Below, piece after piece: positions 1 to 64,000 of a DNA stretch of 64,000 nucleotides. The DNA lies in the IMG/VR virus record IMGVR_UViG_3300037541_000522, positions 1-64,000 of that record. The stretch is one strand, 5' to 3'. Origin of the DNA: a virus. The stretch's first letter is position 1. Each line of letters starts with the position of its first letter. A program made the translations under genes and the position numbers. The notes under the pieces were generated by a model. It was given only the letters and a program-made list of their open reading frames with translations, did no database searches and was not told the DNA's origin.

Positions 1-2918
1 CTAGTGTAAAAATAGCTACTGATGCTATTACTAGTGTAAAAATAGCCAATGATGCTGTTACTGCTGATAAAATTATTACTAATGCTGTTACCGCTGATAA
101 AATCAATGCTAACGCTGTTACTGCTGATAAAATCAATGCTAATGCTGTTACTGCTGCTAAAATAGAGGCTAATGCTGTTACTGCTGATAAAATCAATGCT
201 AACGCTGTTACCGCTGATAAAATTAGTGCTAACGCTGTTACCGCTGATAAAATTAGTGCTAACGCTGTTACTGCTGATAAAATCAATGCTAACGCTGTTA
301 CTGCTGATAAAATCAATGCTAATGCTGTTACTGCTGATAAAATCAATGCTAATGCTGTTACTGCTGCTAAAATAGAGGCTAATGCTGTTACTGCTGATAA
401 AATTAGTGCTAACGCTGTTACCGCTGATAAAATTAGTGCTAATGCTGTTACAGCTGATAAATTAAGTAGCAATACTATATTAGTAAATCAATCACTAACA
501 GTAGGTAATCCAGTAGTAACAGGCACAACTATTACATCAGGTAGTGGAGCCGTTATTACTGGCGGAAGTAGTAATGCTAGCAATACTGTAGCTTTTGGCA
601 ATAGTACTGCTAATATTGTAGTAAAAGATGGAGTTATTGCTCTTAATGGAGATATAGTAGGTACAAGTAATATTAAAACAAATGCAATTACTAGTGAAAA
701 AATAGTTTCTGATGCCATTACTAGTGAAAAAATAGTTTCTAATGCCATTACTAGTGTAAAAATAGCTACTGATGCTATTACTAGTGTAAAAATAGCTACT
801 GATGCTATTACTAGTGTAAAAATAGCCAATGATGCTGTTACTGCTGATAAAATTATTACTAATGCTGTTACTAGCGTAAAAATAGCTACTGATGCTATTA
901 CTAGTGTAAAAATAGCTACTGATGCTATTACTAGTGTAAAAATAGCCAATGATGCTGTTACTGCTGATAAAATTATTACTAATGCTGTTACTGCTGATAA
1001 AATCAATGCTAATGCTGTTACTGCTGATAAAATCAATGCTAATGCTGTTACTGCTGATAAAATTAGTGCTAACGCTGTTACCGCTGATAAAATCAATGCT
1101 AATGCTGTTACTGCTGATAAAATTAGTGCTAACGCTGTTACTGCTGCTAAAATAGAGGCTAATGCTGTTACCGCTGATAAAATCAATGCTAACGCTGTTA
1201 CCGCTGATAAAATCAATGCTAATGCTGTTACTGCTGCTAAAATAGAGGCTAACGCTGTTACTGCTGATAAAATCAATGCTAACGCTGTTACTGCTGATAA
1301 AATTAGTGCTAACGCTGTTACTGCTGATAAAATCAATGCTAACGCTGTTACTGCTGATAAAATCAATGCTAACGCTGTTACCGCTGATAAAATCAATGCT
1401 AACGCTGTTACTGCTGCTAAAATAGAGGCTAACGCTGTTACTGCTGATAAAATCAATGCTAATGCTGTTACTGCTGATAAAATCAATGCTAATGCTGTTA
1501 CTGCTGATAAAATCAATGCTAATGCTGTTACTGCTGCTAAAATAGAGGCTAATGCTGTTACCGCTGATAAAATTAGTGCTGGTAGTATTACAGCCGATAA
1601 ATTAAGTAGCAATACTATACTGGTAAATCAATCACTAACAGTAGGTAATCCAGTAGTAACAGGAACAACCATTACATCCGGTAGCGGAGCCGTTATTACT
1701 GGGGGAAGTAGTAATGCTAGCAATACTGTAGCATTTGGTAATAGTACAGCAAATATTGTAGTAAAAGATGGTGTTGTTGCTCTTAATGGAAAATTAGTAA
1801 GTAGTAATAATGCCAATTTTGGAGTAATACAGAGTATTTCACAAATTAAATATCTTTATGGTATAACAAGCCCGGCGGCACCAGATGAGGATTTTGATAC
1901 GCAAGGTTATAATGGTGAAAATTTTGTTAATGGTTTTGAATTGTCTAGCATAGCAAATGATGGAACTAAAGCTAGACCTATTGTTACTATTCCAGGAAAT
2001 ACAGATGCAACTAAAAGTTATAGAGTAAATTTAAAATTTACTCTTACAATGGAAATTTCACAGCATTTATTTACCGGAGTATACGGTATACTTGTGTATA
2101 GAACTAATATTGGTGATGGATATGCACCAGTAGATTCTTTAAGATTTAAACATACTCTTGGAATTAATCCTCCTGTAGGCACTGTGCATGTTTTTAAAAA
2201 ATATATCTATGGAGGCATTGATGCAGAGTGGGGTAAAGAGACCAAAGATATAGTTGTAGATATTTTAGAATCTACAGATGATGCTGCTAATAGTTTATAT
2301 CCTGGCTATACCGCAATTCAACATGGTAAAACTTATAGCTATCATATTTATTTCTTTAGTATGCAATACGGCCAAGATCGAGTAACTGTTCAAACAAATA
2401 ATTTTACGTACTATAATGGAGGTGATACAGTAATACCAATACCACATCTTGGACTATATGATATAAAATATGGTTATATTGTTAGGGGCCCAGGACTACC
2501 TTCTACTTATTTTCGAAGAACTCCTACACTTGCGGCTAATAGTGAATACTTAAGATTTAATACTAGTACTGATTTAAATATTGGTATGACTGTAAGTGGT
2601 CGAAGAATTCCTAAAAGATCTGCAATATATACTAAACCTAACAGTACAGAAATAAATTTAGCTACATTTGATGGATCTGGTTTTGGAAGAGATACAAGTT
2701 ATGTACCTATTATACCTATAAGTAATTCGGATTGGGATAAAGTATTTTTTGGTCCTCCGTTAATTAGAAGTATTAATAATGTTACAATAAGTATATGGGG
2801 ACAGTTTTCAATACCTTGGCAGTCCACAATTACAATAGAGCCTCAATTATACGGAGGTAAAGTAGGAGCTATATCTTATCCATCAGGAATTATAGAAACT
2901 ATAGTTTATTATATTTAA
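1..2918 (+). CDS. Tail-tip / host-specificity (J-like) protein, 3' part only
   Basis: An open frame (codons start at position 3) runs from the window edge to the TAA at 2916-2918, so at least 971 C-terminal residues are present and the start lies upstream. Residues encoded at about 3-460 and 690-1600 are tandem decapeptides of the form T-S/A-x-K-I-x-x-N/D-A-V/I (for example TADKINANAV, TSVKIATDAI), each 30 bp. A stretch of about 170 bp after the first array (461-632) recurs almost unchanged after the second (1601-1772). The last 330 residues are non-repetitive and beta-rich. Such repeats are common in the C-terminal part of siphovirus central fibre proteins, which sit at the tail tip and bind the receptor. 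The family call is inferred from the repeats and from position before the fibre genes. A terminator follows directly. Confidence 0.75.
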   Translation, partial: SVKIATDAITSVKIANDAVTADKIITNAVTADKINANAVTADKINANAVTAAKIEANAVTADKINANAVTADKISANAVTADKISANAVTADKINANAVTADKINANAVTADKINANAVTAAKIEANAVTADKISANAVTADKISANAVTADKLSSNTILVNQSLTVGNPVVTGTTITSGSGAVITGGSSNASNTVAFGNSTANIVVKDGVIALNGDIVGTSNIKTNAITSEKIVSDAITSEKIVSNAITSVKIATDAITSVKIATDAITSVKIANDAVTADKIITNAVTSVKIATDAITSVKIATDAITSVKIANDAVTADKIITNAVTADKINANAVTADKINANAVTADKISANAVTADKINANAVTADKISANAVTAAKIEANAVTADKINANAVTADKINANAVTAAKIEANAVTADKINANAVTADKISANAVTADKINANAVTADKINANAVTADKINANAVTAAKIEANAVTADKINANAVTADKINANAVTADKINANAVTAAKIEANAVTADKISAGSITADKLSSNTILVNQSLTVGNPVVTGTTITSGSGAVITGGSSNASNTVAFGNSTANIVVKDGVVALNGKLVSSNNANFGVIQSISQIKYLYGITSPAAPDEDFDTQGYNGENFVNGFELSSIANDGTKARPIVTIPGNTDATKSYRVNLKFTLTMEISQHLFTGVYGILVYRTNIGDGYAPVDSLRFKHTLGINPPVGTVHVFKKYIYGGIDAEWGKETKDIVVDILESTDDAANSLYPGYTAIQHGKTYSYHIYFFSMQYGQDRVTVQTNNFTYYNGGDTVIPIPHLGLYDIKYGYIVRGPGLPSTYFRRTPTLAANSEYLRFNTSTDLNIGMTVSGRRIPKRSAIYTKPNSTEINLATFDGSGFGRDTSYVPIIPISNSDWDKVFFGPPLIRSINNVTISIWGQFSIPWQSTITIEPQLYGGKVGAISYPSGIIETIVYYI
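3..460 (+). repeat. 30-bp coding tandem repeat array 1
   Basis: About 15 copies of a 30-bp unit encode decapeptides such as TADKINANAV, TADKISANAV and TAAKIEANAV. Many units are identical at DNA level, so the array is prone to unequal recombination. It is in frame with the tail-tip gene and has no unique spacers. Confidence 0.95.
461..632 (+). repeat. Long direct repeat, copy 1
   Basis: This stretch, beginning in the codons for LSSNTILVNQ, recurs at 1601-1772 with only scattered substitutions. It marks a duplicated domain that follows each decapeptide array within the tail-tip gene. Confidence 0.9.
690..1600 (+). repeat. 30-bp coding tandem repeat array 2
   Basis: About 30 copies of the 30-bp decapeptide unit. 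The array starts with the TSEKIVSDAI and TSVKIATDAI types and continues with TADKINANAV, TADKISANAV and TAAKIEANAV in irregular order. Confidence 0.95.
1601..1772 (+). repeat. Long direct repeat, copy 2
   Basis: Second copy of the segment at 461-632. The differences are mostly silent codon changes, which points to an old duplication kept under protein-level selection. Confidence 0.9.
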
Positions 2919-2927
2919 ATTATTACT

Positions 2928-2967
2928 AAAAAAATACCCGACCCTAAACCAGGGCGGGTATTTTTTA
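2928..2967 (+). terminator. Rho-independent terminator after tail-tip gene
   Basis: Stem ATACCCG/CGGGTAT with inner CCCT/AGGG pairing, followed by a run of T. It ends the tail-tip transcript. Confidence 0.9.
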
Positions 2968-2969
2968 CA

Positions 2970-2998
2970 TTGACAACTTTATGCTCTTGTGTTACAAT
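2970..2998 (+). promoter_or_regulatory. Sigma-70 promoter for the fibre/lysis operon
   Basis: TTGACA (2970-2975), 17-bp spacer, TACAAT (2993-2998). It directly follows the terminator and is the only clear promoter seen before the long plus-strand run from 3080 to 24612. Confidence 0.8.
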
Positions 2999-3079
2999 AG
3001 TTGAAAATGTCCGTTTCAAAACTAAAATTTTCAAGGAGCCAAACCTTTTAGGCTACTGCACGGAAAGAAAGGGTAAAGA

Positions 3080-3433
3080 ATGTTAGAAATATCAGAACAA
3101 GTCATTCAAGTCTTGGGCCTTATTGCTATAGCCGTTGTAGCCGCATTTTTTGGCATCCAGCAGCTAATAAAAAATTGGAAAGCAACCCAAGCAGAGTCGG
3201 GAATTATACAAATTATGCACCGAGAGCTAGAGCGAATGGGTGAGCAGAATACTAAACTAAGCCTAGAGCTTGGTAGACTACACGAGCAGATTATAGCCCT
3301 GAACAGGGAACTAGAAAAGCTTACACTCGAAAACCAACGCTTACAGGTTGAGGTAGTTGCACTAACAAATGAAGTCGGTATATTTAAACGACTAGCAAAA
3401 CAAGGAGCATACCTAGATGCAACAACCAGCTAA
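3080..3433 (+). CDS. Membrane-anchored coiled-coil protein
   Basis: 117 residues. Residues 8-30 form one hydrophobic helix (VLGLIAIAVVAAFFGIQQLI). The remainder, about 40-105, is a continuous heptad-like coiled coil rich in E, L, Q and R. An AAAGGGTAAAG ribosome site precedes the ATG. It is the first gene after the promoter, and its end overlaps the next start by 17 nt. I do not recognise the family. An N-in membrane anchor with an extended helical domain is what the sequence shows; a role in virion or lysis is inference from position only. Confidence 0.75.
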   Translation: MLEISEQVIQVLGLIAIAVVAAFFGIQQLIKNWKATQAESGIIQIMHRELERMGEQNTKLSLELGRLHEQIIALNRELEKLTLENQRLQVEVVALTNEVGIFKRLAKQGAYLDATTS

Positions 3434-4016
3434 AATTAATTATAAAGTGTATCAGGGTGCAACCTTTCAAGAAATTTATCGTTGGGAATCGCAAACAAAA
3501 GTTTACACACCCATCTCACAAATTTCTCGGAGTGCGCCTTGTGTAATAACTACAACTACTGCATCAAACATTCCCATTGGCTGGCGATTTCGTGTGGCGG
3601 GCGCTGGCGGAATGAAAGAAATTAATAGTGTGGGTGAGGATAATTGGTATATAGCTACTGGGGTTAGTGGTACGCAAATTACCATAAATCAGGTAAATAG
3701 TTTGAGTTATACTCAGTACACCAGTGGCGGAGTAGTAGAGTATAATGACTGGGTTGGACTAAACAATCTTACAGCACGTATGCAAATTCGTGAAACTGTT
3801 GAAAGTCCTGCCATAATATATCAGTGCGGAACCCAAACCGGTGAAATTGTCCTTGATCAAGTCTACAAAACAATTACTATAACTATTCCTGCCGGCATAA
3901 CCGAAGATTTTACTTTTGAAACTGCTGTATATTCTGTAGAATTAGTAGATCAACAAGGTAGAGTAACTCCTTTCTTAACAGGTAATTTAGTACTAGTTAA
4001 GGAGGTAACCCGATGA
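3417..4016 (+). CDS. Probable virion structural protein (baseplate/fibre associated)
   Basis: 199 residues. The ATG at 3417 has AAGGAG upstream inside the previous gene. The protein is rich in T, V, I and aromatic residues with predicted beta strands and no signal peptide. Its end overlaps the next start by 4 nt (ATGA), which implies translational coupling. The block of three small coupled genes ahead of the large fibres suggests baseplate or fibre-attachment components. No catalytic motif is visible and the assignment is by context. Confidence 0.65.
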   Translation: MQQPAKINYKVYQGATFQEIYRWESQTKVYTPISQISRSAPCVITTTTASNIPIGWRFRVAGAGGMKEINSVGEDNWYIATGVSGTQITINQVNSLSYTQYTSGGVVEYNDWVGLNNLTARMQIRETVESPAIIYQCGTQTGEIVLDQVYKTITITIPAGITEDFTFETAVYSVELVDQQGRVTPFLTGNLVLVKEVTR

Positions 4017-4279
4017 CAACTACAGTAGTCGTAGATAAAAATACTACAGTAACTATACGGGAACAAACAGTAAATACTGTAGTTGTACGAGACCAAACTC
4101 CCAGAACTGTTATAACCGGTATAATGGGGCCTCCTGGAAAAACTACAGTAAGTGGCCTAGAAGATGTTGATGTAACCTCTTTAAATCCCGGAAGTATACT
4201 AGTATACAATACACAAACTCAAAAATGGATTTCAACTACCTTGCTGAATCAACAAACAGTTGATTCAGGCCAATATTAA
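4013..4279 (+). CDS. Small structural protein with GPPGK segment
   Basis: 88 residues, ATGA-overlapping with the preceding gene. The N-terminal half is Thr/Val-rich beta sequence; GPPGK sits near residue 43; the C-terminal half ([18 protein letters not shown] and a W-I-S-T-T-L segment) resembles short beta modules repeated in phage fibre proteins. Probably a small fibre-associated virion protein; function not established. Confidence 0.65.
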
Positions 4280-4290
4280 AAGGGACAAAA

Positions 4291-5712
4291 ATGGCTTCTA
4301 TTATTAGAATTAAACGTTCAGAGGTAGCTGGAAATCCAAGTGTTCTAGCTGCAGGCGAAATGGCCTACTCTGGATTAGTTAATAACGATTCAAATGGCGG
4401 TGACCGCCTATACATTGGTATGGGTAACGAAAATAATGGTAACGCTGTTAATCACGTAGTAATTGGTGGTAAATACTTTACTGACCTACTAGATCATACA
4501 CGTGGTACACTAACAGCTAGTTCTGCCATTATCGTTGATGCAAATAAAAAGATCAATGAACTACTAGTAGATAATATTACAATAGATGGTAATAGCATCA
4601 CTAGCACTGATAGCAATGGTAATATAAATATTACTCCAGACGGTACCGGTATTACCATAATTAAAAATATTTATACCGATGCCAGCACTAGTCTTGCTGA
4701 GTATATCTACGACACTGTAGGTGGAGCAATTACTGCTGGTACAGGTATTACTGTAACTAATAGTGATCCCGGTAATACTAGTACAATTAGTATCACTGCT
4801 ACTGGCGTAACAGCTGGAAGTTACGGTTCTCAAACTGCAATACCTGTACTTACCGTTAATGCACAAGGTCAAATTACTAGTGTTAATACTGAAAATATTG
4901 CCACTAACCTAAATATTGCTGGCGGTACAGGTACTGATGCGGTTGCACTACTCACTGATACCTTAACATTTACAGGCGGTACTGGCGTTACTACTGCAGT
5001 TACTAATAATACAGTAACTATTAGCATAGGTCAAGCTGTTGGTACTACCAGTGATGTAACGTTTAATAATGTTACAGTAAATGGTCAATTAAGCAGTGAT
5101 GATATTACAGCTGCAAATATTAGTGTAGCAGGTAATGCTACTATTACTGGTAATCTTACTGTTCAAGGTACTACTACCACTGTAAATAGTACGGCCGTTG
5201 CAATTACAGATATTAACATTGAACTAGCCAAAGATGCTACAACTGCTGCTCAAGCTAATGGTGCTGGTTTAACAGTAACAGGAGCTGGTGCAACACTTAC
5301 TTATACCAGTGCAGATGATCGCTGGAATTTAAACAAAAACTTAGTAGTTACAGAAGTTATTGGTAATAGTGCTACAACTACTAAATGGAAAACAGCCCGC
5401 GACTTAAGCCTAACTGGTGATGCTACTGCTACTCTAGTAGGCGTAGATGGTAGTGCTGCAGTAAGCGCTGCAATTACCCTAGCTACTGTTAATGCAAATG
5501 TTGGTAGTTTTGGTGATGGTTATACAGTACCTACAGTAACAGTTAATGCCAAAGGCTTAGTAACTGCAGTAACCACAACAGCAATTCCAACTGCAACTGC
5601 AGCAGCAACTAGCGGTGCAGCTACACTAGGCTTAGCAAAATTTAATAGTGCAAACTTTACAGTTGACAGTGGCTGGGTAACTATAAGTGTAGTTGAAGGC
5701 GGAAGTTATTAA
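4291..5712 (+). CDS. Tail fibre / adhesin protein A
   Basis: 473 residues, with AGGGAC before the ATG. The N-terminus ([10 protein letters not shown], then GEMAYSGL and [10 protein letters not shown]) is the attachment-type module found at the start of many marine and freshwater phage fibre proteins. The body is low-complexity beta sequence rich in T, G, N and A, with repeated motifs such as [18 protein letters not shown] and [13 protein letters not shown] segment ([22 protein letters not shown]) is shared with the 2563-residue fibre downstream. Receptor binding at the tail is the likely role. Confidence 0.8.
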
Positions 5713-5758
5713 AAGGTAGTTTTTTAACTACTAGTACAAGTCCTTTTTAGGAAACACT

Positions 5759-8275
5759 ATGGCTAGATTAATACTTAAAAAATCAGCGGTTATTACCGAT
5801 GGTGCACCAAAACAACCTGCGCCAGGCGACCTTGAGTACGGTGAGCTTGCCCTTAACTATGCAGTTGGTACACTCTACTACAAAAAATCTGATAATACAA
5901 TTGGTGCTATTGGCGCAGGTGCTTCACCTGGCAACGGCACCCTGACACTCCAGGCTCAGGCGGGCCTAACTAACACTAGTGTTTCCATTGGTACAGGTAC
6001 AGGATTTAGTGCTAATACTGCAACTAATACAACCTATCAAGTTAATGTTGGTCCAGCACTTAGTGCACTAGCTGGCACCATGACAGGTGCAGGTAGTGGC
6101 TTTTTACGCAAGTCGGGTGCTGATACTTATGAGGTAGATACTAATACGTACGCTACTGCAAGTAGTTTAGCTAATTACTTGCCGCTTGCTGGTGGCACCA
6201 TGACTGGTGCTATTAACATGAGCGGGACTCAAACCCTTACACGTGCTGGTTTTGCTGGTATTGAGTACTACAATACTGCTGGTACTTGGGAAGTCTATAT
6301 TGGTACTGAAAATAACACCGGCAATGTACGGTATAATTCTAGACAGGGTACACATACTTGGTATGCAAATGGAACTTCCATAGGTTCTTTAGCTTCAACA
6401 GGGCTTAATGTTGCCGGAACCTTAACTTTACAAGGTAATAGACTAGGTATTAAAAATACTGCTATTACCGCTGGCATAGACAGCGTAGCAGGATGGGCTT
6501 ACGACAGCACATTTAGTGTTGCTAATCCAGTTGATATATTCTTTAAACCAGACGGTTTAATAATGTATCTAGCGTTTTCTAATTCAATTACCCAGTATAA
6601 TTTGTCAGTTGCATGGGATATCACCACAGCAGTAGCAGGCTCAACATTTTCAATGTCACTAATTGACGTTAGTACATTAGGATTGTTTATTAGTCCAGAT
6701 GGTACTAAGATGATAACCTCTGGTAACAGTGGAGTTGTTATTGCCAACGGTTCAGGTGTTGCAGGCGAAGATAGAGCTTACTATTTTACCTTAGGTACAC
6801 CTTGGGATATAACAACCGCTAGTTTAGTAAGTTCAATACGATTTGCCATAGGTGATGCAGGTGGTATTCCAGCAGCAATGACTGCACCACAGGCGGTAGA
6901 CTTTAAGAATGATGGTACAATAATGTACATCATAGATTCAACTACTGATGCTGTGCATCAGTTTGCGTTGAGTTCGGCATATAATGTTGCAACGGCAACC
7001 TGGACTAAACAATTTAGTGTTAGTGGCCAAGAAAGCGGCCCAACTGGTCTGAGATTTAACACTGCTGGTACACGCATGTACGTATACGGTAGTACCGGAG
7101 ACGACGTAAATGAATATAGATTGGGCACAGCGTGGGACATTGCCACTGCTGTATTTTATGATAAATTCTACACAGGTTGGTTTGAACCTACTCCAACCGG
7201 TATATACATTAACGAATCTGCTAACGTAGCATTCTTATGCGGATCTAGTGGTGATGTAGTATTAAAATTCCGCACAGATCGTCAGGCAGTAGAGATTGAC
7301 GCAGAAACTACTACCAGTAAAATTGAACTTGCTGGCAACACGAGAGTTACAAATAACTTTTACGTTAACGGACGTACAGTACTTGAAGGTCGAGTTGACA
7401 CCCTTGGAGATCTTGTTATCGGGGGTGATATTACAGTTCTTGGTAATGATTTAGTTGTTGGTTCTGCTACGAGTAGTGCGACATTATTCTCTGGATTAAC
7501 GTCGGGTGCTTTAAGCATCGCTACCAGCGAAACAACTGGTGCAATTACTGTAGGCGGAACAGCAGCCACTGGTGTAATCACCGTCGGTCAGTCCACAGTT
7601 AATCAGACTTTAAACTTATCATCGGGTGCTACTACCGCAGTTTCGACTAAAGTTATTAATATTGGTACCGCCGGTCTTGCAGGTTCGACTAGTACAATTA
7701 ACATCGGATCAACAGTTTCGGGAGCACTGGGTGTTACTACAATAGGTGGAACACAAACTATAATTAGTTCTACTACTTCTGCTGTTTCAACTACTACTGG
7801 TGCATTAGTAGTTGCCGGTGGAACGGGTATTGGTGGAAATTTACATGTTGCCGGAACCCTAACACACGCAGGCCTAGCTCCTAGTACCGGTACTGGTATA
7901 GATCAAGTATATACTCATCAACAAAGCATCACACTAACTACTAGCTGGCAAGATACTGGAGTAAATGCTGCCGAACTTGCAACTGGTAGTTATATTGTTC
8001 AAGTAACTAACGTAAGTGACCATACAGTAGGTGGTACTCAATATCAAGAATACTATACTGGCGTAATGAGTTGGTTTGCTGGCAATACTAATAGTGAAGT
8101 AACTGATGAAATTGTCTTGCACCGAGCAGGGCACGCACCAAATAGTGGAACAATATTCCTAAGAGTTCAAAGAACTCCTGGTGAAAACGCAGACGATTTA
8201 AAGCTACAGGTAGCTGGAACAACTACGAATAGTGCGGCATACCAGTACACATTTAAGTTTCGCAGATTGATATAA
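5759..8275 (+). CDS. Tail fibre / adhesin protein B
   Basis: 838 residues, with AGGAAAC before the ATG. The N-terminus (MARLILKKSAV, then GDLEYGELALNYAVGTLYYK) is the same kind of attachment module as in the previous fibre. Residues about 240-510 hold blade-like repeats with recurring FKPDG / ISPDG / FKNDG / FNTAG motifs and A-W-D-I-T-T-A segments, suggesting a beta-propeller. Repetitive GTxxxTxVIxVG sequence follows, then a globular C-terminal tip. Likely a side-tail fibre whose propeller acts as receptor or glycan-binding head (inference). Confidence 0.8.
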   Translation: MARLILKKSAVITDGAPKQPAPGDLEYGELALNYAVGTLYYKKSDNTIGAIGAGASPGNGTLTLQAQAGLTNTSVSIGTGTGFSANTATNTTYQVNVGPALSALAGTMTGAGSGFLRKSGADTYEVDTNTYATASSLANYLPLAGGTMTGAINMSGTQTLTRAGFAGIEYYNTAGTWEVYIGTENNTGNVRYNSRQGTHTWYANGTSIGSLASTGLNVAGTLTLQGNRLGIKNTAITAGIDSVAGWAYDSTFSVANPVDIFFKPDGLIMYLAFSNSITQYNLSVAWDITTAVAGSTFSMSLIDVSTLGLFISPDGTKMITSGNSGVVIANGSGVAGEDRAYYFTLGTPWDITTASLVSSIRFAIGDAGGIPAAMTAPQAVDFKNDGTIMYIIDSTTDAVHQFALSSAYNVATATWTKQFSVSGQESGPTGLRFNTAGTRMYVYGSTGDDVNEYRLGTAWDIATAVFYDKFYTGWFEPTPTGIYINESANVAFLCGSSGDVVLKFRTDRQAVEIDAETTTSKIELAGNTRVTNNFYVNGRTVLEGRVDTLGDLVIGGDITVLGNDLVVGSATSSATLFSGLTSGALSIATSETTGAITVGGTAATGVITVGQSTVNQTLNLSSGATTAVSTKVINIGTAGLAGSTSTINIGSTVSGALGVTTIGGTQTIISSTTSAVSTTTGALVVAGGTGIGGNLHVAGTLTHAGLAPSTGTGIDQVYTHQQSITLTTSWQDTGVNAAELATGSYIVQVTNVSDHTVGGTQYQEYYTGVMSWFAGNTNSEVTDEIVLHRAGHAPNSGTIFLRVQRTPGENADDLKLQVAGTTTNSAAYQYTFKFRRLI

Positions 8276-8299
8276 CCTCTGATAAATAGGGACGAGGAT

Positions 8300-11200
8300 A
8301 TGTTTAAAGTAAAAGATGGTATCAGAATAGGTGCCCAAGAATTTGTAGACGGCAGCAGAAATGTAACTGCAGGCACAGTCTCGGCCTCAGACGTTACCAT
8401 TAGTGGCGAGCTTCGTGGCCCAGCTACTATGTATATTGACCCTGCCGGTATCGGTGATAATACAGGTACGCTAGTAATTCGTGGTAATTTACAAGTAGAC
8501 GGTACAACTACTACAATTAACTCTACCACAGTAGCTATTGATGACCTAAACCTACAATTAGCTACGGATGCCCCTAATGCAGCTGCTGCAGATGGTGCAG
8601 GTATTACTATTGGTGGTGCAGGTGCAACCTTTACCTATGTGTCCAGTGGCGACAAGTGGCAGCTAAATAAATCCTTAGAAATTAATGGCAATCAGGTTTG
8701 GCATGCTGGCAACTTAACAAATCTTAACCAACTTACTAATGGTCCAGGCTATATTACCGGTTATACAGAAACAGATACACTCGCAACTGTAACTGCAAGA
8801 GGTGCAAGTACAAGTAATTCAGTTACACTGAGTGGAACGGGGAATCAGTTTGGTGGTCACTTCTATTTTCTTCCTTGGGATTCTGCTGGAAATCACTATC
8901 CTCATTTTAACGACGGAGGTAATGCTTCAGGATCTAAAGTTAATTGGCGTCTATTTACCGGAGGCACCAATAGCATAACACACTATTGGGATACTGGATA
9001 TACGTATTTTGCGAATAGAGTTGAGTCTGCGAGTGACATGCGCGCTACACTATACTATGATGCTACTAATACTTCTTATTATTTAGATCCAGCAGCAGGA
9101 TTTTATCTGTTTGCGAGTTCATCAAGTGCTGTTATAAATGGCACAGAATCTTCTTCTGGGCTTATTATTCAAAACAATTCCACTGGTGGTCCAAAACTTT
9201 CTCTTAAATCTACAGCAGCATCTGGAAAAGATCTATGGTTTATTTCCAATAATACCAGTAACACAGATGGAGCTGGCAGACTCCAGTTATGGAATAATAG
9301 CGACGGCTACACTTTTGCTACTTTTGGCACTACTGCAGGCGCTAATCATTTTATCTATGGTGCATATACACAAATGAGTGGTAGTGCGAGAGCACCAATA
9401 TTCTATGATTCAGATAACACTGGTTATTATGTAGATCCAGCAAGTACGTCAAATCTTTCGGGTTTAACTGTTAGTAATGCTATTTCGGGTAACGTTACAG
9501 GATACTCTAAGTGGATTGACAGAGTCCCTGCATATCAATGGAGCAACTCAACCCTGCCATCTGGGTATAACTCCGGGGTGGAGACATCATTTGTTTCTTC
9601 TGCTGAAGGGTGGCCACAATACGGCGTTGTATTAAGTGTAATGGGACGTGTTCCTGTAGATCCGGGTGGAAATTTTCAATTATTCATGGGACATGGTGCA
9701 AGCTATGGAGGATTAGGGTTAAGAGTTAGATCAATCAATCAAACAAATAATCTTTGGACTTCTTGGAAAATTTTACTTGATGAAACTAACTACACTAATT
9801 ATGCAATGCCTATTGGTTCTTCAGCAACAAACTCTGTTGATATAAGAGCACCGATATTCTATGATTCTGCTGACACTGGTTATTATGTCGATCCGAATAA
9901 CACATCCCGTTTAGCTGAATTGAGAGTTGGCGGTGGACCTGGTGGTAGTACAGCGGGTAACTTATACATACAAGGAAATAATGATTGGAGATGGATTGCC
10001 GGACACGTGCCAAACTATGGTGTAGGAAATGGATTTGGCTTATATAGCGATTCTCTTGGTTACTATTTAATGTCTTTATCGACTTCAGGAAATTGGTATT
10101 TTGGTGAAAACAATCACAATTCATCTCACAGAGTAAGTATCAACGGTACCGGATATGCATCTGGTGATTTTAGATCTCCTATCTTCTATGATTCAAACGA
10201 TACTGCATATTATACAGATCCTGCAAGTACATCTAGGTTAAATAGCATTCTTCCAAATGAAATTCAACTTTATGCAGGTAAAATACAACATGGATCTGGT
10301 TCTGGTGGAACTTCATTTGGTGGGGGCCATTATTCACAGGGTATGGATATAGCTAATGGCTATAGTAGTTGGTCATATCCATATAAAGACTATATCATTG
10401 GACACCATACTGGAATTAGAATAGGTGGTTATTATAATTACGGAGGAACACGATTCTATAATAATTCTCCGACAACTGATGCTGATATGAATGGTCATGG
10501 TGATGGTGGAGAAACACTATTATTCTCGACGGGAATGTGGGATAATAATGTTAGATCACACGTTACGCTGTATGCTCCATTTATATACGACCTTGATGAT
10601 ACTAATTATTATCTAGATCCAAACAGTGGCTCTAGACTACTTCACATTTTTGCTGGAAACGTAAGTTCCAGCAATGATGGTAGTTGGAATGCTAGAATGA
10701 ATCTTGTTGGTTCTGCTCATGCGAGATTAGATGTAGTTAGCAATAGTGATGGCATTATCACTACGATGTATTCACACACTGGTCAAGGCGTGGGCAAAAT
10801 TGGAACGATGTCTAATCATCCGCTAACGTTAATGGCACAAGGCGCTAATGACGGAGGATACGTTTACAACGGATCAATTCGTTCACCAATTTTCTATGAT
10901 GCTAATGATACTAATTATTATTTAGATCCAGCTAGCACATCGAGATTAAACACTTCGCGAATTGGGAACATTAATGTAGGTTCTGGAACTTATTTAAATA
11001 CGATAACACCAATTGGTGATGGTAATATTAATTTAAGTGCACCAAGTGGGGCATTTTATTTTGACACTTGGCCAAGGATGCCAGGATTATATGATATTAA
11101 TGATACTGCATACTATGTAGATCCAAATTCAAATTCTAAACTCGTAAATCTTGGATTAGGTGGTGCCACACCAGACGTAAGATTAAGTATTAGTGGTGAT

Positions 11201-14200
11201 GCACATGTATCAGGCTTCCTTTACATGGCGGGGACTGCAGGATCAGCTGGTAGCTGGGGATCGAGAGATTATACATCAGGAAGCAGTAGATACTTTAACG
11301 CTAACTACTATGAATTTAATAATGTTGGATATGGATCGACTTGGTCATTTACAATTAGCAGTGGAGATACAACATCTTCTTCTTCATCTAGAGCACCTAT
11401 ATTCTATGATTCAAATAATACAGCATACTATACAGATCCAGCAAGCACATCCAGACTAAACTCAATTACTATTGATGACGGCAATGTACAACTGTATAAA
11501 CCACAAACAGTTGACATGTCGAACACTTCGACATATAGCACAAGCAATTACTATCCTGTAACTATACAAGTTCCAACTGGCGGATGCTGGATAGAGATTC
11601 AAAATAATTTAAACTCTAACGTTCCATCTTGGGCTACACACCCAAGCGGATTTACTTTAAATCTAAGATGGTGGACTAACGGTAGTAGCTGGGGAACTAC
11701 TGAAGTTAAGAGAAGGGTAGAACAATACCACGAAAGATTTACTAATTTGACTATTTGTGGTGGTATTACGCAAATGATACATAGTAGTACTGAAGTTGTA
11801 TGGCTACGCGGTGGTGGCACCTACTACTTTTATTTTAGTCGCAATTTAGGTGCTACTGCACAATCAAGTACTTACAGTATTAATAGTCAGAGTGTATCAC
11901 CAACTTCATCAGCTCAAAATAGTGTTTGGGATTCTGCTTCTGGAGCACATACATCTTATAATACACGCGTCGACGCCGATAGTCAGATGCGTTCACCGAT
12001 ATACTATGATTATAATGATACTGGTTATTATGTCGACCCTGGTGCCGATTTATCTTTTCGCACAGCTGGGTACATAAATTTATTTAGAAATGATGTACAA
12101 GCTATTTTACAATCGCAGAATACTTCTGCTGGAAGTCCTGCCCAATTTAATTTGCGCCATAGTTATGGTGATGTAGTTTTAGAAAATTACAGAGGTGGGA
12201 TCCTTGAGTATGCCACTGCGGTTCAAACCAACAATAGTTATCGCGCACCAATATTTTATGATTCAAATGATACTGGTTATTATTTTGATGGTACAGGTGG
12301 AACACGTCAATCTAGATTTTTGACTATAAGTGGTGGAGCTACTGGCATCTACGGGAATGAATTAGTTGTTGGCGCTACTGCTGTACAATACTCTCTTCAA
12401 GATACTAATCAACGAGCAATTATTCAAGCACATGGCGCGTATCCGGTAATATCACTAAATCATACTGTTACGTCTAACACACAGCATGGACCAACTATTC
12501 AGTTTACATCTAATGGCACAGGGCATCAATTTGTTATTGGTACTAATGGTACTGGTACTATGTTGTCAATGGGTTATTCTTCTGCAGGTGACTGGAATCC
12601 TCACAATGGTATTTCTGGATATAATGGTACTTCATTCTTCCATGTTGGAACAAACGGCTACATCGGAATAGGATCTGAAGGCGACTGGACTGTTTCAGGT
12701 GGATCTGGAACACATACTCCTGGATATAATCTACACTTTATTGGAAGCAACAACGCAGTGAATGGACACGCAGCTTTCTTTGATAATCGTGTAAGTGCAA
12801 CAAATAACGGATCCGGATTCTTATTTAGAAATCTTCACGGAAACCATTCATGGGGTGTAGTGGCAGAATATAGAATTGATGGAGCCGGAGATAGACCTTC
12901 TATTTTATTTTCAAGTAATCAGGTAAATACTTCTTGGTCTGTAGGATTTGTAACAGGCAGTGACGACACATTTCGTATAACTAAAAATCATGGTCATAGA
13001 GCATATTATGGTGGATGGACAGATGCTAGTACTGGATGGGGAGCACCATATTTAACCATCAATACTAGCGGTAACGTTACAGCTCCTGTTGACATGCGTT
13101 CACCAATCTTCTATGATTCTAATGATACTAGTTACTATTTAGACCCAAATAGCACTTCGTTTCAACGAAGCCTATTCCTAGGAGCACACGATTCTGGTAC
13201 TTCTGAATTCAGATTTGGTGAAGATAGTAGTGGCTGGTATGGTGACCGATGGTATTGGGATAGCCAATATACTGCATATCGTTATAGCCGATATGCTGGA
13301 ACAGATAGTTTAATTCACTACCACGACACCCGTGATGCCACAAGAATTACTTATGGTCGTAATATTGTATTTGACGACTACGGTAAAGGTATAGTTGGTG
13401 TATATTCTTCTTATAGATACCAAGGCGTGTTTGCAATGGGAGATTCGTATAAACTTCCTGCAGATGGTACTACTACTGGAAGCTTATATGGACTAGCTTG
13501 GTCACACCCAAATGCTGGTGGAACAGCCGGCAATCTAAACACACACGGCCTCCTAGTTTTAGAAAATGGAGGTTTCTTAGCAGCCGTTTCAGGAAGTATT
13601 CGTGCTCGCGATGATATGCGCGCACCAATATTCTATGAGATAAATAACACTGGTTACTATGTCGATCCAGGCAACAATGCAAACATAGCTGGCCAAGTTT
13701 ATATTGGCGGCTGGTTTAGAAACTACGGACAACAAGGTTTGTATAATGAGTCTTATGGAAATCACTGGTATGCAACTGGCAACGACTACTGGAACTTAGC
13801 TGGAAATAATGGCATTAATGTTGGTATTATTTTTAGAACGGGCGGGCATCAAGGCACGTCTCGTGGATATGTGTATGCAGACAGTAGTAATAATATTGGA
13901 TTTTTAAACAGTGGGGCTAGTTGGAGACTGCGTGTTGTTGGAGATGATTATTCTGTAGCAGATGGCTCCTCTATGAGAGCGCAGATTTTCTATGACTCTA
14001 ATGATACCACATACTATCTAGATCCAAATAGTACTACTAGTTCATTAAAAATCGCAGGCGCAATTGAACTAGGCGAAAATCATGCTTTCCCTAACGTAGA
14101 GTGGTCTTCGAGTGGAAGTAGTACTGGTATGATCATATTCAAGTTACCAGGTGGTAGCGGTAACTATGGTATGGTACACATGGTATTTGATTATTACGAG

Positions 14201-15991
14201 TACAATTCTCCTCGCACTGCTACAATCATAGTCGGCGGACATAATTGGAATAGTGCTTGGTATAATAATTCTTGTAATGTAGTTGGGTTCATTGACAAAC
14301 AAGTAAGACTAGGATTTAAAGACGGTCAGTATTGTGTAGTCATTGGAACTTCTGGATCAGAGTGGAACTACGGTACTGTAAGATTAAGAAAAATTCATAA
14401 TGCTTCGTTTTATAACAATGCAATGGATCTTGGTGGATCATACAGCGTAGCTCAAACCACAACAGAGTCATTTACAAATATAACTAGCGACTTAAGAAAC
14501 TTTAGAACACCTACAGCGTTACAGGTTGATGGTATTCTACAAGCATACACAGATGTACGCACGCCTATTGTTTACGATCAAAACGACACCAATTACTACT
14601 GCGATCCTAACGGCAGCAGCAGACTCAATGATGTATTTCCTAATCAGATATACAACTATGGTTGGTTTAGAAATCAAAATTCTGCGACTGGTTTATACAA
14701 TACTGCAACTGATTCGCATTTTTATTCTGCAGGTGCTAATTACTGGCACATTAATCCAGATAATGGTAGTGTTTCAGTTGGCGGATTAATATTTTATGAC
14801 CAGTTTAACAGCACTCAAAATAGCTCAACCGGAAGAAAAGGATCTATTTATTGGGACAGTGCTGGATTTGGTTTATTAGATAGCACGGGTAATTGGACAA
14901 TAAATCTTCATCCAACAAATTATAGACGAGTCACTATAGGCGGTTACAATGGTCTTAACCCTTATAGTAGCGTTGATGGTATTCGCCTTATGTTTGGTGG
15001 CGGCGATGATAACGCGGCTGGCAGTTACTATATTGGTACTAACTTTGAAAACTATGGTGGCACATATACCAAGCTCGATTTACGTTGGCACACCGGTATT
15101 CGCATGGGTGCTCAACCTGGCTATGGTGGTATTAGATTCTACAACAATGAAGGTCTTGAAACAATAAGATTCTCGATTAATAAAGGTGACGAACATACTC
15201 GAGTAGAGAGTGGTAGTTTTTATTCAAACTTAATGTATGATCGTGATAATACTGCTTATTATGTAGATCCAGCAAGCACTTCTAGACTTCTTAAACTACG
15301 AGTTAATACTGCTAATGATCCTAGCGATAATGCATATGGAACGGCAACAGACATACCCATGTATATGTCTGGTAGTACTCGTACTCAATCAACATTTTTA
15401 ATCGAAAATACTAGTAATAGTTTTCTTGAATATCCTGTCATTGTTATTAGAAGAACACAAACTCCAACAGCAGCTAGATTTGGATCATTTATACGTTTTG
15501 CTGATAGGAATTCTGGTGGTAATGATGTATTGACTCAAATTTTTACTTATAATAGACAAACCTCCCAAGATCTAAACATAGAGGCTAGTAGTAGTACAGG
15601 AGATCGTGTAATTATAACAGCAGGTAGTTCTTCTAATATATATGTTGGTGAAAACTATGTTTTTCATTTAAAAGCTGCTAATTATAACGGTATCACTCCT
15701 GGAGCACTAGATATTGATTGTAGGCAAGGCAACTACTTTACAAAAACAATTGCTGGTAATAGTACATTTACATTTAGTAATGTAACTAGTTTAAGTGGAT
15801 ATACTCTTGCATACTCATTTACACTTGAAGTAACACACACTAGTGGTACTATTACTTGGCCTTCAACTGTAAAATGGCCGGGTAACACTGCTCCTTCCTT
15901 AACAACAGGTAAAACTCACTTATTTATGTTTGTTACAGATGATGCTGGAAGTAGATGGCGTGGTTCTTATTTAACTAACTACGATAATTAA
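8300..15991 (+). CDS. Giant tail fibre with YDxNDTxYYxDP repeats
   Basis: 2563 residues, with GAGG upstream of the ATG. The N-terminus shares the VDGTTTTINSTTVAIDDLNL module with fibre A. The body contains fifteen irregularly spaced copies of a motif of form A/S-P-I-F-Y-D-S-N-D-T-x-Y-Y-x-D-P-x-S-T-S-R-L, separated by 70-250 residues of variable aromatic, Gly- and Ser-rich beta sequence. The C-terminal 100 residues form a distinct module (VEVTHTSGTITWPSTVKWP is nearly its sequence). This repeat organisation is known from long fibres of aquatic phages; the intervening domains probably bind receptors. No S74 auto-chaperone signature was seen at the end. Confidence 0.85.
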   Translation: MFKVKDGIRIGAQEFVDGSRNVTAGTVSASDVTISGELRGPATMYIDPAGIGDNTGTLVIRGNLQVDGTTTTINSTTVAIDDLNLQLATDAPNAAAADGAGITIGGAGATFTYVSSGDKWQLNKSLEINGNQVWHAGNLTNLNQLTNGPGYITGYTETDTLATVTARGASTSNSVTLSGTGNQFGGHFYFLPWDSAGNHYPHFNDGGNASGSKVNWRLFTGGTNSITHYWDTGYTYFANRVESASDMRATLYYDATNTSYYLDPAAGFYLFASSSSAVINGTESSSGLIIQNNSTGGPKLSLKSTAASGKDLWFISNNTSNTDGAGRLQLWNNSDGYTFATFGTTAGANHFIYGAYTQMSGSARAPIFYDSDNTGYYVDPASTSNLSGLTVSNAISGNVTGYSKWIDRVPAYQWSNSTLPSGYNSGVETSFVSSAEGWPQYGVVLSVMGRVPVDPGGNFQLFMGHGASYGGLGLRVRSINQTNNLWTSWKILLDETNYTNYAMPIGSSATNSVDIRAPIFYDSADTGYYVDPNNTSRLAELRVGGGPGGSTAGNLYIQGNNDWRWIAGHVPNYGVGNGFGLYSDSLGYYLMSLSTSGNWYFGENNHNSSHRVSINGTGYASGDFRSPIFYDSNDTAYYTDPASTSRLNSILPNEIQLYAGKIQHGSGSGGTSFGGGHYSQGMDIANGYSSWSYPYKDYIIGHHTGIRIGGYYNYGGTRFYNNSPTTDADMNGHGDGGETLLFSTGMWDNNVRSHVTLYAPFIYDLDDTNYYLDPNSGSRLLHIFAGNVSSSNDGSWNARMNLVGSAHARLDVVSNSDGIITTMYSHTGQGVGKIGTMSNHPLTLMAQGANDGGYVYNGSIRSPIFYDANDTNYYLDPASTSRLNTSRIGNINVGSGTYLNTITPIGDGNINLSAPSGAFYFDTWPRMPGLYDINDTAYYVDPNSNSKLVNLGLGGATPDVRLSISGDAHVSGFLYMAGTAGSAGSWGSRDYTSGSSRYFNANYYEFNNVGYGSTWSFTISSGDTTSSSSSRAPIFYDSNNTAYYTDPASTSRLNSITIDDGNVQLYKPQTVDMSNTSTYSTSNYYPVTIQVPTGGCWIEIQNNLNSNVPSWATHPSGFTLNLRWWTNGSSWGTTEVKRRVEQYHERFTNLTICGGITQMIHSSTEVVWLRGGGTYYFYFSRNLGATAQSSTYSINSQSVSPTSSAQNSVWDSASGAHTSYNTRVDADSQMRSPIYYDYNDTGYYVDPGADLSFRTAGYINLFRNDVQAILQSQNTSAGSPAQFNLRHSYGDVVLENYRGGILEYATAVQTNNSYRAPIFYDSNDTGYYFDGTGGTRQSRFLTISGGATGIYGNELVVGATAVQYSLQDTNQRAIIQAHGAYPVISLNHTVTSNTQHGPTIQFTSNGTGHQFVIGTNGTGTMLSMGYSSAGDWNPHNGISGYNGTSFFHVGTNGYIGIGSEGDWTVSGGSGTHTPGYNLHFIGSNNAVNGHAAFFDNRVSATNNGSGFLFRNLHGNHSWGVVAEYRIDGAGDRPSILFSSNQVNTSWSVGFVTGSDDTFRITKNHGHRAYYGGWTDASTGWGAPYLTINTSGNVTAPVDMRSPIFYDSNDTSYYLDPNSTSFQRSLFLGAHDSGTSEFRFGEDSSGWYGDRWYWDSQYTAYRYSRYAGTDSLIHYHDTRDATRITYGRNIVFDDYGKGIVGVYSSYRYQGVFAMGDSYKLPADGTTTGSLYGLAWSHPNAGGTAGNLNTHGLLVLENGGFLAAVSGSIRARDDMRAPIFYEINNTGYYVDPGNNANIAGQVYIGGWFRNYGQQGLYNESYGNHWYATGNDYWNLAGNNGINVGIIFRTGGHQGTSRGYVYADSSNNIGFLNSGASWRLRVVGDDYSVADGSSMRAQIFYDSNDTTYYLDPNSTTSSLKIAGAIELGENHAFPNVEWSSSGSSTGMIIFKLPGGSGNYGMVHMVFDYYEYNSPRTATIIVGGHNWNSAWYNNSCNVVGFIDKQVRLGFKDGQYCVVIGTSGSEWNYGTVRLRKIHNASFYNNAMDLGGSYSVAQTTTESFTNITSDLRNFRTPTALQVDGILQAYTDVRTPIVYDQNDTNYYCDPNGSSRLNDVFPNQIYNYGWFRNQNSATGLYNTATDSHFYSAGANYWHINPDNGSVSVGGLIFYDQFNSTQNSSTGRKGSIYWDSAGFGLLDSTGNWTINLHPTNYRRVTIGGYNGLNPYSSVDGIRLMFGGGDDNAAGSYYIGTNFENYGGTYTKLDLRWHTGIRMGAQPGYGGIRFYNNEGLETIRFSINKGDEHTRVESGSFYSNLMYDRDNTAYYVDPASTSRLLKLRVNTANDPSDNAYGTATDIPMYMSGSTRTQSTFLIENTSNSFLEYPVIVIRRTQTPTAARFGSFIRFADRNSGGNDVLTQIFTYNRQTSQDLNIEASSSTGDRVIITAGSSSNIYVGENYVFHLKAANYNGITPGALDIDCRQGNYFTKTIAGNSTFTFSNVTSLSGYTLAYSFTLEVTHTSGTITWPSTVKWPGNTAPSLTTGKTHLFMFVTDDAGSRWRGSYLTNYDN

Positions 15992-15992
15992 A

Positions 15993-16667
15993 ATGGATAC
16001 AATTAGTTTTAATAATTTTATGGCTAGTGGTCAACCCAGAGGGTATACACTAACAGCCGGAACTAAAGCGCCAACCCTAGGTGCTGGTGGACATCCTAAT
16101 TATCCTCCTAGTGGTTGGACAGGTTTATCATATGGAAATGTTGATGATAGTTTTGTTAGTGTTACTATACCAAGCTTTGCACTTAATCTAAATAGTTTTA
16201 CAACAGCCTATATCGGTTCAAATACTTATATTACTTTTGGCAGTGGTTCAACTGTTTTTAGTAGTTTAAGTGCAAGTAATCCTGCTCTACATAAAATTCA
16301 CTTAGGAGCTGCCGATAATTCATATCAACAAGTTTCAATGATTCAATCTGGAACTGATTATACAAGAATTAGATATGAAGGAAATGGTAGTACTAGCGGT
16401 ACTATTGGTTCACCTGGTATTGTATATGAAGCTACTTTTTTTAATAGCGCAAAAACAGGCGGAGTACCTGTACTAGAAGTATTATTTGGTAATCATAATA
16501 GAACGAGTGGTGCATCTGGCATAGCTACTACAAACTCTTATCTAGCTACACCCTCTCCTGCAGGATACTTTTCAGCAAATCAAAGCTATGTTTTTGTAGG
16601 CAATGCTTCGGGCGGTACCGCATGGACTATATATACTGGATACTATATGGCAGGTACAGACTACTAA
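15993..16667 (+). CDS. Tail fibre-associated protein
   Basis: 224 residues, starting 1 nt after the giant fibre's stop and lacking a clear ribosome site, so probably translated by coupling. The beta-rich sequence has many aromatics and glycines (SGWTGLSYGNVDDSF, YIGSNTYITFGSGS). It may be a fibre tip or fibre-assembly protein. No family recognised. Confidence 0.65.
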   Translation: MDTISFNNFMASGQPRGYTLTAGTKAPTLGAGGHPNYPPSGWTGLSYGNVDDSFVSVTIPSFALNLNSFTTAYIGSNTYITFGSGSTVFSSLSASNPALHKIHLGAADNSYQQVSMIQSGTDYTRIRYEGNGSTSGTIGSPGIVYEATFFNSAKTGGVPVLEVLFGNHNRTSGASGIATTNSYLATPSPAGYFSANQSYVFVGNASGGTAWTIYTGYYMAGTDY

Positions 16668-16680
16668 TTAAGGAAAACTA

Positions 16681-17139
16681 ATGATATATGTAAAATTAAA
16701 TAGTAATGGTGAAATTGAGAAATACCCTTATAATCTGTACGATTTAAGAGTAGATTTTCCTAATACATCGTTTACTATTCCTGTAGAAGAAGATTCTCTG
16801 AATAGTAGAGGTATTTTTAGGGTAGCAGAAAGCGTAATGCCACAGATTGATCATACTAAAGAATTAGTTGAACTACAACCAACTCTACAAAACGGAACTT
16901 GGACAAGGGTTTGGAGTGTAGTTGATGCACTTCCAGAACACATTCAAACTAGATTTGATGCTGCTGCATACGACATAAGAAAACGGAGAAATGAACTACT
17001 TTCAAGCACAGATTGGACACAAGTAGCAGACACCCCTGTAGATAAACAAACATGGGCAACGTATAGACAAGCTCTTAGAAATATTACCACACAATCAAAC
17101 TTTCCTTGGTCAGTAGAATGGCCAACCCAACCCGTATAA
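16681..17139 (+). CDS. Tail fibre assembly chaperone-like protein
   Basis: 152 residues, with TAAGGA before the ATG. The C-terminal half matches the phage tail assembly chaperone pattern (Phage_tail_APC type): RRNELLSSTDWTQ, then a W-x-x-Y-R-Q-A-L-R block and a FPWSVEWP ending. In this family the protein helps fold or attach tail fibres and is usually encoded just after them, as here. Confidence 0.8.
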   Translation: MIYVKLNSNGEIEKYPYNLYDLRVDFPNTSFTIPVEEDSLNSRGIFRVAESVMPQIDHTKELVELQPTLQNGTWTRVWSVVDALPEHIQTRFDAAAYDIRKRRNELLSSTDWTQVADTPVDKQTWATYRQALRNITTQSNFPWSVEWPTQPV

Positions 17140-17264
17140 TAAGGAATTACTATGGTAACCTCTTAGTTACGCCCATCAAATAATAACAGTCAGAAATCAA
17201 CAAGTTAAAAATGCTAGTAAGATAACTACTAGCAAAACAAGCGCCAACATTTTAGGAGAAAATA

Positions 17265-17642
17265 ATGGCAATTACTTATACATGGAAAGTAACTTCAGCA
17301 AAAACTAAAACTGAAGGTTCAAATCAAAATGCTATTGTTCAAACATACTGGACAAAAACTGGTACTGATGAAAATGGAAATACAGGAACATTTTCAGGTG
17401 CAACACCTTTTACTACAGTAGGAATGCCTGAAGGATATACATTTATTCCTTTTGACCAACTTACGGAAGAAATGGTTTTAGAATGGATTAAAGCTGTAGT
17501 CGTTGGCGGTTACGAAGAACACGTTAATGCTCAAATTCAAAAACAGATTGATGATAAATTAACTCCAGTAACTGAAGCTACACTACCTTGGGCTCCTGCA
17601 CCTACACCTACTACTGCACCACCCGCACCTATTAATCCATAA
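17265..17642 (+). CDS. Conserved phage protein with Pro-rich tail
   Basis: 125 residues, with AGGAGAAAATA before the ATG. The N-terminal ITYTWKVTS and a TFIPFDQLTEEMVLEWI segment are typical of a conserved phage protein found next to fibre genes; the C-terminus is a Pro/Thr-rich tail. Function unknown, possibly virion associated. The 125-bp gap upstream holds small hairpins (GCTAGT/ACTAGC near 17215-17234) but no further gene. Confidence 0.6.
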   Translation: MAITYTWKVTSAKTKTEGSNQNAIVQTYWTKTGTDENGNTGTFSGATPFTTVGMPEGYTFIPFDQLTEEMVLEWIKAVVVGGYEEHVNAQIQKQIDDKLTPVTEATLPWAPAPTPTTAPPAPINP

Positions 17643-17657
17643 TACGTAGAGGTTACT

Positions 17658-18203
17658 ATGCGACAATTAGTTTGGCTATTATTTTTGATTTCAAGCCTTG
17701 CCCTTGCCCAAACAACAGACAGGATTATTTCAGAATCAACAAGTAATAGTCAATCTAATTCGACTAGTACTAGCGTAAATGAAACTACAGTTAAATCGCC
17801 CCCACCTAGTGCTATTAGTCCAGGTATTACTGTAATTAACAATGATCTTTGTACTGTTGGTGTGTCAGGAGCAGTACAAACTCAAATCTTAGGTATTAGT
17901 GGTGGTAGTACTGTTCGGGATATGAACTGTGAACGTATTAAGCTTGCAAAGAATCTTTATGACATGGGCATGAAGGTTGCAGCGGTATCCACACTATGCC
18001 AAGATGATCGAGTATTTACTGCCATGATGAATGCTGGAACACCTTGTCCAGTGGATGGTAAGATCGGCGAAGAAGCTAAGAGAATATGGGACACCAATCC
18101 AACACGAAAACCTGAATCCGTAAAGGAGAGTAACAATGCAAGTTTCTGGCAAAAAGTTAGTGCTGGGCTTGGCGTCCTGGCTATTCTTCTCATTCTCCTG
18201 TAG
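17658..18203 (+). CDS. Exported protein with C-terminal membrane helix
   Basis: 181 residues. An N-terminal signal peptide (MRQLVWLLFLISSLALAQ) is followed by a Ser/Thr/Asn-rich segment, a Cys-containing middle domain (cysteines near residues 66, 94, 117, 133) and a terminal hydrophobic helix (VSAGLGVLAILLILL). The paired cysteines and signal suggest a periplasmic, inner-membrane-held protein. It overlaps the following gene by 68 nt. Family not recognised; placement before the spanins fits a lysis or superinfection function (inference). Confidence 0.7.
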   Translation: MRQLVWLLFLISSLALAQTTDRIISESTSNSQSNSTSTSVNETTVKSPPPSAISPGITVINNDLCTVGVSGAVQTQILGISGGSTVRDMNCERIKLAKNLYDMGMKVAAVSTLCQDDRVFTAMMNAGTPCPVDGKIGEEAKRIWDTNPTRKPESVKESNNASFWQKVSAGLGVLAILLILL

Positions 18204-19584
18204 TGCTCAGGATATACATACAACACCCAATCTAATTCAAAATAGCTGGGCAAATACTGTTACAGGTAATTATACTCCAGGAGGAACATCTGGAGGAAAT
18301 CGCGCAGCCTATAATCCTCAAACACAAACAATACTATTTGGTTATACACAGCAAATTGTTAACCAAGAAATAAGATTACGTGAAGCTCTACAAGGTACTC
18401 ATCTAAGACTTTATGGATACAACTATTCTTTTCAATACATGAATAGTGAATTTAATAGAGGATTTGTTTCTTTTTCTGTTGATCTAAAAGATCAATTTGG
18501 ATTCAGTAAACAAAAAGACAACTATACACTTAATCAAACAAATGGATGGGAAACTGTAAGTGGTAAAAGAAATTATGGCAGTCCATTTAATTTAGATTTT
18601 GTTGATAGGTTTGATGTAAGTTTTAATGGAAAAGATGATAGGTATTGGGCGGGTTATTATGGACCGCAGATTAAAAATGTTTCTTTAAATGCAATGTATG
18701 TGGTTGATGAGTGCGCTGTGAATCCACTTTATGCATCAACCTGTCCAAACTATCAACAAGCATATTTTCAATCTCAATGCAATATTAATTCTATATACAG
18801 TCCAAATTGTCAGGGGTATGCACAAGCATATCGTAGTCAACAATGCTCAGTGAATGTTTTGTTTTCTCCTGAGTGTCCCGGATACGAATCAGCATATCTA
18901 AATCAACAATGTGCTTCTAACCCCCTTTTTTCTACGGCCTGTTTACTGTACCCGCAGGCATACTTCAATCAACAATGCACAGCAAATCCTCTATACAATT
19001 CTGGTTGTTCAGGATATGCAAACGCTTTTAAAGAAAAACAGGTAACAGATGCGTGTAAATCTAATTCGCAGAGTAGTCCACAGTGTACCAATTATACTAC
19101 TCCTACTCTTAGCCCTAGTCAATCAAATTCTTTAACCGATACTAGCAAACTAGCAGAAACTGTATTAATAGGGGACCCTCAAGCGCAGCAAGCAATTACT
19201 GTACCAAGTATTACTAGTACCACCAGTCCTACTTCTCAAATTAATATAAACCCACAACTTGGTACAGGTTTAACTGTATCCGGTATTACACCTCAACCTA
19301 CAGCACAGCAGCAACGTCGAACCCAAGCCGCTCAAACCCAGCGCGCGGAGCGCGCTCGGCAAGACCCCCAGCAGCAGCAACAAGCACAACAAGTTGCACA
19401 AATGGGTACAGTACCGGGGTTTGATCAGTATCAACAAGTTAACCTACCAGACGCTGTATTTTATACTAGCAAGGAAATTTATCGTAATCGTACACTACCA
19501 GATAATCCGCGTGCTCAGCGCGCACTTTCACAGCGCAGCGACCGGCTTCACCAGGAGATGATTGATGAGCAATACAGAAAGTAA
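18136..19584 (+). CDS. Exported Cys-repeat protein
   Basis: 482 residues, starting inside the previous gene with AAGGAGAG upstream. A signal peptide ends near SCSAQ. Residues about 25-190 form a beta-rich domain. About 190-300 contains five tandem units of about 22 residues of form C-x-x-N-P-L-Y-x-x-x-C-x-x-Y-x-x-A-Y-x-x-Q-Q. A Ser/Thr-rich linker and a Gln/Arg-rich region lead to the C-terminus. The even cysteine spacing suggests disulfides formed in the periplasm. It looks like a secreted or cell-envelope protein, unusual for a phage late operon. Function unknown. Confidence 0.7.
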   Translation: MQVSGKKLVLGLASWLFFSFSCSAQDIHTTPNLIQNSWANTVTGNYTPGGTSGGNRAAYNPQTQTILFGYTQQIVNQEIRLREALQGTHLRLYGYNYSFQYMNSEFNRGFVSFSVDLKDQFGFSKQKDNYTLNQTNGWETVSGKRNYGSPFNLDFVDRFDVSFNGKDDRYWAGYYGPQIKNVSLNAMYVVDECAVNPLYASTCPNYQQAYFQSQCNINSIYSPNCQGYAQAYRSQQCSVNVLFSPECPGYESAYLNQQCASNPLFSTACLLYPQAYFNQQCTANPLYNSGCSGYANAFKEKQVTDACKSNSQSSPQCTNYTTPTLSPSQSNSLTDTSKLAETVLIGDPQAQQAITVPSITSTTSPTSQININPQLGTGLTVSGITPQPTAQQQRRTQAAQTQRAERARQDPQQQQQAQQVAQMGTVPGFDQYQQVNLPDAVFYTSKEIYRNRTLPDNPRAQRALSQRSDRLHQEMIDEQYRK

Positions 19585-20233
19585 TGTTGACATTAACAAA
19601 AAGGTAGAAGCTGCAGAAGCTGCCCTAAAAAAGTACGCTAGTAAAGATACTGTGATTAGTATAGGCGGGTACAGTTTTACACCTGCAAAGCTAATGATTG
19701 CGGCCGGTATTATAAGTAGTGTAGTCGGCGGCATGTATGGAGTTTTTGAAGCCTACAAAGACTACGAAAATATGAAGAAAAAGATTGCAAGCTATGTTGC
19801 ACCCGACTTTAGTGAATATGAGGCTCGCATAATTAAACTAGAAGAAAATAGTGAAAAAGTAGTAGGCTATACTCGTGATATTAATCAAAATCTAAAAGGC
19901 GATATTCGTCGCACAGAAACTGTCTTAGAAGGTGTAGAGCGGGGATCTAAAGTTGCTCAGCGTGAAACCGAAAAAGAAGTGGCTAGTATTCGTAGACAAG
20001 TTGATGACGATGTTAAAGAAATACGACGACAAGTAGATACAGAAATAAAAGAAATACGTCGTAGTGCTGATACCAGTGTTCGTGAAATGCAAAAACAAGT
20101 TGATGCAACTGTACAAACCGTAAATGAACGTGTAAACAGAATTGAACGTGATACTAACGGTGAACTACGAGCTATTCGGCGTGAGGTAGATGACAAGATT
20201 AAAAAGGCACTAGATAATCCTCTTGCTAATTAA
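19565..20233 (+). CDS. Membrane protein with long coiled coil
   Basis: 222 residues. The ATG at 19565 is preferred because AGGAG lies 8 nt upstream. One membrane segment lies near residues 45-62 (MIAAGIISSVVGGMYGV). From about 95 to 215 the protein is a regular charged coiled coil with an 11-residue periodicity (R-R-Q-V-D-x-x-V/I-K-E-I repeats). It overlaps the end of the preceding gene by 20 nt. It could span periplasm or cytoplasm as a rod; role unknown. Confidence 0.7.
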   Translation: MSNTESNVDINKKVEAAEAALKKYASKDTVISIGGYSFTPAKLMIAAGIISSVVGGMYGVFEAYKDYENMKKKIASYVAPDFSEYEARIIKLEENSEKVVGYTRDINQNLKGDIRRTETVLEGVERGSKVAQRETEKEVASIRRQVDDDVKEIRRQVDTEIKEIRRSADTSVREMQKQVDATVQTVNERVNRIERDTNGELRAIRREVDDKIKKALDNPLAN

Positions 20234-20243
20234 GGGGAGTAGT

Positions 20244-20762
20244 ATGGATCCGCTAACGCTAATGGGTACGGTAACAGCTGCATTTAATGGCCTAAAAGCT
20301 GCTGTAAAAGTAGGTCAAGAAGTCGAGGGAGTATACCGTCAATTAAGTAAGTGGGCGGATGCTGCAGGGCAACTTCAACAACTAATCAATGATAATAAAA
20401 CGGATACGGGTGAGCAAAAACCTGGCTTGTTTGAAAAAATAGGATTTGGTAAAACCGCAACAGCAGAAGCCTTTGATATAATTATAGCACAGCAAAAATT
20501 GCGAGAAATGGAAGCTGAAATATATCATATGTTTTATTATGGTGAACTTCAACACCTAGGAGCAGAGGGCTATAGTCAGTTTAATCAGCTACGTCGTGAA
20601 ATTCGTGAGCGCCGTGAGCGTATGATTCGTGATCAAGCTCGCCGTAGAAAACGGTTTATTGAAAACCTATTCTGGGGAACCTTACTAGTTATAACACTTA
20701 CTATTGCAATTAAATTTTTTGTATGGTTATTTGATATTGGCCGCGAAGCAGGCCGATGGTAG
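20244..20762 (+). CDS. Membrane protein of unknown function
   Basis: 172 residues from the ATG at 20244, which has a strong GGGGAG site. The amphipathic helical body contains an Arg-rich segment (IRERRERMIRDQARRRKR) followed by a single C-terminal membrane helix (TLLVITLTIAIKFFVWLF). It lies between the coiled-coil protein and the spanins; possibly part of the lysis or envelope block. Confidence 0.7.
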   Translation: MDPLTLMGTVTAAFNGLKAAVKVGQEVEGVYRQLSKWADAAGQLQQLINDNKTDTGEQKPGLFEKIGFGKTATAEAFDIIIAQQKLREMEAEIYHMFYYGELQHLGAEGYSQFNQLRREIRERRERMIRDQARRRKRFIENLFWGTLLVITLTIAIKFFVWLFDIGREAGRW

Positions 20763-20770
20763 GAGACGCA

Positions 20771-21205
20771 ATGTGGATTCTTCAATGGCTACCTTGGTGG
20801 CTATTTTATATGGTACTAGCCTTAGGATTATTTGGACTAGTGGTAACTTATTTACTTAAGTTTATTCCACTACCCATAATTCATGTGTACAAAACTCCAC
20901 TACAAATTGGGTCTATTATACTTGTAGTTATCGGAGTTTATATGCTGGGCTCTATAGCTAATGAACGTGCTTGGCAGGCTAGGATAAAAGAACTAGAAGT
21001 TAAACTAGCACAAGCTGAGGCTGAAGGGGCAAAAGAAAATATTAAGATAGTAGAAAAAGTAGTTGTGCAACAGAAAATAGTACGCGAACGCGGTCAAAAT
21101 ATAGTACAGTATGTTGACCGAGAAGTAGTTAAGTATGATACTCGGTGTGAAATTCCACAACCATTTGTAGACGCACATAATCGTGCGGCGGAAAAAATAC
21201 AATGA
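20771..21205 (+). CDS. Probable inner-membrane spanin (i-spanin)
   Basis: 144 residues from the ATG at 20771 (AGGAG upstream). Two hydrophobic segments lie at the N-terminus (WLFYMVLALGLFGLVVTYLL and a second near residues 55-75), followed by a charged coiled coil (ARIKELEVKLAQAEAEG) as in Rz-type proteins. The next gene, overlapping by 4 nt, encodes a small lipoprotein, so the pair has the arrangement of i-spanin and o-spanin, which fuse inner and outer membranes at lysis. Two membrane segments instead of one is atypical. Confidence 0.7.
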   Translation: MWILQWLPWWLFYMVLALGLFGLVVTYLLKFIPLPIIHVYKTPLQIGSIILVVIGVYMLGSIANERAWQARIKELEVKLAQAEAEGAKENIKIVEKVVVQQKIVRERGQNIVQYVDREVVKYDTRCEIPQPFVDAHNRAAEKIQ

Positions 21206-21465
21206 AATCGATAGTAATAGTATTATCACTAGCGTTAGTAGGCTGTAGCACTCCTGTTCCACTAAAACCCAAATTTCCAGAAGCACCACAGGTATTACTA
21301 GAGCCTTGCAGATCTTTAAAACCACTAGAACAAAATGCTAAACTTAGTGATGTAGCTAAAACGGTTACAGAAAATTATCACCTTTACCATGATTGTAGCT
21401 TAAAATCTAGTATGTGGCAGGAGTGGTACAAAACTCAACGTAAATTATTTGAGGACATAAAATGA
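21202..21465 (+). CDS. Probable outer-membrane spanin lipoprotein (o-spanin)
   Basis: 87 residues. The signal ends in a lipobox (LALVGC), so the mature lipoprotein begins at Cys15. Early prolines (STPVPLKPKFP) are typical of Rz1-type o-spanins. The start overlaps the i-spanin gene by 4 nt and the end overlaps the endolysin gene by 4 nt. At about 73 mature residues it is slightly longer than Rz1. Confidence 0.75.
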   Translation: MKSIVIVLSLALVGCSTPVPLKPKFPEAPQVLLEPCRSLKPLEQNAKLSDVAKTVTENYHLYHDCSLKSSMWQEWYKTQRKLFEDIK

Positions 21466-22085
21466 CCTTAACCTTAGAACAATTACAAAAATTAATACCA
21501 CGAAATAAATATACAAGCTATTGGTTACAAGTTATTAATCAGCTATTTCCAGATTACGAAATTAACACTCCACTACGTCAAGCAGCTTGGATTGCACAGT
21601 GTGCACATGAGTCGGCTGAGTTTACAGTCTTACAAGAAAATCTTAACTATCGTTGGCAAAGCTTACGCAAAGTATTTTCTAAATACTTTCCTACGGATGA
21701 ACTAGCACAACAGTATGCTGGTAAACCCAATAAGCAAGAGGCAATAGCTAACCGTGTATATGCTAATCGTATGGGTAATGGCGATGAGGCTTCAGGTGAT
21801 GGATGGCGATACCGTGGCCGAGGACTTATTCAGCTAACTGGTAAAGATAATTATACTTGGTTTGCTCACAGCATAGAAATCAAACCAGAAGAAGCAGCAG
21901 ATTACCTAGAAACCTTTGAAGGAGCTGCTCAAAGTGCGTGCTGGTTTTGGGAAACTAATAGCTTAAATCGTTGGGCAGACCAAGGGGATATTTTAACCTT
22001 GACAAAACGAATTAATGGTGGTACAATAGGCATAGAAGATCGTAAAAAACACTACGAGCACGCCTTACACATACTAGGAGGCTAA
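21462..22085 (+). CDS. Endolysin, GH19 chitinase-like muramidase
   Basis: 207 residues, no signal peptide. The glycoside hydrolase family 19 signature is visible: AQCAHESAEF with the catalytic Glu in HES, RYRGRGLIQLTGKDNY (the conserved GRGxxQLTGxxNY block) and a C-terminal TKRINGGTIGIEDR segment. Phage GH19 enzymes cleave peptidoglycan during lysis. The gene sits between the spanins and small membrane proteins that are candidate holins. It needs a holin for release because no export signal is present. Confidence 0.92.
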   Translation: MTLTLEQLQKLIPRNKYTSYWLQVINQLFPDYEINTPLRQAAWIAQCAHESAEFTVLQENLNYRWQSLRKVFSKYFPTDELAQQYAGKPNKQEAIANRVYANRMGNGDEASGDGWRYRGRGLIQLTGKDNYTWFAHSIEIKPEEAADYLETFEGAAQSACWFWETNSLNRWADQGDILTLTKRINGGTIGIEDRKKHYEHALHILGG

Positions 22086-22087
22086 CG

Positions 22088-22378
22088 GTGATTAGTGATA
22101 AAAAACTATTTCTATTCTTGTTAATTTTACTTGCACTACCTGTTGCACTAGCTGCTTTTGGTAGCGATAGGTTTAGATATCCTTGTCAAGATCCTCAAAA
22201 CTGGGAAACTAAGCAGTGTCAGAAACCACTATGCGATGTTACTCGTACTTGTCCAGAGCATATATTTAAAGGGCAGCGAGATCCTAGACTAGGGCCGCCA
22301 GAGACCCGGCAAGAACCAATGACTCAAACTTGTCAACAGTGTCAACCAGATAAAGGAGGAGCTAAAGGTGCAAAATAA
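22088..22378 (+). CDS. Exported small Cys-rich protein
   Basis: 96 residues from a GTG with AGGAGG upstream. An N-terminal hydrophobic signal (LFLFLLILLALPVALAAF) precedes a short domain with eight cysteines, including CQKPLCDVTRTC and CQQCQ. Likely periplasmic. It overlaps the next gene by 11 nt. Unknown function, in the lysis block. Confidence 0.65.
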   Translation: MISDKKLFLFLLILLALPVALAAFGSDRFRYPCQDPQNWETKQCQKPLCDVTRTCPEHIFKGQRDPRLGPPETRQEPMTQTCQQCQPDKGGAKGAK

Positions 22379-22811
22379 GGAGACTTTAATTTATACCGAA
22401 GAACAACTAATGGCTAGACTTAAATTCTTTATAGGAGTTTGTCTAGCACTTACACTAACAGGCATTGTATTTGTAGTTTTATACAGTATAATATTTGTTA
22501 CACAGCCACTTAATGCTATGAGTCCAATTGATCAAAAGTTCTTTGAACTTATTGTACCTATAGCAACATTTTTAACTGGTACACTTAGTGGTATTATGCT
22601 TGCAGGAGCTAAAAAAGAAGATCAAGAAGTAATGCTTCAAGCACAAAAACAACAACAAGATGGATTTAAAGCTACTATTGAGGCTATACGTACACCAGAA
22701 CCTAAACCGCAGCACGTCAGACAAGAGCCAGTACTGTTTGCTAGTGGTCAGCCAGAAGCGGGATACGGCGGAAAACCTAAGCCTCCACAAGCACCACACC
22801 CGGAGATTTAA
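22368..22811 (+). CDS. Two-helix membrane protein, holin candidate
   Basis: 147 residues from a GTG with AAAGGAGGAG just upstream. Two membrane helices (about 17-43 and 63-82) are followed by a Gln/Pro-rich cytoplasmic tail. Number of helices, size and location beside the endolysin fit a holin or antiholin, but the long tail is atypical and no family motif is seen. Confidence 0.6.
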   Translation: MQNKETLIYTEEQLMARLKFFIGVCLALTLTGIVFVVLYSIIFVTQPLNAMSPIDQKFFELIVPIATFLTGTLSGIMLAGAKKEDQEVMLQAQKQQQDGFKATIEAIRTPEPKPQHVRQEPVLFASGQPEAGYGGKPKPPQAPHPEI

Positions 22812-23030
22812 ATGCTTAAATCACTACTACAAGATGGAGTAGATGGCAGCCTAAGCAGCAAACGTGTAATAACATTTTTAGCTTTTATGCTATGTAGCCT
22901 AGGTTTTGTAGCTAATTTATTTTTTGGGTATAAGGTAGACGGAACACTATACGATAGTATGATGTACATAGTATTAGTAGGTTTAGGTGTAATTGTTACT
23001 GAAAAGTTTAGCCCACACAAAAAGGACTAA
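22812..23030 (+). CDS. Small two-helix membrane protein, holin candidate
   Basis: 72 residues, with two hydrophobic helices (ITFLAFMLCSLGFVANLFF and DSMMYIVLVGLGVIV) and a charged C-terminus (HKKD). This is a class II holin-like profile. It starts right after the preceding stop. Which of the two neighbours is the true holin cannot be decided from sequence. Confidence 0.6.
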   Translation: MLKSLLQDGVDGSLSSKRVITFLAFMLCSLGFVANLFFGYKVDGTLYDSMMYIVLVGLGVIVTEKFSPHKKD

Positions 23031-23032
23031 TC

Positions 23033-23230
23033 ATGAAATATATTTTAGCGGTATTAATTTCGTTGTTTGCTACAGGCTATGTGGCAGCTGAACCCGAAAC
23101 AAAACGGGTCTGTGAGATCCAAAAGGATAGCAAAGGTAAAGAGCAAGAAGTTTGTAAAACTATAAAGATCCATAAGAAACTAGAAGGGGCTCAAAAGCCT
23201 AGTGAGGTAAAACCAGACACAAAAAAGTAA
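23033..23230 (+). CDS. Small secreted protein
   Basis: 65 residues, with a signal peptide (MKYILAVLISLFATGYVAA) and a Lys-rich mature part with two cysteines. AAAGGAC upstream. Function unknown; last gene of the lysis block. Confidence 0.65.
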   Translation: MKYILAVLISLFATGYVAAEPETKRVCEIQKDSKGKEQEVCKTIKIHKKLEGAQKPSEVKPDTKK

Positions 23231-23270
23231 TCTAAGTGTTTAACCTTAACTTCTTAACAGGGTCGAATCA

Positions 23271-23960
23271 ATGGCAACTAGATCAGGTAAAAAAGCTCGT
23301 AAACAACAAACCAATACTCAATCAAACCCAATTGAGTATGGATTTAGAGATGTAAAACCTCTTAATTTTATACAAGAACAATACTTAAATGCTATAAAAC
23401 AAAATGAGGTAGTTTTTGGAGTAGGCAGTGCAGGTACAGGTAAAACATTTGTAGCTGCTAGCTATGCTGCAGGAGAGCTTTTTCATAGACGCATAAATAA
23501 AATTATACTAACCCGTCCAAATGTAGAAACTGGCCGCGGCTTAGGATTTTTACCAGGTGAATTAGAGGAAAAGTATGCCCCATACTTAGAACCATTTGAC
23601 AACGTGTTTCAACGATCTTTAGGTAAAGGATTCTATGAATATGCACTTAAAAATAAAGATATAGAACCCCGGCCTATAGGATTTATGCGTGGAGCAACAT
23701 TTGATAATGCAATAGTTTTAGTCGATGAAGCGCAAAACTTAACTAAAACTGAACTAAAAATGCTCTTATCACGCATAGGTAAAAATTGTAAAGTAATTTT
23801 AAGCGGTGACCCAGATCAGCGAGACTTAAATAATTCAGGACTAGAGGACGCTATAAAACGGCTAGAAGGTATTGAAGGTATTGAAGTAATTAGATTTTTA
23901 GATCAAGATATAGTTCGTAGCAAAATGTGTAAACAAATAATTTTAGCATATAAGGATTAA
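23271..23960 (+). CDS. phoH: PhoH-like ATPase
   Basis: 229 residues. Walker A GSAGTGKTF lies near residue 54, then KIILTRPNVETGRGLGFLPG, and Walker B VLVDEAQN near residue 160, followed by LSGDPDQRD. This is the PhoH family (RNA-helicase-like ATPase), common in aquatic phages and often linked to phosphate starvation, although its phage role is not settled. The start codon at 23271 is the only good one. Confidence 0.92.
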   Translation: MATRSGKKARKQQTNTQSNPIEYGFRDVKPLNFIQEQYLNAIKQNEVVFGVGSAGTGKTFVAASYAAGELFHRRINKIILTRPNVETGRGLGFLPGELEEKYAPYLEPFDNVFQRSLGKGFYEYALKNKDIEPRPIGFMRGATFDNAIVLVDEAQNLTKTELKMLLSRIGKNCKVILSGDPDQRDLNNSGLEDAIKRLEGIEGIEVIRFLDQDIVRSKMCKQIILAYKD

Positions 23961-23961
23961 A

Positions 23962-24612
23962 ATGGCAAAAACTTACAAACCCACTAGTGGCATGGCATCG
24001 GCAGCTCGTCGTGCCCTAAAGTGGAAAGACGAAGGTAAGCCTGGTGGTACCCTAGTAGGTTTAGCCAGAGCTAATCAATTAAAGGATCGTGATCCACTAA
24101 GCGCTTCAACTGTCCTACGAATGTACAGCTTTTTTTCTCGTCATGAAGTAGACAAAAGGGCTACAGGTTTTCGTAGCGGCGAAGAAGGTTTTCCTAGTAA
24201 GGGTAGAGTAGCTTGGGATCTCTGGGGAGGCGATGGTGGTTATTCGTGGAGCAAGGCTAAACGCAATCAAATTATGCGTGAACGCGAAGGCAAAGCTCTT
24301 AAATTACTAAGCCTAACAGTAAAAGCATATGTAAAGCAGGAATATCTAGACATTGTAGCCGAAGCAATTGAAGACTATGCTAACGAAAGTATCTCAGAAG
24401 AAGTAGAAGCCTTTGGTCAGTTTATGTACCACGCAGAACTACTACGTAATGGTCATGTTGATGTATACTTACAAGACTTACCAGACGTAGACCAACCTTA
24501 TCGCGACATACTAGTAGAAATAGTTAGTACCTTATACGATAGTGATGAAGATAGTTCGGATGATATGGATGATGAGGATAGTGACCAAGACACTGACGAT
24601 TCACCCAGATAA
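23962..24612 (+). CDS. Conserved phage protein with WDLWGGD motif
   Basis: 216 residues, with AAGGATTAAA before the ATG. The N-terminal domain (ARANQLKDRDPLSASTVLRM, then a R-H-E-V-D segment, SKGRVAWDLWGGDGGYSW) is a widespread phage domain seen in structural or head-related proteins. The helical middle and an extremely acidic C-terminus (S-D-E-D repeats) follow. Function unknown. It is the last gene before the convergent terminator. Confidence 0.75.
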   Translation: MAKTYKPTSGMASAARRALKWKDEGKPGGTLVGLARANQLKDRDPLSASTVLRMYSFFSRHEVDKRATGFRSGEEGFPSKGRVAWDLWGGDGGYSWSKAKRNQIMREREGKALKLLSLTVKAYVKQEYLDIVAEAIEDYANESISEEVEAFGQFMYHAELLRNGHVDVYLQDLPDVDQPYRDILVEIVSTLYDSDEDSSDDMDDEDSDQDTDDSPR

Positions 24613-24613
24613 C

Positions 24614-24649
24614 AAAAAGCCCCGTTACTTTACAGTAACGGGGCTTTTT
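24614..24649. terminator. Bidirectional terminator between convergent blocks
   Basis: A perfect 16-bp stem with A-rich and T-rich flanks: AAAAAGCCCCGTTACT / AGTAACGGGGCTTTTT with a 4-nt loop. It can stop transcription from both sides. Confidence 0.95.
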
Positions 24650-24651
24650 GT

Positions 24652-24828
24652 TTAACTAGCAGGCGTTTCAGGTGGAGGCTGAAGTGCTTGTAGTTGTTCT
24701 TGTGCTTCTTTTTGGATCTTTTGACTTAGAGGATTGCAAACTTTAGCAGGCAATTCTTGTAAGCCTGCTAAGAGTGCATTAATTTCGTTTACGCTAAGTG
24801 TAAGTGTTAAGATAGGATCATTATTCAT
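24652..24828 (-). CDS. Small conserved phage protein
   Basis: 58 residues, start MNNDPILTLTLSVNEINALL, with a middle LQELPAKVCNPLSQKIQKE and a Pro-rich end. Similar short helical proteins are frequent in tailed phages. No strong ribosome site is visible. It lies between the RNR gene and the terminator. Confidence 0.75.
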   Translation of the reverse strand: MNNDPILTLTLSVNEINALLAGLQELPAKVCNPLSQKIQKEAQEQLQALQPPPETPAS

Positions 24829-24837
24829 ATTTAAATA

Positions 24838-26799
24838 TTACTTTACTGGGCATGCGCCGGTTAAACATTCGTCATCTAAGATTGCGTCAAAACTATTGGC
24901 ACTATCTATATTGACGGCTTTTAGGTCTTGAACATATGTGCGAAACGTATATTCGTCGACAACTTCTTGTGGTAGGTATAGGTAGCCAAGATCTTTGGCT
25001 GTTTTTGTAGGATCACTTCTATAAATAAATGAAACTCCAACATAGCAGTCCCAATTATTCATTAACCAATCTACAATTTGTGGAACTTCATGCGGCTCGT
25101 AGCTAATAGTTACTGAGGTATTTTGCTGAGTCCACGAAGTTTGAATTAGTTTATATCGTTCAAGTTGGTCAATAGCAGTTTCTAGGTTAACTTCTTTGCC
25201 ATCTTGTTTGTGGAATGGAACATCCGACCACTCTACTGGAAAGGTTACTAGAACACCGGTATCGTCTGTGGGATGATTAAATACTCGGTAGTTTGCTTCA
25301 CGCAATTTATCTACAACTGGATCGTACTTGCTAAACTGTACATTGTTGAAAATGTACTTGCCTAGAGGCTTATGAACTCCCTCAGTGGTATCCATAATTT
25401 TCGATAACGTGCCACTAGGCTTAACACAAGTAATATTCTTGGGACGTGGTAAGCCTAGCTCATCAGCCATACCAATTGCTGCACTAGTAGCTGTACGTTT
25501 TAGGTATTCATAATCGTAACCAGTCATGTCTGGACGCTTAGCAATACCAGTTAGGCCTACACCACACAGTCGCAAGAAGTAATTGTTGAGATGCCATGCT
25601 TCTTGAAGGATACCGTCTTTGAGGTTAACACAGGTTTGACGGTAATTAGCTCGGGCGGCAAGCCGTATAGCTTCGTGAAGTCCTGCGGTATTTCCCTTAA
25701 ACTTTCCAATATCTGTTTCTGTAAGATTACAGAATGATTTGTTTCCGAGTAGAATCTCAACACAAGGATTTGCTCCCTTATACCAAGGTGCACGACGACG
25801 TGCTTCTTGTGCATTAATAAACCCTGGCTCACTTCCGCCAGCTTCTTGCATAATTGCAAAGATTTCGCTTAGTTGCTCGTAGGTAGGCTTTTCATTAAAC
25901 ACTAGACTATTGTTACTTTGCTGACGATGTGCATTGCCATGCAACCACCAGTCTTTTTTAGCTACTGCAAATTCTTGCCACTCCGGTTGGCCGTAGTCGA
26001 AAAGCGCAATCTCAGCACTTCGGCGACTAGACAGAATGGTACCAAGCCAATTAACAATATCCATGATATCCATTCTGGTGAGTAGTGAATCTGCCCGTCC
26101 ATTAAGGATACGGGCGATAGCAACATAAGCAGTACTGATAGCCGAGTCACCCGAACTAATCCATCCATAGCCTTTTAACCTTTCACCAGCAGGACGCAGT
26201 TGACTGAAGTCTAGAACAAGAGTATCAGCAGGATATTTTCCTGCCATTAGTTTACCAATGCTTTTAGCCCATGCTTCTGCACTATCGCCAACCTGAATAC
26301 GCCAAGTTTTTGTTTGCGGGTCCCAAGTTTCTACATTATGTTCACAGCCACCTTTTTCAGTACGCTGTGATCGTACCACTTCGATATTTTGAATAGGTTT
26401 TGAGAATCCATTTAGTGTGCCTATAATAGGCTTAAATCCTACGCCGCAACCTTGTAAAAGTAGCCATAGTACATCTACTACGTCATATACAGTTTCAACC
26501 TCTGTAAAGCTACAATTAAACTGTGATGCTTCACGATTTTTAGCTACTTGTGTGCCGCCTAGCCATAAGGTACGACCGCTCATAGAAACTTTACGCTCAA
26601 GCATAAGTTGTTCTAGGCGATTTAGTTCTGCGTACTCATTGGGAAGCAGCTGCCTACCGGCAGCACGTTCCCACAACCATGCCTGATGTGAGATTACTCG
26701 GCTAACAGTATCTTGCCAAGTTTCAAATTGTTTGCCATCATCACTGATGGGTCTGTTATAAGTTCTGCGTGTAATTACTTGTGCTCGTGTGCTTGTCAT
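24838..26799 (-). CDS. nrdJ: Class II (B12-dependent) ribonucleoside-triphosphate reductase
   Basis: 653 residues. Reduces ribonucleotides to deoxyribonucleotides using adenosylcobalamin. The expected cysteines are present: FNCSF near residue 95 (redox pair), NPCVEI near 345 (thiyl radical site) followed 11 residues later by SFCNL (redox partner), and the C-terminal ECLTGACPVK relay pair (C-x4-C). The length is close to the monomeric Lactobacillus-type enzyme, slightly shorter. T5 itself uses class I genes, so this is a replacement. It needs host cobalamin. A glutaredoxin-like gene at 32195 could be its reductant. Confidence 0.95.
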   Translation of the reverse strand: MTSTRAQVITRRTYNRPISDDGKQFETWQDTVSRVISHQAWLWERAAGRQLLPNEYAELNRLEQLMLERKVSMSGRTLWLGGTQVAKNREASQFNCSFTEVETVYDVVDVLWLLLQGCGVGFKPIIGTLNGFSKPIQNIEVVRSQRTEKGGCEHNVETWDPQTKTWRIQVGDSAEAWAKSIGKLMAGKYPADTLVLDFSQLRPAGERLKGYGWISSGDSAISTAYVAIARILNGRADSLLTRMDIMDIVNWLGTILSSRRSAEIALFDYGQPEWQEFAVAKKDWWLHGNAHRQQSNNSLVFNEKPTYEQLSEIFAIMQEAGGSEPGFINAQEARRRAPWYKGANPCVEILLGNKSFCNLTETDIGKFKGNTAGLHEAIRLAARANYRQTCVNLKDGILQEAWHLNNYFLRLCGVGLTGIAKRPDMTGYDYEYLKRTATSAAIGMADELGLPRPKNITCVKPSGTLSKIMDTTEGVHKPLGKYIFNNVQFSKYDPVVDKLREANYRVFNHPTDDTGVLVTFPVEWSDVPFHKQDGKEVNLETAIDQLERYKLIQTSWTQQNTSVTISYEPHEVPQIVDWLMNNWDCYVGVSFIYRSDPTKTAKDLGYLYLPQEVVDEYTFRTYVQDLKAVNIDSANSFDAILDDECLTGACPVK

Positions 26800-26808
26800 G
26801 TTACTCCT

Positions 26809-27294
26809 CTATGTTCCTGTGCTGCCAAAGCCACCTGTACCTCGTTGGGTATCATTCCAGCAGTCTGTAAATGTGGCTAATTGAATTGGTACTATTACTA
26901 GCTGGGCAATTCTGTCGCCTTGTGAAATTTTATATAGGTCGCCTGAAATATTTTTTAACAGAACTTTTAGTTCGCCACGGTAATCACTGTCTATAACGCC
27001 TACGCTATTAGGCAGTATGATTCCCCTTTTTCCTTGACTGGATCTGTTAAAGATTAACCCGACAAAGCCTACTGGAATTTTGACTGCTATACCTGTACCA
27101 ACAGCTTTGGTTTCTTCAGGATAAAGATCAATAGTTTCCGCACTACACAGATCGGCTCCTGCATCTGTGGGGTGCTGACGTTTAGGTAGCTCTGCATCTG
27201 CCGTTAGTCGTAAACATTGAATATTAAGTGTACTAGCATAAAATCCTGCTATATTAGTTGTTCCTGTTAGTGTTGCGCCATTTGTTATCATCAT
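26809..27294 (-). CDS. dut: dUTP diphosphatase
   Basis: 161 residues. Hydrolyses dUTP to dUMP and pyrophosphate. All five trimeric dUTPase motifs are visible: DAGADLCS, RSSQGKRGI, GVIDSDYRGELKV, GDRIAQLVI and the C-terminal RGTGGFGSTG. Motif 2 has RSSQGKR in place of RSSxxxK. The start codon is ATGATG next to the exonuclease stop (overlap 4 nt). Confidence 0.95.
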   Translation of the reverse strand: MMITNGATLTGTTNIAGFYASTLNIQCLRLTADAELPKRQHPTDAGADLCSAETIDLYPEETKAVGTGIAVKIPVGFVGLIFNRSSQGKRGIILPNSVGVIDSDYRGELKVLLKNISGDLYKISQGDRIAQLVIVPIQLATFTDCWNDTQRGTGGFGSTGT

Positions 27295-28133
27295 TTAATA
27301 TACTCTTGTAGGATGGTGTCTATTTGTCGGGTATTAGAACCTAGTGCATCTGCACAGTATGTAACTAAGTCCATAAGTTGATAGTTTAGCATGATAGTAT
27401 CTGCACTATCATTAAGTGTTTTAACGTATTTTAGTTTGCTGGAGATAGGTAGATTTGCAACTATGTCAAGAGCAGTGCCCCATTCTTCCACAAGTTGATG
27501 AGCACGTTTAGGGCCGATGCCTTCTACTCCGCGAACATTATCTCCAGTATCACCCATTAGGCATTTAATACTAATGTATTGATCTTGTGTAAAGTCGTAG
27601 TGAGTGTGCCAATTATTAGCTGTAACTTCTTTGCGTGTTACATAACTAAATCTACTAGTATCTTCACCCACTAGTAGATCCCAATCTTTATCGCTACTGA
27701 TTAGCCAAGTATGGGTAACTGGATAGTTTTTGACCTGTTGAGTTATGTAAGCGGCTATATCATCAGCCTCAGTTTGTGGAAACTGAACAACCGGGTATGT
27801 AGTCTGAGTACGAATCCAGTCTAGTGTGTGCTGGTAGTCTTCAAAAAATCGCTCAAAAGCTGCACGTTCTGCTTCAGTTTGCTCAGCAAATTTATCTTTT
27901 CGGTTTTGCTTATATTCAGGATAAATCTGTTTACGATAGCTGCTTGAACCTTGATCCGCAGCCACAATAACCCAGCGAGCTTTGTAACTCTTTTTAAGAC
28001 TATCTATTGTACGCAAGTAATCTTCATAAAAGTCTGTTGCGCCATTGTGTTTCCAGCGAAATGCTAAGTTTAGTGCATCCACTACCATTAAGGTATTTTC
28101 TAATTCACTTACTTGTTGAAATGATTTACTCAT
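27291..28133 (-). CDS. 5'-3' exonuclease / flap endonuclease (T5 D15 type)
   Basis: 280 residues. Conserved acidic clusters of the PIN/FEN family: MVVDALNL, AADQGSSSYRKQIYPEYKQNR, TEADDIAAY, ISSDKDWDLL, then the helix-hairpin-helix GDTGDNVRGVEGIGPKRA. It removes RNA primers and flaps during replication. The position beside dut and the SbcCD-like genes mirrors T5. Confidence 0.93.
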   Translation of the reverse strand: MSKSFQQVSELENTLMVVDALNLAFRWKHNGATDFYEDYLRTIDSLKKSYKARWVIVAADQGSSSYRKQIYPEYKQNRKDKFAEQTEAERAAFERFFEDYQHTLDWIRTQTTYPVVQFPQTEADDIAAYITQQVKNYPVTHTWLISSDKDWDLLVGEDTSRFSYVTRKEVTANNWHTHYDFTQDQYISIKCLMGDTGDNVRGVEGIGPKRAHQLVEEWGTALDIVANLPISSKLKYVKTLNDSADTIMLNYQLMDLVTYCADALGSNTRQIDTILQEYIK

Positions 28134-28135
28134 AT

Positions 28136-29146
28136 TTAGTGCTTAATCTGACTCCAAACACGGGTTCTAATTTGAGCTTGTAGTGTCTCTGGAAGGTGTA
28201 CATAATCAAGTTCTTCACTCATTTTAGCACCGTGTTTAAATGCCCAATCAAAAAACTTAATAGCTTCTTGGCTGGATTTTTTATCTTGTGGATCTTTGTA
28301 CATGATAATAAAACTAGCAGTACTAATTGGCCAAGTATTCTTACCCGGTTGATCAACAATACTTAGACCCATACCGGGTACACTAAACCAATCTGCACCA
28401 GCCGCAGCGGCAGCAAAAGTAGTATCATCAGGATTAACAAATATACCGTCCTTGTTTTGTAGTTTCATGTAGGTCATGTTATTTTTCTTAACATAGGCAT
28501 ACTCTACATATCCCACAGAACCACGTACCCTACGCACATTAGCAGCCACGCCTTCATTACCTTTGCCACCTACACTGCTACTAGCAGGCCATTTTACTGC
28601 TGCGCCACGTCCTACACGACTCATCCAGTCTGGGCTTACTGTGCTCAAGTAATCAGTAAAATTAAAAGTAGTTCCCGATCCATCAGCTCTGTGTACTACG
28701 GTAATAGCCATATCTGGTAATTTTTTGGCTGGATTAAGTTGCTGAAGTTTAGGGTCATTCCACTTTGTAATCGTACCCATGAAAACTTCAGCCAGTACGG
28801 GTCCGGTAATAACAAGCTCACCGGGTTGGAATCCGTCAAGATTAATAATAGGAACTGTTCCACCTATAATTGCAGGAAATTGAACTTGTCCCAGTTTATC
28901 TAGGTCTTCACCCTTAACCGGAGCATCTGTAGCTCCAAATGTTACTGTTTTATTATTAATTTGACGAATACCGCCAGAACTGCCAATACTTTGATAATTT
29001 AATCCAATTTTAGTCTCTTTTTGATAGGCTTCAGCCCATTTAGCGTATATTGGATAAGGAAAAGTAGCTCCTGCTGCTGTAATTGTTTGAGCTGCAACTG
29101 AAATAGAGGCTGTAGCAAGAATAATTCCAACTAATTTATTAATCAT
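28136..29146 (-). CDS. pstS: PstS-like periplasmic phosphate-binding protein
   Basis: 336 residues from the ATG at 29146 (AGGA 6 nt upstream). A signal peptide (GIILATASISVAAQ) is followed by the PstS fold: GATFPYPIYAKW, IGSSGGIRQI, FGATDAPV, VVHRADGSGTTF and SVGGKGNEGVA. These blocks line the phosphate site. Phage pstS genes are auxiliary metabolic genes that can raise phosphate uptake in starved hosts; no other pst genes are present, so it would have to work with the host transporter. It sits between replication nucleases. Confidence 0.93.
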   Translation of the reverse strand: MINKLVGIILATASISVAAQTITAAGATFPYPIYAKWAEAYQKETKIGLNYQSIGSSGGIRQINNKTVTFGATDAPVKGEDLDKLGQVQFPAIIGGTVPIINLDGFQPGELVITGPVLAEVFMGTITKWNDPKLQQLNPAKKLPDMAITVVHRADGSGTTFNFTDYLSTVSPDWMSRVGRGAAVKWPASSSVGGKGNEGVAANVRRVRGSVGYVEYAYVKKNNMTYMKLQNKDGIFVNPDDTTFAAAAAGADWFSVPGMGLSIVDQPGKNTWPISTASFIIMYKDPQDKKSSQEAIKFFDWAFKHGAKMSEELDYVHLPETLQAQIRTRVWSQIKH

Positions 29147-29154
29147 AGACAATC

Positions 29155-29610
29155 CTAGGTTTTGATAAACTCAATATTTTCATTTGTTATCCAATCTTCT
29201 GCTAGTGCAACAAAAAACTTATACTCGTCTCTGTTTATATACACATAAGGATATAGGTCATTAGGTATATCTTGAAAGGCTACAAATATTTTACTACGAT
29301 CAAACTTAAAGAATAGTAGTGGTTGTTTACCGACTTGACCACTTTCTCGTAGTGTTTGCTGCCACCAGTCTAGAAGCGTAGGACTTTTACTAGTTAATAT
29401 ATGGCTAGTAAGATGATCGTCTGCATAGCCTTTTACTTCTACGCAGTATATATTCTTTTCGCCCGGAATATATAAGTCACCTTTTAGGCCATGTTTTTCA
29501 TTTAGGGCACCAGAACCTGGAACTCGTTCCCACTTTAACTGGGTATGTTCTCGTAAAAATTCTTTTACTTTGGTTTCTGTTCTAGCGCCCTTTTGTCGGC
29601 TATCTACCAC
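29155..29610 (-). CDS. PD-(D/E)xK nuclease, Holliday-junction-resolvase-like
   Basis: 151 residues from a GTG overlapping the previous gene by 11 nt. KGARTETKVKEFLRE, then GDLYIP and YCVEVKGY give the E...GD...ExK arrangement of the restriction-endonuclease fold, as in Hjc/VRR-type resolvases. Location among recombination genes supports processing of branched DNA. Confidence 0.75.
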   Translation of the reverse strand: MVDSRQKGARTETKVKEFLREHTQLKWERVPGSGALNEKHGLKGDLYIPGEKNIYCVEVKGYADDHLTSHILTSKSPTLLDWWQQTLRESGQVGKQPLLFFKFDRSKIFVAFQDIPNDLYPYVYINRDEYKFFVALAEDWITNENIEFIKT

Positions 29611-29782
29611 GACGAATTTTTGGAACTACACCCACGGGCTTAGGATTTTTCCAGTTATCTATGGCTTGATTTATTTCTAGGGCTAGGGCATTCCAATCAG
29701 TTATCATGTCTAGTTTACCACCAGCGTGATAAACAAATGTGGTATGCTTGCCTTTTACAATCTTTGAGCGTTTGGGCTTCAC
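29600..29782 (-). CDS. Small basic protein
   Basis: 60 residues, Lys/Arg-rich at both ends (MKPKRSKIVKGKH, PKIRRGR). It overlaps the aldolase stop by 1 nt and the nuclease start by 11 nt, so it belongs to the same operon. Unknown function. Confidence 0.6.
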   Translation of the reverse strand: MKPKRSKIVKGKHTTFVYHAGGKLDMITDWNALALEINQAIDNWKNPKPVGVVPKIRRGR

Positions 29783-30429
29783 TATGTAGCTCCATGTAAA
29801 ATAATTTTACATATATGCTCTAACCTTTCAATATGTTCAAAAGCACGCCAAGGACTGGTATCTACAGCTACAACGCCGTGCCTGTCCATTCCTACTATAT
29901 TATACCCTAATGAGCCGTCTAGTTCAAGTTCAAGATTTCGAACACACGCATCAGCTAATTCTTGAGTTAGTGGTAAAAATGCTGGAACAGTTTTTCCAAC
30001 TTTAGTATACCTACTTAATTCAGGGAACTCATTAGATAAAGTTGTTAAGTCAATTCCCTTATACATAGCTGCAGTTGTATATGTAGGATGTAAGTGCAGA
30101 ACAACTCTGGTATCTGTGTTAATTTCCTTTTGTAGAGCAAAGTGCATAGGAATTTCGCCGCTAGGTTTTAAGTTTTTACTTATAGGAGTATGTTCCGCCT
30201 CTTTCCAGTCTTTCCAATACATATCTGGCCCTACTATTCCGCTATGTATTCCACTAACAATATTTAGCTTTTTAAACTGATCTGGTTGAAGTGTTTGCTT
30301 ACGAACACCACTAGGAGTTACATAAAAGTATTTTTGCTCACGATACCTAATACTAGCATTACCATCACGAGTAGTTACCCAGCCGCGTCTGTACCCTTCT
30401 TGAAATATGTCACATATAGTTTCTAACAT
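29782..30429 (-). CDS. Class II aldolase/adducin family protein
   Basis: 215 residues. The family metal and substrate signatures are visible: DGNASIR, TPSGVRK, SGEIPMHFAL, VLHLHPTYTTA (Zn-binding HxH) and MDRHGVVAV with the third His. Related enzymes cleave sugar phosphates such as L-fuculose-1-phosphate or act as epimerases or dehydratases. The substrate here cannot be told. It lies between the SbcC gene and a resolvase gene, an unusual place for a sugar enzyme; probably acquired from a bacterium. Confidence 0.85.
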   Translation of the reverse strand: MLETICDIFQEGYRRGWVTTRDGNASIRYREQKYFYVTPSGVRKQTLQPDQFKKLNIVSGIHSGIVGPDMYWKDWKEAEHTPISKNLKPSGEIPMHFALQKEINTDTRVVLHLHPTYTTAAMYKGIDLTTLSNEFPELSRYTKVGKTVPAFLPLTQELADACVRNLELELDGSLGYNIVGMDRHGVVAVDTSPWRAFEHIERLEHICKIILHGAT

Positions 30430-32226
30430 TTAGTCCTCTATCTTAGAGATATTTTGTTTCTTAACAACTGTAATCTTTTCTAACAGGGGATGGGTAAATC
30501 CGTGTGATACTAGTAGTGTATTTAAGTTTTCTTCACGTAGTAAGATTTCTACAAGTTTTTCTTTTCCGTCTAGGTCTAGAGCTTCTACAGTTTCATCTAA
30601 GATTAGTAAGTTTACTCGATTTTGAGATAAACTCTGCATTAGCTTACGAATAGCAAGCAGTGTAGCTACATTAACTCTGGCACGCTCTCCGCCGCTTAAT
30701 GCTTGTATATCAATGTTATTACCATTGTCTACAATAATAACATTAAGTTTGTCATTACCACTAATCTCAAACGCAAGTTGAAATCTTCCACTACTTAATT
30801 CAGCTAAATATTGATTGGTTAGTACCTCTAGATCTTTTACTAAGTTTTCTATTTTATAAGCTACTAAACCAGTTGTACTAAATGTTTTTACTAGAATCGC
30901 TAGTATATTTAGGCGGCTTTGTAAACCTGCAAGATTAGCTTGCCAAGTAGTTAAATCTTCTTGCATATCAGCAAGCTGAGACTTTAAAAGTTCTGCTTTA
31001 CTGTTATGCTGTTGTCGTGCTTGATTTTCTAGCTCAATAGTTTGAATTGCAGTTTTAGCTTGTTGTATGGATTTTTGCAACTCATCTAGCTGTTTTTGTA
31101 GAATTTTTTCATCTAAGAGTTCATTGGGTAAATCATTATCAATTAGTTGATAGTATTTTTCCCATTCTGCCTGAGCTTCTATAGCTTCTTTCCACAGTTT
31201 TAATCTGTTTTCAATATCTTGAATTTTTGTGTTTACTTGTTGGCTAAACTCTTTACTAGTTGTAACGATTTGTTCATATTCATTAAGCAATTGTTGAGTT
31301 TTTTCTCTGTTAATTGCTTGTAAACAAGTAGGACAAGAATCTGATAGATTAGTTAGTTTACGAATAAACTGTTGAGCATCTTGTGCAGTTTTATCATGTT
31401 CAGCACGTTTAGTTATATATTCGCTAATAGTTTCTGTAGGTTTTTCTGGTACAGGTAACAGTTTTAATTTACCTTGAACTGTTTTATATGTATTGTTCTG
31501 AGAAATCTTTTTATTTTTAGCACTTATAGTACTAATAGTTTCTCGAATACTAGCATATTGGCTTATATCATCTTCTGGCTGGGAAGGAACTGGTAGAAGT
31601 GGTTTTTGTTCTAAATTTTGTTTGTTATACTTATCAATCCAGTCTTGAATTGTTCGCAACTTAGATTCTGCACTGGCTACTAGTACTCCTAGATCTTGGT
31701 GTAGGCGTTTAAATTGATCACCAGTTTCTGTGTACCTAGTTAAGTTTAGGAGTTCAATTAAAAACTTTTTACGAGCCGTATCCGCACTAGTTAGAAACTC
31801 TAGACTATTTGCACCACTTTGGTAAACTACTTGCGTAAAAGTTTTGTGATCAATACCTATAATGTCTTCAATAATTTTATAGGTTGTAGTAGCAGTATGC
31901 CCACTTATATCTTTGCCATTCTTATACAACTTAACAATCTGAGAACCAGATCGTTTTGTTTCTATCCTATACTCATCGTTATCTTTTGTTAGTGCAAGTT
32001 CTACGTTATACCAGTTATCTTTTACATATCGGTTTAAAATATCTGCTTTTTTAATACCTTTGCTATTCTTATTATATAGAACTTCTTCAAGTATAAGAGC
32101 TATAGAACTTTTACCGTGTCCGTTTTTACCAATTAATTGCATTAGTGGAGCACTAGTAAAGTTTATTTGATTATCTTTGCCGTAACTAAAACAGTTAGAC
32201 CATTTTAAGTGCTTTATTGTTATCAT
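30430..32226 (-). CDS. SbcC/gp46-like recombination ATPase (T5 D13 type)
   Basis: 598 residues. Walker A GKNGHGKSS near residue 37, a long coiled coil interrupted by the zinc hook CPTC near 295, ABC signature LSGGERARVNVA near 515 and Walker B LLILDETVEALD. It forms the nuclease complex with the SbcD homologue at 32442, processing DNA ends for recombination-dependent replication. The start lies 32 nt inside the glutaredoxin gene. Confidence 0.93.
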   Translation of the reverse strand: MITIKHLKWSNCFSYGKDNQINFTSAPLMQLIGKNGHGKSSIALILEEVLYNKNSKGIKKADILNRYVKDNWYNVELALTKDNDEYRIETKRSGSQIVKLYKNGKDISGHTATTTYKIIEDIIGIDHKTFTQVVYQSGANSLEFLTSADTARKKFLIELLNLTRYTETGDQFKRLHQDLGVLVASAESKLRTIQDWIDKYNKQNLEQKPLLPVPSQPEDDISQYASIRETISTISAKNKKISQNNTYKTVQGKLKLLPVPEKPTETISEYITKRAEHDKTAQDAQQFIRKLTNLSDSCPTCLQAINREKTQQLLNEYEQIVTTSKEFSQQVNTKIQDIENRLKLWKEAIEAQAEWEKYYQLIDNDLPNELLDEKILQKQLDELQKSIQQAKTAIQTIELENQARQQHNSKAELLKSQLADMQEDLTTWQANLAGLQSRLNILAILVKTFSTTGLVAYKIENLVKDLEVLTNQYLAELSSGRFQLAFEISGNDKLNVIIVDNGNNIDIQALSGGERARVNVATLLAIRKLMQSLSQNRVNLLILDETVEALDLDGKEKLVEILLREENLNTLLVSHGFTHPLLEKITVVKKQNISKIED

Positions 32227-32467
32227 TTAAAAATCTTCTAAATTCCTGTAGTCCACCAATCCATTTACCATCTACTACAATTTGTGGAACACTGCGTGCA
32301 CCCGGTAGTGTACTAAAAAATAGTTGTTTAGTTTCTGGCGTATCTATTACGTTAACTTGGTATAGAACACCAAGTTGATCTAATAATTTTTTAACCGTAT
32401 CACACCCAGGGCAGTTTGGCTGCGACCATACAACAACTTGTTTAATCTGTAAGTTTGTCTCTGGCAT
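32195..32467 (-). CDS. Glutaredoxin / NrdH-like redoxin
   Basis: 90 residues, thioredoxin fold. WSQPNCPGCDTVKKLLD carries the CPGC active site; SVPQIVVDGKWIGG is the cis-Pro and glutathione/GG region. Probably supplies electrons to ribonucleotide reductase. It overlaps the SbcD gene upstream by 26 nt and the SbcC gene downstream by 32 nt, an unusually tight nesting. Confidence 0.9.
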   Translation of the reverse strand: MPETNLQIKQVVVWSQPNCPGCDTVKKLLDQLGVLYQVNVIDTPETKQLFFSTLPGARSVPQIVVDGKWIGGLQEFRRFLNDNNKALKMV

Positions 32468-33410
32468 TATAAAATTCCTCTAATACGCTATTAATTGTAG
32501 TCTGATCTAGTTCTAGAATATAGGTAAGATATTCACGAACTTCCTCAGCCATAGTCATATTAGGGTCTAGAATAAGCTGAGTATCTTGTGCTCGTTTTAC
32601 TACTTTTTTATCGATTAGGTCACTATCTTCTAGTTGACTTAATTCGTGCAAGTTACCCTCAATCTCATAGATTGTATGATCGGGGTATGTCTGCGGTTTA
32701 GGGTCGCTTACGCCTACTGTTCGCTTAATAAGCTGTGGTAGATCAAACTTTAGCCACTCATGTTCCAAATTGTCCAAGTCAAGTAAGATGCATCCAGTTT
32801 CAACTCTGTTACGATGAAAGCTAGTAGTATAAGGACTACCGGGATAGAGAATATTACGCTGAGAGTTTTCATAACTGTGTAGATCTCCTGCTAGTACTAC
32901 TTGCCAGCGATTTAGTAGTTCTAGATTAATTTCTGCCTTAACGTGTGGAGGAATATCTCCACGAACATGAGTTACTAGTACTCTACCTTGAAAGTCTAAA
33001 TTACTGTAATTATCTTGAAAATCCCGTAATTTATTATAAGGAATAATATCAATGTCTCCACCAAGTAAATCACTCCTATAGTCATCACATACAGTTACTA
33101 GTTTATTTAATCGCCAAGTTGCACGTTTTAGATATGTTAAAAAGGTAGTATCCTTTTTAACCATTTCATGATTACCACTATAAATAACACTGGGTTTTTG
33201 AAGGCTAGCTACTAGGTCAAAATATAGCTCGACTTCATCCATATTAGGCAGTCTGTCAAATATATCACCGCCTATAATAATCATATCAGCTTTATCTTGC
33301 ATCTCATGAAATTGATCTACAAATAGCTGAAATCTATTTTTAGCCCATTCTGTGGGCACATTCTTTTGACCTAGTTTAATGTGAATGTCGGCTGTAAAAA
33401 GTAATTTCAT
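32442..33410 (-). CDS. SbcD/gp47-like nuclease (T5 D12 type)
   Basis: 322 residues. Calcineurin-like phosphoesterase motifs: FTADIHIK, GGDIFDR, YSGNHEM, VTHVRGD and AGDLHSYE supply the metal ligands. Partner of the SbcC homologue in end resection. A terminator hairpin precedes the gene, so it relies on read-through or on its own weak start site. Confidence 0.93.
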   Translation of the reverse strand: MKLLFTADIHIKLGQKNVPTEWAKNRFQLFVDQFHEMQDKADMIIIGGDIFDRLPNMDEVELYFDLVASLQKPSVIYSGNHEMVKKDTTFLTYLKRATWRLNKLVTVCDDYRSDLLGGDIDIIPYNKLRDFQDNYSNLDFQGRVLVTHVRGDIPPHVKAEINLELLNRWQVVLAGDLHSYENSQRNILYPGSPYTTSFHRNRVETGCILLDLDNLEHEWLKFDLPQLIKRTVGVSDPKPQTYPDHTIYEIEGNLHELSQLEDSDLIDKKVVKRAQDTQLILDPNMTMAEEVREYLTYILELDQTTINSVLEEFYNARDKLTD

Positions 33411-33418
33411 AATATAAG

Positions 33419-33455
33419 ATAAAATAGCCTGCTAAACTTTTGGCTTAGCAGGCTG
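33419..33455 (-). terminator. Terminator between SSB and SbcD genes
   Basis: Minus-strand stem AGCCTGCTAA/TTAGCAGGCT followed by ATTTTAT. It likely attenuates rather than fully stops transcription into the SbcD-SbcC operon. Confidence 0.8.
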
Positions 33456-33460
33456 GATTA

Positions 33461-34105
33461 TTAAGCTAAATCTTTAACAGCTTCACGTTCGCTATCTGTT
33501 TGATTCTCTTGTTCCTCTTCTTGACCTTTTTGCAGTTTCTCGATTAAGGCTTTTACCTCGTCGCTGGTGGGGCGAGGATACTTTTCATCAATAGATACTG
33601 CGGTATCAGCTAGCTTACGCTCGTTATCACCAAGGCTGCGCTGTTTACAACGAAGAACTTGCAGGGTGTATTCAACATTAAAAGCTAGTGGGCCAGTTTT
33701 ATTACGCTTAAACACTACATCCCAACCAGTATCGTAGTCAGTAGGGTCGCCCAGATCTTCTGCAGCAGTTAGGATTTGCTCAAACAGTTTCTTTTTAAGA
33801 TTTAGTACTTTAACTTTTCCATCCTTAGGATCAATACAGTTAACTGCATAGCTCCAGGAGCACTTCAAGTCAGGATACGAATCTTGTACCCAATCTTTTT
33901 CTAGATTATCAAATTTTTCTTTTTCACGACTAAAAGCTAGACATTCAATAGGAATATCTTTGTTATTAGTACCTTTTACCCAGTATACATAGCGTGGAAG
34001 AACCCCACCAATAAGCCTAACAGAGTTTTCTCCGTCTTTGTACTCGTAAGATTCAACTTTAGATGTTTGTGCTTTGCCTTTGGTTTGTTTAAATGAGAGT
34101 GCCAT
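33461..34105 (-). CDS. Probable single-stranded DNA-binding protein
   Basis: 214 residues. A KGENSVRL-like N-terminal strand region, aromatic-rich OB-like core (GGVLPRYVYWVKG, KCSWSYAV) and a strongly acidic C-terminus (EEEQENQTDSERE) are the hallmarks of phage gp32-type SSBs. Genomic context between helicase and SbcD supports it. The start overlaps the upstream gene by 17 nt. No zinc motif is visible. Confidence 0.7.
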   Translation of the reverse strand: MALSFKQTKGKAQTSKVESYEYKDGENSVRLIGGVLPRYVYWVKGTNNKDIPIECLAFSREKEKFDNLEKDWVQDSYPDLKCSWSYAVNCIDPKDGKVKVLNLKKKLFEQILTAAEDLGDPTDYDTGWDVVFKRNKTGPLAFNVEYTLQVLRCKQRSLGDNERKLADTAVSIDEKYPRPTSDEVKALIEKLQKGQEEEQENQTDSEREAVKDLA

Positions 34106-34490
34106 TTGTTTCCTCGTATATAAATTTTATATGTGCGTGTTTAATTATTAATAGCGGATTGTGTTTAATTGTAGCTATATTTAAGTCTGGGTATAAGGTT
34201 AAGTCAAGATGTTTTTGTTTTATGGTTTTATAGGAAAGATAATCTCTGCGTCCAGCTAGCCTAATATACTGTGCCTTAAATATTGCATCTGTTATTTTAT
34301 CTTCAAATAGTGCTTTTGGATTTAACAAATAACTACTGCCTGCTTCTAGCCCCAAAATAGGTTTGTACTTTTCTCGTGCATTTTTAGGTATCCGAATACC
34401 AAGAAAACACTTATGTAGAGCTGCAACTAAATATTCAGGGTCGTTGTTTGTAGCAAACTCTAATTTGTTTAGGTTAAAAAAGAAGATCAT
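34089..34490 (-). CDS. Unknown protein in replication module
   Basis: 133 residues, basic, mixed alpha/beta with no recognisable motif (FLGIRIPKNAREKYK, LAGRRDYLSYKTIKQKH). First gene behind the promoter at 34509-34537, and overlapping the SSB gene, so it is co-expressed with it. Confidence 0.65.
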   Translation of the reverse strand: MIFFFNLNKLEFATNNDPEYLVAALHKCFLGIRIPKNAREKYKPILGLEAGSSYLLNPKALFEDKITDAIFKAQYIRLAGRRDYLSYKTIKQKHLDLTLYPDLNIATIKHNPLLIIKHAHIKFIYEETNGTLI

Positions 34491-34508
34491 TCTTTGAAGT
34501 AAAATAAT

Positions 34509-34537
34509 ATTATATCACTTTGTAGAACATTTTGCAA
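34509..34537 (-). promoter_or_regulatory. Sigma-70 promoter
   Basis: Minus strand: -35 TTGCAA, 17-bp spacer, -10 TATAAT with TG-type extension, and an AAAATTTT tract upstream. Drives 34490 and the SSB gene. Confidence 0.85.
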
Positions 34538-34548
34538 GTCAAAATTTT

Positions 34549-35841
34549 TTAAACCGTTTCAATGTGCCAGCCCTTTCTAAGGTACAAGCCTAGGCGGTTT
34601 CTGTTTTGCTTTTTATCAGCCCAACCAGCAAACTGTAGATCTACTACTAGTGGATCTAATTTACCAGGATGTTGTCGTTGTATTCTACCAATAACTTGCT
34701 CTAACAAGCTATCGTTGTTCATTGGTATTGCTAGGATAACACAGGAGAGTGAGTTGATTGAGATTCCTTCTGAGAAGATTTGTCTGCTACCAGCAATCGA
34801 CATTTTTTCACGGTTAAGGAGCTGTTGTTTAATCGTCTGACGCTCATCAAACCCGGTTTCGCCAGTAACCAACACACAATTTTCTCCGATGTATTCTTTG
34901 ACATTTCGTAAAAACTCCACCCTATCTGCAATTATAAGTACTTGATGCCCTGTTTCTATTTCTTGTTTAGCAATGCCAGCAATAAACTCTTGATAACTGG
35001 TATCGTTTGCTAGTGTATTTACTTTTTCAACCCATGTAGCGCCATGTTTAAGTGTGATTCCAGTGTTAACTGTCCTGACCGTTGGGGCCAGTGTGTTACT
35101 TTGTGGGGGCTTGATAACATGATTTCCAAAATAATCTTGAAATAAGACGTGTTTTCCATCTTTACGTTGCATTGTTCCCGACAGAGCAATGCGAAATCTA
35201 CTGTGAAAAGTGTCAATAATTTGTGTAAATGTTGTTGCTGGACAGTGGTGTGCTTCATCTAGAATAATTGTTCCAAATTCTTTGCTTAGTGTATTACAGT
35301 GCTTTACAAGCGTTTGCACATTAGCCACAGTAATAGCATGATCTTCCCAATCTAACTTACCACTACCTATAATTCCAGCTCTAATACCAAATAGGTTTTC
35401 TACTTCTTCACACCATTGATCTCTAAGCGCTGTAGTGTGAGTAATTACTAGTGTTTTTTGACCCAGCTTTCTAGCAAGATGTAGTGCGGTAAATGTTTTA
35501 CCCCAGCCTACTAGTGCATTAATAAAGCAGGTATCTGTAATCTCGTCACATACGGCCTGTTGTTCTGGGCGTAGCTCAAACTTAGGGTCTGGAAACGGAG
35601 CAGGAACAAGTACTCGTTTATCTACTACTTCCCAGCCTTGAGGAATTAAATCTTTACGGCCTTGTGGAACACTAATAATACCATTACCAATTATTTTATA
35701 GTTTCTAATAGTTTCTATACTACTAAAATGTTTACTACCAGTATCTTTTTTAAACTTATAGGTAAGAGTATCAATAATTTTTTTAGATAGTTCTGCACCT
35801 GGATCATTTAAGTATATTTTATTACTTATGACTGCTTTCAT
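34549..35841 (-). CDS. Superfamily 2 DNA helicase (T5 D10 / UvsW type)
   Basis: 430 residues. Walker A GWGKTFTALH near 112, DEAHHCPA box near 195, motif III SGTMQRKDG, motif V/VI region ending in VIGRIQRQHPG. ATP-dependent branch-migration helicase expected to remodel recombination intermediates. It shares the operon with DNA polymerase upstream. Confidence 0.92.
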   Translation of the reverse strand: MKAVISNKIYLNDPGAELSKKIIDTLTYKFKKDTGSKHFSSIETIRNYKIIGNGIISVPQGRKDLIPQGWEVVDKRVLVPAPFPDPKFELRPEQQAVCDEITDTCFINALVGWGKTFTALHLARKLGQKTLVITHTTALRDQWCEEVENLFGIRAGIIGSGKLDWEDHAITVANVQTLVKHCNTLSKEFGTIILDEAHHCPATTFTQIIDTFHSRFRIALSGTMQRKDGKHVLFQDYFGNHVIKPPQSNTLAPTVRTVNTGITLKHGATWVEKVNTLANDTSYQEFIAGIAKQEIETGHQVLIIADRVEFLRNVKEYIGENCVLVTGETGFDERQTIKQQLLNREKMSIAGSRQIFSEGISINSLSCVILAIPMNNDSLLEQVIGRIQRQHPGKLDPLVVDLQFAGWADKKQNRNRLGLYLRKGWHIETV

Positions 35842-35844
35842 TTG

Positions 35845-36384
35845 CTAGATTAGCCTGTAGGTAGTTTTAAATTGATCCAAGTATAAGCCGTATAACATAT
35901 AACCTAAACCCCACTGTAGTATACCAGCATAGCGTTCACCATTTTGTGGATGTCTGAGAGACTTAAATCTCTGATCTAGACCCTCAATTTCTAGAATACA
36001 CCCTAGATTGGTCGCAGGTAACACCCTTTTAATCTTCCGGCAAACCAGCTTGGCGCGTGTGGATTTTTTGTACTGAAATAAGTTTCCATGGTTGTCTATA
36101 AACCATGTAGTAGGCTTTGCTAATTTTATTAAATCCACCAAGAAGTATATTGCGCGAGTAATAGGAAACAGTTTTGATTGGTCAAGCTGATATTTTAAGT
36201 GCAATCGTCTCAGCCCTAGGGTCGGTGCATCTACAGTTCTATCGTCTACAAGACGAAAACCTATAAAACTATTTGTAGAATCTTTATCTACGTACTCTTT
36301 AGAGTAGAACACAACCCCATCCTCAACAGTAGGCTTGTGCTCTCCTAGTCTAAATACGGGCCAGACGATCTCCCCTAAATTCAT
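35845..36384 (-). CDS. Unknown replication-module protein
   Basis: 179 residues from the ATG at 36384, chosen because GAGG lies 6 nt upstream. An upstream start inside the polymerase gene is possible. N-terminus MNLGEIVWPVFRLG. A basic central segment (KSTRAKLVCRKIKR) and Gly/Tyr-rich end. It overlaps the polymerase stop by 35 nt and lies between polymerase and helicase; no family recognised. Confidence 0.7.
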   Translation of the reverse strand: MNLGEIVWPVFRLGEHKPTVEDGVVFYSKEYVDKDSTNSFIGFRLVDDRTVDAPTLGLRRLHLKYQLDQSKLFPITRAIYFLVDLIKLAKPTTWFIDNHGNLFQYKKSTRAKLVCRKIKRVLPATNLGCILEIEGLDQRFKSLRHPQNGERYAGILQWGLGYMLYGLYLDQFKTTYRLI

Positions 36385-38632
36385 AAGTTTCCTCAAAAGA
36401 TCCAAAACTGTAGTCATCACCAATATCTTGGTCTACTCCAATAGGTGAGCCAGAAATACTGCACCCACGATCAGTTTGAGTTCTAGTTTTTAGGATTTTG
36501 CAATAAGTATCAACATCTTTTTCATTAACTAGCGCAACAATAGAGTCATGTACTAACATGAATATTTTAGCATCCAAACCAAGTTTATTGACTTCTTGTT
36601 GAGTTTCCATTGCAGCCAGCAAGTTCATATCGCTGGCTAGAGATTGTACTTCGCTGTTAATACCGCTGCGTACCTCGTGCGCTGCAATACCTTTATCACT
36701 AGAAAACACATTGGGCAACCTACGCTTTCTGCCAAAAAAGCTATAAGTAAACCCATTTTCTTCAATAAACCGTTTGCGACCGTCCAGCCACTTTTTTAGT
36801 TTATTAAACTTGTTAAAATATGCGTCAATGTCATCTTGTGCCTGTCTAACTGGATAAGGCTTTCCAGTAGCTTTTGTAACAGTTACAGACACTTTTTGAG
36901 CACCAGATCCATATAGGATACCAAAGCTAATAGCCTTAGCACTTTGCCGCATTTCTGGGTATAGTTTCTTAACCTGATCTACTTCACAAGGCAGATTAAA
37001 CACCATTTTAGCAATCGTACTGTGAAAGTCTCCGCCGCTGCTAAACACTTGTTGCAGGTTTTTATCTGCACTTAATACAGCCGCATAATACATCTCTGCA
37101 GTAGTCAAGTCTTGCGAGATTATTTTGTAGCCCAAGGGAGCTCGGATACATCCTTTAATAATTGGATCATCTCGTGGTATTTGTTGTGCATTAAATTTAC
37201 CGCTAGAACTAAGTCGGCCACTTGTTGTGAAAATAAGATTAAAATTAGTCCTAATTCTACCATCTTTGTCTAGCTCCGGCAGGATTTTATTGATATAAGT
37301 ATTTTGAATTTTACCTAATTGCCTAACCTTTAGGATAGCACCTGGCAGAGGGTGTTCTTCACTAAGTTTTTCTAGGACTTCGGCGTCTGTAGAAACCGCT
37401 CCGGTACTAGTTTTTTTACCTGTAGGCTGTAGTCCAACATAGTCGAATAGTACCTCACGTAGATGAAACACAGAATTAGCGTTAAAGATTTTACCAGAAT
37501 CTTTTTCAAATTCTTGTACCTCCTTGTAGGTAAATATAGCCTGTTTTGCTTCTTCAATCTGATCGTCTAGATAAAGTTTTGCTGCCTGCATTCTTTTTAC
37601 ACTAATAGGAATACCTACTTCTTCCATATTCATGAGAAACACAGTACCATCGATTAACAGATTTTTATATACCCACAAAAACTTATCATTCTTTTGAATA
37701 ATAGGCCAGAACTTTTGATATAGCTCATAGGTTACAGCAGTATCAATACTTGCATATTCTGAGATAATATCAAAAGGAATCAAATCATAGGTAAACTGCT
37801 CTTCTAGAATACCTTTTGATCTACAGTATTCTTTTTTGAAAGTGTCTAGAGCAGAATCATAATCACCAAAATCTGTGTACTTTAGGGCTAGTTCTTTTAA
37901 GCCATGACTATCAGTTTCATCAAGCACATAGTGCATAACCATAGTGTCATGAACATGGTCTGGTCTAAAGTCAATTCCAAGATGATAGCGAATCATCTTA
38001 AAGTCAAACTTTAGATTATGAAATACAATGTCAAAAGTATCAGCAATTTCTTGAATAAGCTGAATACATTCTTCATCTAGACAATCTGTAAGAATGTATC
38101 TGCCATGTTTTGACCTGTAGGTTACACTAAGGCCAAGCACATAGCCATCTCGAGGATATAGTGCGGTAGTTTCTGTATCCATACACACCACGCCCTGGGC
38201 ACCAGCCAAAACCTCCCTAAAGAATTCTTTAGCCTCTACAGTATCATCAATACCCTTATAGTCGCCAGCCTGTAGTGGCTTAACTTCACCATTATAAATT
38301 TTGATGATTTTGTCTAGTGCACGCTCAAAGTCAGGTTTACCCTCTGGCTTGAACGCAAGCATTGCCGGGTTAGTAATACACACAAACTTATCGTCTACTA
38401 GCTGCCCAGCCATGTTAGTAACGCTGGTAACTTTAGCATATTCTTTAGCAGCTTCTGCGCCCACTAGAATAACTAGATCATACAGTTCATGATCAAAATC
38501 TAAATCAACATCTTTTTTGAGCAACTTAGTAATAGGAACACTACTCATATGAAAGTGTTCAAACTCAAAAAGAAAGTAGTCAGAATATCTAGTTCTATTT
38601 GGTGCTTTGTCAATTAAGGCTACGCGCTTCAT
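36350..38632 (-). CDS. DNA polymerase I family (family A), T5-like
   Basis: 760 residues. 3'-5' exonuclease motifs: CMDTETTALY near 150, FHNLKFDFK near 205 and the SEYASIDTAVTY Exo III. Polymerase motif A reads SQDLTTAEMYYAAVLS in place of the usual DYSQIELR, as in T5-like enzymes; motif B RQSAKAISFGILYGSG; motif C VHDSIVA. No 5'-3' exonuclease domain, which is encoded separately at 27291. The start overlaps the primase stop by 4 nt. Confidence 0.95.
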   Translation of the reverse strand: MKRVALIDKAPNRTRYSDYFLFEFEHFHMSSVPITKLLKKDVDLDFDHELYDLVILVGAEAAKEYAKVTSVTNMAGQLVDDKFVCITNPAMLAFKPEGKPDFERALDKIIKIYNGEVKPLQAGDYKGIDDTVEAKEFFREVLAGAQGVVCMDTETTALYPRDGYVLGLSVTYRSKHGRYILTDCLDEECIQLIQEIADTFDIVFHNLKFDFKMIRYHLGIDFRPDHVHDTMVMHYVLDETDSHGLKELALKYTDFGDYDSALDTFKKEYCRSKGILEEQFTYDLIPFDIISEYASIDTAVTYELYQKFWPIIQKNDKFLWVYKNLLIDGTVFLMNMEEVGIPISVKRMQAAKLYLDDQIEEAKQAIFTYKEVQEFEKDSGKIFNANSVFHLREVLFDYVGLQPTGKKTSTGAVSTDAEVLEKLSEEHPLPGAILKVRQLGKIQNTYINKILPELDKDGRIRTNFNLIFTTSGRLSSSGKFNAQQIPRDDPIIKGCIRAPLGYKIISQDLTTAEMYYAAVLSADKNLQQVFSSGGDFHSTIAKMVFNLPCEVDQVKKLYPEMRQSAKAISFGILYGSGAQKVSVTVTKATGKPYPVRQAQDDIDAYFNKFNKLKKWLDGRKRFIEENGFTYSFFGRKRRLPNVFSSDKGIAAHEVRSGINSEVQSLASDMNLLAAMETQQEVNKLGLDAKIFMLVHDSIVALVNEKDVDTYCKILKTRTQTDRGCSISGSPIGVDQDIGDDYSFGSFEETYEFRGDRLARI

Positions 38633-39489
38633 GTGTTATATCCAATATAATTTTTTATGCTGTCTACTGTTTCTTGATCTAGTTCGCCAGGGTCTGTATC
38701 TTCAGGTAGATTTATAATTTCTACTAGAAATCCACAATCTTCAATTAGTGGTTTTAGTGTTTGCATAGCATTTTGACCTGCTTCGTCGCCATCAAACATC
38801 AAGTAGATTTTTGTTATACCTTGGGCTCTGTATGGTAATAGTTTAAGCTGTGTATCGTTTTGAAGTGTATTTGTACCAAATGTGCATACTACTGGGTGTA
38901 GTCCTTTATCGTAGACATTTAGTAAATCAAATATGCCTTCAACCATCACTAGGCTAGTTGATTCGTACGGCATATGTGGTGGGAATAAGGGAATCTGCAC
39001 ACCACTAGGATAATTTACATATCTAGGATTGCCATTGCTCATAGTATGCCGGGCTACAAATACTTGGATTTTATTAGTAATGTCCCAAATAGGAAACACT
39101 ATTCTATCCTGAAGTTTTTCTACTTGATTTGTATAAAATGCTTCAAATTTCTTTAAAGTTTTTGGACTAATACCTCTAAATTGCTTTGTGTAAGGAGTAG
39201 CTCCTAGAGGCATATCTAGTCCAGTATTTGTAACCATAAGATCACGTAATTTTTTCTTTAATTTAGCTATTTTAATTGGTACTGGATTTGTAAAAACATT
39301 AAAATGTTTAAATACATTTGTTTTAAATCCGCAGCTAAAGCAGTGGGCGACTCCAGTTACTCGATCTATTCTAAAACTAGGATTTGAATCGTCATGCTCT
39401 GGATTAATACATTTTACAAGATAATCTCTGCCGCTTACGGTATAACTTAATCCTTGTTTTTGCAATAGTTCTAGTACTGGATCGCTCAT
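38629..39489 (-). CDS. DNA primase (zinc finger + TOPRIM)
   Basis: 286 residues. The N-terminal zinc-binding module has C-x4-H...C-x2-C (CINPEHDD then HCFSCGF). The TOPRIM domain shows MVEGIFDLLN near 175 and LMFDGDEAGQNAM near 230. It synthesises primers for the lagging strand, working with the helicase encoded immediately upstream. Short relative to DnaG because no helicase-binding domain is obvious. Confidence 0.9.
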   Translation of the reverse strand: MSDPVLELLQKQGLSYTVSGRDYLVKCINPEHDDSNPSFRIDRVTGVAHCFSCGFKTNVFKHFNVFTNPVPIKIAKLKKKLRDLMVTNTGLDMPLGATPYTKQFRGISPKTLKKFEAFYTNQVEKLQDRIVFPIWDITNKIQVFVARHTMSNGNPRYVNYPSGVQIPLFPPHMPYESTSLVMVEGIFDLLNVYDKGLHPVVCTFGTNTLQNDTQLKLLPYRAQGITKIYLMFDGDEAGQNAMQTLKPLIEDCGFLVEIINLPEDTDPGELDQETVDSIKNYIGYNT

Positions 39490-40866
39490 TTATGTGTTCC
39501 AAGGTAGATCGTCTACTGGTTCTTGTGTTTTCTTAGTTTTTCCTGCGCGTTTTACTTTTTCTTCGTGCTCTGGTTTTTCTATAGTTTGAGGACTAATACG
39601 TAGTGTATCCCAATCAATAGGACAGGTAAACTGCATTTCTTTACCGCCACGTATTTTAGTAGTTTCAAAGGTAATTGCTTGCTTTTCTTTATCGTGTGCT
39701 TCCATTACTAATGCAATATCGGCAGCATCAAGAATACCTTTTGAAAATCTTGCCTCACCACTGGCATCAATTTGATACGGACTTACTAGTACTATTTCAT
39801 ACTTACGAGCCAGATTCTTTAATTTTTTGGATACCTCAATTTGTGGTTTCCAGTCATACTGGTCTATACCATCGGCAACAATTTGATTTAAGTAGTCTAC
39901 TACTACAACAGCTAGTTTATCGCCAAATCTAGCCTTCATTTTACCAATGTGCAAGTCAATAGCACCTATGCTCAAGTCTCTATCATCAACAATAACCATT
40001 TGATTGGTTTGTTTTAGACGATAGTTTCTGACTAGTGTTTCTTCAAATTTAAATCTATCTCTGTGACGCATAAACTCTAGAACGGTTTGATCCGCATCTT
40101 CAAACATCTCGGCTCTGGCTTTTACTACTTTAAGCACTTCTTCATCAGTTAATTTATTTTGTTTTAGGCTTTGATGATTAACATTAGCTAGAATAGCTAG
40201 GTTTCGCTCCATTACTTCTATAGCTGTCATCTCTATGCTAAAGTAAAGGCAACTATTACCACTCTCATACTGATTAATAAAAATATTACTACTAGTAATA
40301 CTCTTACCGCTACCTCGTTTACCACCGATGAGTATGAGTTCCTGTCTAGCCACGCCGCCAAGCACAGCATCAAAAGTATTGTTAAGTCCAAGATAAACAC
40401 GTTCTTTTTCTAACTCTTGAGGATTGCGGAATAGAAGAATATCGCTCATTGTGTATACTTTTTCACTAGTATGAGTCTTTTCTTCTATGGTTAGGGCTAT
40501 TGTTGATAAGTTTTCTTTTATTTCGTTGGAGTCGTAAAGTGGCAGTTTGTCTACAAATTTATCTAATAATTTTACAGTTTCGTTCTGAGTATACTGATCT
40601 ATAAGAGCATCAAGGGCTACTTCAGCACTAACATCGGGTAACTCAGTTAGCTTTAGTGTAGCTAGAGTTTTAGCTGCCGGACCTTCTCTAATAGTAAGTT
40701 CTAAGTCATCAAAGTTAGGTAGTTTATTATACCGTTCATAGTGCTTATTGATGACACTATACAAAGAGGAGTATGCCGGGTCTAAAAACACCAGCTTAAG
40801 CTTTGCCCATATATCTAGGCTCTGCTCAGATAGCAATTTATTTAAGACTACGGCGGATACATCCAC
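39490..40866 (-). CDS. Replicative DNA helicase (DnaB-like)
   Basis: 458 residues. RecA-type core: Walker A LIGGKRGSGKSITSS near 180, YFSIEM following, Walker B VVVVDYLNQI near 325, then SPYQIDASGEAR and a KIRGG segment. Unwinds DNA 5'-3' at the fork. The N-terminal 150 residues are helical as in DnaB. Ends one nt before the primase ATG. Confidence 0.9.
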   Translation of the reverse strand: MDVSAVVLNKLLSEQSLDIWAKLKLVFLDPAYSSLYSVINKHYERYNKLPNFDDLELTIREGPAAKTLATLKLTELPDVSAEVALDALIDQYTQNETVKLLDKFVDKLPLYDSNEIKENLSTIALTIEEKTHTSEKVYTMSDILLFRNPQELEKERVYLGLNNTFDAVLGGVARQELILIGGKRGSGKSITSSNIFINQYESGNSCLYFSIEMTAIEVMERNLAILANVNHQSLKQNKLTDEEVLKVVKARAEMFEDADQTVLEFMRHRDRFKFEETLVRNYRLKQTNQMVIVDDRDLSIGAIDLHIGKMKARFGDKLAVVVVDYLNQIVADGIDQYDWKPQIEVSKKLKNLARKYEIVLVSPYQIDASGEARFSKGILDAADIALVMEAHDKEKQAITFETTKIRGGKEMQFTCPIDWDTLRISPQTIEKPEHEEKVKRAGKTKKTQEPVDDLPWNT

Positions 40867-40867
40867 A

Positions 40868-41167
40868 TTAACCTACCTTAGATTCATTGTCTACTATAAC
40901 TTGGTCTATAATTTCTGTAACTTTATAAACAATATTTTCTCGTAACTTTTTAATATCTTGCTGATAACTACTACCTTTGTCAAATAGTAGACTTAGCTGT
41001 TCATGTGTTACGAGCTGTTGTAAGCCAAAATATATATGGTCGTATGCCATTGTAGATTCTGGCATGACTTCTACTTGAGCTTGGCGACCATAGTTATGTA
41101 CTGCTTGCTTTACTACTTCTTCTACAGTAAACGATTCTGTATCGTGATATGTGATTGTAACTTTCAT
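40868..41167 (-). CDS. Small protein upstream of helicase
   Basis: 99 residues, acidic, mixed alpha/beta; unrecognised. It directly precedes the replicative helicase and follows a terminator hairpin, so it opens the helicase-primase-polymerase operon. A loader or adaptor role is possible but only by position. Confidence 0.6.
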   Translation of the reverse strand: MKVTITYHDTESFTVEEVVKQAVHNYGRQAQVEVMPESTMAYDHIYFGLQQLVTHEQLSLLFDKGSSYQQDIKKLRENIVYKVTEIIDQVIVDNESKVG

Positions 41168-41183
41168 TTACAGTATCCAAAGT

Positions 41184-41215
41184 AAAAAGGCCGGGAGTTG
41201 ATTAGACTCCCGGCC
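41184..41215 (-). terminator. Terminator after the repeated-HTH protein
   Basis: Minus-strand stem GGCCGGGAGT/ACTCCCGGCC with 7-nt loop followed by TTTTTAC. Strong. Confidence 0.92.
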
Positions 41216-41236
41216 TAGTGTTATGCCTAATCTAGA

Positions 41237-41983
41237 TTAGGCAGCAGCTTTAGCCTCGGCCTTGGCTTTCTTGTCTGCGCCTTTGTAATCGGCAACATTA
41301 ATTCCGCGGCGGGTAAGAAGGGTACGAAGACCACGCTCAGTCTTATCAACTTCTTTGGCAATCTCTGCTACAGTCATAGTAGCAATACGACTACCAAGAG
41401 CAACGATAGGATCAACCTGATCTTTAGCATGGGACTCGCGCTGTGCGGGAATCTTAGCAATTTGACCTTTACGAGTAAGGCTAAGAGCCTTGCCACGTAC
41501 ACTTGCAACAGTCTTGTTAAGGGCAGCAGCAATATCCTCGATAAAGGCACCGCGCTCAGCCATTTGAACAAATTTTGCTTCTTCAGCTTCTGTGTAAGTA
41601 CGAGCAACTTCAACTTTCTCGGCAGGCTTTACAGCGCCGGTAAGTTCTAGGGCAAGAAGTTTACCCTGAATCTGTTTAGCAGTAAACTTGCCATCAGCAA
41701 AGTTTTCTGCAATTTCTTTGTAGGTATAACGACCAACATTATCCTCAACAAAGTTGGCAAGATCATCAGTCTCGTCTTCGGTGAAGGCAGTGGTCTTTTC
41801 TTTGGCCATGCTAGCAACATCACGGTCTAGCTGGCGGAGTTTAGCAGCAATACTACGAGTAGTGAATCCAAGGGTTTCGGCGGCTTCTTCAACTTTAGCT
41901 ACGCTAACGGGGCTTTGGCTACCAACGATTTGAAGCAGTTGGTCAACAACCTCGTCATTCCATTTTTTAGCTTTTTCAGTCAT
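41237..41983 (-). CDS. DNA-binding protein with tandem HTH repeats (T5 D5-like candidate)
   Basis: 248 residues containing at least four related helical units with a pattern of about 50 residues: (S-I-A-A-K-L-R-Q-L), (T-A-K-Q-I-Q-G-K-L), (S-V-R-G-K-A-L-S-L), (R-G-L-R-T-L-L-T-R-R). These look like SANT/HTH-type DNA-binding modules. The tail is Lys/Ala-rich. Length and position beside the split ligase resemble T5 protein D5, a sequence-nonspecific DNA-binding regulator; homology to D5 is inferred, not shown. The start overlaps the ligase fragment by 8 nt. Confidence 0.7.
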   Translation of the reverse strand: MTEKAKKWNDEVVDQLLQIVGSQSPVSVAKVEEAAETLGFTTRSIAAKLRQLDRDVASMAKEKTTAFTEDETDDLANFVEDNVGRYTYKEIAENFADGKFTAKQIQGKLLALELTGAVKPAEKVEVARTYTEAEEAKFVQMAERGAFIEDIAAALNKTVASVRGKALSLTRKGQIAKIPAQRESHAKDQVDPIVALGSRIATMTVAEIAKEVDKTERGLRTLLTRRGINVADYKGADKKAKAEAKAAA

Positions 41984-42737
41984 CTTTATTTTCTTTCAAA
42001 AATTGTTGTAGGTCTGTGATAATTTTAATATTTAGTTCTTCGGCACGTTTACGCTTAGAACTAGATTTGTCAGATTCGTCAACTAGAAAGTCTAGGGATT
42101 TGGTTACAGTTTCGGAAATTTTAAATCCAAGCTGTTCAAGTTGATCGTATGCTTCTTGTTTTGTTTTGAAACTTTTTAGTTTACCAGTAATACAAATAGT
42201 TTTTCTATCTTCTAGGGCATCTACTACATGGTTAGAGTGAAATGAGAACGGCAGAAATTCTCTCATTTCTTGAAAATCTGTTTGAATCCAATTCATAAGA
42301 TTTTCGGTGGCTTTTTCCCCTAAACCAGCTTCACGGCATTTTTCTGTGGTAAGTTCGTCAATATGACTGATTACTTTAGAAACTTTCTGTGATGCGGTGT
42401 TACCAATTAAGGGAATACTAAAACTTGCTAGGACTTCGGCTAGACTTGCACTACGGCTGCGATTGATTTCATCAATCAGTTTCTCAGCCATACGCTCACT
42501 GCCCAAGCACTCAGCAATCTCACTTTCCTCTAGGTAGTAGAGTTCAGTAATATCTGCCAGTTCTAGTTTTTCTATAGTCTTAGAACCCATGCCCTTGATA
42601 CCAAGGGTTTTGCAGAAGTGTTCTAACTTTTTATCAAGCTGAGCACTACAAGCCTGATTCCGGCAAAACAGCTGGTCATTAACCCACTCAAGTGGGTATT
42701 CACAACACGGACAATTTGTGGGAATCGTGATTTTCAT
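41976..42737 (-). CDS. NAD-dependent DNA ligase, C-terminal subunit (Zn, HhH, BRCT)
   Basis: 253 residues. Zinc finger C-P-C-C...FCRNQAC at the N-terminus, helix-hairpin-helix segments (LGIKGMGSKTIEKL, AGLGEKATENLM) and a BRCT domain from about 180 (KTICITGKLKSFKTKQEAYDQ is the first strand and helix). These are the last three domains of LigA-type ligases; the catalytic part is at 42825. A promoter lies between the two genes, so they can be transcribed separately. T5 has a comparable split ligase. Confidence 0.9.
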   Translation of the reverse strand: MKITIPTNCPCCEYPLEWVNDQLFCRNQACSAQLDKKLEHFCKTLGIKGMGSKTIEKLELADITELYYLEESEIAECLGSERMAEKLIDEINRSRSASLAEVLASFSIPLIGNTASQKVSKVISHIDELTTEKCREAGLGEKATENLMNWIQTDFQEMREFLPFSFHSNHVVDALEDRKTICITGKLKSFKTKQEAYDQLEQLGFKISETVTKSLDFLVDESDKSSSKRKRAEELNIKIITDLQQFLKENKDD

Positions 42738-42763
42738 GGGGTTTTATCCAACAGAATATAAAT

Positions 42764-42792
42764 ATTATACACTAATTGTATAGGCTTAGCAA
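42764..42792 (-). promoter_or_regulatory. Sigma-70 promoter
   Basis: -35 TTGCTA, 17-bp spacer, -10 TATAAT with AAATTT upstream. It lies between the two ligase genes and drives the C-terminal subunit. Confidence 0.8.
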
Positions 42793-42824
42793 GTCTAAAT
42801 TTTACTTGCCCGAGCCTGATAAAT

Positions 42825-43781
42825 TTAGGCATCTACTTTGTGCAGCACACAGGGAATGATTTCTCCAGCCCTGATTACAGCTACCCTGTCGCCAATTTCA
42901 AGGCCCAGTGCTTCGATAAAGCCTGGATTGTTTAGGGTAGCTCGGCTCACTTGTGCATCGCCAATCATAACAGGTTCTAGAATAGCCACAGGGGTAACCT
43001 TGCCAGTTTTACCTACTTGCCATTCTACGCCTAAGAGTGTAGTTTCTACGTGTTCAGCTCGTTCTTTTCTAGCGTATGCACCACGGGGATGCTTGCTAGT
43101 ATAGCCCAAGGCTTCAAACTCTTGGTTTGAGTCACAACGAAATACTACACCATCACAAGGATAAATTTTATCTAAGTCTGCTTCCAAGACAGTTTGAAAA
43201 CCCTGCTTACGCAGCCATTTCATATCTTGCGAATATGAGTCTGACCAGTGCGGGAATAAGCCATAGGCAAAGAAACTAATGGCTCGCGTTCTAAATTCAT
43301 CTAGATCCTTTAGATTAAGGGAGCCAGCGGCATAGTTTCGGCTATTTTCAATATGGCTTGGAGCAACAATTTCTCCGGTAATTTGGAGAATAGGCGTATA
43401 GGAAATTTTATGCGGTACTAGGTTAGTTGACAACAGCTTGTCAGTAATCAGTTGACCCTCTACTCCATCGCCCCGAGTAAGTGCTTGAACTAACTCGCCG
43501 TTGATGTAAAGCAGTGAGATGGCTGCGCCATCAAGTTTGGGAGTAACACTAACTTCCCGAACGCCTTCTAGTGGATTACGCTGACCCTCATCATCATAGA
43601 ATTTCTGCAGACTATACATTTGCCTAAAGTGTTTAGCCTTATTGGTCTGCGGAGCACTACCTACCTCGCCGTAGCCAATCAACTCAGCAAGACTATCAAA
43701 CTGCTTATCACTAATAATAGGCCAGCCGTCGTAATAGTGCTTGCTTGCTGTGTCAAGAAATTCTTTGAGTTTGTTTGTCAT
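42825..43781 (-). CDS. NAD-dependent DNA ligase, adenylation/OB subunit
   Basis: 318 residues. HYYDGWPIISDKQFDSLAEL resembles the NAD-binding Ia domain in compact form; the catalytic KLDGAA (Lys adenylated) is near residue 83, followed by TRGDGVEG, GEIV, and C-terminal OB-fold motifs (VEWQVGKTGKVTPVAIL). Joined with the 253-residue subunit it would make about 570 residues, near the usual LigA size of 670. Confidence 0.92.
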   Translation of the reverse strand: MTNKLKEFLDTASKHYYDGWPIISDKQFDSLAELIGYGEVGSAPQTNKAKHFRQMYSLQKFYDDEGQRNPLEGVREVSVTPKLDGAAISLLYINGELVQALTRGDGVEGQLITDKLLSTNLVPHKISYTPILQITGEIVAPSHIENSRNYAAGSLNLKDLDEFRTRAISFFAYGLFPHWSDSYSQDMKWLRKQGFQTVLEADLDKIYPCDGVVFRCDSNQEFEALGYTSKHPRGAYARKERAEHVETTLLGVEWQVGKTGKVTPVAILEPVMIGDAQVSRATLNNPGFIEALGLEIGDRVAVIRAGEIIPCVLHKVDA

Positions 43782-43805
43782 GTTAAACTTTCACAAGAGT
43801 TTAAT

Positions 43806-43834
43806 ATTATAACAGTTTAGGGTCGTGTGGTCAA
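43806..43834 (-). promoter_or_regulatory. Sigma-70 promoter
   Basis: -35 TTGACC, 17-bp spacer, -10 TATAAT; includes the CCCTAAA spacer word also seen in two other promoters. Drives the ligase catalytic subunit. Confidence 0.85.
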
Positions 43835-43835
43835 G

Positions 43836-44117
43836 TTAGGATTTCTTGAGCTGGTTATGGTAGTGCTCAATGATTTCCTCACCCTCTGCTTCAGCGCAGA
43901 TTTCCATCATGCCGTCAAGAAGGTTGTAAATATTCTCCATACTAGCTGGGAAACTTACACCTTCTCGGCTGGCAACCCACTCGCCTTCATAGCTTAAAAA
44001 GTATTTTCGGAGTTGAATATAGATTGTTTCCCTGAAGTCATTGACCACCAGTTTGATCTGAAAGCCTTTTTCCAAGTTTTCTTCTATAAGTTTTTCATAG
44101 ATAATGTTATTATCCAT
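43836..44117 (-). CDS. Small acidic protein
   Basis: 93 residues, unrecognised, Glu-rich, with IYIQLRKYFLSYEGEWVASR in its centre. It shares its end with a promoter region and its start overlaps the stop of the upstream gene by 1 nt. Confidence 0.65.
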   Translation of the reverse strand: MDNNIIYEKLIEENLEKGFQIKLVVNDFRETIYIQLRKYFLSYEGEWVASREGVSFPASMENIYNLLDGMMEICAEAEGEEIIEHYHNQLKKS

Positions 44118-44740
44118 TAGAATTGAACTCCAACTTCTTTTAAGTGCTTAAGAGAGGCTAATTCACAGGCTGGTTGGTAGGCATACTGTAGCCACTTTTC
44201 ATTAGTTAGCCATACACGGTAAACCCAGCCATAAGTAGGATCAGGCAGTTCTGTAATAATTTTTGCAGTAGAATCATATCTGCTGCTATATACAGTTTCT
44301 CCTACTTCAAACTTATCCTGCATTGCGCCTTCAGGAATAAGTTGGGGATGAAAATAGTCGTGAGAACTATTTCGTTTTGGAACGTGGTTTTCTTCTAGAA
44401 TTCGTTTAATGAATTCCCCACCACGATACGTGGACCTAGAAATACCCTCAATGGTATTACCCTCAAGATATTCACGAATAATAAATCCGGTTTCTTGTTG
44501 GGTTGCAGGTTTTCCACGTAGTGCTGCCCGACGCTCACCATCTCGACGTTGACGCTCTTTGAACTGTTCAAGAAGTGTTTCTAGGCGTGAAGTGTTATAG
44601 TTCATGCCTAGAATCGCGCAAGCTTCTTTTTTGGTTATAGGCTTAGTGTTGGCATCTTTAGGCTCAAGTAGACCAATAACCTTTTGTAGATTAGTGTCTG
44701 TCATACGCTCTTGTTCAAGAGCTGATCGTTTCTTTGCCAT
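44117..44740 (-). CDS. Putative HTH DNA-binding protein
   Basis: 207 residues. The N-terminal half has helix-turn-helix-like sequence (TKKEACAILGMNYNTSRLET, then a second GISRSTYRGGEFIKRILEE). The C-terminal half carries a Tudor/SH3-like segment (FEVGETVYSSRYDSTAKIIT). Possibly a transcription factor controlling the minus-strand operons; family not named. Confidence 0.65.
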   Translation of the reverse strand: MAKKRSALEQERMTDTNLQKVIGLLEPKDANTKPITKKEACAILGMNYNTSRLETLLEQFKERQRRDGERRAALRGKPATQQETGFIIREYLEGNTIEGISRSTYRGGEFIKRILEENHVPKRNSSHDYFHPQLIPEGAMQDKFEVGETVYSSRYDSTAKIITELPDPTYGWVYRVWLTNEKWLQYAYQPACELASLKHLKEVGVQF

Positions 44741-44756
44741 AGCCTATAACCTCGAA

Positions 44757-44780
44757 AAATAAGGGCAGCAATGGCTGCCC
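44757..44780 (-). terminator. Terminator after 44787 gene
   Basis: Minus-strand stem GGGCAGC/GCTGCCC with short loop followed by TTATTTTT. Confidence 0.85.
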
Positions 44781-44786
44781 GGAATA

Positions 44787-45152
44787 TTAAGCCTTGATAA
44801 CACTCAACAGGTAAACAGCAGCTTTACCAGTCAGTTTGCCAAGAATATCCTCGTCGATAGGAGCACCCTTGGCTTCGATAGCTTTGGTAAGCTCAGCAAT
44901 AGCTGCTTCTTTGCTTACACGCTTAGTGCCTTCGCCGGTTTTGGCGGTACTGCCGCCCTTGCTAGTGCTGGCGGAGGCTTCTTTCTTAACATAGACACCC
45001 GCTTGAACAAGAACCATGCGAACACCGTTAGGTGAGGCTTCGATCTCGTCAGCAATGTCTTTGATAATCTCAGTGCTGCTCTCAGGGGTAGGATCAGCAT
45101 CTTGATACATTTTAACAACTTGTTCTTTAAGTTCAGGAGTCCATTGAGTCAT
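44787..45152 (-). CDS. Small HTH DNA-binding protein
   Basis: 121 residues. WTPELKEQVVKMYQD, then an IADEIEASPNGVRMVLVQ helix-turn-helix of the type seen in the 248-residue repeat protein. A Ser/Thr/Lys linker and a second helical domain (ELTKAIEAKGAPIDEDILG) follow. Likely a regulator; paralogy to the 248-residue protein is suggested by the W-x-x-E-x-x-x-x-x-x-L/V start. Confidence 0.65.
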   Translation of the reverse strand: MTQWTPELKEQVVKMYQDADPTPESSTEIIKDIADEIEASPNGVRMVLVQAGVYVKKEASASTSKGGSTAKTGEGTKRVSKEAAIAELTKAIEAKGAPIDEDILGKLTGKAAVYLLSVIKA

Positions 45153-45161
45153 TTTTAATCC

Positions 45162-45419
45162 TTAGTGTATATTGTCTTTGTCAGAGCGTAAGTTTCCGGT
45201 TTTTGTAAGTTCGTATTCAATTAGTTTGTTATATGCTGCATCAAAACTTGCGGCTAAAATGTAAAGTTTTTCTGTAGGTATTAAGCTAGGTGGTAACATA
45301 GCTGGAATAGTTTTATTTTGTCGGCAAGTTTCGTCAATAATTGCGCCTAATTGAATGGCGATTTTAGCTGCTTCTTGAAGTGTTATGGCATCCCATATTC
45401 TGAATGGTTTATCTGTCAT
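45162..45419 (-). CDS. Small unknown protein
   Basis: 85 residues, mostly helical (ITLQEAAKIAIQLGAIIDET). The start overlaps the stop of the upstream gene by 4 nt. Confidence 0.6.
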   Translation of the reverse strand: MTDKPFRIWDAITLQEAAKIAIQLGAIIDETCRQNKTIPAMLPPSLIPTEKLYILAASFDAAYNKLIEYELTKTGNLRSDKDNIH

Positions 45420-45688
45420 ACTAAAGTAGTTTCGGTAATTTGCATCCGATCAGGAACAAACTGCCGATAATTGTGTTTAAGATCATGGCGAGCCATTAGC
45501 TGCATAATTTCTTCATGTTGACGATTCTTTACTTGACGATACTCGTCCAAGAAAAGTGCAAAGCTAGACTCATCAAGTTGAGTGAGATCAATACCAGCGT
45601 AATTACGCTGAGGTTCTTGCAGTACCATAACAGCACGTTGTGATTGGGAACCATCTTGTTTTGTGTAATTGAATTCTACAAGTTTCAT
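45416..45688 (-). CDS. Small unknown protein
   Basis: 90 residues. MKLVEFNYTKQDGSQSQRAV followed by LDEYRQVKNRQHEEI; resembles small WYL-neighbour or phage accessory proteins but no family is certain. First gene after the promoter at 45718-45746. Confidence 0.6.
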   Translation of the reverse strand: MKLVEFNYTKQDGSQSQRAVMVLQEPQRNYAGIDLTQLDESSFALFLDEYRQVKNRQHEEIMQLMARHDLKHNYRQFVPDRMQITETTLV

Positions 45689-45717
45689 AGTCTGTGTTTT
45701 CCTAATGAAGAAATAAT

Positions 45718-45746
45718 ATTATAGCAATATATGGCACACGATTCAA
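45718..45746 (-). promoter_or_regulatory. Sigma-70 promoter
   Basis: -35 TTGAAT, 17-bp spacer, extended -10 TGCTATAAT, AAATTT upstream. Drives the 45688-44787 genes. Confidence 0.85.
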
Positions 45747-45757
45747 GATTAAATTTT

Positions 45758-46018
45758 TTAATCTTCGTTAATTGCTCGCCGCATTCCTGCTCTAGCCGAT
45801 TCAAACATTGATGGAATAAATACTATTGGAAGTACGATAGGAGCCATTAGTGTGTTTAGCAAAATAAACACTACAGAGCTTAACTTGGGACTACGAGTAA
45901 TATCGTTAATTACTCCTGCCTGAATAGCCTCTCTAACTAAGGGTCTAAACATAAACCACCAACTAACAATGCTAGTAGCTAGTGCAATTGAAAAATATAC
46001 TATAATAATTTCATGCAT
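45758..46018 (-). CDS. Small membrane protein
   Basis: 86 residues with two hydrophobic helices (IIVYFSIALATSIVSWWF and VVFILLNTLMAPIVLPIVFI). Unknown function; encoded with small accessory genes. Confidence 0.65.
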   Translation of the reverse strand: MHEIIIVYFSIALATSIVSWWFMFRPLVREAIQAGVINDITRSPKLSSVVFILLNTLMAPIVLPIVFIPSMFESARAGMRRAINED

Positions 46019-46021
46019 AGA

Positions 46022-46333
46022 TTACCAGCAATCGCCAATTACTTCTTCGCTATCTCCCTCTACCTTTTCTTCAAGCTCTTTGCCGCGCTTAATATCATCG
46101 TTCATATCCCGTACACGAACTAGTGCATCAATAAGTTCATTAATATGGTCAATGCTAACTGGAACTTCTCGATCACAGGTATCACGCAACATTACGTCTT
46201 CCATACCACCGTTATTAGTGCCCCACTCAAGCTCGTAATAAAAGTATTTAGTAGGTGCTTCATCAGTAGTAAACAGCTCATCTGCATCAAGCTCGCTGGG
46301 ATCGTAGTCTACTGCGCCAAAAAAGATTTTCAT
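46022..46333 (-). CDS. Acidic unknown protein
   Basis: 103 residues from the ATG at 46333, which has AAGGAAAC upstream. Strongly acidic with FFGAVDYDPSELDADELF at the N-terminus. It overlaps nothing downstream except a 3-nt gap to the membrane protein gene. Unknown. Confidence 0.65.
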   Translation of the reverse strand: MKIFFGAVDYDPSELDADELFTTDEAPTKYFYYELEWGTNNGGMEDVMLRDTCDREVPVSIDHINELIDALVRVRDMNDDIKRGKELEEKVEGDSEEVIGDCW

Positions 46334-46343
46334 TTGTGTTTCC

Positions 46344-46538
46344 TTAGTTAATTTCAATAAAGTTAATTGCAATATCTTGATCTGTACACCACTCTAAGAG
46401 TTTGTCTAGGGTAGCAATACCGGGCGGTTTTGCGCCTAAGTAGTTAACTACAGCATCAAAATCTGTATCCGCGTGTATGATTTTTTGATCTACAGTTCCG
46501 GTATGATTCATGTAGCTAGCTACAATATATTTGCTCAA
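46344..46538 (-). CDS. Small unknown protein
   Basis: 64 residues (SKYIVASYMNHTGTV start, CTDQDIAINFIEIN end). Start overlaps the previous stop by 4 nt. Unrecognised. Confidence 0.6.
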   Translation of the reverse strand: MSKYIVASYMNHTGTVDQKIIHADTDFDAVVNYLGAKPPGIATLDKLLEWCTDQDIAINFIEIN

Positions 46539-46780
46539 CTTGGATCTCCTAGTAGTTTAAGATTTAGGGTAAAGTTTTCTACTGTTGTTCTGACTAGAGT
46601 AGCTAAGATTAGCATTTCTCGTTCAGTTTCAGGATAGCCAAACAGGTCTACTAGTCCGTTTGCGATTAGCAAATAAGCACTGTTTTCATCTACGCTTAGC
46701 ATACCCCAGTCAATAGGATCGTTAACTTCTTCCTCTTGTGCTAGTTCAATAATTTGTGCTAATTGTGGAATATTATTCAT
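46535..46780 (-). CDS. Small unknown protein after tRNA-Met
   Basis: 81 residues, helical (LLIANGLVDLFGYPETEREM). The start codon lies only 5 nt beyond the encoded CCA of the tRNA at 46786, so tRNA processing would release the mRNA with almost no leader. Confidence 0.6.
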   Translation of the reverse strand: MNNIPQLAQIIELAQEEEVNDPIDWGMLSVDENSAYLLIANGLVDLFGYPETEREMLILATLVRTTVENFTLNLKLLGDPS

Positions 46781-46785
46781 AGTAT

Positions 46786-46863
46786 TGGTGGGCCCCCTGG
46801 GAGTCGAACCCAGTACCTGCCGATTATGAGTCGGATGCTCTAACCACCGTGAGCTAGAGGCCC
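46786..46863 (-). tRNA. tRNA-Met(CAT) or tRNA-Ile2(CAT)
   Basis: Full cloverleaf with acceptor GGGCCTC/GGGGCCC, loop CTCATAA, T-arm CTGGG/CCCAG and encoded CCA. Anticodon CAT. Body resembles both elongator Met and the lysidine-modified Ile2 type (C4-G69, C5-G68), so identity is open. Confidence 0.9.
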
Positions 46864-46870
46864 GTATAGG

Positions 46871-47065
46871 TTACATAAATGCTGCCCACAGCAGCGGCAT
46901 GAAAAGTAGAACACCAAAAAACACAGCAACAATCCAACCTGGATCTTTGAGTGTAAGTACGGTTTGTTTGCTGACAGGAACCCCTGCATATTCTACAGTA
47001 TTTTGTGTGTTAGTATTAGTTAGGGTTTCTGAGCTACGTGGCCACGGCCAACTTTTATTTTGCAC
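46871..47065 (-). CDS. Small single-helix membrane protein
   Basis: 64 residues from a GTG at 47065 with AAGGA 9 nt upstream. C-terminal membrane helix (WIVAVFFGVLLFMPLLWAAF). It overlaps the phosphoesterase gene by 11 nt. Confidence 0.55.
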   Translation of the reverse strand: MQNKSWPWPRSSETLTNTNTQNTVEYAGVPVSKQTVLTLKDPGWIVAVFFGVLLFMPLLWAAFM

Positions 47066-47591
47066 TTTTTGCAATCCTTTTATTTATATCTGCTAGGCTG
47101 ACCGGAGTATAGTTGTCAAGGCACTCCATGCTAACATTTATGTAACGTGGGTCTGGGTGGCCGTTTGGTAAGAGCACTCGTTTGTAGTGCAGGTGTCCGT
47201 GTAAGTTAGTGCCCCAGCGATCCAAACTCTCTGGATGTATAGGCACATGAGTCATTACTACACCGTACCTATGGCATACTCCACGAACATCATCAAAGTA
47301 TTGTGCATACTGTGCTAGCTTACACTCGTCGTGATTACCACGGATCAATATTTTTATACCGTTAAGACGACCTAGAATTTCTAGTCCTGTTGCATTCTTA
47401 GTCATGCAAACATCGCCTAGGAAGTATACTTTGTCATCAGGTTTGACCACACTGTTGTGTTGAGCAATAATGTGCTCGTGCATATGGTTAATGCCATTAA
47501 AACTACGTAGTTGTGTGCCGTCACTTCTAAGAAACTTTAAGATGTTCTCGTGATGAAAGTGATGGTCACTAGCAAAAAATACATTGCTCAT
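47055..47591 (-). CDS. Metallophosphoesterase
   Basis: 178 residues. Calcineurin-like motifs FFASDHHFHHENIL, VYFLGDV, IRGNHD, MTHVPIHP and LHGHLHY. Similar phage enzymes may act on nucleic acid or nucleotide phosphoesters; substrate unknown. A second phosphoesterase is at 59835. Confidence 0.9.
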   Translation of the reverse strand: MSNVFFASDHHFHHENILKFLRSDGTQLRSFNGINHMHEHIIAQHNSVVKPDDKVYFLGDVCMTKNATGLEILGRLNGIKILIRGNHDECKLAQYAQYFDDVRGVCHRYGVVMTHVPIHPESLDRWGTNLHGHLHYKRVLLPNGHPDPRYINVSMECLDNYTPVSLADINKRIAKSAK

Positions 47592-47635
47592 TTTTAAACC
47601 TTAAAAATAATGCCCAGCCTGTGTGACATTTTTAT

Positions 47636-47664
47636 ATTATATCACACTGACTGGGCCTGTGCAA
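47636..47664 (-). promoter_or_regulatory. Sigma-70 promoter
   Basis: -35 TTGCAC, 17-bp spacer, -10 TATAAT with TG-type extension. Drives the phosphoesterase. Confidence 0.85.
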
Positions 47665-47674
47665 GTTTAAGTTT

Positions 47675-47749
47675 TGGTAGTACCTGAGGGTTTCGAACCC
47701 ACGACCCTCTCGGTGTAAACGAGATGCTCTACCACTGAGCTAAGGTACT
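47675..47749 (-). tRNA. tRNA-Val(TAC)
   Basis: Acceptor AGTACCT/AGGTACT, anticodon loop TTTACAC (TAC), encoded CCA. One mismatch (T50-T64) in the T-stem. Its first two bases overlap the stop codon of the methyltransferase-like gene. Confidence 0.92.
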
Positions 47750-48317
47750 AGGGATTTGCTAGGTAAAAAGCTAGGGCAAAGCCTAGTGGAGTCATACTAC
47801 GCAATTCTTTAGTTCGTTCTGATTTACCACCTAATTGCATTATTGGCGATTTAGGGTCGGGATCAACTGGTGATTGAGGCAGGTCACGATTAAATGTGCC
47901 CCACAATCCTGTTTTCTTGGTGTAGGCGTCACCAAACCACCACGGCTGAAAGTACCAAGGTGTGCCTAGTTCTGGCCTAAGTTTTGCTAGTCTACCCACA
48001 GGATTTTCAATCACCCACCATTTGGGTTCATGATAGCTTATGATTTCTAGGGTTTTATCTACTAGCTGTAGGCTCTGCTGGGTACGCCCATCCCTATCTT
48101 TTTGCCCCCAGTACTGAGCACCACTACTAGCAAAGTCTGTGCAAGGTGGAGCAGCTAGGATGCCGTGTATGGGTTGTGGTAAGTCGCCGGGAGTTATATC
48201 AAGTATATCAAGACCAAGTTTAACGTCTACTTGATATACGTCATATAATCCGCTGTCGCGGTAGTATTTAGGCCAATTGCCACTATAATCGAACAGGGAA
48301 AGTATAATTTTTTTCAT
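47748..48317 (-). CDS. DNA cytosine C5-methyltransferase-like protein
   Basis: 189 residues. ILSLFDYSGNWPKYYRDSG is a motif I-like SAM site; ILAAPPCTDF carries the PC catalytic motif IV, and WWVIENPVGRL the ENP/ENV-type motif VI. The protein is short, with a reduced target-recognition region, as in several phage methyltransferase-like proteins. It could protect DNA from restriction. The ATG begins at the final A of the tRNA-Gly CCA, leaving no leader or ribosome site other than the tRNA itself; the stop codon overlaps tRNA-Val. Confidence 0.8.
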   Translation of the reverse strand: MKKIILSLFDYSGNWPKYYRDSGLYDVYQVDVKLGLDILDITPGDLPQPIHGILAAPPCTDFASSGAQYWGQKDRDGRTQQSLQLVDKTLEIISYHEPKWWVIENPVGRLAKLRPELGTPWYFQPWWFGDAYTKKTGLWGTFNRDLPQSPVDPDPKSPIMQLGGKSERTKELRSMTPLGFALAFYLANP

Positions 48318-48394
48318 GGAGCGGGTAGGGAGATTCGAACTCCTCACTTCGAGTTTGGAAGACTGGCGTGCTAACCGTTAAACACTATACCCGC
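48317..48394 (-). tRNA. tRNA-Gly(TCC)
   Basis: Acceptor GCGGGTA/TACCCGC, loop CTTCCAA (TCC), T-arm and encoded CCA. The last A of CCA is the first base of the following ATG, and 17 nt of its 5' half overlap the end of the DUF1289 gene. Confidence 0.92.
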
Positions 48395-48557
48395 TAGTAT
48401 ACCTAACTTGTCTATAGAATAGTTTATTAACTACTTGTTCTCGTTGTTTGTCTGTGTATGCTGTCCAGTCTTGGATTTCTTCCCTAGTTCTCCAGCAGTC
48501 TATACATAGCTCTAGTTTAGGGTCTAGCCTACACACTTTAATACAAGGGGTAATCAT
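48378..48557 (-). CDS. DUF1289 family small Cys protein
   Basis: 59 residues. TPCIKVCRLDPKLELCIDCW followed by RTREEIQDW is the DUF1289 pattern (four cysteines, likely metal or Fe-S binding). Function of the family is unknown. The start follows the previous stop (TAATATG). The stop codon lies inside tRNA-Gly. Confidence 0.85.
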   Translation of the reverse strand: MITPCIKVCRLDPKLELCIDCWRTREEIQDWTAYTDKQREQVVNKLFYRQVRYTSGYSV

Positions 48558-48558
48558 A

Positions 48559-48681
48559 TTAGTCTAAGACTAGCACTTCTACATCCCAGAATCCCCACTC
48601 GTCCACAGTCCAATTTAGGAACATTTTAGTTGGTAGGGGAATAAGGTAGCCAGCACTGGGTGGAATTTTTGTTTGGTTCAT
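48559..48681 (-). CDS. Very small protein
   Basis: 40 residues from the ATG at 48681 (MNQTKIPPSAG start, WTVDEWGFWDVEVLVLD end). Earlier in-frame starts would read through the terminator and tRNA-Ser and are not credible. Weak ribosome site. Coding is supported by tight coupling to the DUF1289 gene. Confidence 0.5.
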   Translation of the reverse strand: MNQTKIPPSAGYLIPLPTKMFLNWTVDEWGFWDVEVLVLD

Positions 48682-48693
48682 TGGCGCAAATCT

Positions 48694-48722
48694 AAAAAGT
48701 AGAGGGTGCTGGGCACCCTCTA
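48694..48722 (-). terminator. Terminator after tRNA-Ser
   Basis: Minus-strand stem TAGAGGGTGC/GCACCCTCTA with 3-nt loop then CTTTTT. Confidence 0.9.
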
Positions 48723-48725
48723 TGT

Positions 48726-48815
48726 TGGCAGAAGCGGTGAGATTCGAACTCACGGACCCCTTACGGAATCGTCGGTTTTCAAGACCGGTGCCTTAAACCC
48801 CTCGACCACGCTTCT
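48726..48815 (-). tRNA. tRNA-Ser(TGA)
   Basis: Class II tRNA with long variable arm. Acceptor AGAAGCG/CGCTTCT, loop CTTGAAA (TGA), encoded CCA. First two bases overlap the Hsp20 stop codon. Confidence 0.93.
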
Positions 48816-49254
48816 AAAGATCAAGCTGTTGTTGTCCACCAATAGGAATACGCTTAGGCTTCAGGGTTTCTTGCAAGCCTAGGTAAACCTTTAACAAGCC
48901 GTCTTTAAGCTCGGCATGTAGGACTTCATACTGATTGTCTAGGAAAAAGCTACGAGTAAAGCCTCTGTAGGCAATACCTTGATGAATCCAAGCTGTATAA
49001 TCTTTATCTTCTTCCTGCTCAGACTTTTGAGCAGTAATTACAAGTTCGCCTTTTGATACTTCCAGACTAATCTCTGATTCCTTAAAACCAGCAACAGCTA
49101 GTTCTAGGAGATACTTGTGATCTTCTGCTTTGCGAACATTGTATGGTGGATAATTAACATTTGCTTTAGCAATCATTTGCGTATGCAATTTGTTAATGCG
49201 ATCTTGGGCTTCATCAAAGCCTAGAAAGTATTTATTAATATCTTTTAGTGTCAT
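48814..49254 (-). CDS. Small heat-shock protein (Hsp20/IbpA-like)
   Basis: 146 residues. Alpha-crystallin domain: YPPYNVRKAEDHKYLLEL, AVAGFKESEISLEV, GELVITAQK, IAYRGFTRSFFL and the C-terminal KPKRIPI motif (I-x-I). A holdase chaperone; phage copies are common in aquatic T4-like phages. GAGGAGAATGAG precedes the ATG. The stop codon TAG overlaps tRNA-Ser. Confidence 0.95.
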   Translation of the reverse strand: MTLKDINKYFLGFDEAQDRINKLHTQMIAKANVNYPPYNVRKAEDHKYLLELAVAGFKESEISLEVSKGELVITAQKSEQEEDKDYTAWIHQGIAYRGFTRSFFLDNQYEVLHAELKDGLLKVYLGLQETLKPKRIPIGGQQQLDL

Positions 49255-49312
49255 CTCATTCTCCTCGGTTGAGCAAGAATTGTTAATAAAAATGCCAAAT
49301 GGCCATTTAAGT

Positions 49313-49615
49313 CCAGGTTTTCTGTTACGAGGATAACCTGGAACCCTAAGCCGAGTTTAGGCGGCTAATGCGAACGTTTCATCGTTTGCGTTTAGTTTGT
49401 TTGCTTCTCTAGCCGGGTAGTCCCAGCCCTACGGCTTCTGCATTGCCGAGTTGTCCATCTTCCTACTCTGCACCCTGTCGAAACCATGACTAGCCCATCA
49501 GAAACATTCTCACGGTTTATCTTTCCGTTCCCAAATACATGGACAAAAATGTTTCTGGTGGACCAGGCGGGAGTCGAACCCGCGTCCAAAGCACCTTTGG
49601 GTTAACTTCATACAA
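49313..49615 (-). ncRNA. ssrA: tmRNA, circularly permuted two-piece form
   Basis: On the minus strand the 3' acceptor piece comes first: T-arm GCGGG/CCCGC, strand CUGGUCC, A and CCA (ends 49556). After a 59-nt intervening loop the 5' piece starts at 49496 with GGGCTAG, which pairs over seven positions with CUGGUCC and includes the alanine identity G3-U70. The conserved GGTTTCGACAGG follows. The tag reading frame at 49389-49360 encodes ANDETFALAA then TAA (49359-49357). Flanking GAAACATT/AATGTTTC repeats in the loop extend the stem in the precursor. Outer ends are approximate: a hairpin at 49341-49313 closes the coding piece. It would rescue stalled ribosomes and tag peptides for proteolysis with host SmpB. 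Confidence 0.95.
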
Positions 49616-49795
49616 CTATATCTTCTTTTGCGTAACACTACAACTACCAACTAGGGTTTTACCTTTAGTTTCGTAGTCTAGTTTAAGTTTGGCTAGTGCT
49701 TGTTCGCACTCAGCTCTGCTAGAGTATGCACCTCTAGTTCCGTGCTCGCCGCCAGTGCCTAACACAGAAAATAGTATAATCCATACCCAAGCCAT
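49616..49795 (-). CDS. Small exported or membrane protein
   Basis: 59 residues from the ATG at 49795 (AGGATAAA upstream). N-terminal hydrophobic segment (MAWVWIILFSVLGTG) then a small domain with two cysteines (AECEQALAKL, GSCSV). Its stop lies next to the acceptor piece of the tmRNA. Confidence 0.6.
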   Translation of the reverse strand: MAWVWIILFSVLGTGGEHGTRGAYSSRAECEQALAKLKLDYETKGKTLVGSCSVTQKKI

Positions 49796-49800
49796 AGTAT

Positions 49801-50190
49801 TTATCCTATATCTTGTGCCCAAGAATGCTGATTCCAGAACTCACTAACTTTTGCTTGGTCAAGACCACAAAACTCAGCAAATTTAGTTAGCAAGTTGTCA
49901 TCATGTTCAGCATCAAAAATGCTATTATGTATAGTCAGGTATCCTGCCATCTGTGCAGGAGCATAGGCTTCTGGCCCGAACTCAAACACATTGTAGAGAA
50001 CATACCTGTAAGTGCCCTTGTCCTCAATATCACCTTTGTAGATGCGACGACACACTGCACAGAATGCATCAAGCTGTTGCTCTTTGGTTAAACTATTCCA
50101 GTACTCCTCACTAGCCTGCTCAATATTTAGCATAGCTTTATTCCAAGCTTCGCCAATTTCACTTAGTGAATCTTTAAGTTCTTCGTTCAT
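49801..50190 (-). CDS. Conserved phage protein of unknown function
   Basis: 129 residues, acidic, helical. EEYWNSLTKEQQLDAFCAVC followed by YRYVLYNVFEFGPEAY; a recurrent pattern in phage accessory proteins, without assigned role. Confidence 0.65.
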   Translation of the reverse strand: MNEELKDSLSEIGEAWNKAMLNIEQASEEYWNSLTKEQQLDAFCAVCRRIYKGDIEDKGTYRYVLYNVFEFGPEAYAPAQMAGYLTIHNSIFDAEHDDNLLTKFAEFCGLDQAKVSEFWNQHSWAQDIG

Positions 50191-50202
50191 GATTATACTT
50201 AG

Positions 50203-50277
<75 letters not shown>

Positions 50278-50281
50278 GGTG

Positions 50282-50357
50282 TGGAGTAGATGACAGGACT
50301 CGAACCTGCATATACTGGATTTGCAATCCAGTCCCTAGCCTTTCGGGTCACATCTAC
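50282..50357 (-). tRNA. tRNA-Cys(GCA)
   Basis: Acceptor starting GTAGATG, loop TTGCAAA (GCA), encoded CCA. The TAG stop of the next gene upstream falls at positions 2-4 of the tRNA. Confidence 0.93.
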
Positions 50358-50575
50358 ATAATTCGGGGATCTAGCTTACGTTGGGTAACCAGCTGCTCAA
50401 ATGTTGCAAAGGTGCGCTCAAACTTAAGGTGATAAAGAGTCTTAAGTCCAAGTAAGAGATTATGCACATCGTCACTAAGTTCAAGACTATCAGTTTCCAT
50501 AATAGTCTGCAGATCATCGGTAATATGCCAGCAATCTAGGATTTCTTGTTCAAGATCAAAGCGGTCTTTAGTCAT
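50354..50575 (-). CDS. Small acidic unknown protein
   Basis: 73 residues (FDLEQEILDCWHITDDLQTI). A helical acidic protein widespread in phages. The start is 1 nt after the RNase H-like gene. Its stop codon lies within tRNA-Cys. Confidence 0.65.
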   Translation of the reverse strand: MTKDRFDLEQEILDCWHITDDLQTIMETDSLELSDDVHNLLLGLKTLYHLKFERTFATFEQLVTQRKLDPRIM

Positions 50576-50576
50576 T

Positions 50577-51047
50577 TTAGTTTGAAAGAATAAATTTTAG
50601 TCGGTCTGCTGCGTAACTTGCTGCAAATGCTTGAGGTTTAACTTGTGCTTCTATATTACAGGTGCCACGAATATATCCAATAGCTTGAGAAATTACTTGT
50701 GAACTAGCATAGCGATCATCTGGATTAATATCTAGATGCACTTCTACGTGTCGGTCTTGGAGTACATCGCTTAGCTCATTAAATAGCTGTGCGACCTTAT
50801 ACACTTCACCCATGAGTCGTAGCGCAGGCTTATCTCGGCGTTGATCATAGTCTCGCTCACGAGTAATATGACCAAATATCTTACAGCCGTGTTTGCCTTC
50901 AATGTGAACTACAACCGCTAGGTAGTATTCAGCCATCCAGCAATCACCACCACTTACACGCTCACTATCTGCGCCCAAGTATATTCGAGTATCTGCGCTT
51001 TGAGCACTAATAAACTGTTTAATTTCGTCTAGGTCGAATTGTTTCAT
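50577..51047 (-). CDS. RNase H-like protein (DUF458/YkuK type)
   Basis: 156 residues from the ATG at 51047; upstream in-frame codons would run through tRNA-Gln and are rejected. YLGADSERVSGG, then VHLDINPDD and ASYAADR fit the predicted RNase H-fold family DUF458 with conserved acidic residues. Nuclease activity is inferred. Confidence 0.75.
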   Translation of the reverse strand: MKQFDLDEIKQFISAQSADTRIYLGADSERVSGGDCWMAEYYLAVVVHIEGKHGCKIFGHITRERDYDQRRDKPALRLMGEVYKVAQLFNELSDVLQDRHVEVHLDINPDDRYASSQVISQAIGYIRGTCNIEAQVKPQAFAASYAADRLKFILSN

Positions 51048-51053
51048 GATTTG

Positions 51054-51127
51054 TGGCAGGGGTACTTGGAGTCGAACCAAGAATATGGGAATCAAAATCC
51101 TGTGTGATACCGTTTCACTATACCCCA
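51054..51127 (-). tRNA. tRNA-Gln(TTG)
   Basis: Acceptor TGGGGTA/TACCCCT with an unpaired 1-72, loop TTTTGAT (TTG), encoded CCA. Only 2 nt separate it from tRNA-Asn. Confidence 0.92.
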
Positions 51128-51129
51128 CT

Positions 51130-51204
51130 TGGCTCCACAGGCTGGGATCGAACCAACGACCAATTGATTAACAGTCAACTGCTCTACCGCTGAGCTACTG
51201 TGGA
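51130..51204 (-). tRNA. tRNA-Asn(GTT)
   Basis: Acceptor TCCACAG/CTGTGGA, loop CTGTTAA (GTT), encoded CCA. Its 5' end overlaps the stop of the 51195 gene by 10 nt. Confidence 0.93.
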
Positions 51205-51392
51205 ATATAATTAAGCTGTGCTAGAATGTACCGGTATACTGTTCTACGAGGTTCATCCCCTGACTCCAACATTTGGAGTGGAGTTTGCATACCAAATGCA
51301 CGATTAGGTGATTCGTACCACTTGTCTACTAGCTCTTGTGAACCTAGCATACTCTTTAGGCACATATTAAGTGTAGCGTATGGATACTTCAT
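51195..51392 (-). CDS. MbcA/ParS/Xre antitoxin C-terminal-like protein
   Basis: 65 residues. VDKWYESPNRAFGMQTPLQM followed by LESGDEPRRTVYRYI matches the DUF2384/MbcA-ParS-Xre toxin-binding domain pattern, but without the N-terminal HTH. No RES-type toxin gene lies nearby. AGGA upstream. Ends inside tRNA-Asn. Could neutralise a host toxin; this is inference. Confidence 0.7.
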   Translation of the reverse strand: MKYPYATLNMCLKSMLGSQELVDKWYESPNRAFGMQTPLQMLESGDEPRRTVYRYILAQLNYIPQ

Positions 51393-51409
51393 TCAGATTC
51401 CTAAGTGTA

Positions 51410-51495
51410 TGGTGCCCCGAGCCGGACTCGAACCGGCACGCATTTTCAGCGAGGGATTTTAAGTCCCTTGTGTCTACCTATTTCACCATCAGGGC
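51410..51495 (-). tRNA. tRNA-Leu(TAA)
   Basis: Class II. Acceptor GCCCTGA/TCGGGGC, loop CTTAAAA (TAA), long variable arm, encoded CCA. Confidence 0.93.
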
Positions 51496-51500
51496 TTAGA

Positions 51501-51716
51501 TCAGACTAGTACAGTTCCCCTGTCGTAGAGGATATAGATATTTTGGAACTGCTGGTGCATTAGGTCAAGGTCGCGGATCGAGCAGTAGGGTCCGCCTTCA
51601 ATTTGAAAGTCTTTGCCACCCTGCCAGTCGCGGAGCGCTTGCTCACGAGTCTTATACTGGCGACCATAGGCAGGCAGCAAGAACATGGGACTAGTAACTT
51701 GGTTCAACGCTTCCAT
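51501..51716 (-). CDS. Small conserved phage protein
   Basis: 71 residues (MFLLPAYGRQYKTREQALRD, then GPYCSIRDLDLM). This short pattern is recurrent in phages of aquatic bacteria. AGGAATC upstream. Function unknown. Confidence 0.7.
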   Translation of the reverse strand: MEALNQVTSPMFLLPAYGRQYKTREQALRDWQGGKDFQIEGGPYCSIRDLDLMHQQFQNIYILYDRGTVLV

Positions 51717-51745
51717 TTAGATTCCTAAATTGTCACAGAAATAAT

Positions 51746-51774
51746 ATTATAGCAAATCTGCGATTTAGGGTCAA
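51746..51774 (-). promoter_or_regulatory. Sigma-70 promoter
   Basis: -35 TTGACC, 17-bp spacer beginning CTAAATC, extended -10 TGCTATAAT, AAAATTTT upstream. Drives the 51716 gene and tRNA-Leu onward. Confidence 0.88.
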
Positions 51775-51788
51775 GACAAAAATTTTCT

Positions 51789-51862
51789 TGGCCTCCCCAT
51801 ACGGACTCGAACCGCAACCAACAGTTTTGGAGACTGTGATGCTGCCATTACACCATGAGGAG
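51789..51862 (-). tRNA. tRNA-Trp(CCA)
   Basis: Acceptor CTCCTCA/TGGGGAG, loop CTCCAAA (CCA), encoded CCA. D-arm resembles Gln/Gly types. Confidence 0.88.
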
Positions 51863-51867
51863 GTTAG

Positions 51868-51941
51868 TGGTTGCGGGAGAGGGAATCGAACCCCCATCTG
51901 GAGCTTATGAGACTCCTGAATTACCTTTACTCTATCCCGCG
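51868..51941 (-). tRNA. tRNA with CAT anticodon, initiator-like acceptor
   Basis: Acceptor CGCGGGA/TCCCGCA leaves a C1-A72 mismatch, an initiator tRNA hallmark, but the anticodon stem (GGAGT/GCTCC) lacks the three consecutive G-C pairs of initiators. Loop CTCATAA (CAT). Encoded CCA. Could be Met or Ile2. Confidence 0.88.
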
Positions 51942-51949
51942 AAAATTAG

Positions 51950-52108
51950 TTATTGTGAGCGATTGAACCAGTTACTAGTAGTAAGCCAGCGCTTTTCTAG
52001 ATCTTCTAGTTCTTTGTGGTCTTTAGGGCCGTATTCTTTGACATAATCCTCGAATGTGTACGGACGAACAAATTCCAGGACGCGCTGCCACATATCAGCG
52101 ACTTTCAT
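51950..52108 (-). CDS. Small unknown protein
   Basis: 52 residues (MKVADMWQRVLEFVRPYTF start). It overlaps the end of the upstream gene by 14 nt and ends 8 nt before tRNA-Met. Basic/aromatic, unrecognised. Confidence 0.65.
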   Translation of the reverse strand: MKVADMWQRVLEFVRPYTFEDYVKEYGPKDHKELEDLEKRWLTTSNWFNRSQ

Positions 52109-52334
52109 TATTTACAAAGCCGTATAGCTCTTTGGCTTTCTCTAGAATATCTTTAAAATCATAAAACTTGGGCATATGCGTAGCCCAATCTTCGGGCTGA
52201 ACCTTGCCAAGCTCTACCATCTGGTGAAATGTTTGCTCTGCAAATTGTTTATTAGCTTCAAACTGTTGTTGAAGATAGCCCTGAGCAAGTTGTAGCAGCT
52301 CAGTGCGAATTTCGTACGGATTTTTAGTTGTCAT
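52095..52334 (-). CDS. Small helical conserved phage protein
   Basis: 79 residues (TKNPYEIRTELLQLAQGYLQ then KAKELYGFVN). A widespread, uncharacterised T4-like accessory protein pattern. AAGGAAGTATC before the ATG. Confidence 0.7.
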   Translation of the reverse strand: MTTKNPYEIRTELLQLAQGYLQQQFEANKQFAEQTFHQMVELGKVQPEDWATHMPKFYDFKDILEKAKELYGFVNNESR

Positions 52335-52360
52335 GATACTTCCTTGTGTGTTGTGTGTGT

Positions 52361-52389
52361 AAAAGAAAAAAGCCGGTTACCTGTCCGGC
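52361..52389 (-). terminator. Terminator after the Pro/Glu tRNA unit
   Basis: Minus-strand stem GCCGG/CCGGC followed by TTTTTTCTTTT. Confidence 0.8.
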
Positions 52390-52477
52390 ATAACCCGTAT
52401 CGTCTGTTATGGATGACGCTAGCACTGCCGCGGCTAGTAACGGCTATAGCGGTTTAGGTTCTATAGCTAACCAGGAT
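52390..52477 (-). ncRNA. Possible small structured RNA between tRNA-Pro and terminator
   Basis: No ORF. Inverted repeats on the minus strand include CATAAC/GTTATG, GGTT/AACC around GCTATAGA and CTATAG-centred pairs. The segment leads directly into a terminator. Likely a folded 3' trailer or small RNA; function unknown. Confidence 0.35.
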
Positions 52478-52556
52478 TGGTCTCGGGGGTGGGATTCGAA
52501 CTCACGATCTCCTGCTCCCAAAGCAGGCGCTTTAAGCCGGACTAAGCTACACCGAG
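52478..52556 (-). tRNA. tRNA-Pro(TGG)
   Basis: Loop TTTGGGA (TGG) on a CCTGC/GCAGG stem, encoded CCA; acceptor CTCGGTG/CCCCGAG has one mismatch at 6-67. Confidence 0.92.
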
Positions 52557-52558
52557 TA

Positions 52559-52635
52559 TGGCACACCTAAGGGGATTCGAACCCCTGATCTACTCCGTGA
52601 AAGGGAGTTGTCCTAGGCCGCTAGACGATAGGTGC
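52559..52635 (-). tRNA. tRNA-Glu(TTC)
   Basis: Acceptor GCACCTA/TAGGTGT, loop TTTCACG (TTC), encoded CCA. It abuts the stop of the next gene exactly. Confidence 0.93.
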
Positions 52636-52794
52636 TTATTTTTTCGGCGGTTTAGGGTAAGGTTTCTTGCCCTTGTCACCTTCACGAGCATGAATAGCTG
52701 CTTCAGCAGCTTTACATGACTCTAGTGTGTCAAACTGGCAGTTGCCACGTTGACCATATTTGTACTTACCGTTTGCGCATTTATAGCAAGGCAT
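52636..52794 (-). CDS. Small zinc-ribbon-like protein
   Basis: 52 residues. CYKCANGKYKYG followed by NCQFDTLESCKAA gives C-x2-C ... C-x8-C, then a Lys/Pro-rich tail. Starts 2 nt after the previous stop and ends at tRNA-Glu. Probably metal binding. Confidence 0.7.
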   Translation of the reverse strand: MPCYKCANGKYKYGQRGNCQFDTLESCKAAEAAIHAREGDKGKKPYPKPPKK

Positions 52795-52796
52795 GG

Positions 52797-53102
52797 TTAA
52801 TCCAGTGCAGGAATTTTTGTTAGAGTTTTTGTTTTATGCCCTACAATAGTATCTGTAGGCTTGTACTCGCCATCTTGTTCCCTGTACACTCTGATTAAAG
52901 CACCTGGGTCATCTGGCGTTCCTGTAATTTTAAAACTACTACCGGGGATTTGTTCCTCGCCATTAGTAATTACTTTGGTAACTTTGCCACGAGCAGTACC
53001 GCCGCTTGAATTCCAACTAACGCTATCGCCCCTTTTAACATTTTTTGCTTTAGTAATTATAGCATCTAAGGCTGCTATAAGCGTTTCTGTAGAGTAGTTC
53101 AT
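52797..53102 (-). CDS. Hypervirulence-associated TUDOR-domain-like protein (DUF2945)
   Basis: 101 residues from the ATG at 53102 (GGAGAATACT upstream). KRGDSVSWNSSGGTARGKV and LIRVYREQDGEYKPTD, VGHKTKTLTKI match the Hva1_TUDOR family, common in bacteria and phages; function unknown. Upstream in-frame codons would pass through tRNA-Ser and are rejected. Confidence 0.85.
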   Translation of the reverse strand: MNYSTETLIAALDAIITKAKNVKRGDSVSWNSSGGTARGKVTKVITNGEEQIPGSSFKITGTPDDPGALIRVYREQDGEYKPTDTIVGHKTKTLTKIPALD

Positions 53103-53113
53103 AGTATTCTCCG

Positions 53114-53206
53114 TGGCAGTGAGTGTGGGATTCGAACCCACGGACCCGGTTGACCCGAATCGACGGTTTAGCAAACCGCTGCCTTAAGCCACTCAGCCAA
53201 CTCACT
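53114..53206 (-). tRNA. tRNA-Ser(GCT)
   Basis: Class II. Acceptor AGTGAGT/ACTCACT, loop TTGCTAA (GCT), long variable arm, encoded CCA. Confidence 0.92.
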
Positions 53207-53212
53207 AGGTTA

Positions 53213-53313
53213 TGGTAGAAGGGGTGGGAATCGAACCCACATTAACTGCCTTATCTGGACAGTGCTTACGAGTTTATAAGGCTCGCCCTAAGGCCAATAT
53301 TAGCAACCCTTCC
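53213..53313 (-). tRNA. Aberrant class II tRNA, anticodon probably TAT
   Basis: 101 nt. Acceptor GGAAGGG/CCCTTCT (G1-T72), perfect T-arm GTGGG/CCCAC, encoded CCA. The anticodon stem GCGAG/CTCGT (G-T closing) leaves a 9-nt loop CCTTATAAA; the central triplet TAT would read AUA (Ile). The variable region is very long (about 28 nt with ACTG/CAGT). An alternative 7-bp pairing GCCTTAT/ATAAGGC would hide the anticodon. The anticodon-arm sequence is close to the phage's own tRNA-Tyr. Confidence 0.6.
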
Positions 53314-53319
53314 ATTAAC

Positions 53320-53436
53320 TTATGCATCTAGTTTGCGATTTAGTTGACCACGAACTTGTTTATGGGTTTTGGTATGTGAACCCGCCCTACGTTTGCGGGC
53401 TAGTGCCACATACGGATTACGAGGTTTTAGTTTCAT
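53320..53436 (-). CDS. Very small basic protein
   Basis: 38 residues (MKLKPRNPYVALARKRRAGS, then HTKTHKQVRGQLNRKLDA). Similar short Arg/Lys-rich proteins are conserved in many phages. It lies between a promoter and the tRNA pair. Confidence 0.75.
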   Translation of the reverse strand: MKLKPRNPYVALARKRRAGSHTKTHKQVRGQLNRKLDA

Positions 53437-53492
53437 GATATACCTAAATTAAATATAAATTACTTTGCAGTTTTAATCAACGCCAAAGTAAT

Positions 53493-53521
53493 ATTATAGC
53501 AAACTAGATTGCATAGTTCAA
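53493..53521 (-). promoter_or_regulatory. Sigma-70 promoter
   Basis: -35 TTGAAC, 17-bp spacer, extended -10 TGCTATAAT, AAAATTTT upstream. Drives the small basic gene, the aberrant tRNA, tRNA-Ser and onward. Confidence 0.88.
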
Positions 53522-53531
53522 TATTAAAATT

Positions 53532-53747
53532 TTAACTGTCTTGTTCTACATAACGATAGTGTTTAGTTATCTCTGTAAAACATTCTTGAAATTGATCGCG
53601 GGCTTGTAGGAACTGTGTATAGGCTTGAGCACCGTTAGTTGCTAGAGCAAGACTAGCTGCACCCAAGTCATCTACAGCTTGCATTATGGTTTTGTAATCT
53701 TGTTCTTGTTTTGGGCACCAGTATTTATGAATTTTTAAAGCTGACAT
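53532..53747 (-). CDS. Small helical unknown protein
   Basis: 71 residues (MQAVDDLGAASLALATNGAQ in the centre). Unrecognised; last gene of the unit that starts with the virion-like cluster. Confidence 0.6.
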   Translation of the reverse strand: MSALKIHKYWCPKQEQDYKTIMQAVDDLGAASLALATNGAQAYTQFLQARDQFQECFTEITKHYRYVEQDS

Positions 53748-53801
53748 TTTTACTACTTTTTATTTAACTGTAATTTGAGAGCAGTCACACCCGCATGTAA
53801 T

Positions 53802-53833
53802 CTACTATAGTGCAGCCGCCTCATCTATAGTAG
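53802..53833 (-). other. Perfect 9-bp hairpin after virion-like gene
   Basis: Minus-strand CTACTATAG/CTATAGTAG with 14-nt loop, no T-run. A near-ideal AAGGAGG lies upstream without a usable start codon. Possibly an RNA processing or stabilising element. Confidence 0.5.
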
Positions 53834-53853
53834 TGTTATCGATACCGTCCTCC

Positions 53854-54258
53854 TTATATTACGTTCCAATTTGTTCCGCGGAACACTAGTGTAATTGCTC
53901 CATCTGTGGCGGCTAATATTGTGTAGCTTGCTGCATTTTCAATGGTTTCTGCACCATTGGGCGTAACGGTAATATCGCTGGTTTGTCCAGCTTCGCTTTT
54001 GATAACTACTGTTCTACCGTCTACACCGGCAGTTAGGTTAATAGCAATCGCAGCTCCAGTGCCTACTACGCCTAAGTAGTAATTTGGAGTAGTACCTGCA
54101 CTGTCTAGGGTATAGGGACTTGCTGCGTTGTTGACTAGCTGTGTATTAACAGTTTCATTTCCTACAACAGAAATAACGCCGTTAGTAACTGTAATATTTG
54201 ATCCAACCTTTACTACACCGTAGTTGGTGGTTGAGGTTAATGGTGAATTATATGCCAT
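53854..54258 (-). CDS. Virion-like protein with fibre-type repeat domain
   Basis: 134 residues, with AGGAGAAAATCC before the ATG. N-terminus MAYNSPLTSTTNYGVVKVGS is closely matched by the 186-residue neighbour at 54604. The C-terminal module (VVIKSEAG then VTPNGAETIENA, LVFRGTNWNVI) recurs in the two other genes of this cluster. Probably a capsid-decorating or fibre protein. Confidence 0.75.
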   Translation of the reverse strand: MAYNSPLTSTTNYGVVKVGSNITVTNGVISVVGNETVNTQLVNNAASPYTLDSAGTTPNYYLGVVGTGAAIAINLTAGVDGRTVVIKSEAGQTSDITVTPNGAETIENAASYTILAATDGAITLVFRGTNWNVI

Positions 54259-54296
54259 GGATTTTCTCCTGTTATTGTTATTGTTGGCACTGAAAA

Positions 54297-54602
54297 TTAC
54301 CCTGCTATACTCTTCCAGTTAGTGCCGTCGTAAGTAAGTAGTACGCGGCTATATGGAGTATTTAATATTGCAAAACTTGCACCATCAATGGTTTTTCCAC
54401 TGGGTGCAGTAATAGTTATAGGATTTATTTTTGAATTACCTGAAAAATCTTTGATATAATAAGTTTTACCAGTATTACTTCCAGATAGGTTTGGTAGTAC
54501 CAGTGATGACGCAGTTGTTACATTACTAAATATAACCTCATCGTCTTTATCAATTGTGGCGGGTGTTGTTGTAATAGTTCTAGTATCATAAGTTATACTC
54601 AT
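54297..54602 (-). CDS. Small virion-like beta protein
   Basis: 101 residues, a single copy of the shared module: YYIKDFSGNSKINPITITAP, GKTIDGASF and LLTYDGTNWKSI. AGGATAAT upstream. Likely a stand-alone decoration or fibre tip domain. Confidence 0.75.
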   Translation of the reverse strand: MSITYDTRTITTTPATIDKDDEVIFSNVTTASSLVLPNLSGSNTGKTYYIKDFSGNSKINPITITAPSGKTIDGASFAILNTPYSRVLLTYDGTNWKSIAG

Positions 54603-54603
54603 A

Positions 54604-55164
54604 TTATCCTATCCTTGTTAGTGTAACCTTGACTGCATAACCTGTTGGTCTAACAGGATTTACTTGAGCAGCTAGTGGGCTAAAACCAGTAGTTATATCT
54701 GGACTACTCCAACAGGTTTGTATGTTATCTCCTGCTGCTAAACTCAGTGTATAATTACCGCTTAAGAATACTATAGATAATACGTTTGTTAGTTGTAACT
54801 CTTGTGCTGAGCCTGTTATATCTACACCGTTTTTTCGTAACCATATACTTAGTGTGGCTGTGCCACCGCTGGTTTTTGTGGTTATAAGTGTAAATATTTG
54901 AGTATATATACCTGCATTTGCAACAGTGATATTGTTACCGCCGCCGCCTATGCTTACTCCATTAGCTGGGCCTAATGTATCAAATGTAATAACATTAACC
55001 TGATTAGCAACTGGATTAGTTTGTGGGGTACTACTATTAACAAATCCATATTCGCCAAAACTGCTGCTAGTTGCAGTAACAATACCATTTGTTACACTTA
55101 ATCCACTTCCTACTTTGATTACGCCATAGTCTGTGGTACTTGCTAGTGCTTGATTATAGCTCAT
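54604..55164 (-). CDS. Virion-like protein, TNF/C1q-like beta domain
   Basis: 186 residues from the ATG at 55164, overlapping the collagen-like gene stop (ATGA). N-terminus MSYNQALASTTDYGVIKVGS is paralogous to the 134-residue protein. The rest (FDTLGPANGVSIGGGGNNIT, AGIYTQIFTLITT, TATLSIWLRKNGVDI) resembles jelly-roll C1q-type head domains. Confidence 0.75.
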   Translation of the reverse strand: MSYNQALASTTDYGVIKVGSGLSVTNGIVTATSSSFGEYGFVNSSTPQTNPVANQVNVITFDTLGPANGVSIGGGGNNITVANAGIYTQIFTLITTKTSGGTATLSIWLRKNGVDITGSAQELQLTNVLSIVFLSGNYTLSLAAGDNIQTCWSSPDITTGFSPLAAQVNPVRPTGYAVKVTLTRIG

Positions 55165-55652
55165 ACTACATTCCATTCTATGCCATTATAGACCAAACCA
55201 ATACTGCCCCAGTCTGTGTCTAAAACATAAGTTAATTCGCCATCAATACTACTGCCTGTAGTAGTCACAGTAATTGGATTTGTATTAGCATCCCCCGCAC
55301 TATCTTTGATAATAAACACTTTGCCAAGGGTTCCACTAGGAAGTGTAACCGTTACTGCACCATTATAAATTACGCCTAAAAAGTACTCATCTGTGGTAGC
55401 ACTATAGGTTGGCGTATCTATGAGTTGCACAGGCACATCTGCTAGTGAGCCTGGTGGTCCTTGTGGTCCTTCCGGACCCTGAGGACCAGGTGGTCCTGGT
55501 GGACCGGGTGGTCCGGGCGTGCCTATGCCATAGTTGATAAATAAGTCATTATCTTCCATGATTGGAGGCGGCAGGGGCGGAGCAGGAACAAGAGCAAACC
55601 CTTGCTTTTGCCACATAAATGGTGGCAATAAGTGTTGTTTTTGTCTTTGCAC
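55161..55652 (-). CDS. Collagen-like virion protein
   Basis: 163 residues from a GTG with AGGAG upstream. Residues 45-68 hold eight G-x-x collagen triplets (GPPGPPGPPGPQGPEGPQG). The C-terminal 90 residues are the shared beta module ending LVYNGIEWNVV. A trimeric stalk with a head is expected. Confidence 0.8.
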   Translation of the reverse strand: MQRQKQHLLPPFMWQKQGFALVPAPPLPPPIMEDNDLFINYGIGTPGPPGPPGPPGPQGPEGPQGPPGSLADVPVQLIDTPTYSATTDEYFLGVIYNGAVTVTLPSGTLGKVFIIKDSAGDANTNPITVTTTGSSIDGELTYVLDTDWGSIGLVYNGIEWNVV

Positions 55653-55664
55653 AATAATCTCCTA

Positions 55665-55700
55665 TAAAAAGCGCCCCCAGGTCTTTTGAACGTGGGGGGC
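55665..55700 (-). terminator. Terminator upstream of collagen-like gene
   Basis: Minus-strand stem CCCCCA/TGGGGG with flanking GC pairing, followed by TTTTTAT. Confidence 0.85.
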
Positions 55701-55717
55701 CAACCGTTAATTAGAGA

Positions 55718-56479
55718 TTATCTAATATTTGTATTTGTGTTTGCTGGATTAGCGGTTTGTGTTCCACTACCAACATTGATTGCTGAGTTAGTATTCTGAA
55801 TGTTTTGAGCAAGGGCCCAGAGAGCATTGTAAAGCTGACCGTATTGTTGTTGCTGTTGAGCTTGCTGTTGCATCTGGTTAACAGTGGTTGTTGTATTGAC
55901 CTCTACACCACGTGTACGCTCTGCGGTATCAAAACGAGATTGCAGTGCAATAATGTTTGCATTAGCATCGCTGAGTTGACGGTTTAGAGTGGCTTCGTAT
56001 TGACTAGTGATTAAGGCACGAGTCTTGTCACCATCATTGTTAATGTCTTGTGCCAACTGGTAACGGTTTTCCATTACTTGTTGTTGTACGCCATTAAGTT
56101 GCTGTGAAAGCAGCATAGCGGTCGCATTAACTGCTTCTTTGGTACCGTCAACACGAGTTGCCAATGAGCCTGTTTGTGCATTGAGCTGGTTTGTAAAAGC
56201 AATGGTTTGATTGGCTTGTGACGCTTCCATGGCTGCTGTACTAACAGCTACTGCCTTGTCTACTTGACCAATGCTCTGCATTAGGCTCATGTTGGCTTGA
56301 ACTTGCTCAGGCGGACTACGTAGAGTTGCTCCAGCAGCTGCGCCATCTCCTCCAAAGAGATTACCATTGTTGCGTAGGAGCGAGCCTAGGATAAGACCGC
56401 CAATAAGACCGCCGCCTCCGAAAAGACCGTCGCCGCCGCCACTCATCATCATGCCTGCAGGTGTGATTGATTCTGCCAT
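55718..56479 (-). CDS. Gly-rich N-terminus plus coiled-coil protein
   Basis: 253 residues, with GGAGAAC before the ATG. Residues 10-45 are Gly-rich and hydrophobic (MMMSGGGDGLFGGGGLIGGL), then a helical/coiled region rich in Q, A and N (NQMQQQAQQQQQYGQLYNAL). Similar proteins occur in phage genomes with no assigned function. Preceded by an imperfect hairpin (CTAGGC/GCCTAG, 56526-56543). Confidence 0.65.
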   Translation of the reverse strand: MAESITPAGMMMSGGGDGLFGGGGLIGGLILGSLLRNNGNLFGGDGAAAGATLRSPPEQVQANMSLMQSIGQVDKAVAVSTAAMEASQANQTIAFTNQLNAQTGSLATRVDGTKEAVNATAMLLSQQLNGVQQQVMENRYQLAQDINNDGDKTRALITSQYEATLNRQLSDANANIIALQSRFDTAERTRGVEVNTTTTVNQMQQQAQQQQQYGQLYNALWALAQNIQNTNSAINVGSGTQTANPANTNTNIR

Positions 56480-56554
56480 TTTGTTCTCCGTTTTTTATTA
56501 TTGTTTGTGGAGTTAAACGGCTACTAGGCCGGCAAGCCTAGCTGCCGACCATAA

Positions 56555-56758
56555 TTAACTAACTATGGGTTTCTCTGTGATTACTTCGTACTCATCTAGG
56601 GTAAGGCACTCGTCGTGTTTACTTAACCACATCAAGTTTTCCATCATATAGTTTATATGATCTTGCGTTACCTTAGGGTCTTTGATATGTTCTAAGAGCT
56701 TTTTCATGAGTTTAGGGCTAACCTCAATCTCTACGAACTTGTAATATTTATCGCCCAT
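56555..56758 (-). CDS. Small acidic protein, paralogue A
   Basis: 67 residues. PKLMKKLLEHIKDPKVTQDH followed by LTLDEYEVI; about half of these positions are conserved in the adjacent gene product, so the two arose by tandem duplication. Unknown function. Confidence 0.7.
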   Translation of the reverse strand: MGDKYYKFVEIEVSPKLMKKLLEHIKDPKVTQDHINYMMENLMWLSKHDECLTLDEYEVITEKPIVS

Positions 56759-56955
56759 TAAAAACCCCCTCTATCAACTATTGTGTCATAGTGTTTCATA
56801 GTGAGGAGAGTATTTGTTTGCATTAGCCTGATTAGGTGTTCTGCTACAAAGTGCAAATCTTTATCGTGTTTAGCATCTTCGCGCGCAAATTCCATCAATC
56901 TAAGCATTAGCGGAACATCGACTGAAATAATGTCTAATCCGTTATATGCCATCAT
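56758..56955 (-). CDS. Small acidic protein, paralogue B
   Basis: 65 residues from the ATG at 56955 (GGAG 6 nt upstream). VDVPLMLRLMEFAREDAKHD then LTMKHYDTIV is a widespread phage pattern. Overlaps paralogue A by 1 nt. Confidence 0.75.
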   Translation of the reverse strand: MMAYNGLDIISVDVPLMLRLMEFAREDAKHDKDLHFVAEHLIRLMQTNTLLTMKHYDTIVDRGGF

Positions 56956-57019
56956 ACACATCTCCGTGTGTTTAAATTCCCCTTACGGGGGCTGTTTGGG
57001 TTGGTTCCCAAATCTTTTA

Positions 57020-57094
57020 TGGTGGACCGCCGGAGGATCGAACTCCGACCTATGCCGTGCAAAGGCACCGTGCTCCCATTATCACTAGCAGCCC
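57020..57094 (-). tRNA. tRNA-Ala(TGC)
   Basis: Acceptor GGGCTGC/GCGGTCC with the G3-U70 identity pair, loop TTTGCAC (TGC), encoded CCA. Starts directly at the end of the next CDS. Confidence 0.93.
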
Positions 57095-57412
57095 TTAATA
57101 ATAATATACGTGTGGTTTACGTCCTACTGCGGGCGGATCTACTAGCTCTAGGTCTGTGGTCTTGAGCACTGCGTGCTCCCATACACGGCCACGACGACGC
57201 TGTGGACGATTCATAGTAATACGAGTCCACCAGCTAGGTGTTGTGCTATACCAGCGAAAATGACAGTAGTTTCTACGCTTTTTAGTTTTCTTGCCCGCAA
57301 CTTGTATGTAACGAAAACCAAAGCTACTAGTATCTACACGAATAGCATCGTATAAGTAGTGATCTTCTGGATACGCTACAGTGTGCGGTTTATCTTTTAG
57401 AGTACGACTCAT
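57095..57412 (-). CDS. Small basic unknown protein
   Basis: 105 residues from the ATG at 57412 (GGAGATAATA upstream). Very Arg/Lys/Trp/Tyr-rich (KKTKKRRNYCHFRWYSTTPS, RPQRRRGRVW). Likely nucleic-acid binding; located immediately after the large structured RNA and its terminator. Confidence 0.65.
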   Translation of the reverse strand: MSRTLKDKPHTVAYPEDHYLYDAIRVDTSSFGFRYIQVAGKKTKKRRNYCHFRWYSTTPSWWTRITMNRPQRRRGRVWEHAVLKTTDLELVDPPAVGRKPHVYYY

Positions 57413-57420
57413 TATTATCT

Positions 57421-57464
57421 CCAAAAAACCATAGTTCAAATCACGAGTATGAGTTGAACTATGG
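57421..57464 (-). terminator. Terminator of the large structured RNA
   Basis: Minus-strand stem CCATAGTTCAA/TTGAACTATGG followed by TTTTTT. Confidence 0.92.
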
Positions 57465-57921
57465 CCCCACTCCCTAAAGTGGCTTCATAGTGTCTTGTTA
57501 CTATTGGGCGACGGCCCGCAGGTCTAGAATGTCCAGTTACGTAGTCCACCATCACTAGTAACTTTTATCGCCCTGTTGCGCGGTATAGTCTAGGGATACG
57601 ACTATGTAAGCGTGGCGGGAACTATTATATGCAGGTGCTCATTCCTGCTTGCTCTAGACTTCACTGTTCACGTTGTACAGTCGAATATCTTTACGGGGTA
57701 CGACCCCAGCCTAGTCACCAGCCTAGAGTTTATAGGTTCAGCGTGAGCAGCGCAATTACGGATGTTGACTAGAAATAAGTTTTCCCAGTTCAGGCTTTAG
57801 AGTGCCTTATCGGGCTAGTCAACAACCATATTGAAACACACTGTGGTCTATACATACTTTCCTTGAGAGGTATGTGGTGTACCAGCCCTGATCTTTTTAG
57901 GGATTTTAATGTGCTTCAATA

Positions 57922-58008
57922 TGGTGGATGCGGATGGATTCGAACCACCAGCGTTTCTAGTGTCACGAGTTTACAGCCCGCTGCCGTCAACCATTTGGCT
58001 ACGCATCC
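57922..58008 (-). tRNA. tRNA-Tyr(GTA)
   Basis: Class II. Acceptor GGATGCG/CGCATCC, loop CTGTAAA (GTA), encoded CCA. It is embedded between the two domains of the large structured RNA; its CCA end is part of a 15-bp stem in the precursor. Confidence 0.92.
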
Positions 58009-58191
58009 ATAGTAAAGTATTTTGCTTACTGCCTGCTCGCGCATGAGTTAATCTTCCTGCCATATGATCCCGCTAAGGATCGGCTACGATTAACTTCAGC
58101 CCGCTTTAGGGATATACCGGCCGGGTACCCTTATTTCTCTGGGCTGCAATGTCCTGTTTATTTCACCTAGGACGAACAAAATACTTAACTA

Positions 58192-58274
58192 TGGTGCCCT
58201 GGGACGGACTCGAACCGTCACGCTCGCGCACTGGCTTCTAAGACCAGCGTGTCTACCAATTCCACCACCTGGGC
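58192..58274 (-). tRNA. tRNA-Leu(TAG)
   Basis: Class II. Acceptor GCCCAGG/CAGGGC-type end, loop CTTAGAA (TAG), variable arm, encoded CCA. First RNA behind the tandem promoters. Confidence 0.92.
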
Positions 58275-58360
58275 ATGGTAACGATCTAAGGTTTTAATCG
58301 TTGTGGCTCATGCACCCCAAGCTGACGCTTGTTGAGCTTTTGCGGTTTGTGCCGCCCCAT
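58275..58360 (-). other. Leader between promoter and tRNA-Leu
   Basis: No gene. The minus strand has an AACGAT/ATCGTT stem just before the tRNA and GC-rich pairing near the transcription start; probably a 5' leader removed by RNase P. Confidence 0.5.
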
Positions 58361-58367
58361 ATATAAT

Positions 58368-58396
58368 ATTATACAGTATTAGTTAGCGTGAATCAA
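58368..58396 (-). promoter_or_regulatory. Sigma-70 promoter for tRNA-Leu/structured RNA
   Basis: -35 TTGATT, 17-bp spacer, -10 TATAAT. Second of two tandem promoters upstream of tRNA-Leu, tRNA-Tyr and the large RNA. Confidence 0.82.
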
Positions 58397-58458
58397 GACA
58401 AGAAATTAAACGGTAATAGTTGTATTGCTATTTCTTTCTTAATTCACACTATACACAT

Positions 58459-58487
58459 ATTATATCACGTTTACTGGTCTAGTGCAA
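58459..58487 (-). promoter_or_regulatory. Sigma-70 promoter (upstream of the pair)
   Basis: -35 TTGCAC, 17-bp spacer, -10 TATAAT with TG-type extension and AAATTT upstream. Located just after the UV-endonuclease stop; boosts transcription into the RNA unit. Confidence 0.85.
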
Positions 58488-58489
58488 GT

Positions 58490-59491
58490 CTAAATTTTCA
58501 TTTGCTTGACAAAAGCAGCCTGAGCAAGGTTTTTCTCTTTGGACTCTAGCATAATGTCGCTATACTCTAGAAAACTACCGGCCCACTCGTTACAAGCTAG
58601 GTTCCAGTAGTAGTCACTATGTGCACGCAATTTAGCTCGCGTGAATCCTTGTGTTAACAATTCCTGCAGGTTGGGTCGGGCATTGCGATCATGTTCGACT
58701 ACAACATCTTCACGACTCAAGCTGTAGTGGATTACTGGCCTAACACCTCGCCAAGATTCCCATAACCGCTGTACACGAGGATCGGTTGGCTCAATGTATT
58801 CCCCACTCATAATCCAGTGATGGTGAATGTCTAGGACTAGTGCACAGTGATCTACTAGCTCTAGACTAGCATTAATACCCCAGCTAAACTCAGCGTTCTC
58901 AATGGTAAGCACATTGCGAGCTTCACGACTAAGACGCTTAAGTGCTTGTTTGATACCTTCTGGACCTTGTTTGCCACCAATATGTACGTTGCACTTAAAG
59001 TCTTGAAATTCACGACCATAACCCATGTAGCGAATAAGGTCTACATGATACTCAAACTCTTGAATAGAGTTTTCAACAACATTTGGGTTTTCACTAGCTA
59101 GTACACAAAACTGACCGGGATGAAAACTAAGTCGAATATCGTGTTGTCTAGCTAGGTTGCCAATCATATCAAATCTAGCCTCTAGCTCGCGAACTACGTC
59201 TGGCTCCCAGTACCACCACGACCAGTCGTCGTGGGTATATGCTGGAAGCAAGTCGCTGCTTAGGCGGAACATACGCTCTTGTGCTGGCTTTTTAGCTACC
59301 CACTCTAGTTGCCTGATTATGGCGTTAGTATTCTTGTCCAGAATACCCCATAGCTTGGCTACAGCTACATCTCGGGTCTGATTATTTAGCCAAGTAATTG
59401 TGGTAGTGCCGGTGTTTAGGCCTGGAGCTGCTTTGTCATGGCTTTCTTGAATCTTGCAAGCAAAACCAACTCTGGGGTGTTGTTTGAACAT
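58490..59491 (-). CDS. uvsE: UV damage endonuclease (UvdE/UvsE)
   Basis: 333 residues. RVGFACK at the start, RLSSDLLP, IRLSFHPGQFCVL, EFEYHVDLI, NVHIGGKQG and LTIENAEFSW are the metal-binding blocks of the UVDE TIM barrel, and LVLDIHHHW the late histidines. It nicks DNA 5' of UV photoproducts, starting repair. Slightly longer than bacterial enzymes at the C-terminus. Confidence 0.92.
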   Translation of the reverse strand: MFKQHPRVGFACKIQESHDKAAPGLNTGTTTITWLNNQTRDVAVAKLWGILDKNTNAIIRQLEWVAKKPAQERMFRLSSDLLPAYTHDDWSWWYWEPDVVRELEARFDMIGNLARQHDIRLSFHPGQFCVLASENPNVVENSIQEFEYHVDLIRYMGYGREFQDFKCNVHIGGKQGPEGIKQALKRLSREARNVLTIENAEFSWGINASLELVDHCALVLDIHHHWIMSGEYIEPTDPRVQRLWESWRGVRPVIHYSLSREDVVVEHDRNARPNLQELLTQGFTRAKLRAHSDYYWNLACNEWAGSFLEYSDIMLESKEKNLAQAAFVKQMKI

Positions 59492-59679
59492 TATCGTGTG
59501 TTTTTATAGTTACGGACTGCTTCGGCGTCCAAGCTAGCATAGACTCTGAATTTGTCTTTGCCGACTTGGTCGTAGAGGTCGCTAGCCAGTTTGTACTGCT
59601 TTTCGGTGGTTTCAAGTCCCAGTGGCTCATATCTGCTCGCAAAACATTCCAACAAAAATTCACGGGTATAGCCTGCCAT
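59491..59679 (-). CDS. Small conserved phage protein
   Basis: 62 residues from the ATG at 59679 (GGAGAAGAAAAC upstream). GYTREFLLECFASRYEPLG and DKFRVYASLDAEAVRNYK. Overlaps the UvsE start by 1 nt. Function unknown. Confidence 0.75.
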   Translation of the reverse strand: MAGYTREFLLECFASRYEPLGLETTEKQYKLASDLYDQVGKDKFRVYASLDAEAVRNYKNTR

Positions 59680-59703
59680 GTTTTCTTCTCCAAATGAAAA
59701 GAT

Positions 59704-59732
59704 ATTATAGCACACCGTATCCACTAAGTCAA
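59704..59732 (-). promoter_or_regulatory. Sigma-70 promoter for the uvsE unit
   Basis: -35 TTGACT, 17-bp spacer, extended -10 TGCTATAAT. Its -35 overlaps the end of the 35-residue ORF. Confidence 0.88.
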
Positions 59733-59831
59733 GATTAAAAATAACCCAACTACACACCCCACAACAATAATTAGTCGCTCTACTACGGTAAAACTTCCAC
59801 AATGTATAAAGTTGTGTAATCGGATATTCAT
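59724..59831 (-). CDS. Possible 35-residue membrane peptide
   Basis: Starts 3 nt after the phosphoesterase stop, with GGAGTAGGCT upstream. The C-terminal half is a hydrophobic helix (LIIVVGCVVGLFLILT). Size and profile are plausible for a small phage membrane peptide, but the support is only the ribosome site and the helix. Confidence 0.45.
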   Translation of the reverse strand: MNIRLHNFIHCGSFTVVERLIIVVGCVVGLFLILT

Positions 59832-59834
59832 AGC

Positions 59835-60692
59835 CTACTCCAAGTCAATCCAGACTTTACTGCTAGCCTGTTCAAAACGCTCAGCCTGTCGCTCGTAACC
59901 AGCATATCCACGAGGATTACTTACCACACGGCAACTACCGATCTGGTAGTCATTCATCGAATGCACATGACCATGTGCCCATAGCTTAACCTGCGGATTG
60001 TCTAGGATGATGTTAGTAAGATCACTGTAGTATGCATGGTTGATATAACCATGTACGTGCTCACGGTACTCACTAGCAATTGACTCGTAGCTAGGAGCAT
60101 GGTGAGTCATCACAATAGTTTTGTGGTTGGGGTAGGCTAGTAGAAATTCTTCTAGTCGAGCACGGCTATACCGGTGCTCTTGCTCACTATCACTAGGGGT
60201 GAACTTGTTAGTCCAGTAGCCACCACCAGCTCCCTCTACAAACCTAGCAGGCTCGTGTTTGATTACTTGGTAATCACTCATGAGTCCACCAATAGCATGG
60301 GCAACTGTGGGATTGCCACGATCATTATCCGTCCACATGGTAGCGCCCCAGATCAGGTAATCTTCAATCTTAACATAACTGTTTTGTAGAATAGTTACGT
60401 TAGGGGGTAGAAGGGGTTCAATACGCTTACGCGCAGTTGAGAAATCATGCTGGTAGTACTCGTGATTGCCAAACACGTATAGGACCTGTGCATACTTAGG
60501 CAGTTGGGTATCACAAAACTTGTGGTACGCATCTAGAGTACTCATACCACGACCCACATTGTGTGCTAGTCGGATATGTCCTGCCTCTAAGAGGTCACCG
60601 CATAGGAGCAGGAGATCACCACCCGGCAGGACTAGTGTGTCGTGTCCGGTATCAAAGTTAATGTGTAGGTCGCTAGCGATATGCACTCGCAT
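59835..60692 (-). CDS. Metallophosphoesterase
   Basis: 285 residues. Motifs IASDLHINF, LLLCGDLLEA, VFGNHEYY, VMTHHAPS and WAHGHVHS supply metal ligands. Related to 3',5'-cyclic or nucleoside phosphoesterases; substrate unknown. The ATG has AGAGAAC upstream and lies behind a strong promoter. Confidence 0.9.
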   Translation of the reverse strand: MRVHIASDLHINFDTGHDTLVLPGGDLLLLCGDLLEAGHIRLAHNVGRGMSTLDAYHKFCDTQLPKYAQVLYVFGNHEYYQHDFSTARKRIEPLLPPNVTILQNSYVKIEDYLIWGATMWTDNDRGNPTVAHAIGGLMSDYQVIKHEPARFVEGAGGGYWTNKFTPSDSEQEHRYSRARLEEFLLAYPNHKTIVMTHHAPSYESIASEYREHVHGYINHAYYSDLTNIILDNPQVKLWAHGHVHSMNDYQIGSCRVVSNPRGYAGYERQAERFEQASSKVWIDLE

Positions 60693-60722
60693 GATGTTCT
60701 CTGTGTGAATTATTTATAAAAT

Positions 60723-60751
60723 ATTATATAATTTTTGAGATTTAGGGTCAA
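60723..60751 (-). promoter_or_regulatory. Sigma-70 promoter
   Basis: -35 TTGACC, 17-bp spacer beginning CTAAATC, -10 TATAAT. Drives the phosphoesterase. Confidence 0.87.
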
Positions 60752-60763
60752 GATAGAAATCTT

Positions 60764-60838
60764 TGGCCCGGCCGGAGGGAATCGAACCCCCATTCGCACT
60801 TTAGAAGAATGCTGTCCTATCCGTTGAACGACGGCCAG
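60764..60838 (-). tRNA. tRNA-Arg(TCT)
   Basis: Acceptor CTGGCCG/CGGCCGG, loop CTTCTAA (TCT), encoded CCA. Reads AGA, a codon used often in this AT-rich genome. Confidence 0.93.
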
Positions 60839-60842
60839 TGTT

Positions 60843-61070
60843 TTACATACCAGCTATATCCCTGCATACACTACAAATGGGATTTTGATCTAGGTCTAGG
60901 ATTAGTCGCTTAGACCAGATGTTACAGTGTGTACACTGCTCTATGCCAATGTCCATTTCTAGTATACTTTCGTAGTCTAGGTCAAGTTCATTGCATACTT
61001 TTTTAAGCGGCACACGGGTACGCTCTAGGCGTTTAACCAGCTCACTTAGTTTCAGGCTTCCAGCGGTCAT
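60843..61070 (-). CDS. Small zinc-finger-like protein
   Basis: 75 residues from the ATG at 61070; an earlier TTG start is possible. N-terminal helices (LSELVKRLERTRVPLKKVCN) and a C-terminal CTHC...CSVC metal site. Overlaps the diphosphohydrolase gene by 29 nt. Unrecognised; may bind nucleic acid. Confidence 0.6.
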   Translation of the reverse strand: MTAGSLKLSELVKRLERTRVPLKKVCNELDLDYESILEMDIGIEQCTHCNIWSKRLILDLDQNPICSVCRDIAGM

Positions 61071-61497
61071 CGAGTTCACGGTGTGTTTTTTCAAATTCTA
61101 GGAGGAACATAATGCAACACATAGCATGAGCTAGGTGGCTTAGTCCCGATTCAGGGTCACGATCTTCGCCGTCTTGAAAAGCTAGGATGTGACGTAGTGC
61201 TGCACTAAGTGGACGAGACCACTCAAATCCGCCACGCCAATTATGTGCAGCGTACTTCTCTTTGCCAAAGGCTAGTACCATAGCAGTTTGATGTAGTGCT
61301 TCACTGCTGAGTAGGCTCATAGGAGCCTTATAACTATCGTACTTTAGTGCAGTACCTTGCGGTTTTGGTGTAGCCTCTTGCCAAGCAGGCTTACTCCAGC
61401 CAGGCCCAAAAAACTGATTTGTTTCTATAGCCTGCTTCATTTTGTCTACTTCTTCTTGCGAGTATAGTGGTGTTTGTGTAAAATTTATAGTTGTCAT
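61042..61497 (-). CDS. dATP/dGTP diphosphohydrolase-like protein
   Basis: 151 residues from the ATG at 61497. KYDSYKAPMSLLSSEALHQT, FGKEKYAAHNWRGGF, SAALRHILAFQDGEDRD and LSHLAHAMCCIMFLLEF match the phage dATP/dGTP diphosphohydrolase (DUF5664, MazG/HD-like) family that hydrolyses purine dNTPs. No purZ-like gene is in the window, so 2-aminoadenine use is not indicated here. Confidence 0.85.
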   Translation of the reverse strand: MTTINFTQTPLYSQEEVDKMKQAIETNQFFGPGWSKPAWQEATPKPQGTALKYDSYKAPMSLLSSEALHQTAMVLAFGKEKYAAHNWRGGFEWSRPLSAALRHILAFQDGEDRDPESGLSHLAHAMCCIMFLLEFEKTHRELDDRWKPETK

Positions 61498-61511
61498 GGT
61501 TGTAGTATAGA

Positions 61512-61547
61512 CAAAGGCGGCCAAGTCTCGTAGGAGAACTTGGCCGC
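61512..61547 (-). terminator. Strong hairpin before the diphosphohydrolase gene
   Basis: Minus-strand stem GCGGCCAAGT/ACTTGGCCGC followed by CTTTGT; a short T-run, so a weak terminator or attenuator. Confidence 0.7.
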
Positions 61548-61557
61548 GGGAACACAC

Positions 61558-61686
61558 TTACCTGTACACAGGACTTATAGTGTAGCATCCAACTTGTACC
61601 TCCAAGCCGTGTACGGCCCAGATTATATAGTGGATTAAGGCATTTGAGTTGTTTCTTGCAACTAGCAGTTCGTGGTCAAATCCTTG
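61558..61686 (-). CDS. Possible short CDS behind the 61705 promoter
   Basis: The in-frame stretch ends FDHELLVARNNSN, ALIHYIIWAVHGLEVQVG, CYTISPVYR and lies just downstream of a consensus promoter, but no ATG or ribosome site is present; a GTG or TTG near 61686 would be nearly leaderless. Listed as weak. Confidence 0.25.
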   Translation of the reverse strand, partial: QGFDHELLVARNNSNALIHYIIWAVHGLEVQVGCYTISPVYR

Positions 61687-61704
61687 AACACCACGCAAAG
61701 TAAT

Positions 61705-61733
61705 ATTATAGCATTTGTGGAAGATTATGTCAA
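61705..61733 (-). promoter_or_regulatory. Sigma-70 promoter, consensus
   Basis: -35 TTGACA, 17-bp spacer, extended -10 TGCTATAAT. The best match in the family; upstream of the diphosphohydrolase unit. Confidence 0.9.
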
Positions 61734-61735
61734 CG

Positions 61736-61918
61736 CTACTTTTTTGGTGGTTTAAATAGTGCGGGAACCTGCTGTTCACGACGAACCGCAAGTGTTTCTA
61801 TAAGTTCATTTACTTTAGGACTAGTTTCTATGGTGTGTTCTCTATTATACTTTAAATACGTAGGAAGCAATTCTTGTCTAATAACCTGTTCTAGGTTTTT
61901 AGTGTAATCTGTTTGCAT
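61736..61918 (-). CDS. Small unknown protein
   Basis: 60 residues from the ATG at 61918 (GGAGGATTTACT upstream). KNLEQVIRQELLPTYLKYNR, basic C-terminus (FKPPKK). First gene of the leftward unit at the divergent region. Confidence 0.65.
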   Translation of the reverse strand: MQTDYTKNLEQVIRQELLPTYLKYNREHTIETSPKVNELIETLAVRREQQVPALFKPPKK

Positions 61919-61942
61919 AGTAAATCCTCCACAATTTTTATA

Positions 61943-61972
61943 ATTATAGCACTCTAGCAGAACCTTGTGCAA
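61943..61972 (-). promoter_or_regulatory. Sigma-70 promoter, leftward
   Basis: -35 TTGCAC, 18-bp spacer, extended -10 TGCTATAAT, AAAATTTT upstream. Divergent from the rightward promoter at 62018. Confidence 0.82.
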
Positions 61973-62017
61973 CACAAAATTTTTATTGCCCATCAAAGAC
62001 CTGGTTATATTTCGGAC

Positions 62018-62046
62018 TTGATTTATTTTTGTTGATAGAGTATAAT
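62018..62046 (+). promoter_or_regulatory. Sigma-70 promoter, rightward
   Basis: TTGATT, 17-bp spacer, TATAAT on the plus strand. Start of the SleB-ThyX operon; 46 bp of DNA separate it from the leftward promoter. Confidence 0.82.
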
Positions 62047-62111
62047 ATATAATCTAGTCATTACTTTTTAGGCTAGAACCCATTAATAACCTTTACCAAA
62101 TCACACCAAAA

Positions 62112-62258
62112 ATGCAAATCGTAAAAATGGATAAAGTGCCGCTTCTAGCTAACGAATTCCTATTCTATCTAGACGCATGGCTTCATTGTTACAAAAATCA
62201 AATTGATCTTAACCGAATCCAACGAAAGAACTGGCAAGTATGGCAAATTGTAGACTAA
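62112..62258 (+). CDS. Small unknown protein
   Basis: 48 residues (MQIVKMDKVPLLANEFLFYL, then RIQRKNWQVWQIVD). No clear ribosome site, but the frame is intact and occupies the gap between promoter and the hydrolase gene. The preceding 62047-62111 holds no gene. Confidence 0.55.
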   Translation: MQIVKMDKVPLLANEFLFYLDAWLHCYKNQIDLNRIQRKNWQVWQIVD

Positions 62259-62297
62259 ACTAGTGTGTGATTTGAGCAATCCACCAAGGAGGCTCAA

Positions 62298-62723
62298 ATG
62301 AAAAAGTTTTTTGTTGTGTTGTGTGGCGCAGTGCTAATTTCTGCTGCTGGGGCAAAGCCCACGGATCCAGAAACACAGTGCTTGGCCCGTAATGTTTACC
62401 ACGAAGCTCGTGGTGAATCTTGGCAGGGTAAGATGGCAGTGGCTATAACTACCATAAATCGTACTAATCACTGGCAGTTTCCTAAAACTATTTGTAAAGT
62501 AGTTTATCAACCCGGACAGTTTCACTGGACTAGAAACAAACATCTTAGGATAACTGATATACCGGCTTGGAATGATAGCATCCTAGTAGCACTTATTGCA
62601 CAAGAGTTTGCACATGAGTATGCAAAACACTTTCCTGCACTATACTTTCACAATCACACAGTTCGTCCACGTTGGCAACACCGCAAGCTGGCTACTATAG
62701 GTCGGCACACATTTTACCACTAA
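62298..62723 (+). CDS. SleB-like cell wall hydrolase, exported
   Basis: 141 residues, with AAGGAGG before the ATG. A signal peptide (FFVVLCGAVLISAAGA) precedes the SleB fold: CLARNVYHEARGES with the catalytic Glu, AVAITTINRT, VVYQPGQFHWT and ALYFHNHTVRPRW. Export and expression in the early-type unit suggest cell wall remodelling or host takeover rather than the main endolysin, which is at 21462. Confidence 0.9.
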   Translation: MKKFFVVLCGAVLISAAGAKPTDPETQCLARNVYHEARGESWQGKMAVAITTINRTNHWQFPKTICKVVYQPGQFHWTRNKHLRITDIPAWNDSILVALIAQEFAHEYAKHFPALYFHNHTVRPRWQHRKLATIGRHTFYH

Positions 62724-62724
62724 A

Positions 62725-63624
62725 ATGAGCAATATAAAAGCTACTATTATCAGGGACAGTGTATATACTCCCACTAAGTCCAGAATTACTACATTTGAAA
62801 TTGAGTACCCACGCTTTATCCTAGCTGAGTTTAATACTCACCGTATGCTATCGCGCAATACAGCTAGTTCGCGTGCAATTCCTGTACAAAAAATGCACGA
62901 ACACATTCGTGATAACACTGCGGTTCCTGTGGTTTGGGGTCAAAATAAAGCAGGCATGCAAGCAGATGAAGAAATACTGCCAGATATGCAAAACTATGCT
63001 AGGCTAACTTGGATGGAAGCTCGAGATAGTGCTATTCGCTACAGCAGGTTACTAGCAGATTTTGATGTACACAAGCAGATTACTAACCGGCTCACAGAGC
63101 CATTTCAAATTGTTAAAACTGTAGTAACTGCGACGGAGTGGGAAAACTTCTTCTGGCTACGAGACCATGAGATGGCACAGCCTGAGTTTAAGGAACTTGC
63201 CCATCAAATGCATGAACTGTACCGCGCATCACAACCTCAAGCACTACAACCGGACGAATGGCACCTACCCTATGTTCGTACAACTCGTGCTGCTAATCAT
63301 ACGCAGATGTTTATTGATGAACAAACAGGCCTAGAAATCAAGCTGGCCGACGCTATCAAGATTAGTGCTAGTTGTTGTGCACAGGTAAGCTATCGCAAGC
63401 AGGATACCTCACTAGACAAAGCTATTCGTATCTATGATCAATTAGTAGAATCTAAACCCGCACACGCTAGTCCAGTTGAACATCAGGCTACTCCTATTAC
63501 GCAGTGGGATACCCTAGAGCGTATTGGTGTATCGCATCAGGATCGATATGGTCAGCTATGGTCGGGCAACTTCTGCGGTTGGGTTCAATACCGCAAACTT
63601 ATTCCAGGAGAAGCAAAGTGGTAA
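62725..63624 (+). CDS. thyX: Thymidylate synthase, flavin-dependent
   Basis: 299 residues. The ThyX signature appears as THRMLSRNTASSRA (first Arg-His-Arg replaced by Thr-His-Arg, as in several phage enzymes), with RITTFEIEYPRF before it, QITNRLTEPF in the middle and a Q-D-R-Y-G-Q-L segment near the end. Makes dTMP from dUMP using FAD and methylene-THF; complements dUTPase and RNR. Confidence 0.92.
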   Translation: MSNIKATIIRDSVYTPTKSRITTFEIEYPRFILAEFNTHRMLSRNTASSRAIPVQKMHEHIRDNTAVPVVWGQNKAGMQADEEILPDMQNYARLTWMEARDSAIRYSRLLADFDVHKQITNRLTEPFQIVKTVVTATEWENFFWLRDHEMAQPEFKELAHQMHELYRASQPQALQPDEWHLPYVRTTRAANHTQMFIDEQTGLEIKLADAIKISASCCAQVSYRKQDTSLDKAIRIYDQLVESKPAHASPVEHQATPITQWDTLERIGVSHQDRYGQLWSGNFCGWVQYRKLIPGEAKW

Positions 63625-63818
63625 AAAATATTGGATTTAATTTATTAGCCCTATTACTTTTTCTACCACTACTAGTAGGCGTGGTTGATTTGTGGGCACT
63701 AATTATGCTGGACACTACATTTATTGTGGAATGGGATTCTCAAAAGTTTACGGGTGCTTGGTTGCTTAGCATTGCTGGTGTTTTTGTTAAAATTGCACAT
63801 ACCTGGAGTAAGGCATAA
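63618..63818 (+). CDS. Small two-helix membrane protein
   Basis: 66 residues from a GTG with AGGAG upstream, overlapping the thyX stop. Hydrophobic segments FNLLALLLFLPLLVGVVDLW and GAWLLSIAGVFVKIA. Unknown function. Confidence 0.6.
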   Translation: MVKNIGFNLLALLLFLPLLVGVVDLWALIMLDTTFIVEWDSQKFTGAWLLSIAGVFVKIAHTWSKA

Positions 63819-64000
63819 TGAGAACCCACTATTGGTCGTGTACACCACTAGCGGACAGGATTCGTGGTACACTTAAGCCCACAGCCTTGGGCTGGGACGA
63901 GTGGGAAGGCTGGAAGGTAGAAGCTAAGCAAAAACATCCCCTACGCTACTGGATTGCCGAAACACTTCTAGATAAGGTACAAGCCACCATCCACTGGGTT
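63818..64000 (+). CDS. Conserved phage protein, 5' part only
   Basis: At least 61 residues; runs off the window. MRTHYWSCTPLADRIRGTLK then KHPLRYWIAETLLDKVQ is a common phage pattern. Start TAATG overlaps the previous stop. Confidence 0.7.
   Translation, partial: MRTHYWSCTPLADRIRGTLKPTALGWDEWEGWKVEAKQKHPLRYWIAETLLDKVQATIHWV

Follow-up and report, generated by a model that had tools for sequence, protein, structure and literature searches.

A modular structured RNA in a phage tRNA island that appears to represent an undescribed class

The locus and its fold

The window analysed here is a stretch of 64,000 nucleotides, positions 1 to 64,000 of IMG/VR virus record IMGVR_UViG_3300037541_000522. 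This 97.8-kb virus record carries a tRNA island on its minus strand, comprising 18 tRNAs called by ARAGORN and a permuted tmRNA. Within the island, 768 bases of the minus strand run from tRNA-Leu to a terminator-like helix ending at 57429, with tRNA-Tyr inside. As read from the sequence, this one strand holds promoter-like sites, tRNA-Leu, a 5' domain, tRNA-Tyr, a module termed M, a core and the terminator-like helix:

58459..58487, minus strand: upstream sigma-70-like promoter, TTGCAC-17-TATAAT (picked by eye; failed the promoter scan)
58368..58396, minus strand: sigma-70-like promoter, TTGATT-17-TATAAT (promoter scan, 10/12 matches)
58192..58274, minus strand: tRNA-Leu (UAG) (Rfam and ARAGORN)
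58175..58194, minus strand: 5' strand of the tRNA-Leu CCA helix, starting with the CCA of tRNA-Leu
58027..58174, minus strand: 5' domain within the tRNA-Leu CCA helix (fold z -4.5; conservation in 8 relatives)
58007..58026, minus strand: 3' strand of the tRNA-Leu CCA helix, ending in the first two bases of tRNA-Tyr
57922..58008, minus strand: tRNA-Tyr (GUA) (Rfam and ARAGORN; missing from L002 and L017)
57908..57924, minus strand: 5' strand of the tRNA-Tyr CCA helix, 17 positions
57826..57842, minus strand: 3' strand of the tRNA-Tyr CCA helix, 17 positions
57763..57826, minus strand: hairpin domain opening the 3' domain (minimum free energy fold; 57815-57826 pairs with 57763-57772)
57653..57753, minus strand: module M, in the order H1, UGAACCUAUAA, H2, GGUGACUAGG, H3, GUAAAGAUA, H4, H2'
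57631..57648, minus strand: T-arm-like hairpin directly 3' of module M (permissive finder, run without a control)
57429..57623, minus strand: core, from CCCG to the end helix, about 190 nt (model R1 matches 57451-57571)
57585..57605, minus strand: core helix P2, loop UCCCUA, complementary to the P7 loop
57536..57562, minus strand: core helix P4, loop GAUGGUGG at 57546-57553, which contains UGGU
57506..57519, minus strand: core hairpin P5, GGNN-YGUC-NNCC
57458..57491, minus strand: core helices P6 and P7, loop UUUAGGGA
57429..57464, minus strand: end helix P8, 57454-57464 with 57429-57439, its 5' strand doubling as the 3' strand of P6
57423..57428, minus strand: six T after P8, intrinsic-terminator-like (from the sequence)

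The original prediction had described a large, densely structured RNA without open reading frames outside its tRNA, flanked by two tandem promoters and an intrinsic terminator. Both tRNAs lie where it had placed them, according to Rfam and ARAGORN, and the dense structure was borne out: folding of 57425-58192 (minus strand) gave a minimum free energy of -257.7 kcal/mol, compared to -213.2 +/- 5.9 for 20 shuffled sequences (z -7.5). Folded alone, the 5' domain from CCA to GG, closing helix included, reached z -4.5, and the 3' domain z -3.4. In this fold of the whole 768 nt, the 5' end is joined to the 3' domain, a pairing that was not adopted because the 20-position CCA helix of tRNA-Leu occupies the same 5' strand. 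No convincing reading frame is present in 57425-58192: on the RNA strand, the only ORF of at least 40 aa listed within the interval is a 42-aa frame running across tRNA-Tyr, and one TTG-start ORF begins within the end helix; the plus strand offers four short ORFs of 44-49 aa. The flanking signals fared less evenly. The promoter at 58396-58368 passes the promoter scan, which returned 5 promoter-like sites against 2.5 expected, but the one at 58487-58459 was recognized by eye only; likewise, the end helix and its six T are present as predicted, but were not listed by the terminator scan, which permits loops of 3-8 only.

Two neighbouring elements of the island deserve mention in their own right. 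The tmRNA of the window (49266-49676, minus strand) is permuted, encodes the tag ANDETFALAA according to ARAGORN and matches tmRNA_permuted and beta_tmRNA. Permuted tmRNAs also occur in L012, L017, L163 and L087, the last with the tag ANDEVYALAA. The tmRNA suggests a betaproteobacterial host, in agreement with Limnohabitans phage DC31, which reappears below. In addition, 53216-53313 (minus strand) matches the Rfam tRNA model with 39.9 bits and is left uncalled by ARAGORN.

Relatives of the RNA and helices at tRNA CCA ends

Relatives were collected by searching with the protein of the downstream gene (57095-57412), which returned seven loci, and by pattern scans, which added three more. Measured against the 768 query bases, identity is complete in L003 and L004 and amounts to 94.3%, 93.3% and 89.7% in L005, L006 and L007, respectively, and L002 holds the RNA in two pieces; in L008, a relative by its neighbour protein, the RNA was found neither by eye nor with the model. 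The pattern scans contributed L014 (5' part only), L016 (81%) and L017. BLAST with the window RNA gave zero matches against plasmids, and against phages the best 20 of 632 rows align at its tRNA portions.

In 8 of 8 relatives, the 5' domain shares 97.8-100% identity with that of the window (identical in L003 and L014; over 149 of 183 bases in L002), and the tRNAs are 94-100% identical, leaving out an L002 hit to another tRNA; the 5' domain is conserved about as strongly as the tRNAs. For L005, L006, L007, L016 and L017, identity amounts to 78-95% in the 3' domain and 67-92% in those neighbouring genes that align, the genes falling below the 3' domain in each. L002 shows the reverse, its downstream gene being 100% identical to that of the window and its 3' domain 98.0%. 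The RNA had been predicted to be built around tRNA-Tyr, and this tRNA does lie inside it. However, L002 and L017 lack tRNA-Tyr together with its helix, read TATGG at the junction and retain both flanking RNA parts, and the core and M are found elsewhere beside other tRNAs or none.

As judged by complementarity, the CCA ends of tRNA-Leu and tRNA-Tyr each start a long helix with downstream sequence. The helix of tRNA-Leu spans 20 positions with one mismatch, from its CCA into tRNA-Tyr, and encloses the entire 5' domain, and that of tRNA-Tyr spans 17 positions. Both an enclosing helix and a 3' stem using the tRNA-Tyr CCA end had been foreseen, but at lengths of 10 and 15 bp that need correction. 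In L007 and L016, both strands of the tRNA-Tyr CCA helix have changed and the pairing is retained; the tRNA-Leu helix and the 5' domain are too conserved within the window group for covariation there.

We tested 206 distinct CCA-ended tRNAs from 26 sources chosen for holding the core or M, accepting helices that start at the CCA and whose downstream partner strand ends in TGG, with up to one mismatch. Helices of at least 17 positions were present at 23 of 206 tRNAs versus 0 of 4120 shuffles (shuffle maximum 16), and those of at least 11 positions at 35 of 206 versus 171 of 4120, related phages being counted separately so that these events are not independent. The other 171 of the 206 tRNAs lack a CCA helix of at least 11 positions, and among the window tRNAs tested only tRNA-Leu and tRNA-Tyr have one of at least 17. 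A near-identical strand pair, CCATATTGAARCACAYT / AGTGTGTTTCAATATGG, recurs behind the tRNAs for Tyr, Lys, Leu, Glu, Gly, Pro and Trp in various phages. The remaining CCA helices have unrelated sequences, yet in 12 hand-picked pairs (CCA excluded) their own strands scored 11.4 of 12 for complementarity, compared to 5.7 after swapping. As a separate observation, L006 and L016 carry about 197 extra bases after tRNA-Leu relative to the window (L006:84-279 and L016:84-279), which in L006 begin with a new CCA helix of their own; insertion of a module is a possible origin.

The core and module M

BLAST with the 3' part alone returned Limnohabitans phage DC31 at E 2, and the homology of the DC31 core was established only by later alignment and model, not by this match. 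Aligning DC31 with the 3' end of the RNA provided motifs for wider scans, which yielded 62, 60, 21 and 23 stretches, mostly chance matches in the first two scans; on inspection, 19 distinct core loci were kept and near-duplicates set aside. The core alignment comprises 18 of these loci, L118 being left out for an insertion. Across the 18 loci, 97.0% of the cells of a 22-pair structure are paired and 13 of the 22 pairs show compensatory changes on both sides. The covariation score was 0.439 compared to 0.162 in shuffles, with slid partners reaching at most 0.064, and when five covariation measures were considered, 0 of 500 shuffles reached four of them and 3 of 500 the fifth. Covariation among homologues, on which the original prediction had staked its claim, is present in the core.

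A model of the core, R1, matched 24 of 34 sources, namely all 24 expected and 0 of 10 others, and found L118, which had been left out of training, at E 7.8e-10. Each of 16 out of 16 records holds a single confident copy, with one extra match at E 0.41. Applied to 34 loci of module M, R1 located new copies in L156 (E 5e-18), L163 (E 1e-15) and L145 (E 2e-9), a fourth match standing at E 0.69, which brings the total to 22 distinct core loci, Limnohabitans phage DC31 among them. By BLAST, the DC31 core retrieved itself and otherwise chance rows only, among 5, and L039 gave zero matches; L092 retrieved DC31 (E 1e-5) as well as 8 phages that match its hammerhead part. A core scan of genome contigs produced 3 chance-like matches.

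Within the core, the P2 loop UCCCUA is complementary to the P7 loop UAGGG(A), from which we infer that the two loops pair, both being nearly invariant and thus uninformative for covariation. The arms of P2 are paired at 5.2 of 6 positions within sequences versus 3.1 between them (9 distinct pairs), and one pair of P6 changes type between C-G, A-U and G-C. P8 measures at least 14 bp in 14 of 19 loci and 10-12 bp in 4, the L130 contig stopping 39 bases past the core. No shuffle out of 285 reaches 14 bp but 39 reach 10, and the four short P8 helices, including the 11 bp of the window, therefore rest on position and homology. P6 and P8 share a strand and are mutually exclusive at full length. The automatic choice of P6 was wrong for L009, L118, L124 and L130 and was replaced by the core alignment (for L118, by the model match only). 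As judged by eye, UGGU in the P4 loop is complementary to tRNA ACCA ends, and AUGGUGGA in the window is complementary to the tRNA-Tyr end UCCACCA plus the following base U.

Other small elements were seen near the core. Between a 5' domain and the core, L033 (from 671), L092 (from 8335) and L106 (from 6669; all 0-based) hold a hammerhead-like core consisting of CUGAUGA, stem II arms that differ but pair, and GAAAC, followed downstream, as seen by eye, by GGGUA before a strand matching stem I. Rfam Hammerhead_3 scores it below threshold in L033 (E 0.012) and L092 (E 0.031), possibly explained by a long stem III loop. Another hammerhead-like core lies on the minus strand of L014 near oriented position 2969, about 11 kb upstream of the RNA, in a locus whose tRNA-Leu region is identical to that of the window. 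On either strand of the window, the hammerhead pattern (CUGAUGA, stem II, GAAA core) occurs zero times, and RF00008 has no match at E <= 1 in the window's record. In L079, a tRNA-like sequence ending in CCA (L079:5327-5420) lies between tRNA-Arg and the core and is uncalled by ARAGORN.

Module M was traced by its box, TGAACCTATA...GGTGACTAG, taken from window positions 57711-57740 and common to L087. Scanning viral contigs for this box gave 43 stretches with matched lengths of 29-32 bases, 34 of them new; the new contigs represent 29 distinct sequences of 34 and are up to 524 kb long. Because the M alignment is out of register in its 3' arm, strand-swap tests were used in place of a pair count. 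H2, which holds the M boxes, differs in sequence across most lineages, and its own arms score 7.24 of 8 compared to 3.73 after swapping (sd 0.22, maximum 4.29 in 200; n=34), with a slight bias since own arms were picked from 3 offsets, and with the H2 of L087 apparently mis-assigned and entering the test with the same doubtful strand. The loops of H3 and H4 form 2.90 Watson-Crick pairs in their own combination versus 2.03 when swapped (maximum 2.45 in 300), some H3 and H4 stems having been chosen greedily.

The order of the two parts varies: the core precedes M in L087, L156, L163 and L145 and follows it in the window group. A called tRNA or tmRNA overlaps M or lies within 600 bases of it in 19 of 36 M loci, three of these being the same doubtful tRNA-Gln call overlapping M, for which Rfam has no match in the two scanned. 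By exact pattern, M was found in 1 of 12 records, namely the window's own; because the DC31-like, L033-like and L039 records lack it, we regard the RNA as a family of modules and not as one fixed molecule. The pattern was absent from 398 genomes sampled from one bacterial phylum and from 3 in another scan, BLAST with L176 gave 4 rows, all chance, and with L148 the best 20 of 566 rows match the tRNA part. A permissive finder, run without a control, reported a T-arm-like hairpin followed by an NCCA-like end in about 10 of 30 M loci inspected, and a canonical T-arm at M in L146 and L175. As a lead only, M may derive from a tRNA whose anticodon arm was rebuilt, or may imitate one.

Interpretation and comparison with known RNAs

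At gathering level, cmscan with Rfam 15 recognized only tRNA and tmRNA in the window, in 10 core loci and in 14 of the 34 new M loci. For the locus itself at E <= 5, the scan returned tRNA and chance hits only, with no tmRNA, T-box or GOLLD match, in line with the suggestion that this may be a new class. Relaxed-E scans of DC31, L092, L033, L087, L124, L156, L163, L176, L171 and L039 revealed only tRNA, tmRNA and sub-threshold hits, hammerhead included. Membership in GOLLD or ROOL, which had been considered, is not supported: neither GOLLD (RF02032) nor ROOL (RF03087) matches the window's record at E <= 10. The GOLLD model matched 2 of 11 records, below cut-off, and 5 of 14 control genomes, none above cut-off. 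One of these stretches, in a 524-kb record (G419 contig 1: 472966-473176, equal to L179:2467-2677), is GOLLD-like with 44.7 bits and E 3.1e-11, below the gathering score; its own fold is unremarkable (z -1.4), and the M box was not found in the surrounding 7 kb. Because this sub-threshold stretch was found, the GOLLD search was not blind. ROOL matched 0 of 11 records at E <= 10, an absence that is less firm because the 14 control genomes were also silent and sensitivity is thus not shown; HEARO likewise had no match in the window's record, nor in its controls. A word-based search of titles and abstract openings, which leaves most subscription journals uncovered and is weak evidence, found no published account of these motifs.

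We put the probability at about one in two that the locus encodes a new class of large structured phage RNA, made as part of the tRNA-island transcript, in which the CCA ends would first be locked and M and the core would then persist. The parts of this reading stand at different levels. A conserved structured RNA is almost certain, homologues and covariation placing it beyond chance, and the class is very probably absent from Rfam 15; by their sequence changes, the core and M are evolutionarily maintained RNA structures. That its role is that of a GOLLD/ROOL-like non-coding RNA has, by analogy, roughly even odds. Locking of tRNAs through their CCA ends, which the complementary strands suggest, is a tentative proposal with somewhat worse than even prospects. 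In the nascent transcript, each CCA helix would bury a tRNA 3' end in a duplex, and the tRNA would stay locked in a folded precursor until nucleases release it, RNase P acting at the 5' ends and RNase III, or some other nuclease that cuts duplexes, within the helices. The CCA end would be hidden because the helix, if it forms, occupies it, the purpose being guesswork; since a buried CCA cannot be aminoacylated, locking would need such a release step. The 3' RNA, comprising M plus core, would persist afterwards as a stable non-coding species whose loop-loop contacts (P2-P7 in the core, H3-H4 in M) keep it together. By analogy with GOLLD and ROOL, it might serve as a scaffold or container that is produced with the phage tRNAs. 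P6 would form first and be displaced by the longer P8, which may double as terminator in the window phage.

The strongest competing account takes the folded sequences for spacers of a tRNA precursor, leaders and trailers that guide processing and are then degraded, leaving no product of their own. Two tRNAs do share a single apparent transcription unit, the CCA helices start exactly at tRNA 3' ends, and the core sits close behind a tRNA in DC31, L118, L124 and L130. However, conservation and covariation extend beyond the tRNAs: the stretches examined in L033 (1.7 kb) and L106 (9.3 kb) contain the core and no tRNA, the nearest tRNA in L092 is more than 4 kb from the core, L002 and L017 keep the RNA without tRNA-Tyr, and M stands alone in L171 and L176, closed by its own 12-bp outer helix. 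The 5' domain, moreover, equals the tRNAs in conservation. Because of this conservation, the covariation, the varied surroundings and the loss of a tRNA without loss of the RNA, we favour an RNA of its own and consider the spacer account unlikely.

Alternatively, the core could be a cis-acting attenuator, perhaps tRNA-sensing, with P6 as antiterminator, P8 as terminator and a UGGU loop reading ACCA in the manner of a T-box. Reuse of the P6 3' strand by P8, the length of P8 relative to shuffles and the invariance of UGGU in the P4 loop (18/18 aligned members) would all suit such a switch, and a U-run follows P8 in 6 of the 18 loci with the end present, namely 5 of 7 window-group members and L106. 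The U-run is missing in the other 12 of 18, including L016 and L017 of the window group, so that the attenuator would suit most window-group members and leaves these 12 loci unexplained. Downstream of the core lies a gene with a ribosome site, tRNA-Glu, tRNA-Met, or M plus tmRNA, and these differing neighbours between groups again favour an RNA of its own. L156 keeps its model match yet reads UAGC in place of UGGU, the pairing potential with neighbouring tRNA ends was judged only by inspection, and Rfam reports no T-box at the locus (E <= 5), which together make the attenuator decidedly unlikely.

Insertion of mobile inverted-repeat elements at the CCA ends of tRNAs, with RNA folds as by-products of their terminal inverted repeats, would account for the strand pair CCATATTGAARCACAYT / AGTGTGTTTCAATATGG being nearly unchanged after seven tRNA types in different phages, for the presence or absence of tRNA-Tyr plus helix between TATGG repeats, and for the roughly 197 nt extra after tRNA-Leu in L006 and L016. 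We nevertheless hold this idea to be improbable, as complementarity is kept in CCA helices whose sequences are unrelated (own strands 11.4/12, swapped 5.7) and the enclosed domains carry covariation of their own. A divergent GOLLD or ROOL RNA missed by the models, to which the tRNA island, the tRNA between 5' and 3' domains and the loop-loop contacts would point (PMC12286853), is very improbable and largely refuted by the window's record having no GOLLD match in the search that found the E 3.1e-11 stretch, and by the ROOL result in 11 records, though the ROOL controls were silent too.

Returning to the preferred reading of a new RNA class, a more elaborate form of it, speculative enough that we would sooner bet against it, is a modular RNA system. 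Here, CCA ends would be clasped into helices of 17-22 positions that surround structured RNA domains, with swappable clasp strands connecting tRNAs, together with a tRNA-like M in which a kissing-hairpin domain replaces the anticodon arm and a core with exclusive helices. The clasps would store tRNAs, hide their CCA tails from exonucleases and from tail-cutting defence nucleases, and let them go when needed. Cas12a3 is known as a defence nuclease cleaving the CCA tails of tRNAs (PMC12851939), and phage tRNAs have been reported to escape defences directed at tRNAs (PMC10264068, PMC11555353). If true, CCA locking would link phage tRNA islands to host defences that attack tRNAs, including the tail-cutting Cas12a3, and if confirmed, the greater novelty would lie in the CCA helices and in the tRNA-like M. 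The RNA also offers an independent comparison for GOLLD and ROOL, sharing their tRNA-island setting with no match to their models in the window's record. Its modular make-up, with the core alone, M alone, and with or without tRNA, makes the question testable in pieces, and M and the core provide two compact motifs for annotating further phages.

Several known systems share features with this RNA. Permuted tmRNA of the betaproteobacterial type (RF04321 / RF01850) resembles it in having tRNA-like parts, since M may end in a T-arm-like hairpin plus CCA, and in L087 the core and M lie upstream of a permuted tmRNA, with M 118 bases away; in the window, however, the tmRNA is a separate gene at 49266-49676. 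The hammerhead (RF00008) has its likeness in the hammerhead-like core 5' of the RNA core in L033, L092 and L106, and none in the window. In T-box leaders, a UGGN bulge reads the tRNA ACCA end, and competing helices lie near the terminator. Similarly, a UGG-bearing loop could here pair with the tRNA CCA end, with competing helices near a terminator-like end; unlike the T-box, it is a hairpin loop and not an antiterminator bulge, and it has no common downstream gene and no Rfam match. GOLLD is characterized by a homo-oligomeric nanocage. According to the published account, GOLLD is phage-encoded, with many members longer than 800 nt, lies near tRNA islands and has separate 5' and 3' regions, sometimes with tRNAs in the linker, and ROOL, also large, phage-borne and close to tRNA islands, has conserved kissing loops, both being described as of unknown function (PMC12286853). 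By that description, the window RNA is GOLLD-like in its phage tRNA island and in its 5' and 3' domains with a tRNA in the linker, and ROOL-like as a large phage RNA with a tRNA-island setting and loop-loop contacts. Setting, layout and loop-loop contacts are thus those of GOLLD and ROOL, but their models have no match in the window's record, for ROOL in none of 11 records at E <= 10, and, unlike in GOLLD, core and M are each a short module that recurs on its own, and CCA helices extend to the flanking tRNAs. The class appears undescribed and resembles GOLLD and ROOL only as a kind of thing: the RNA stands beside them in kind, in neither family.
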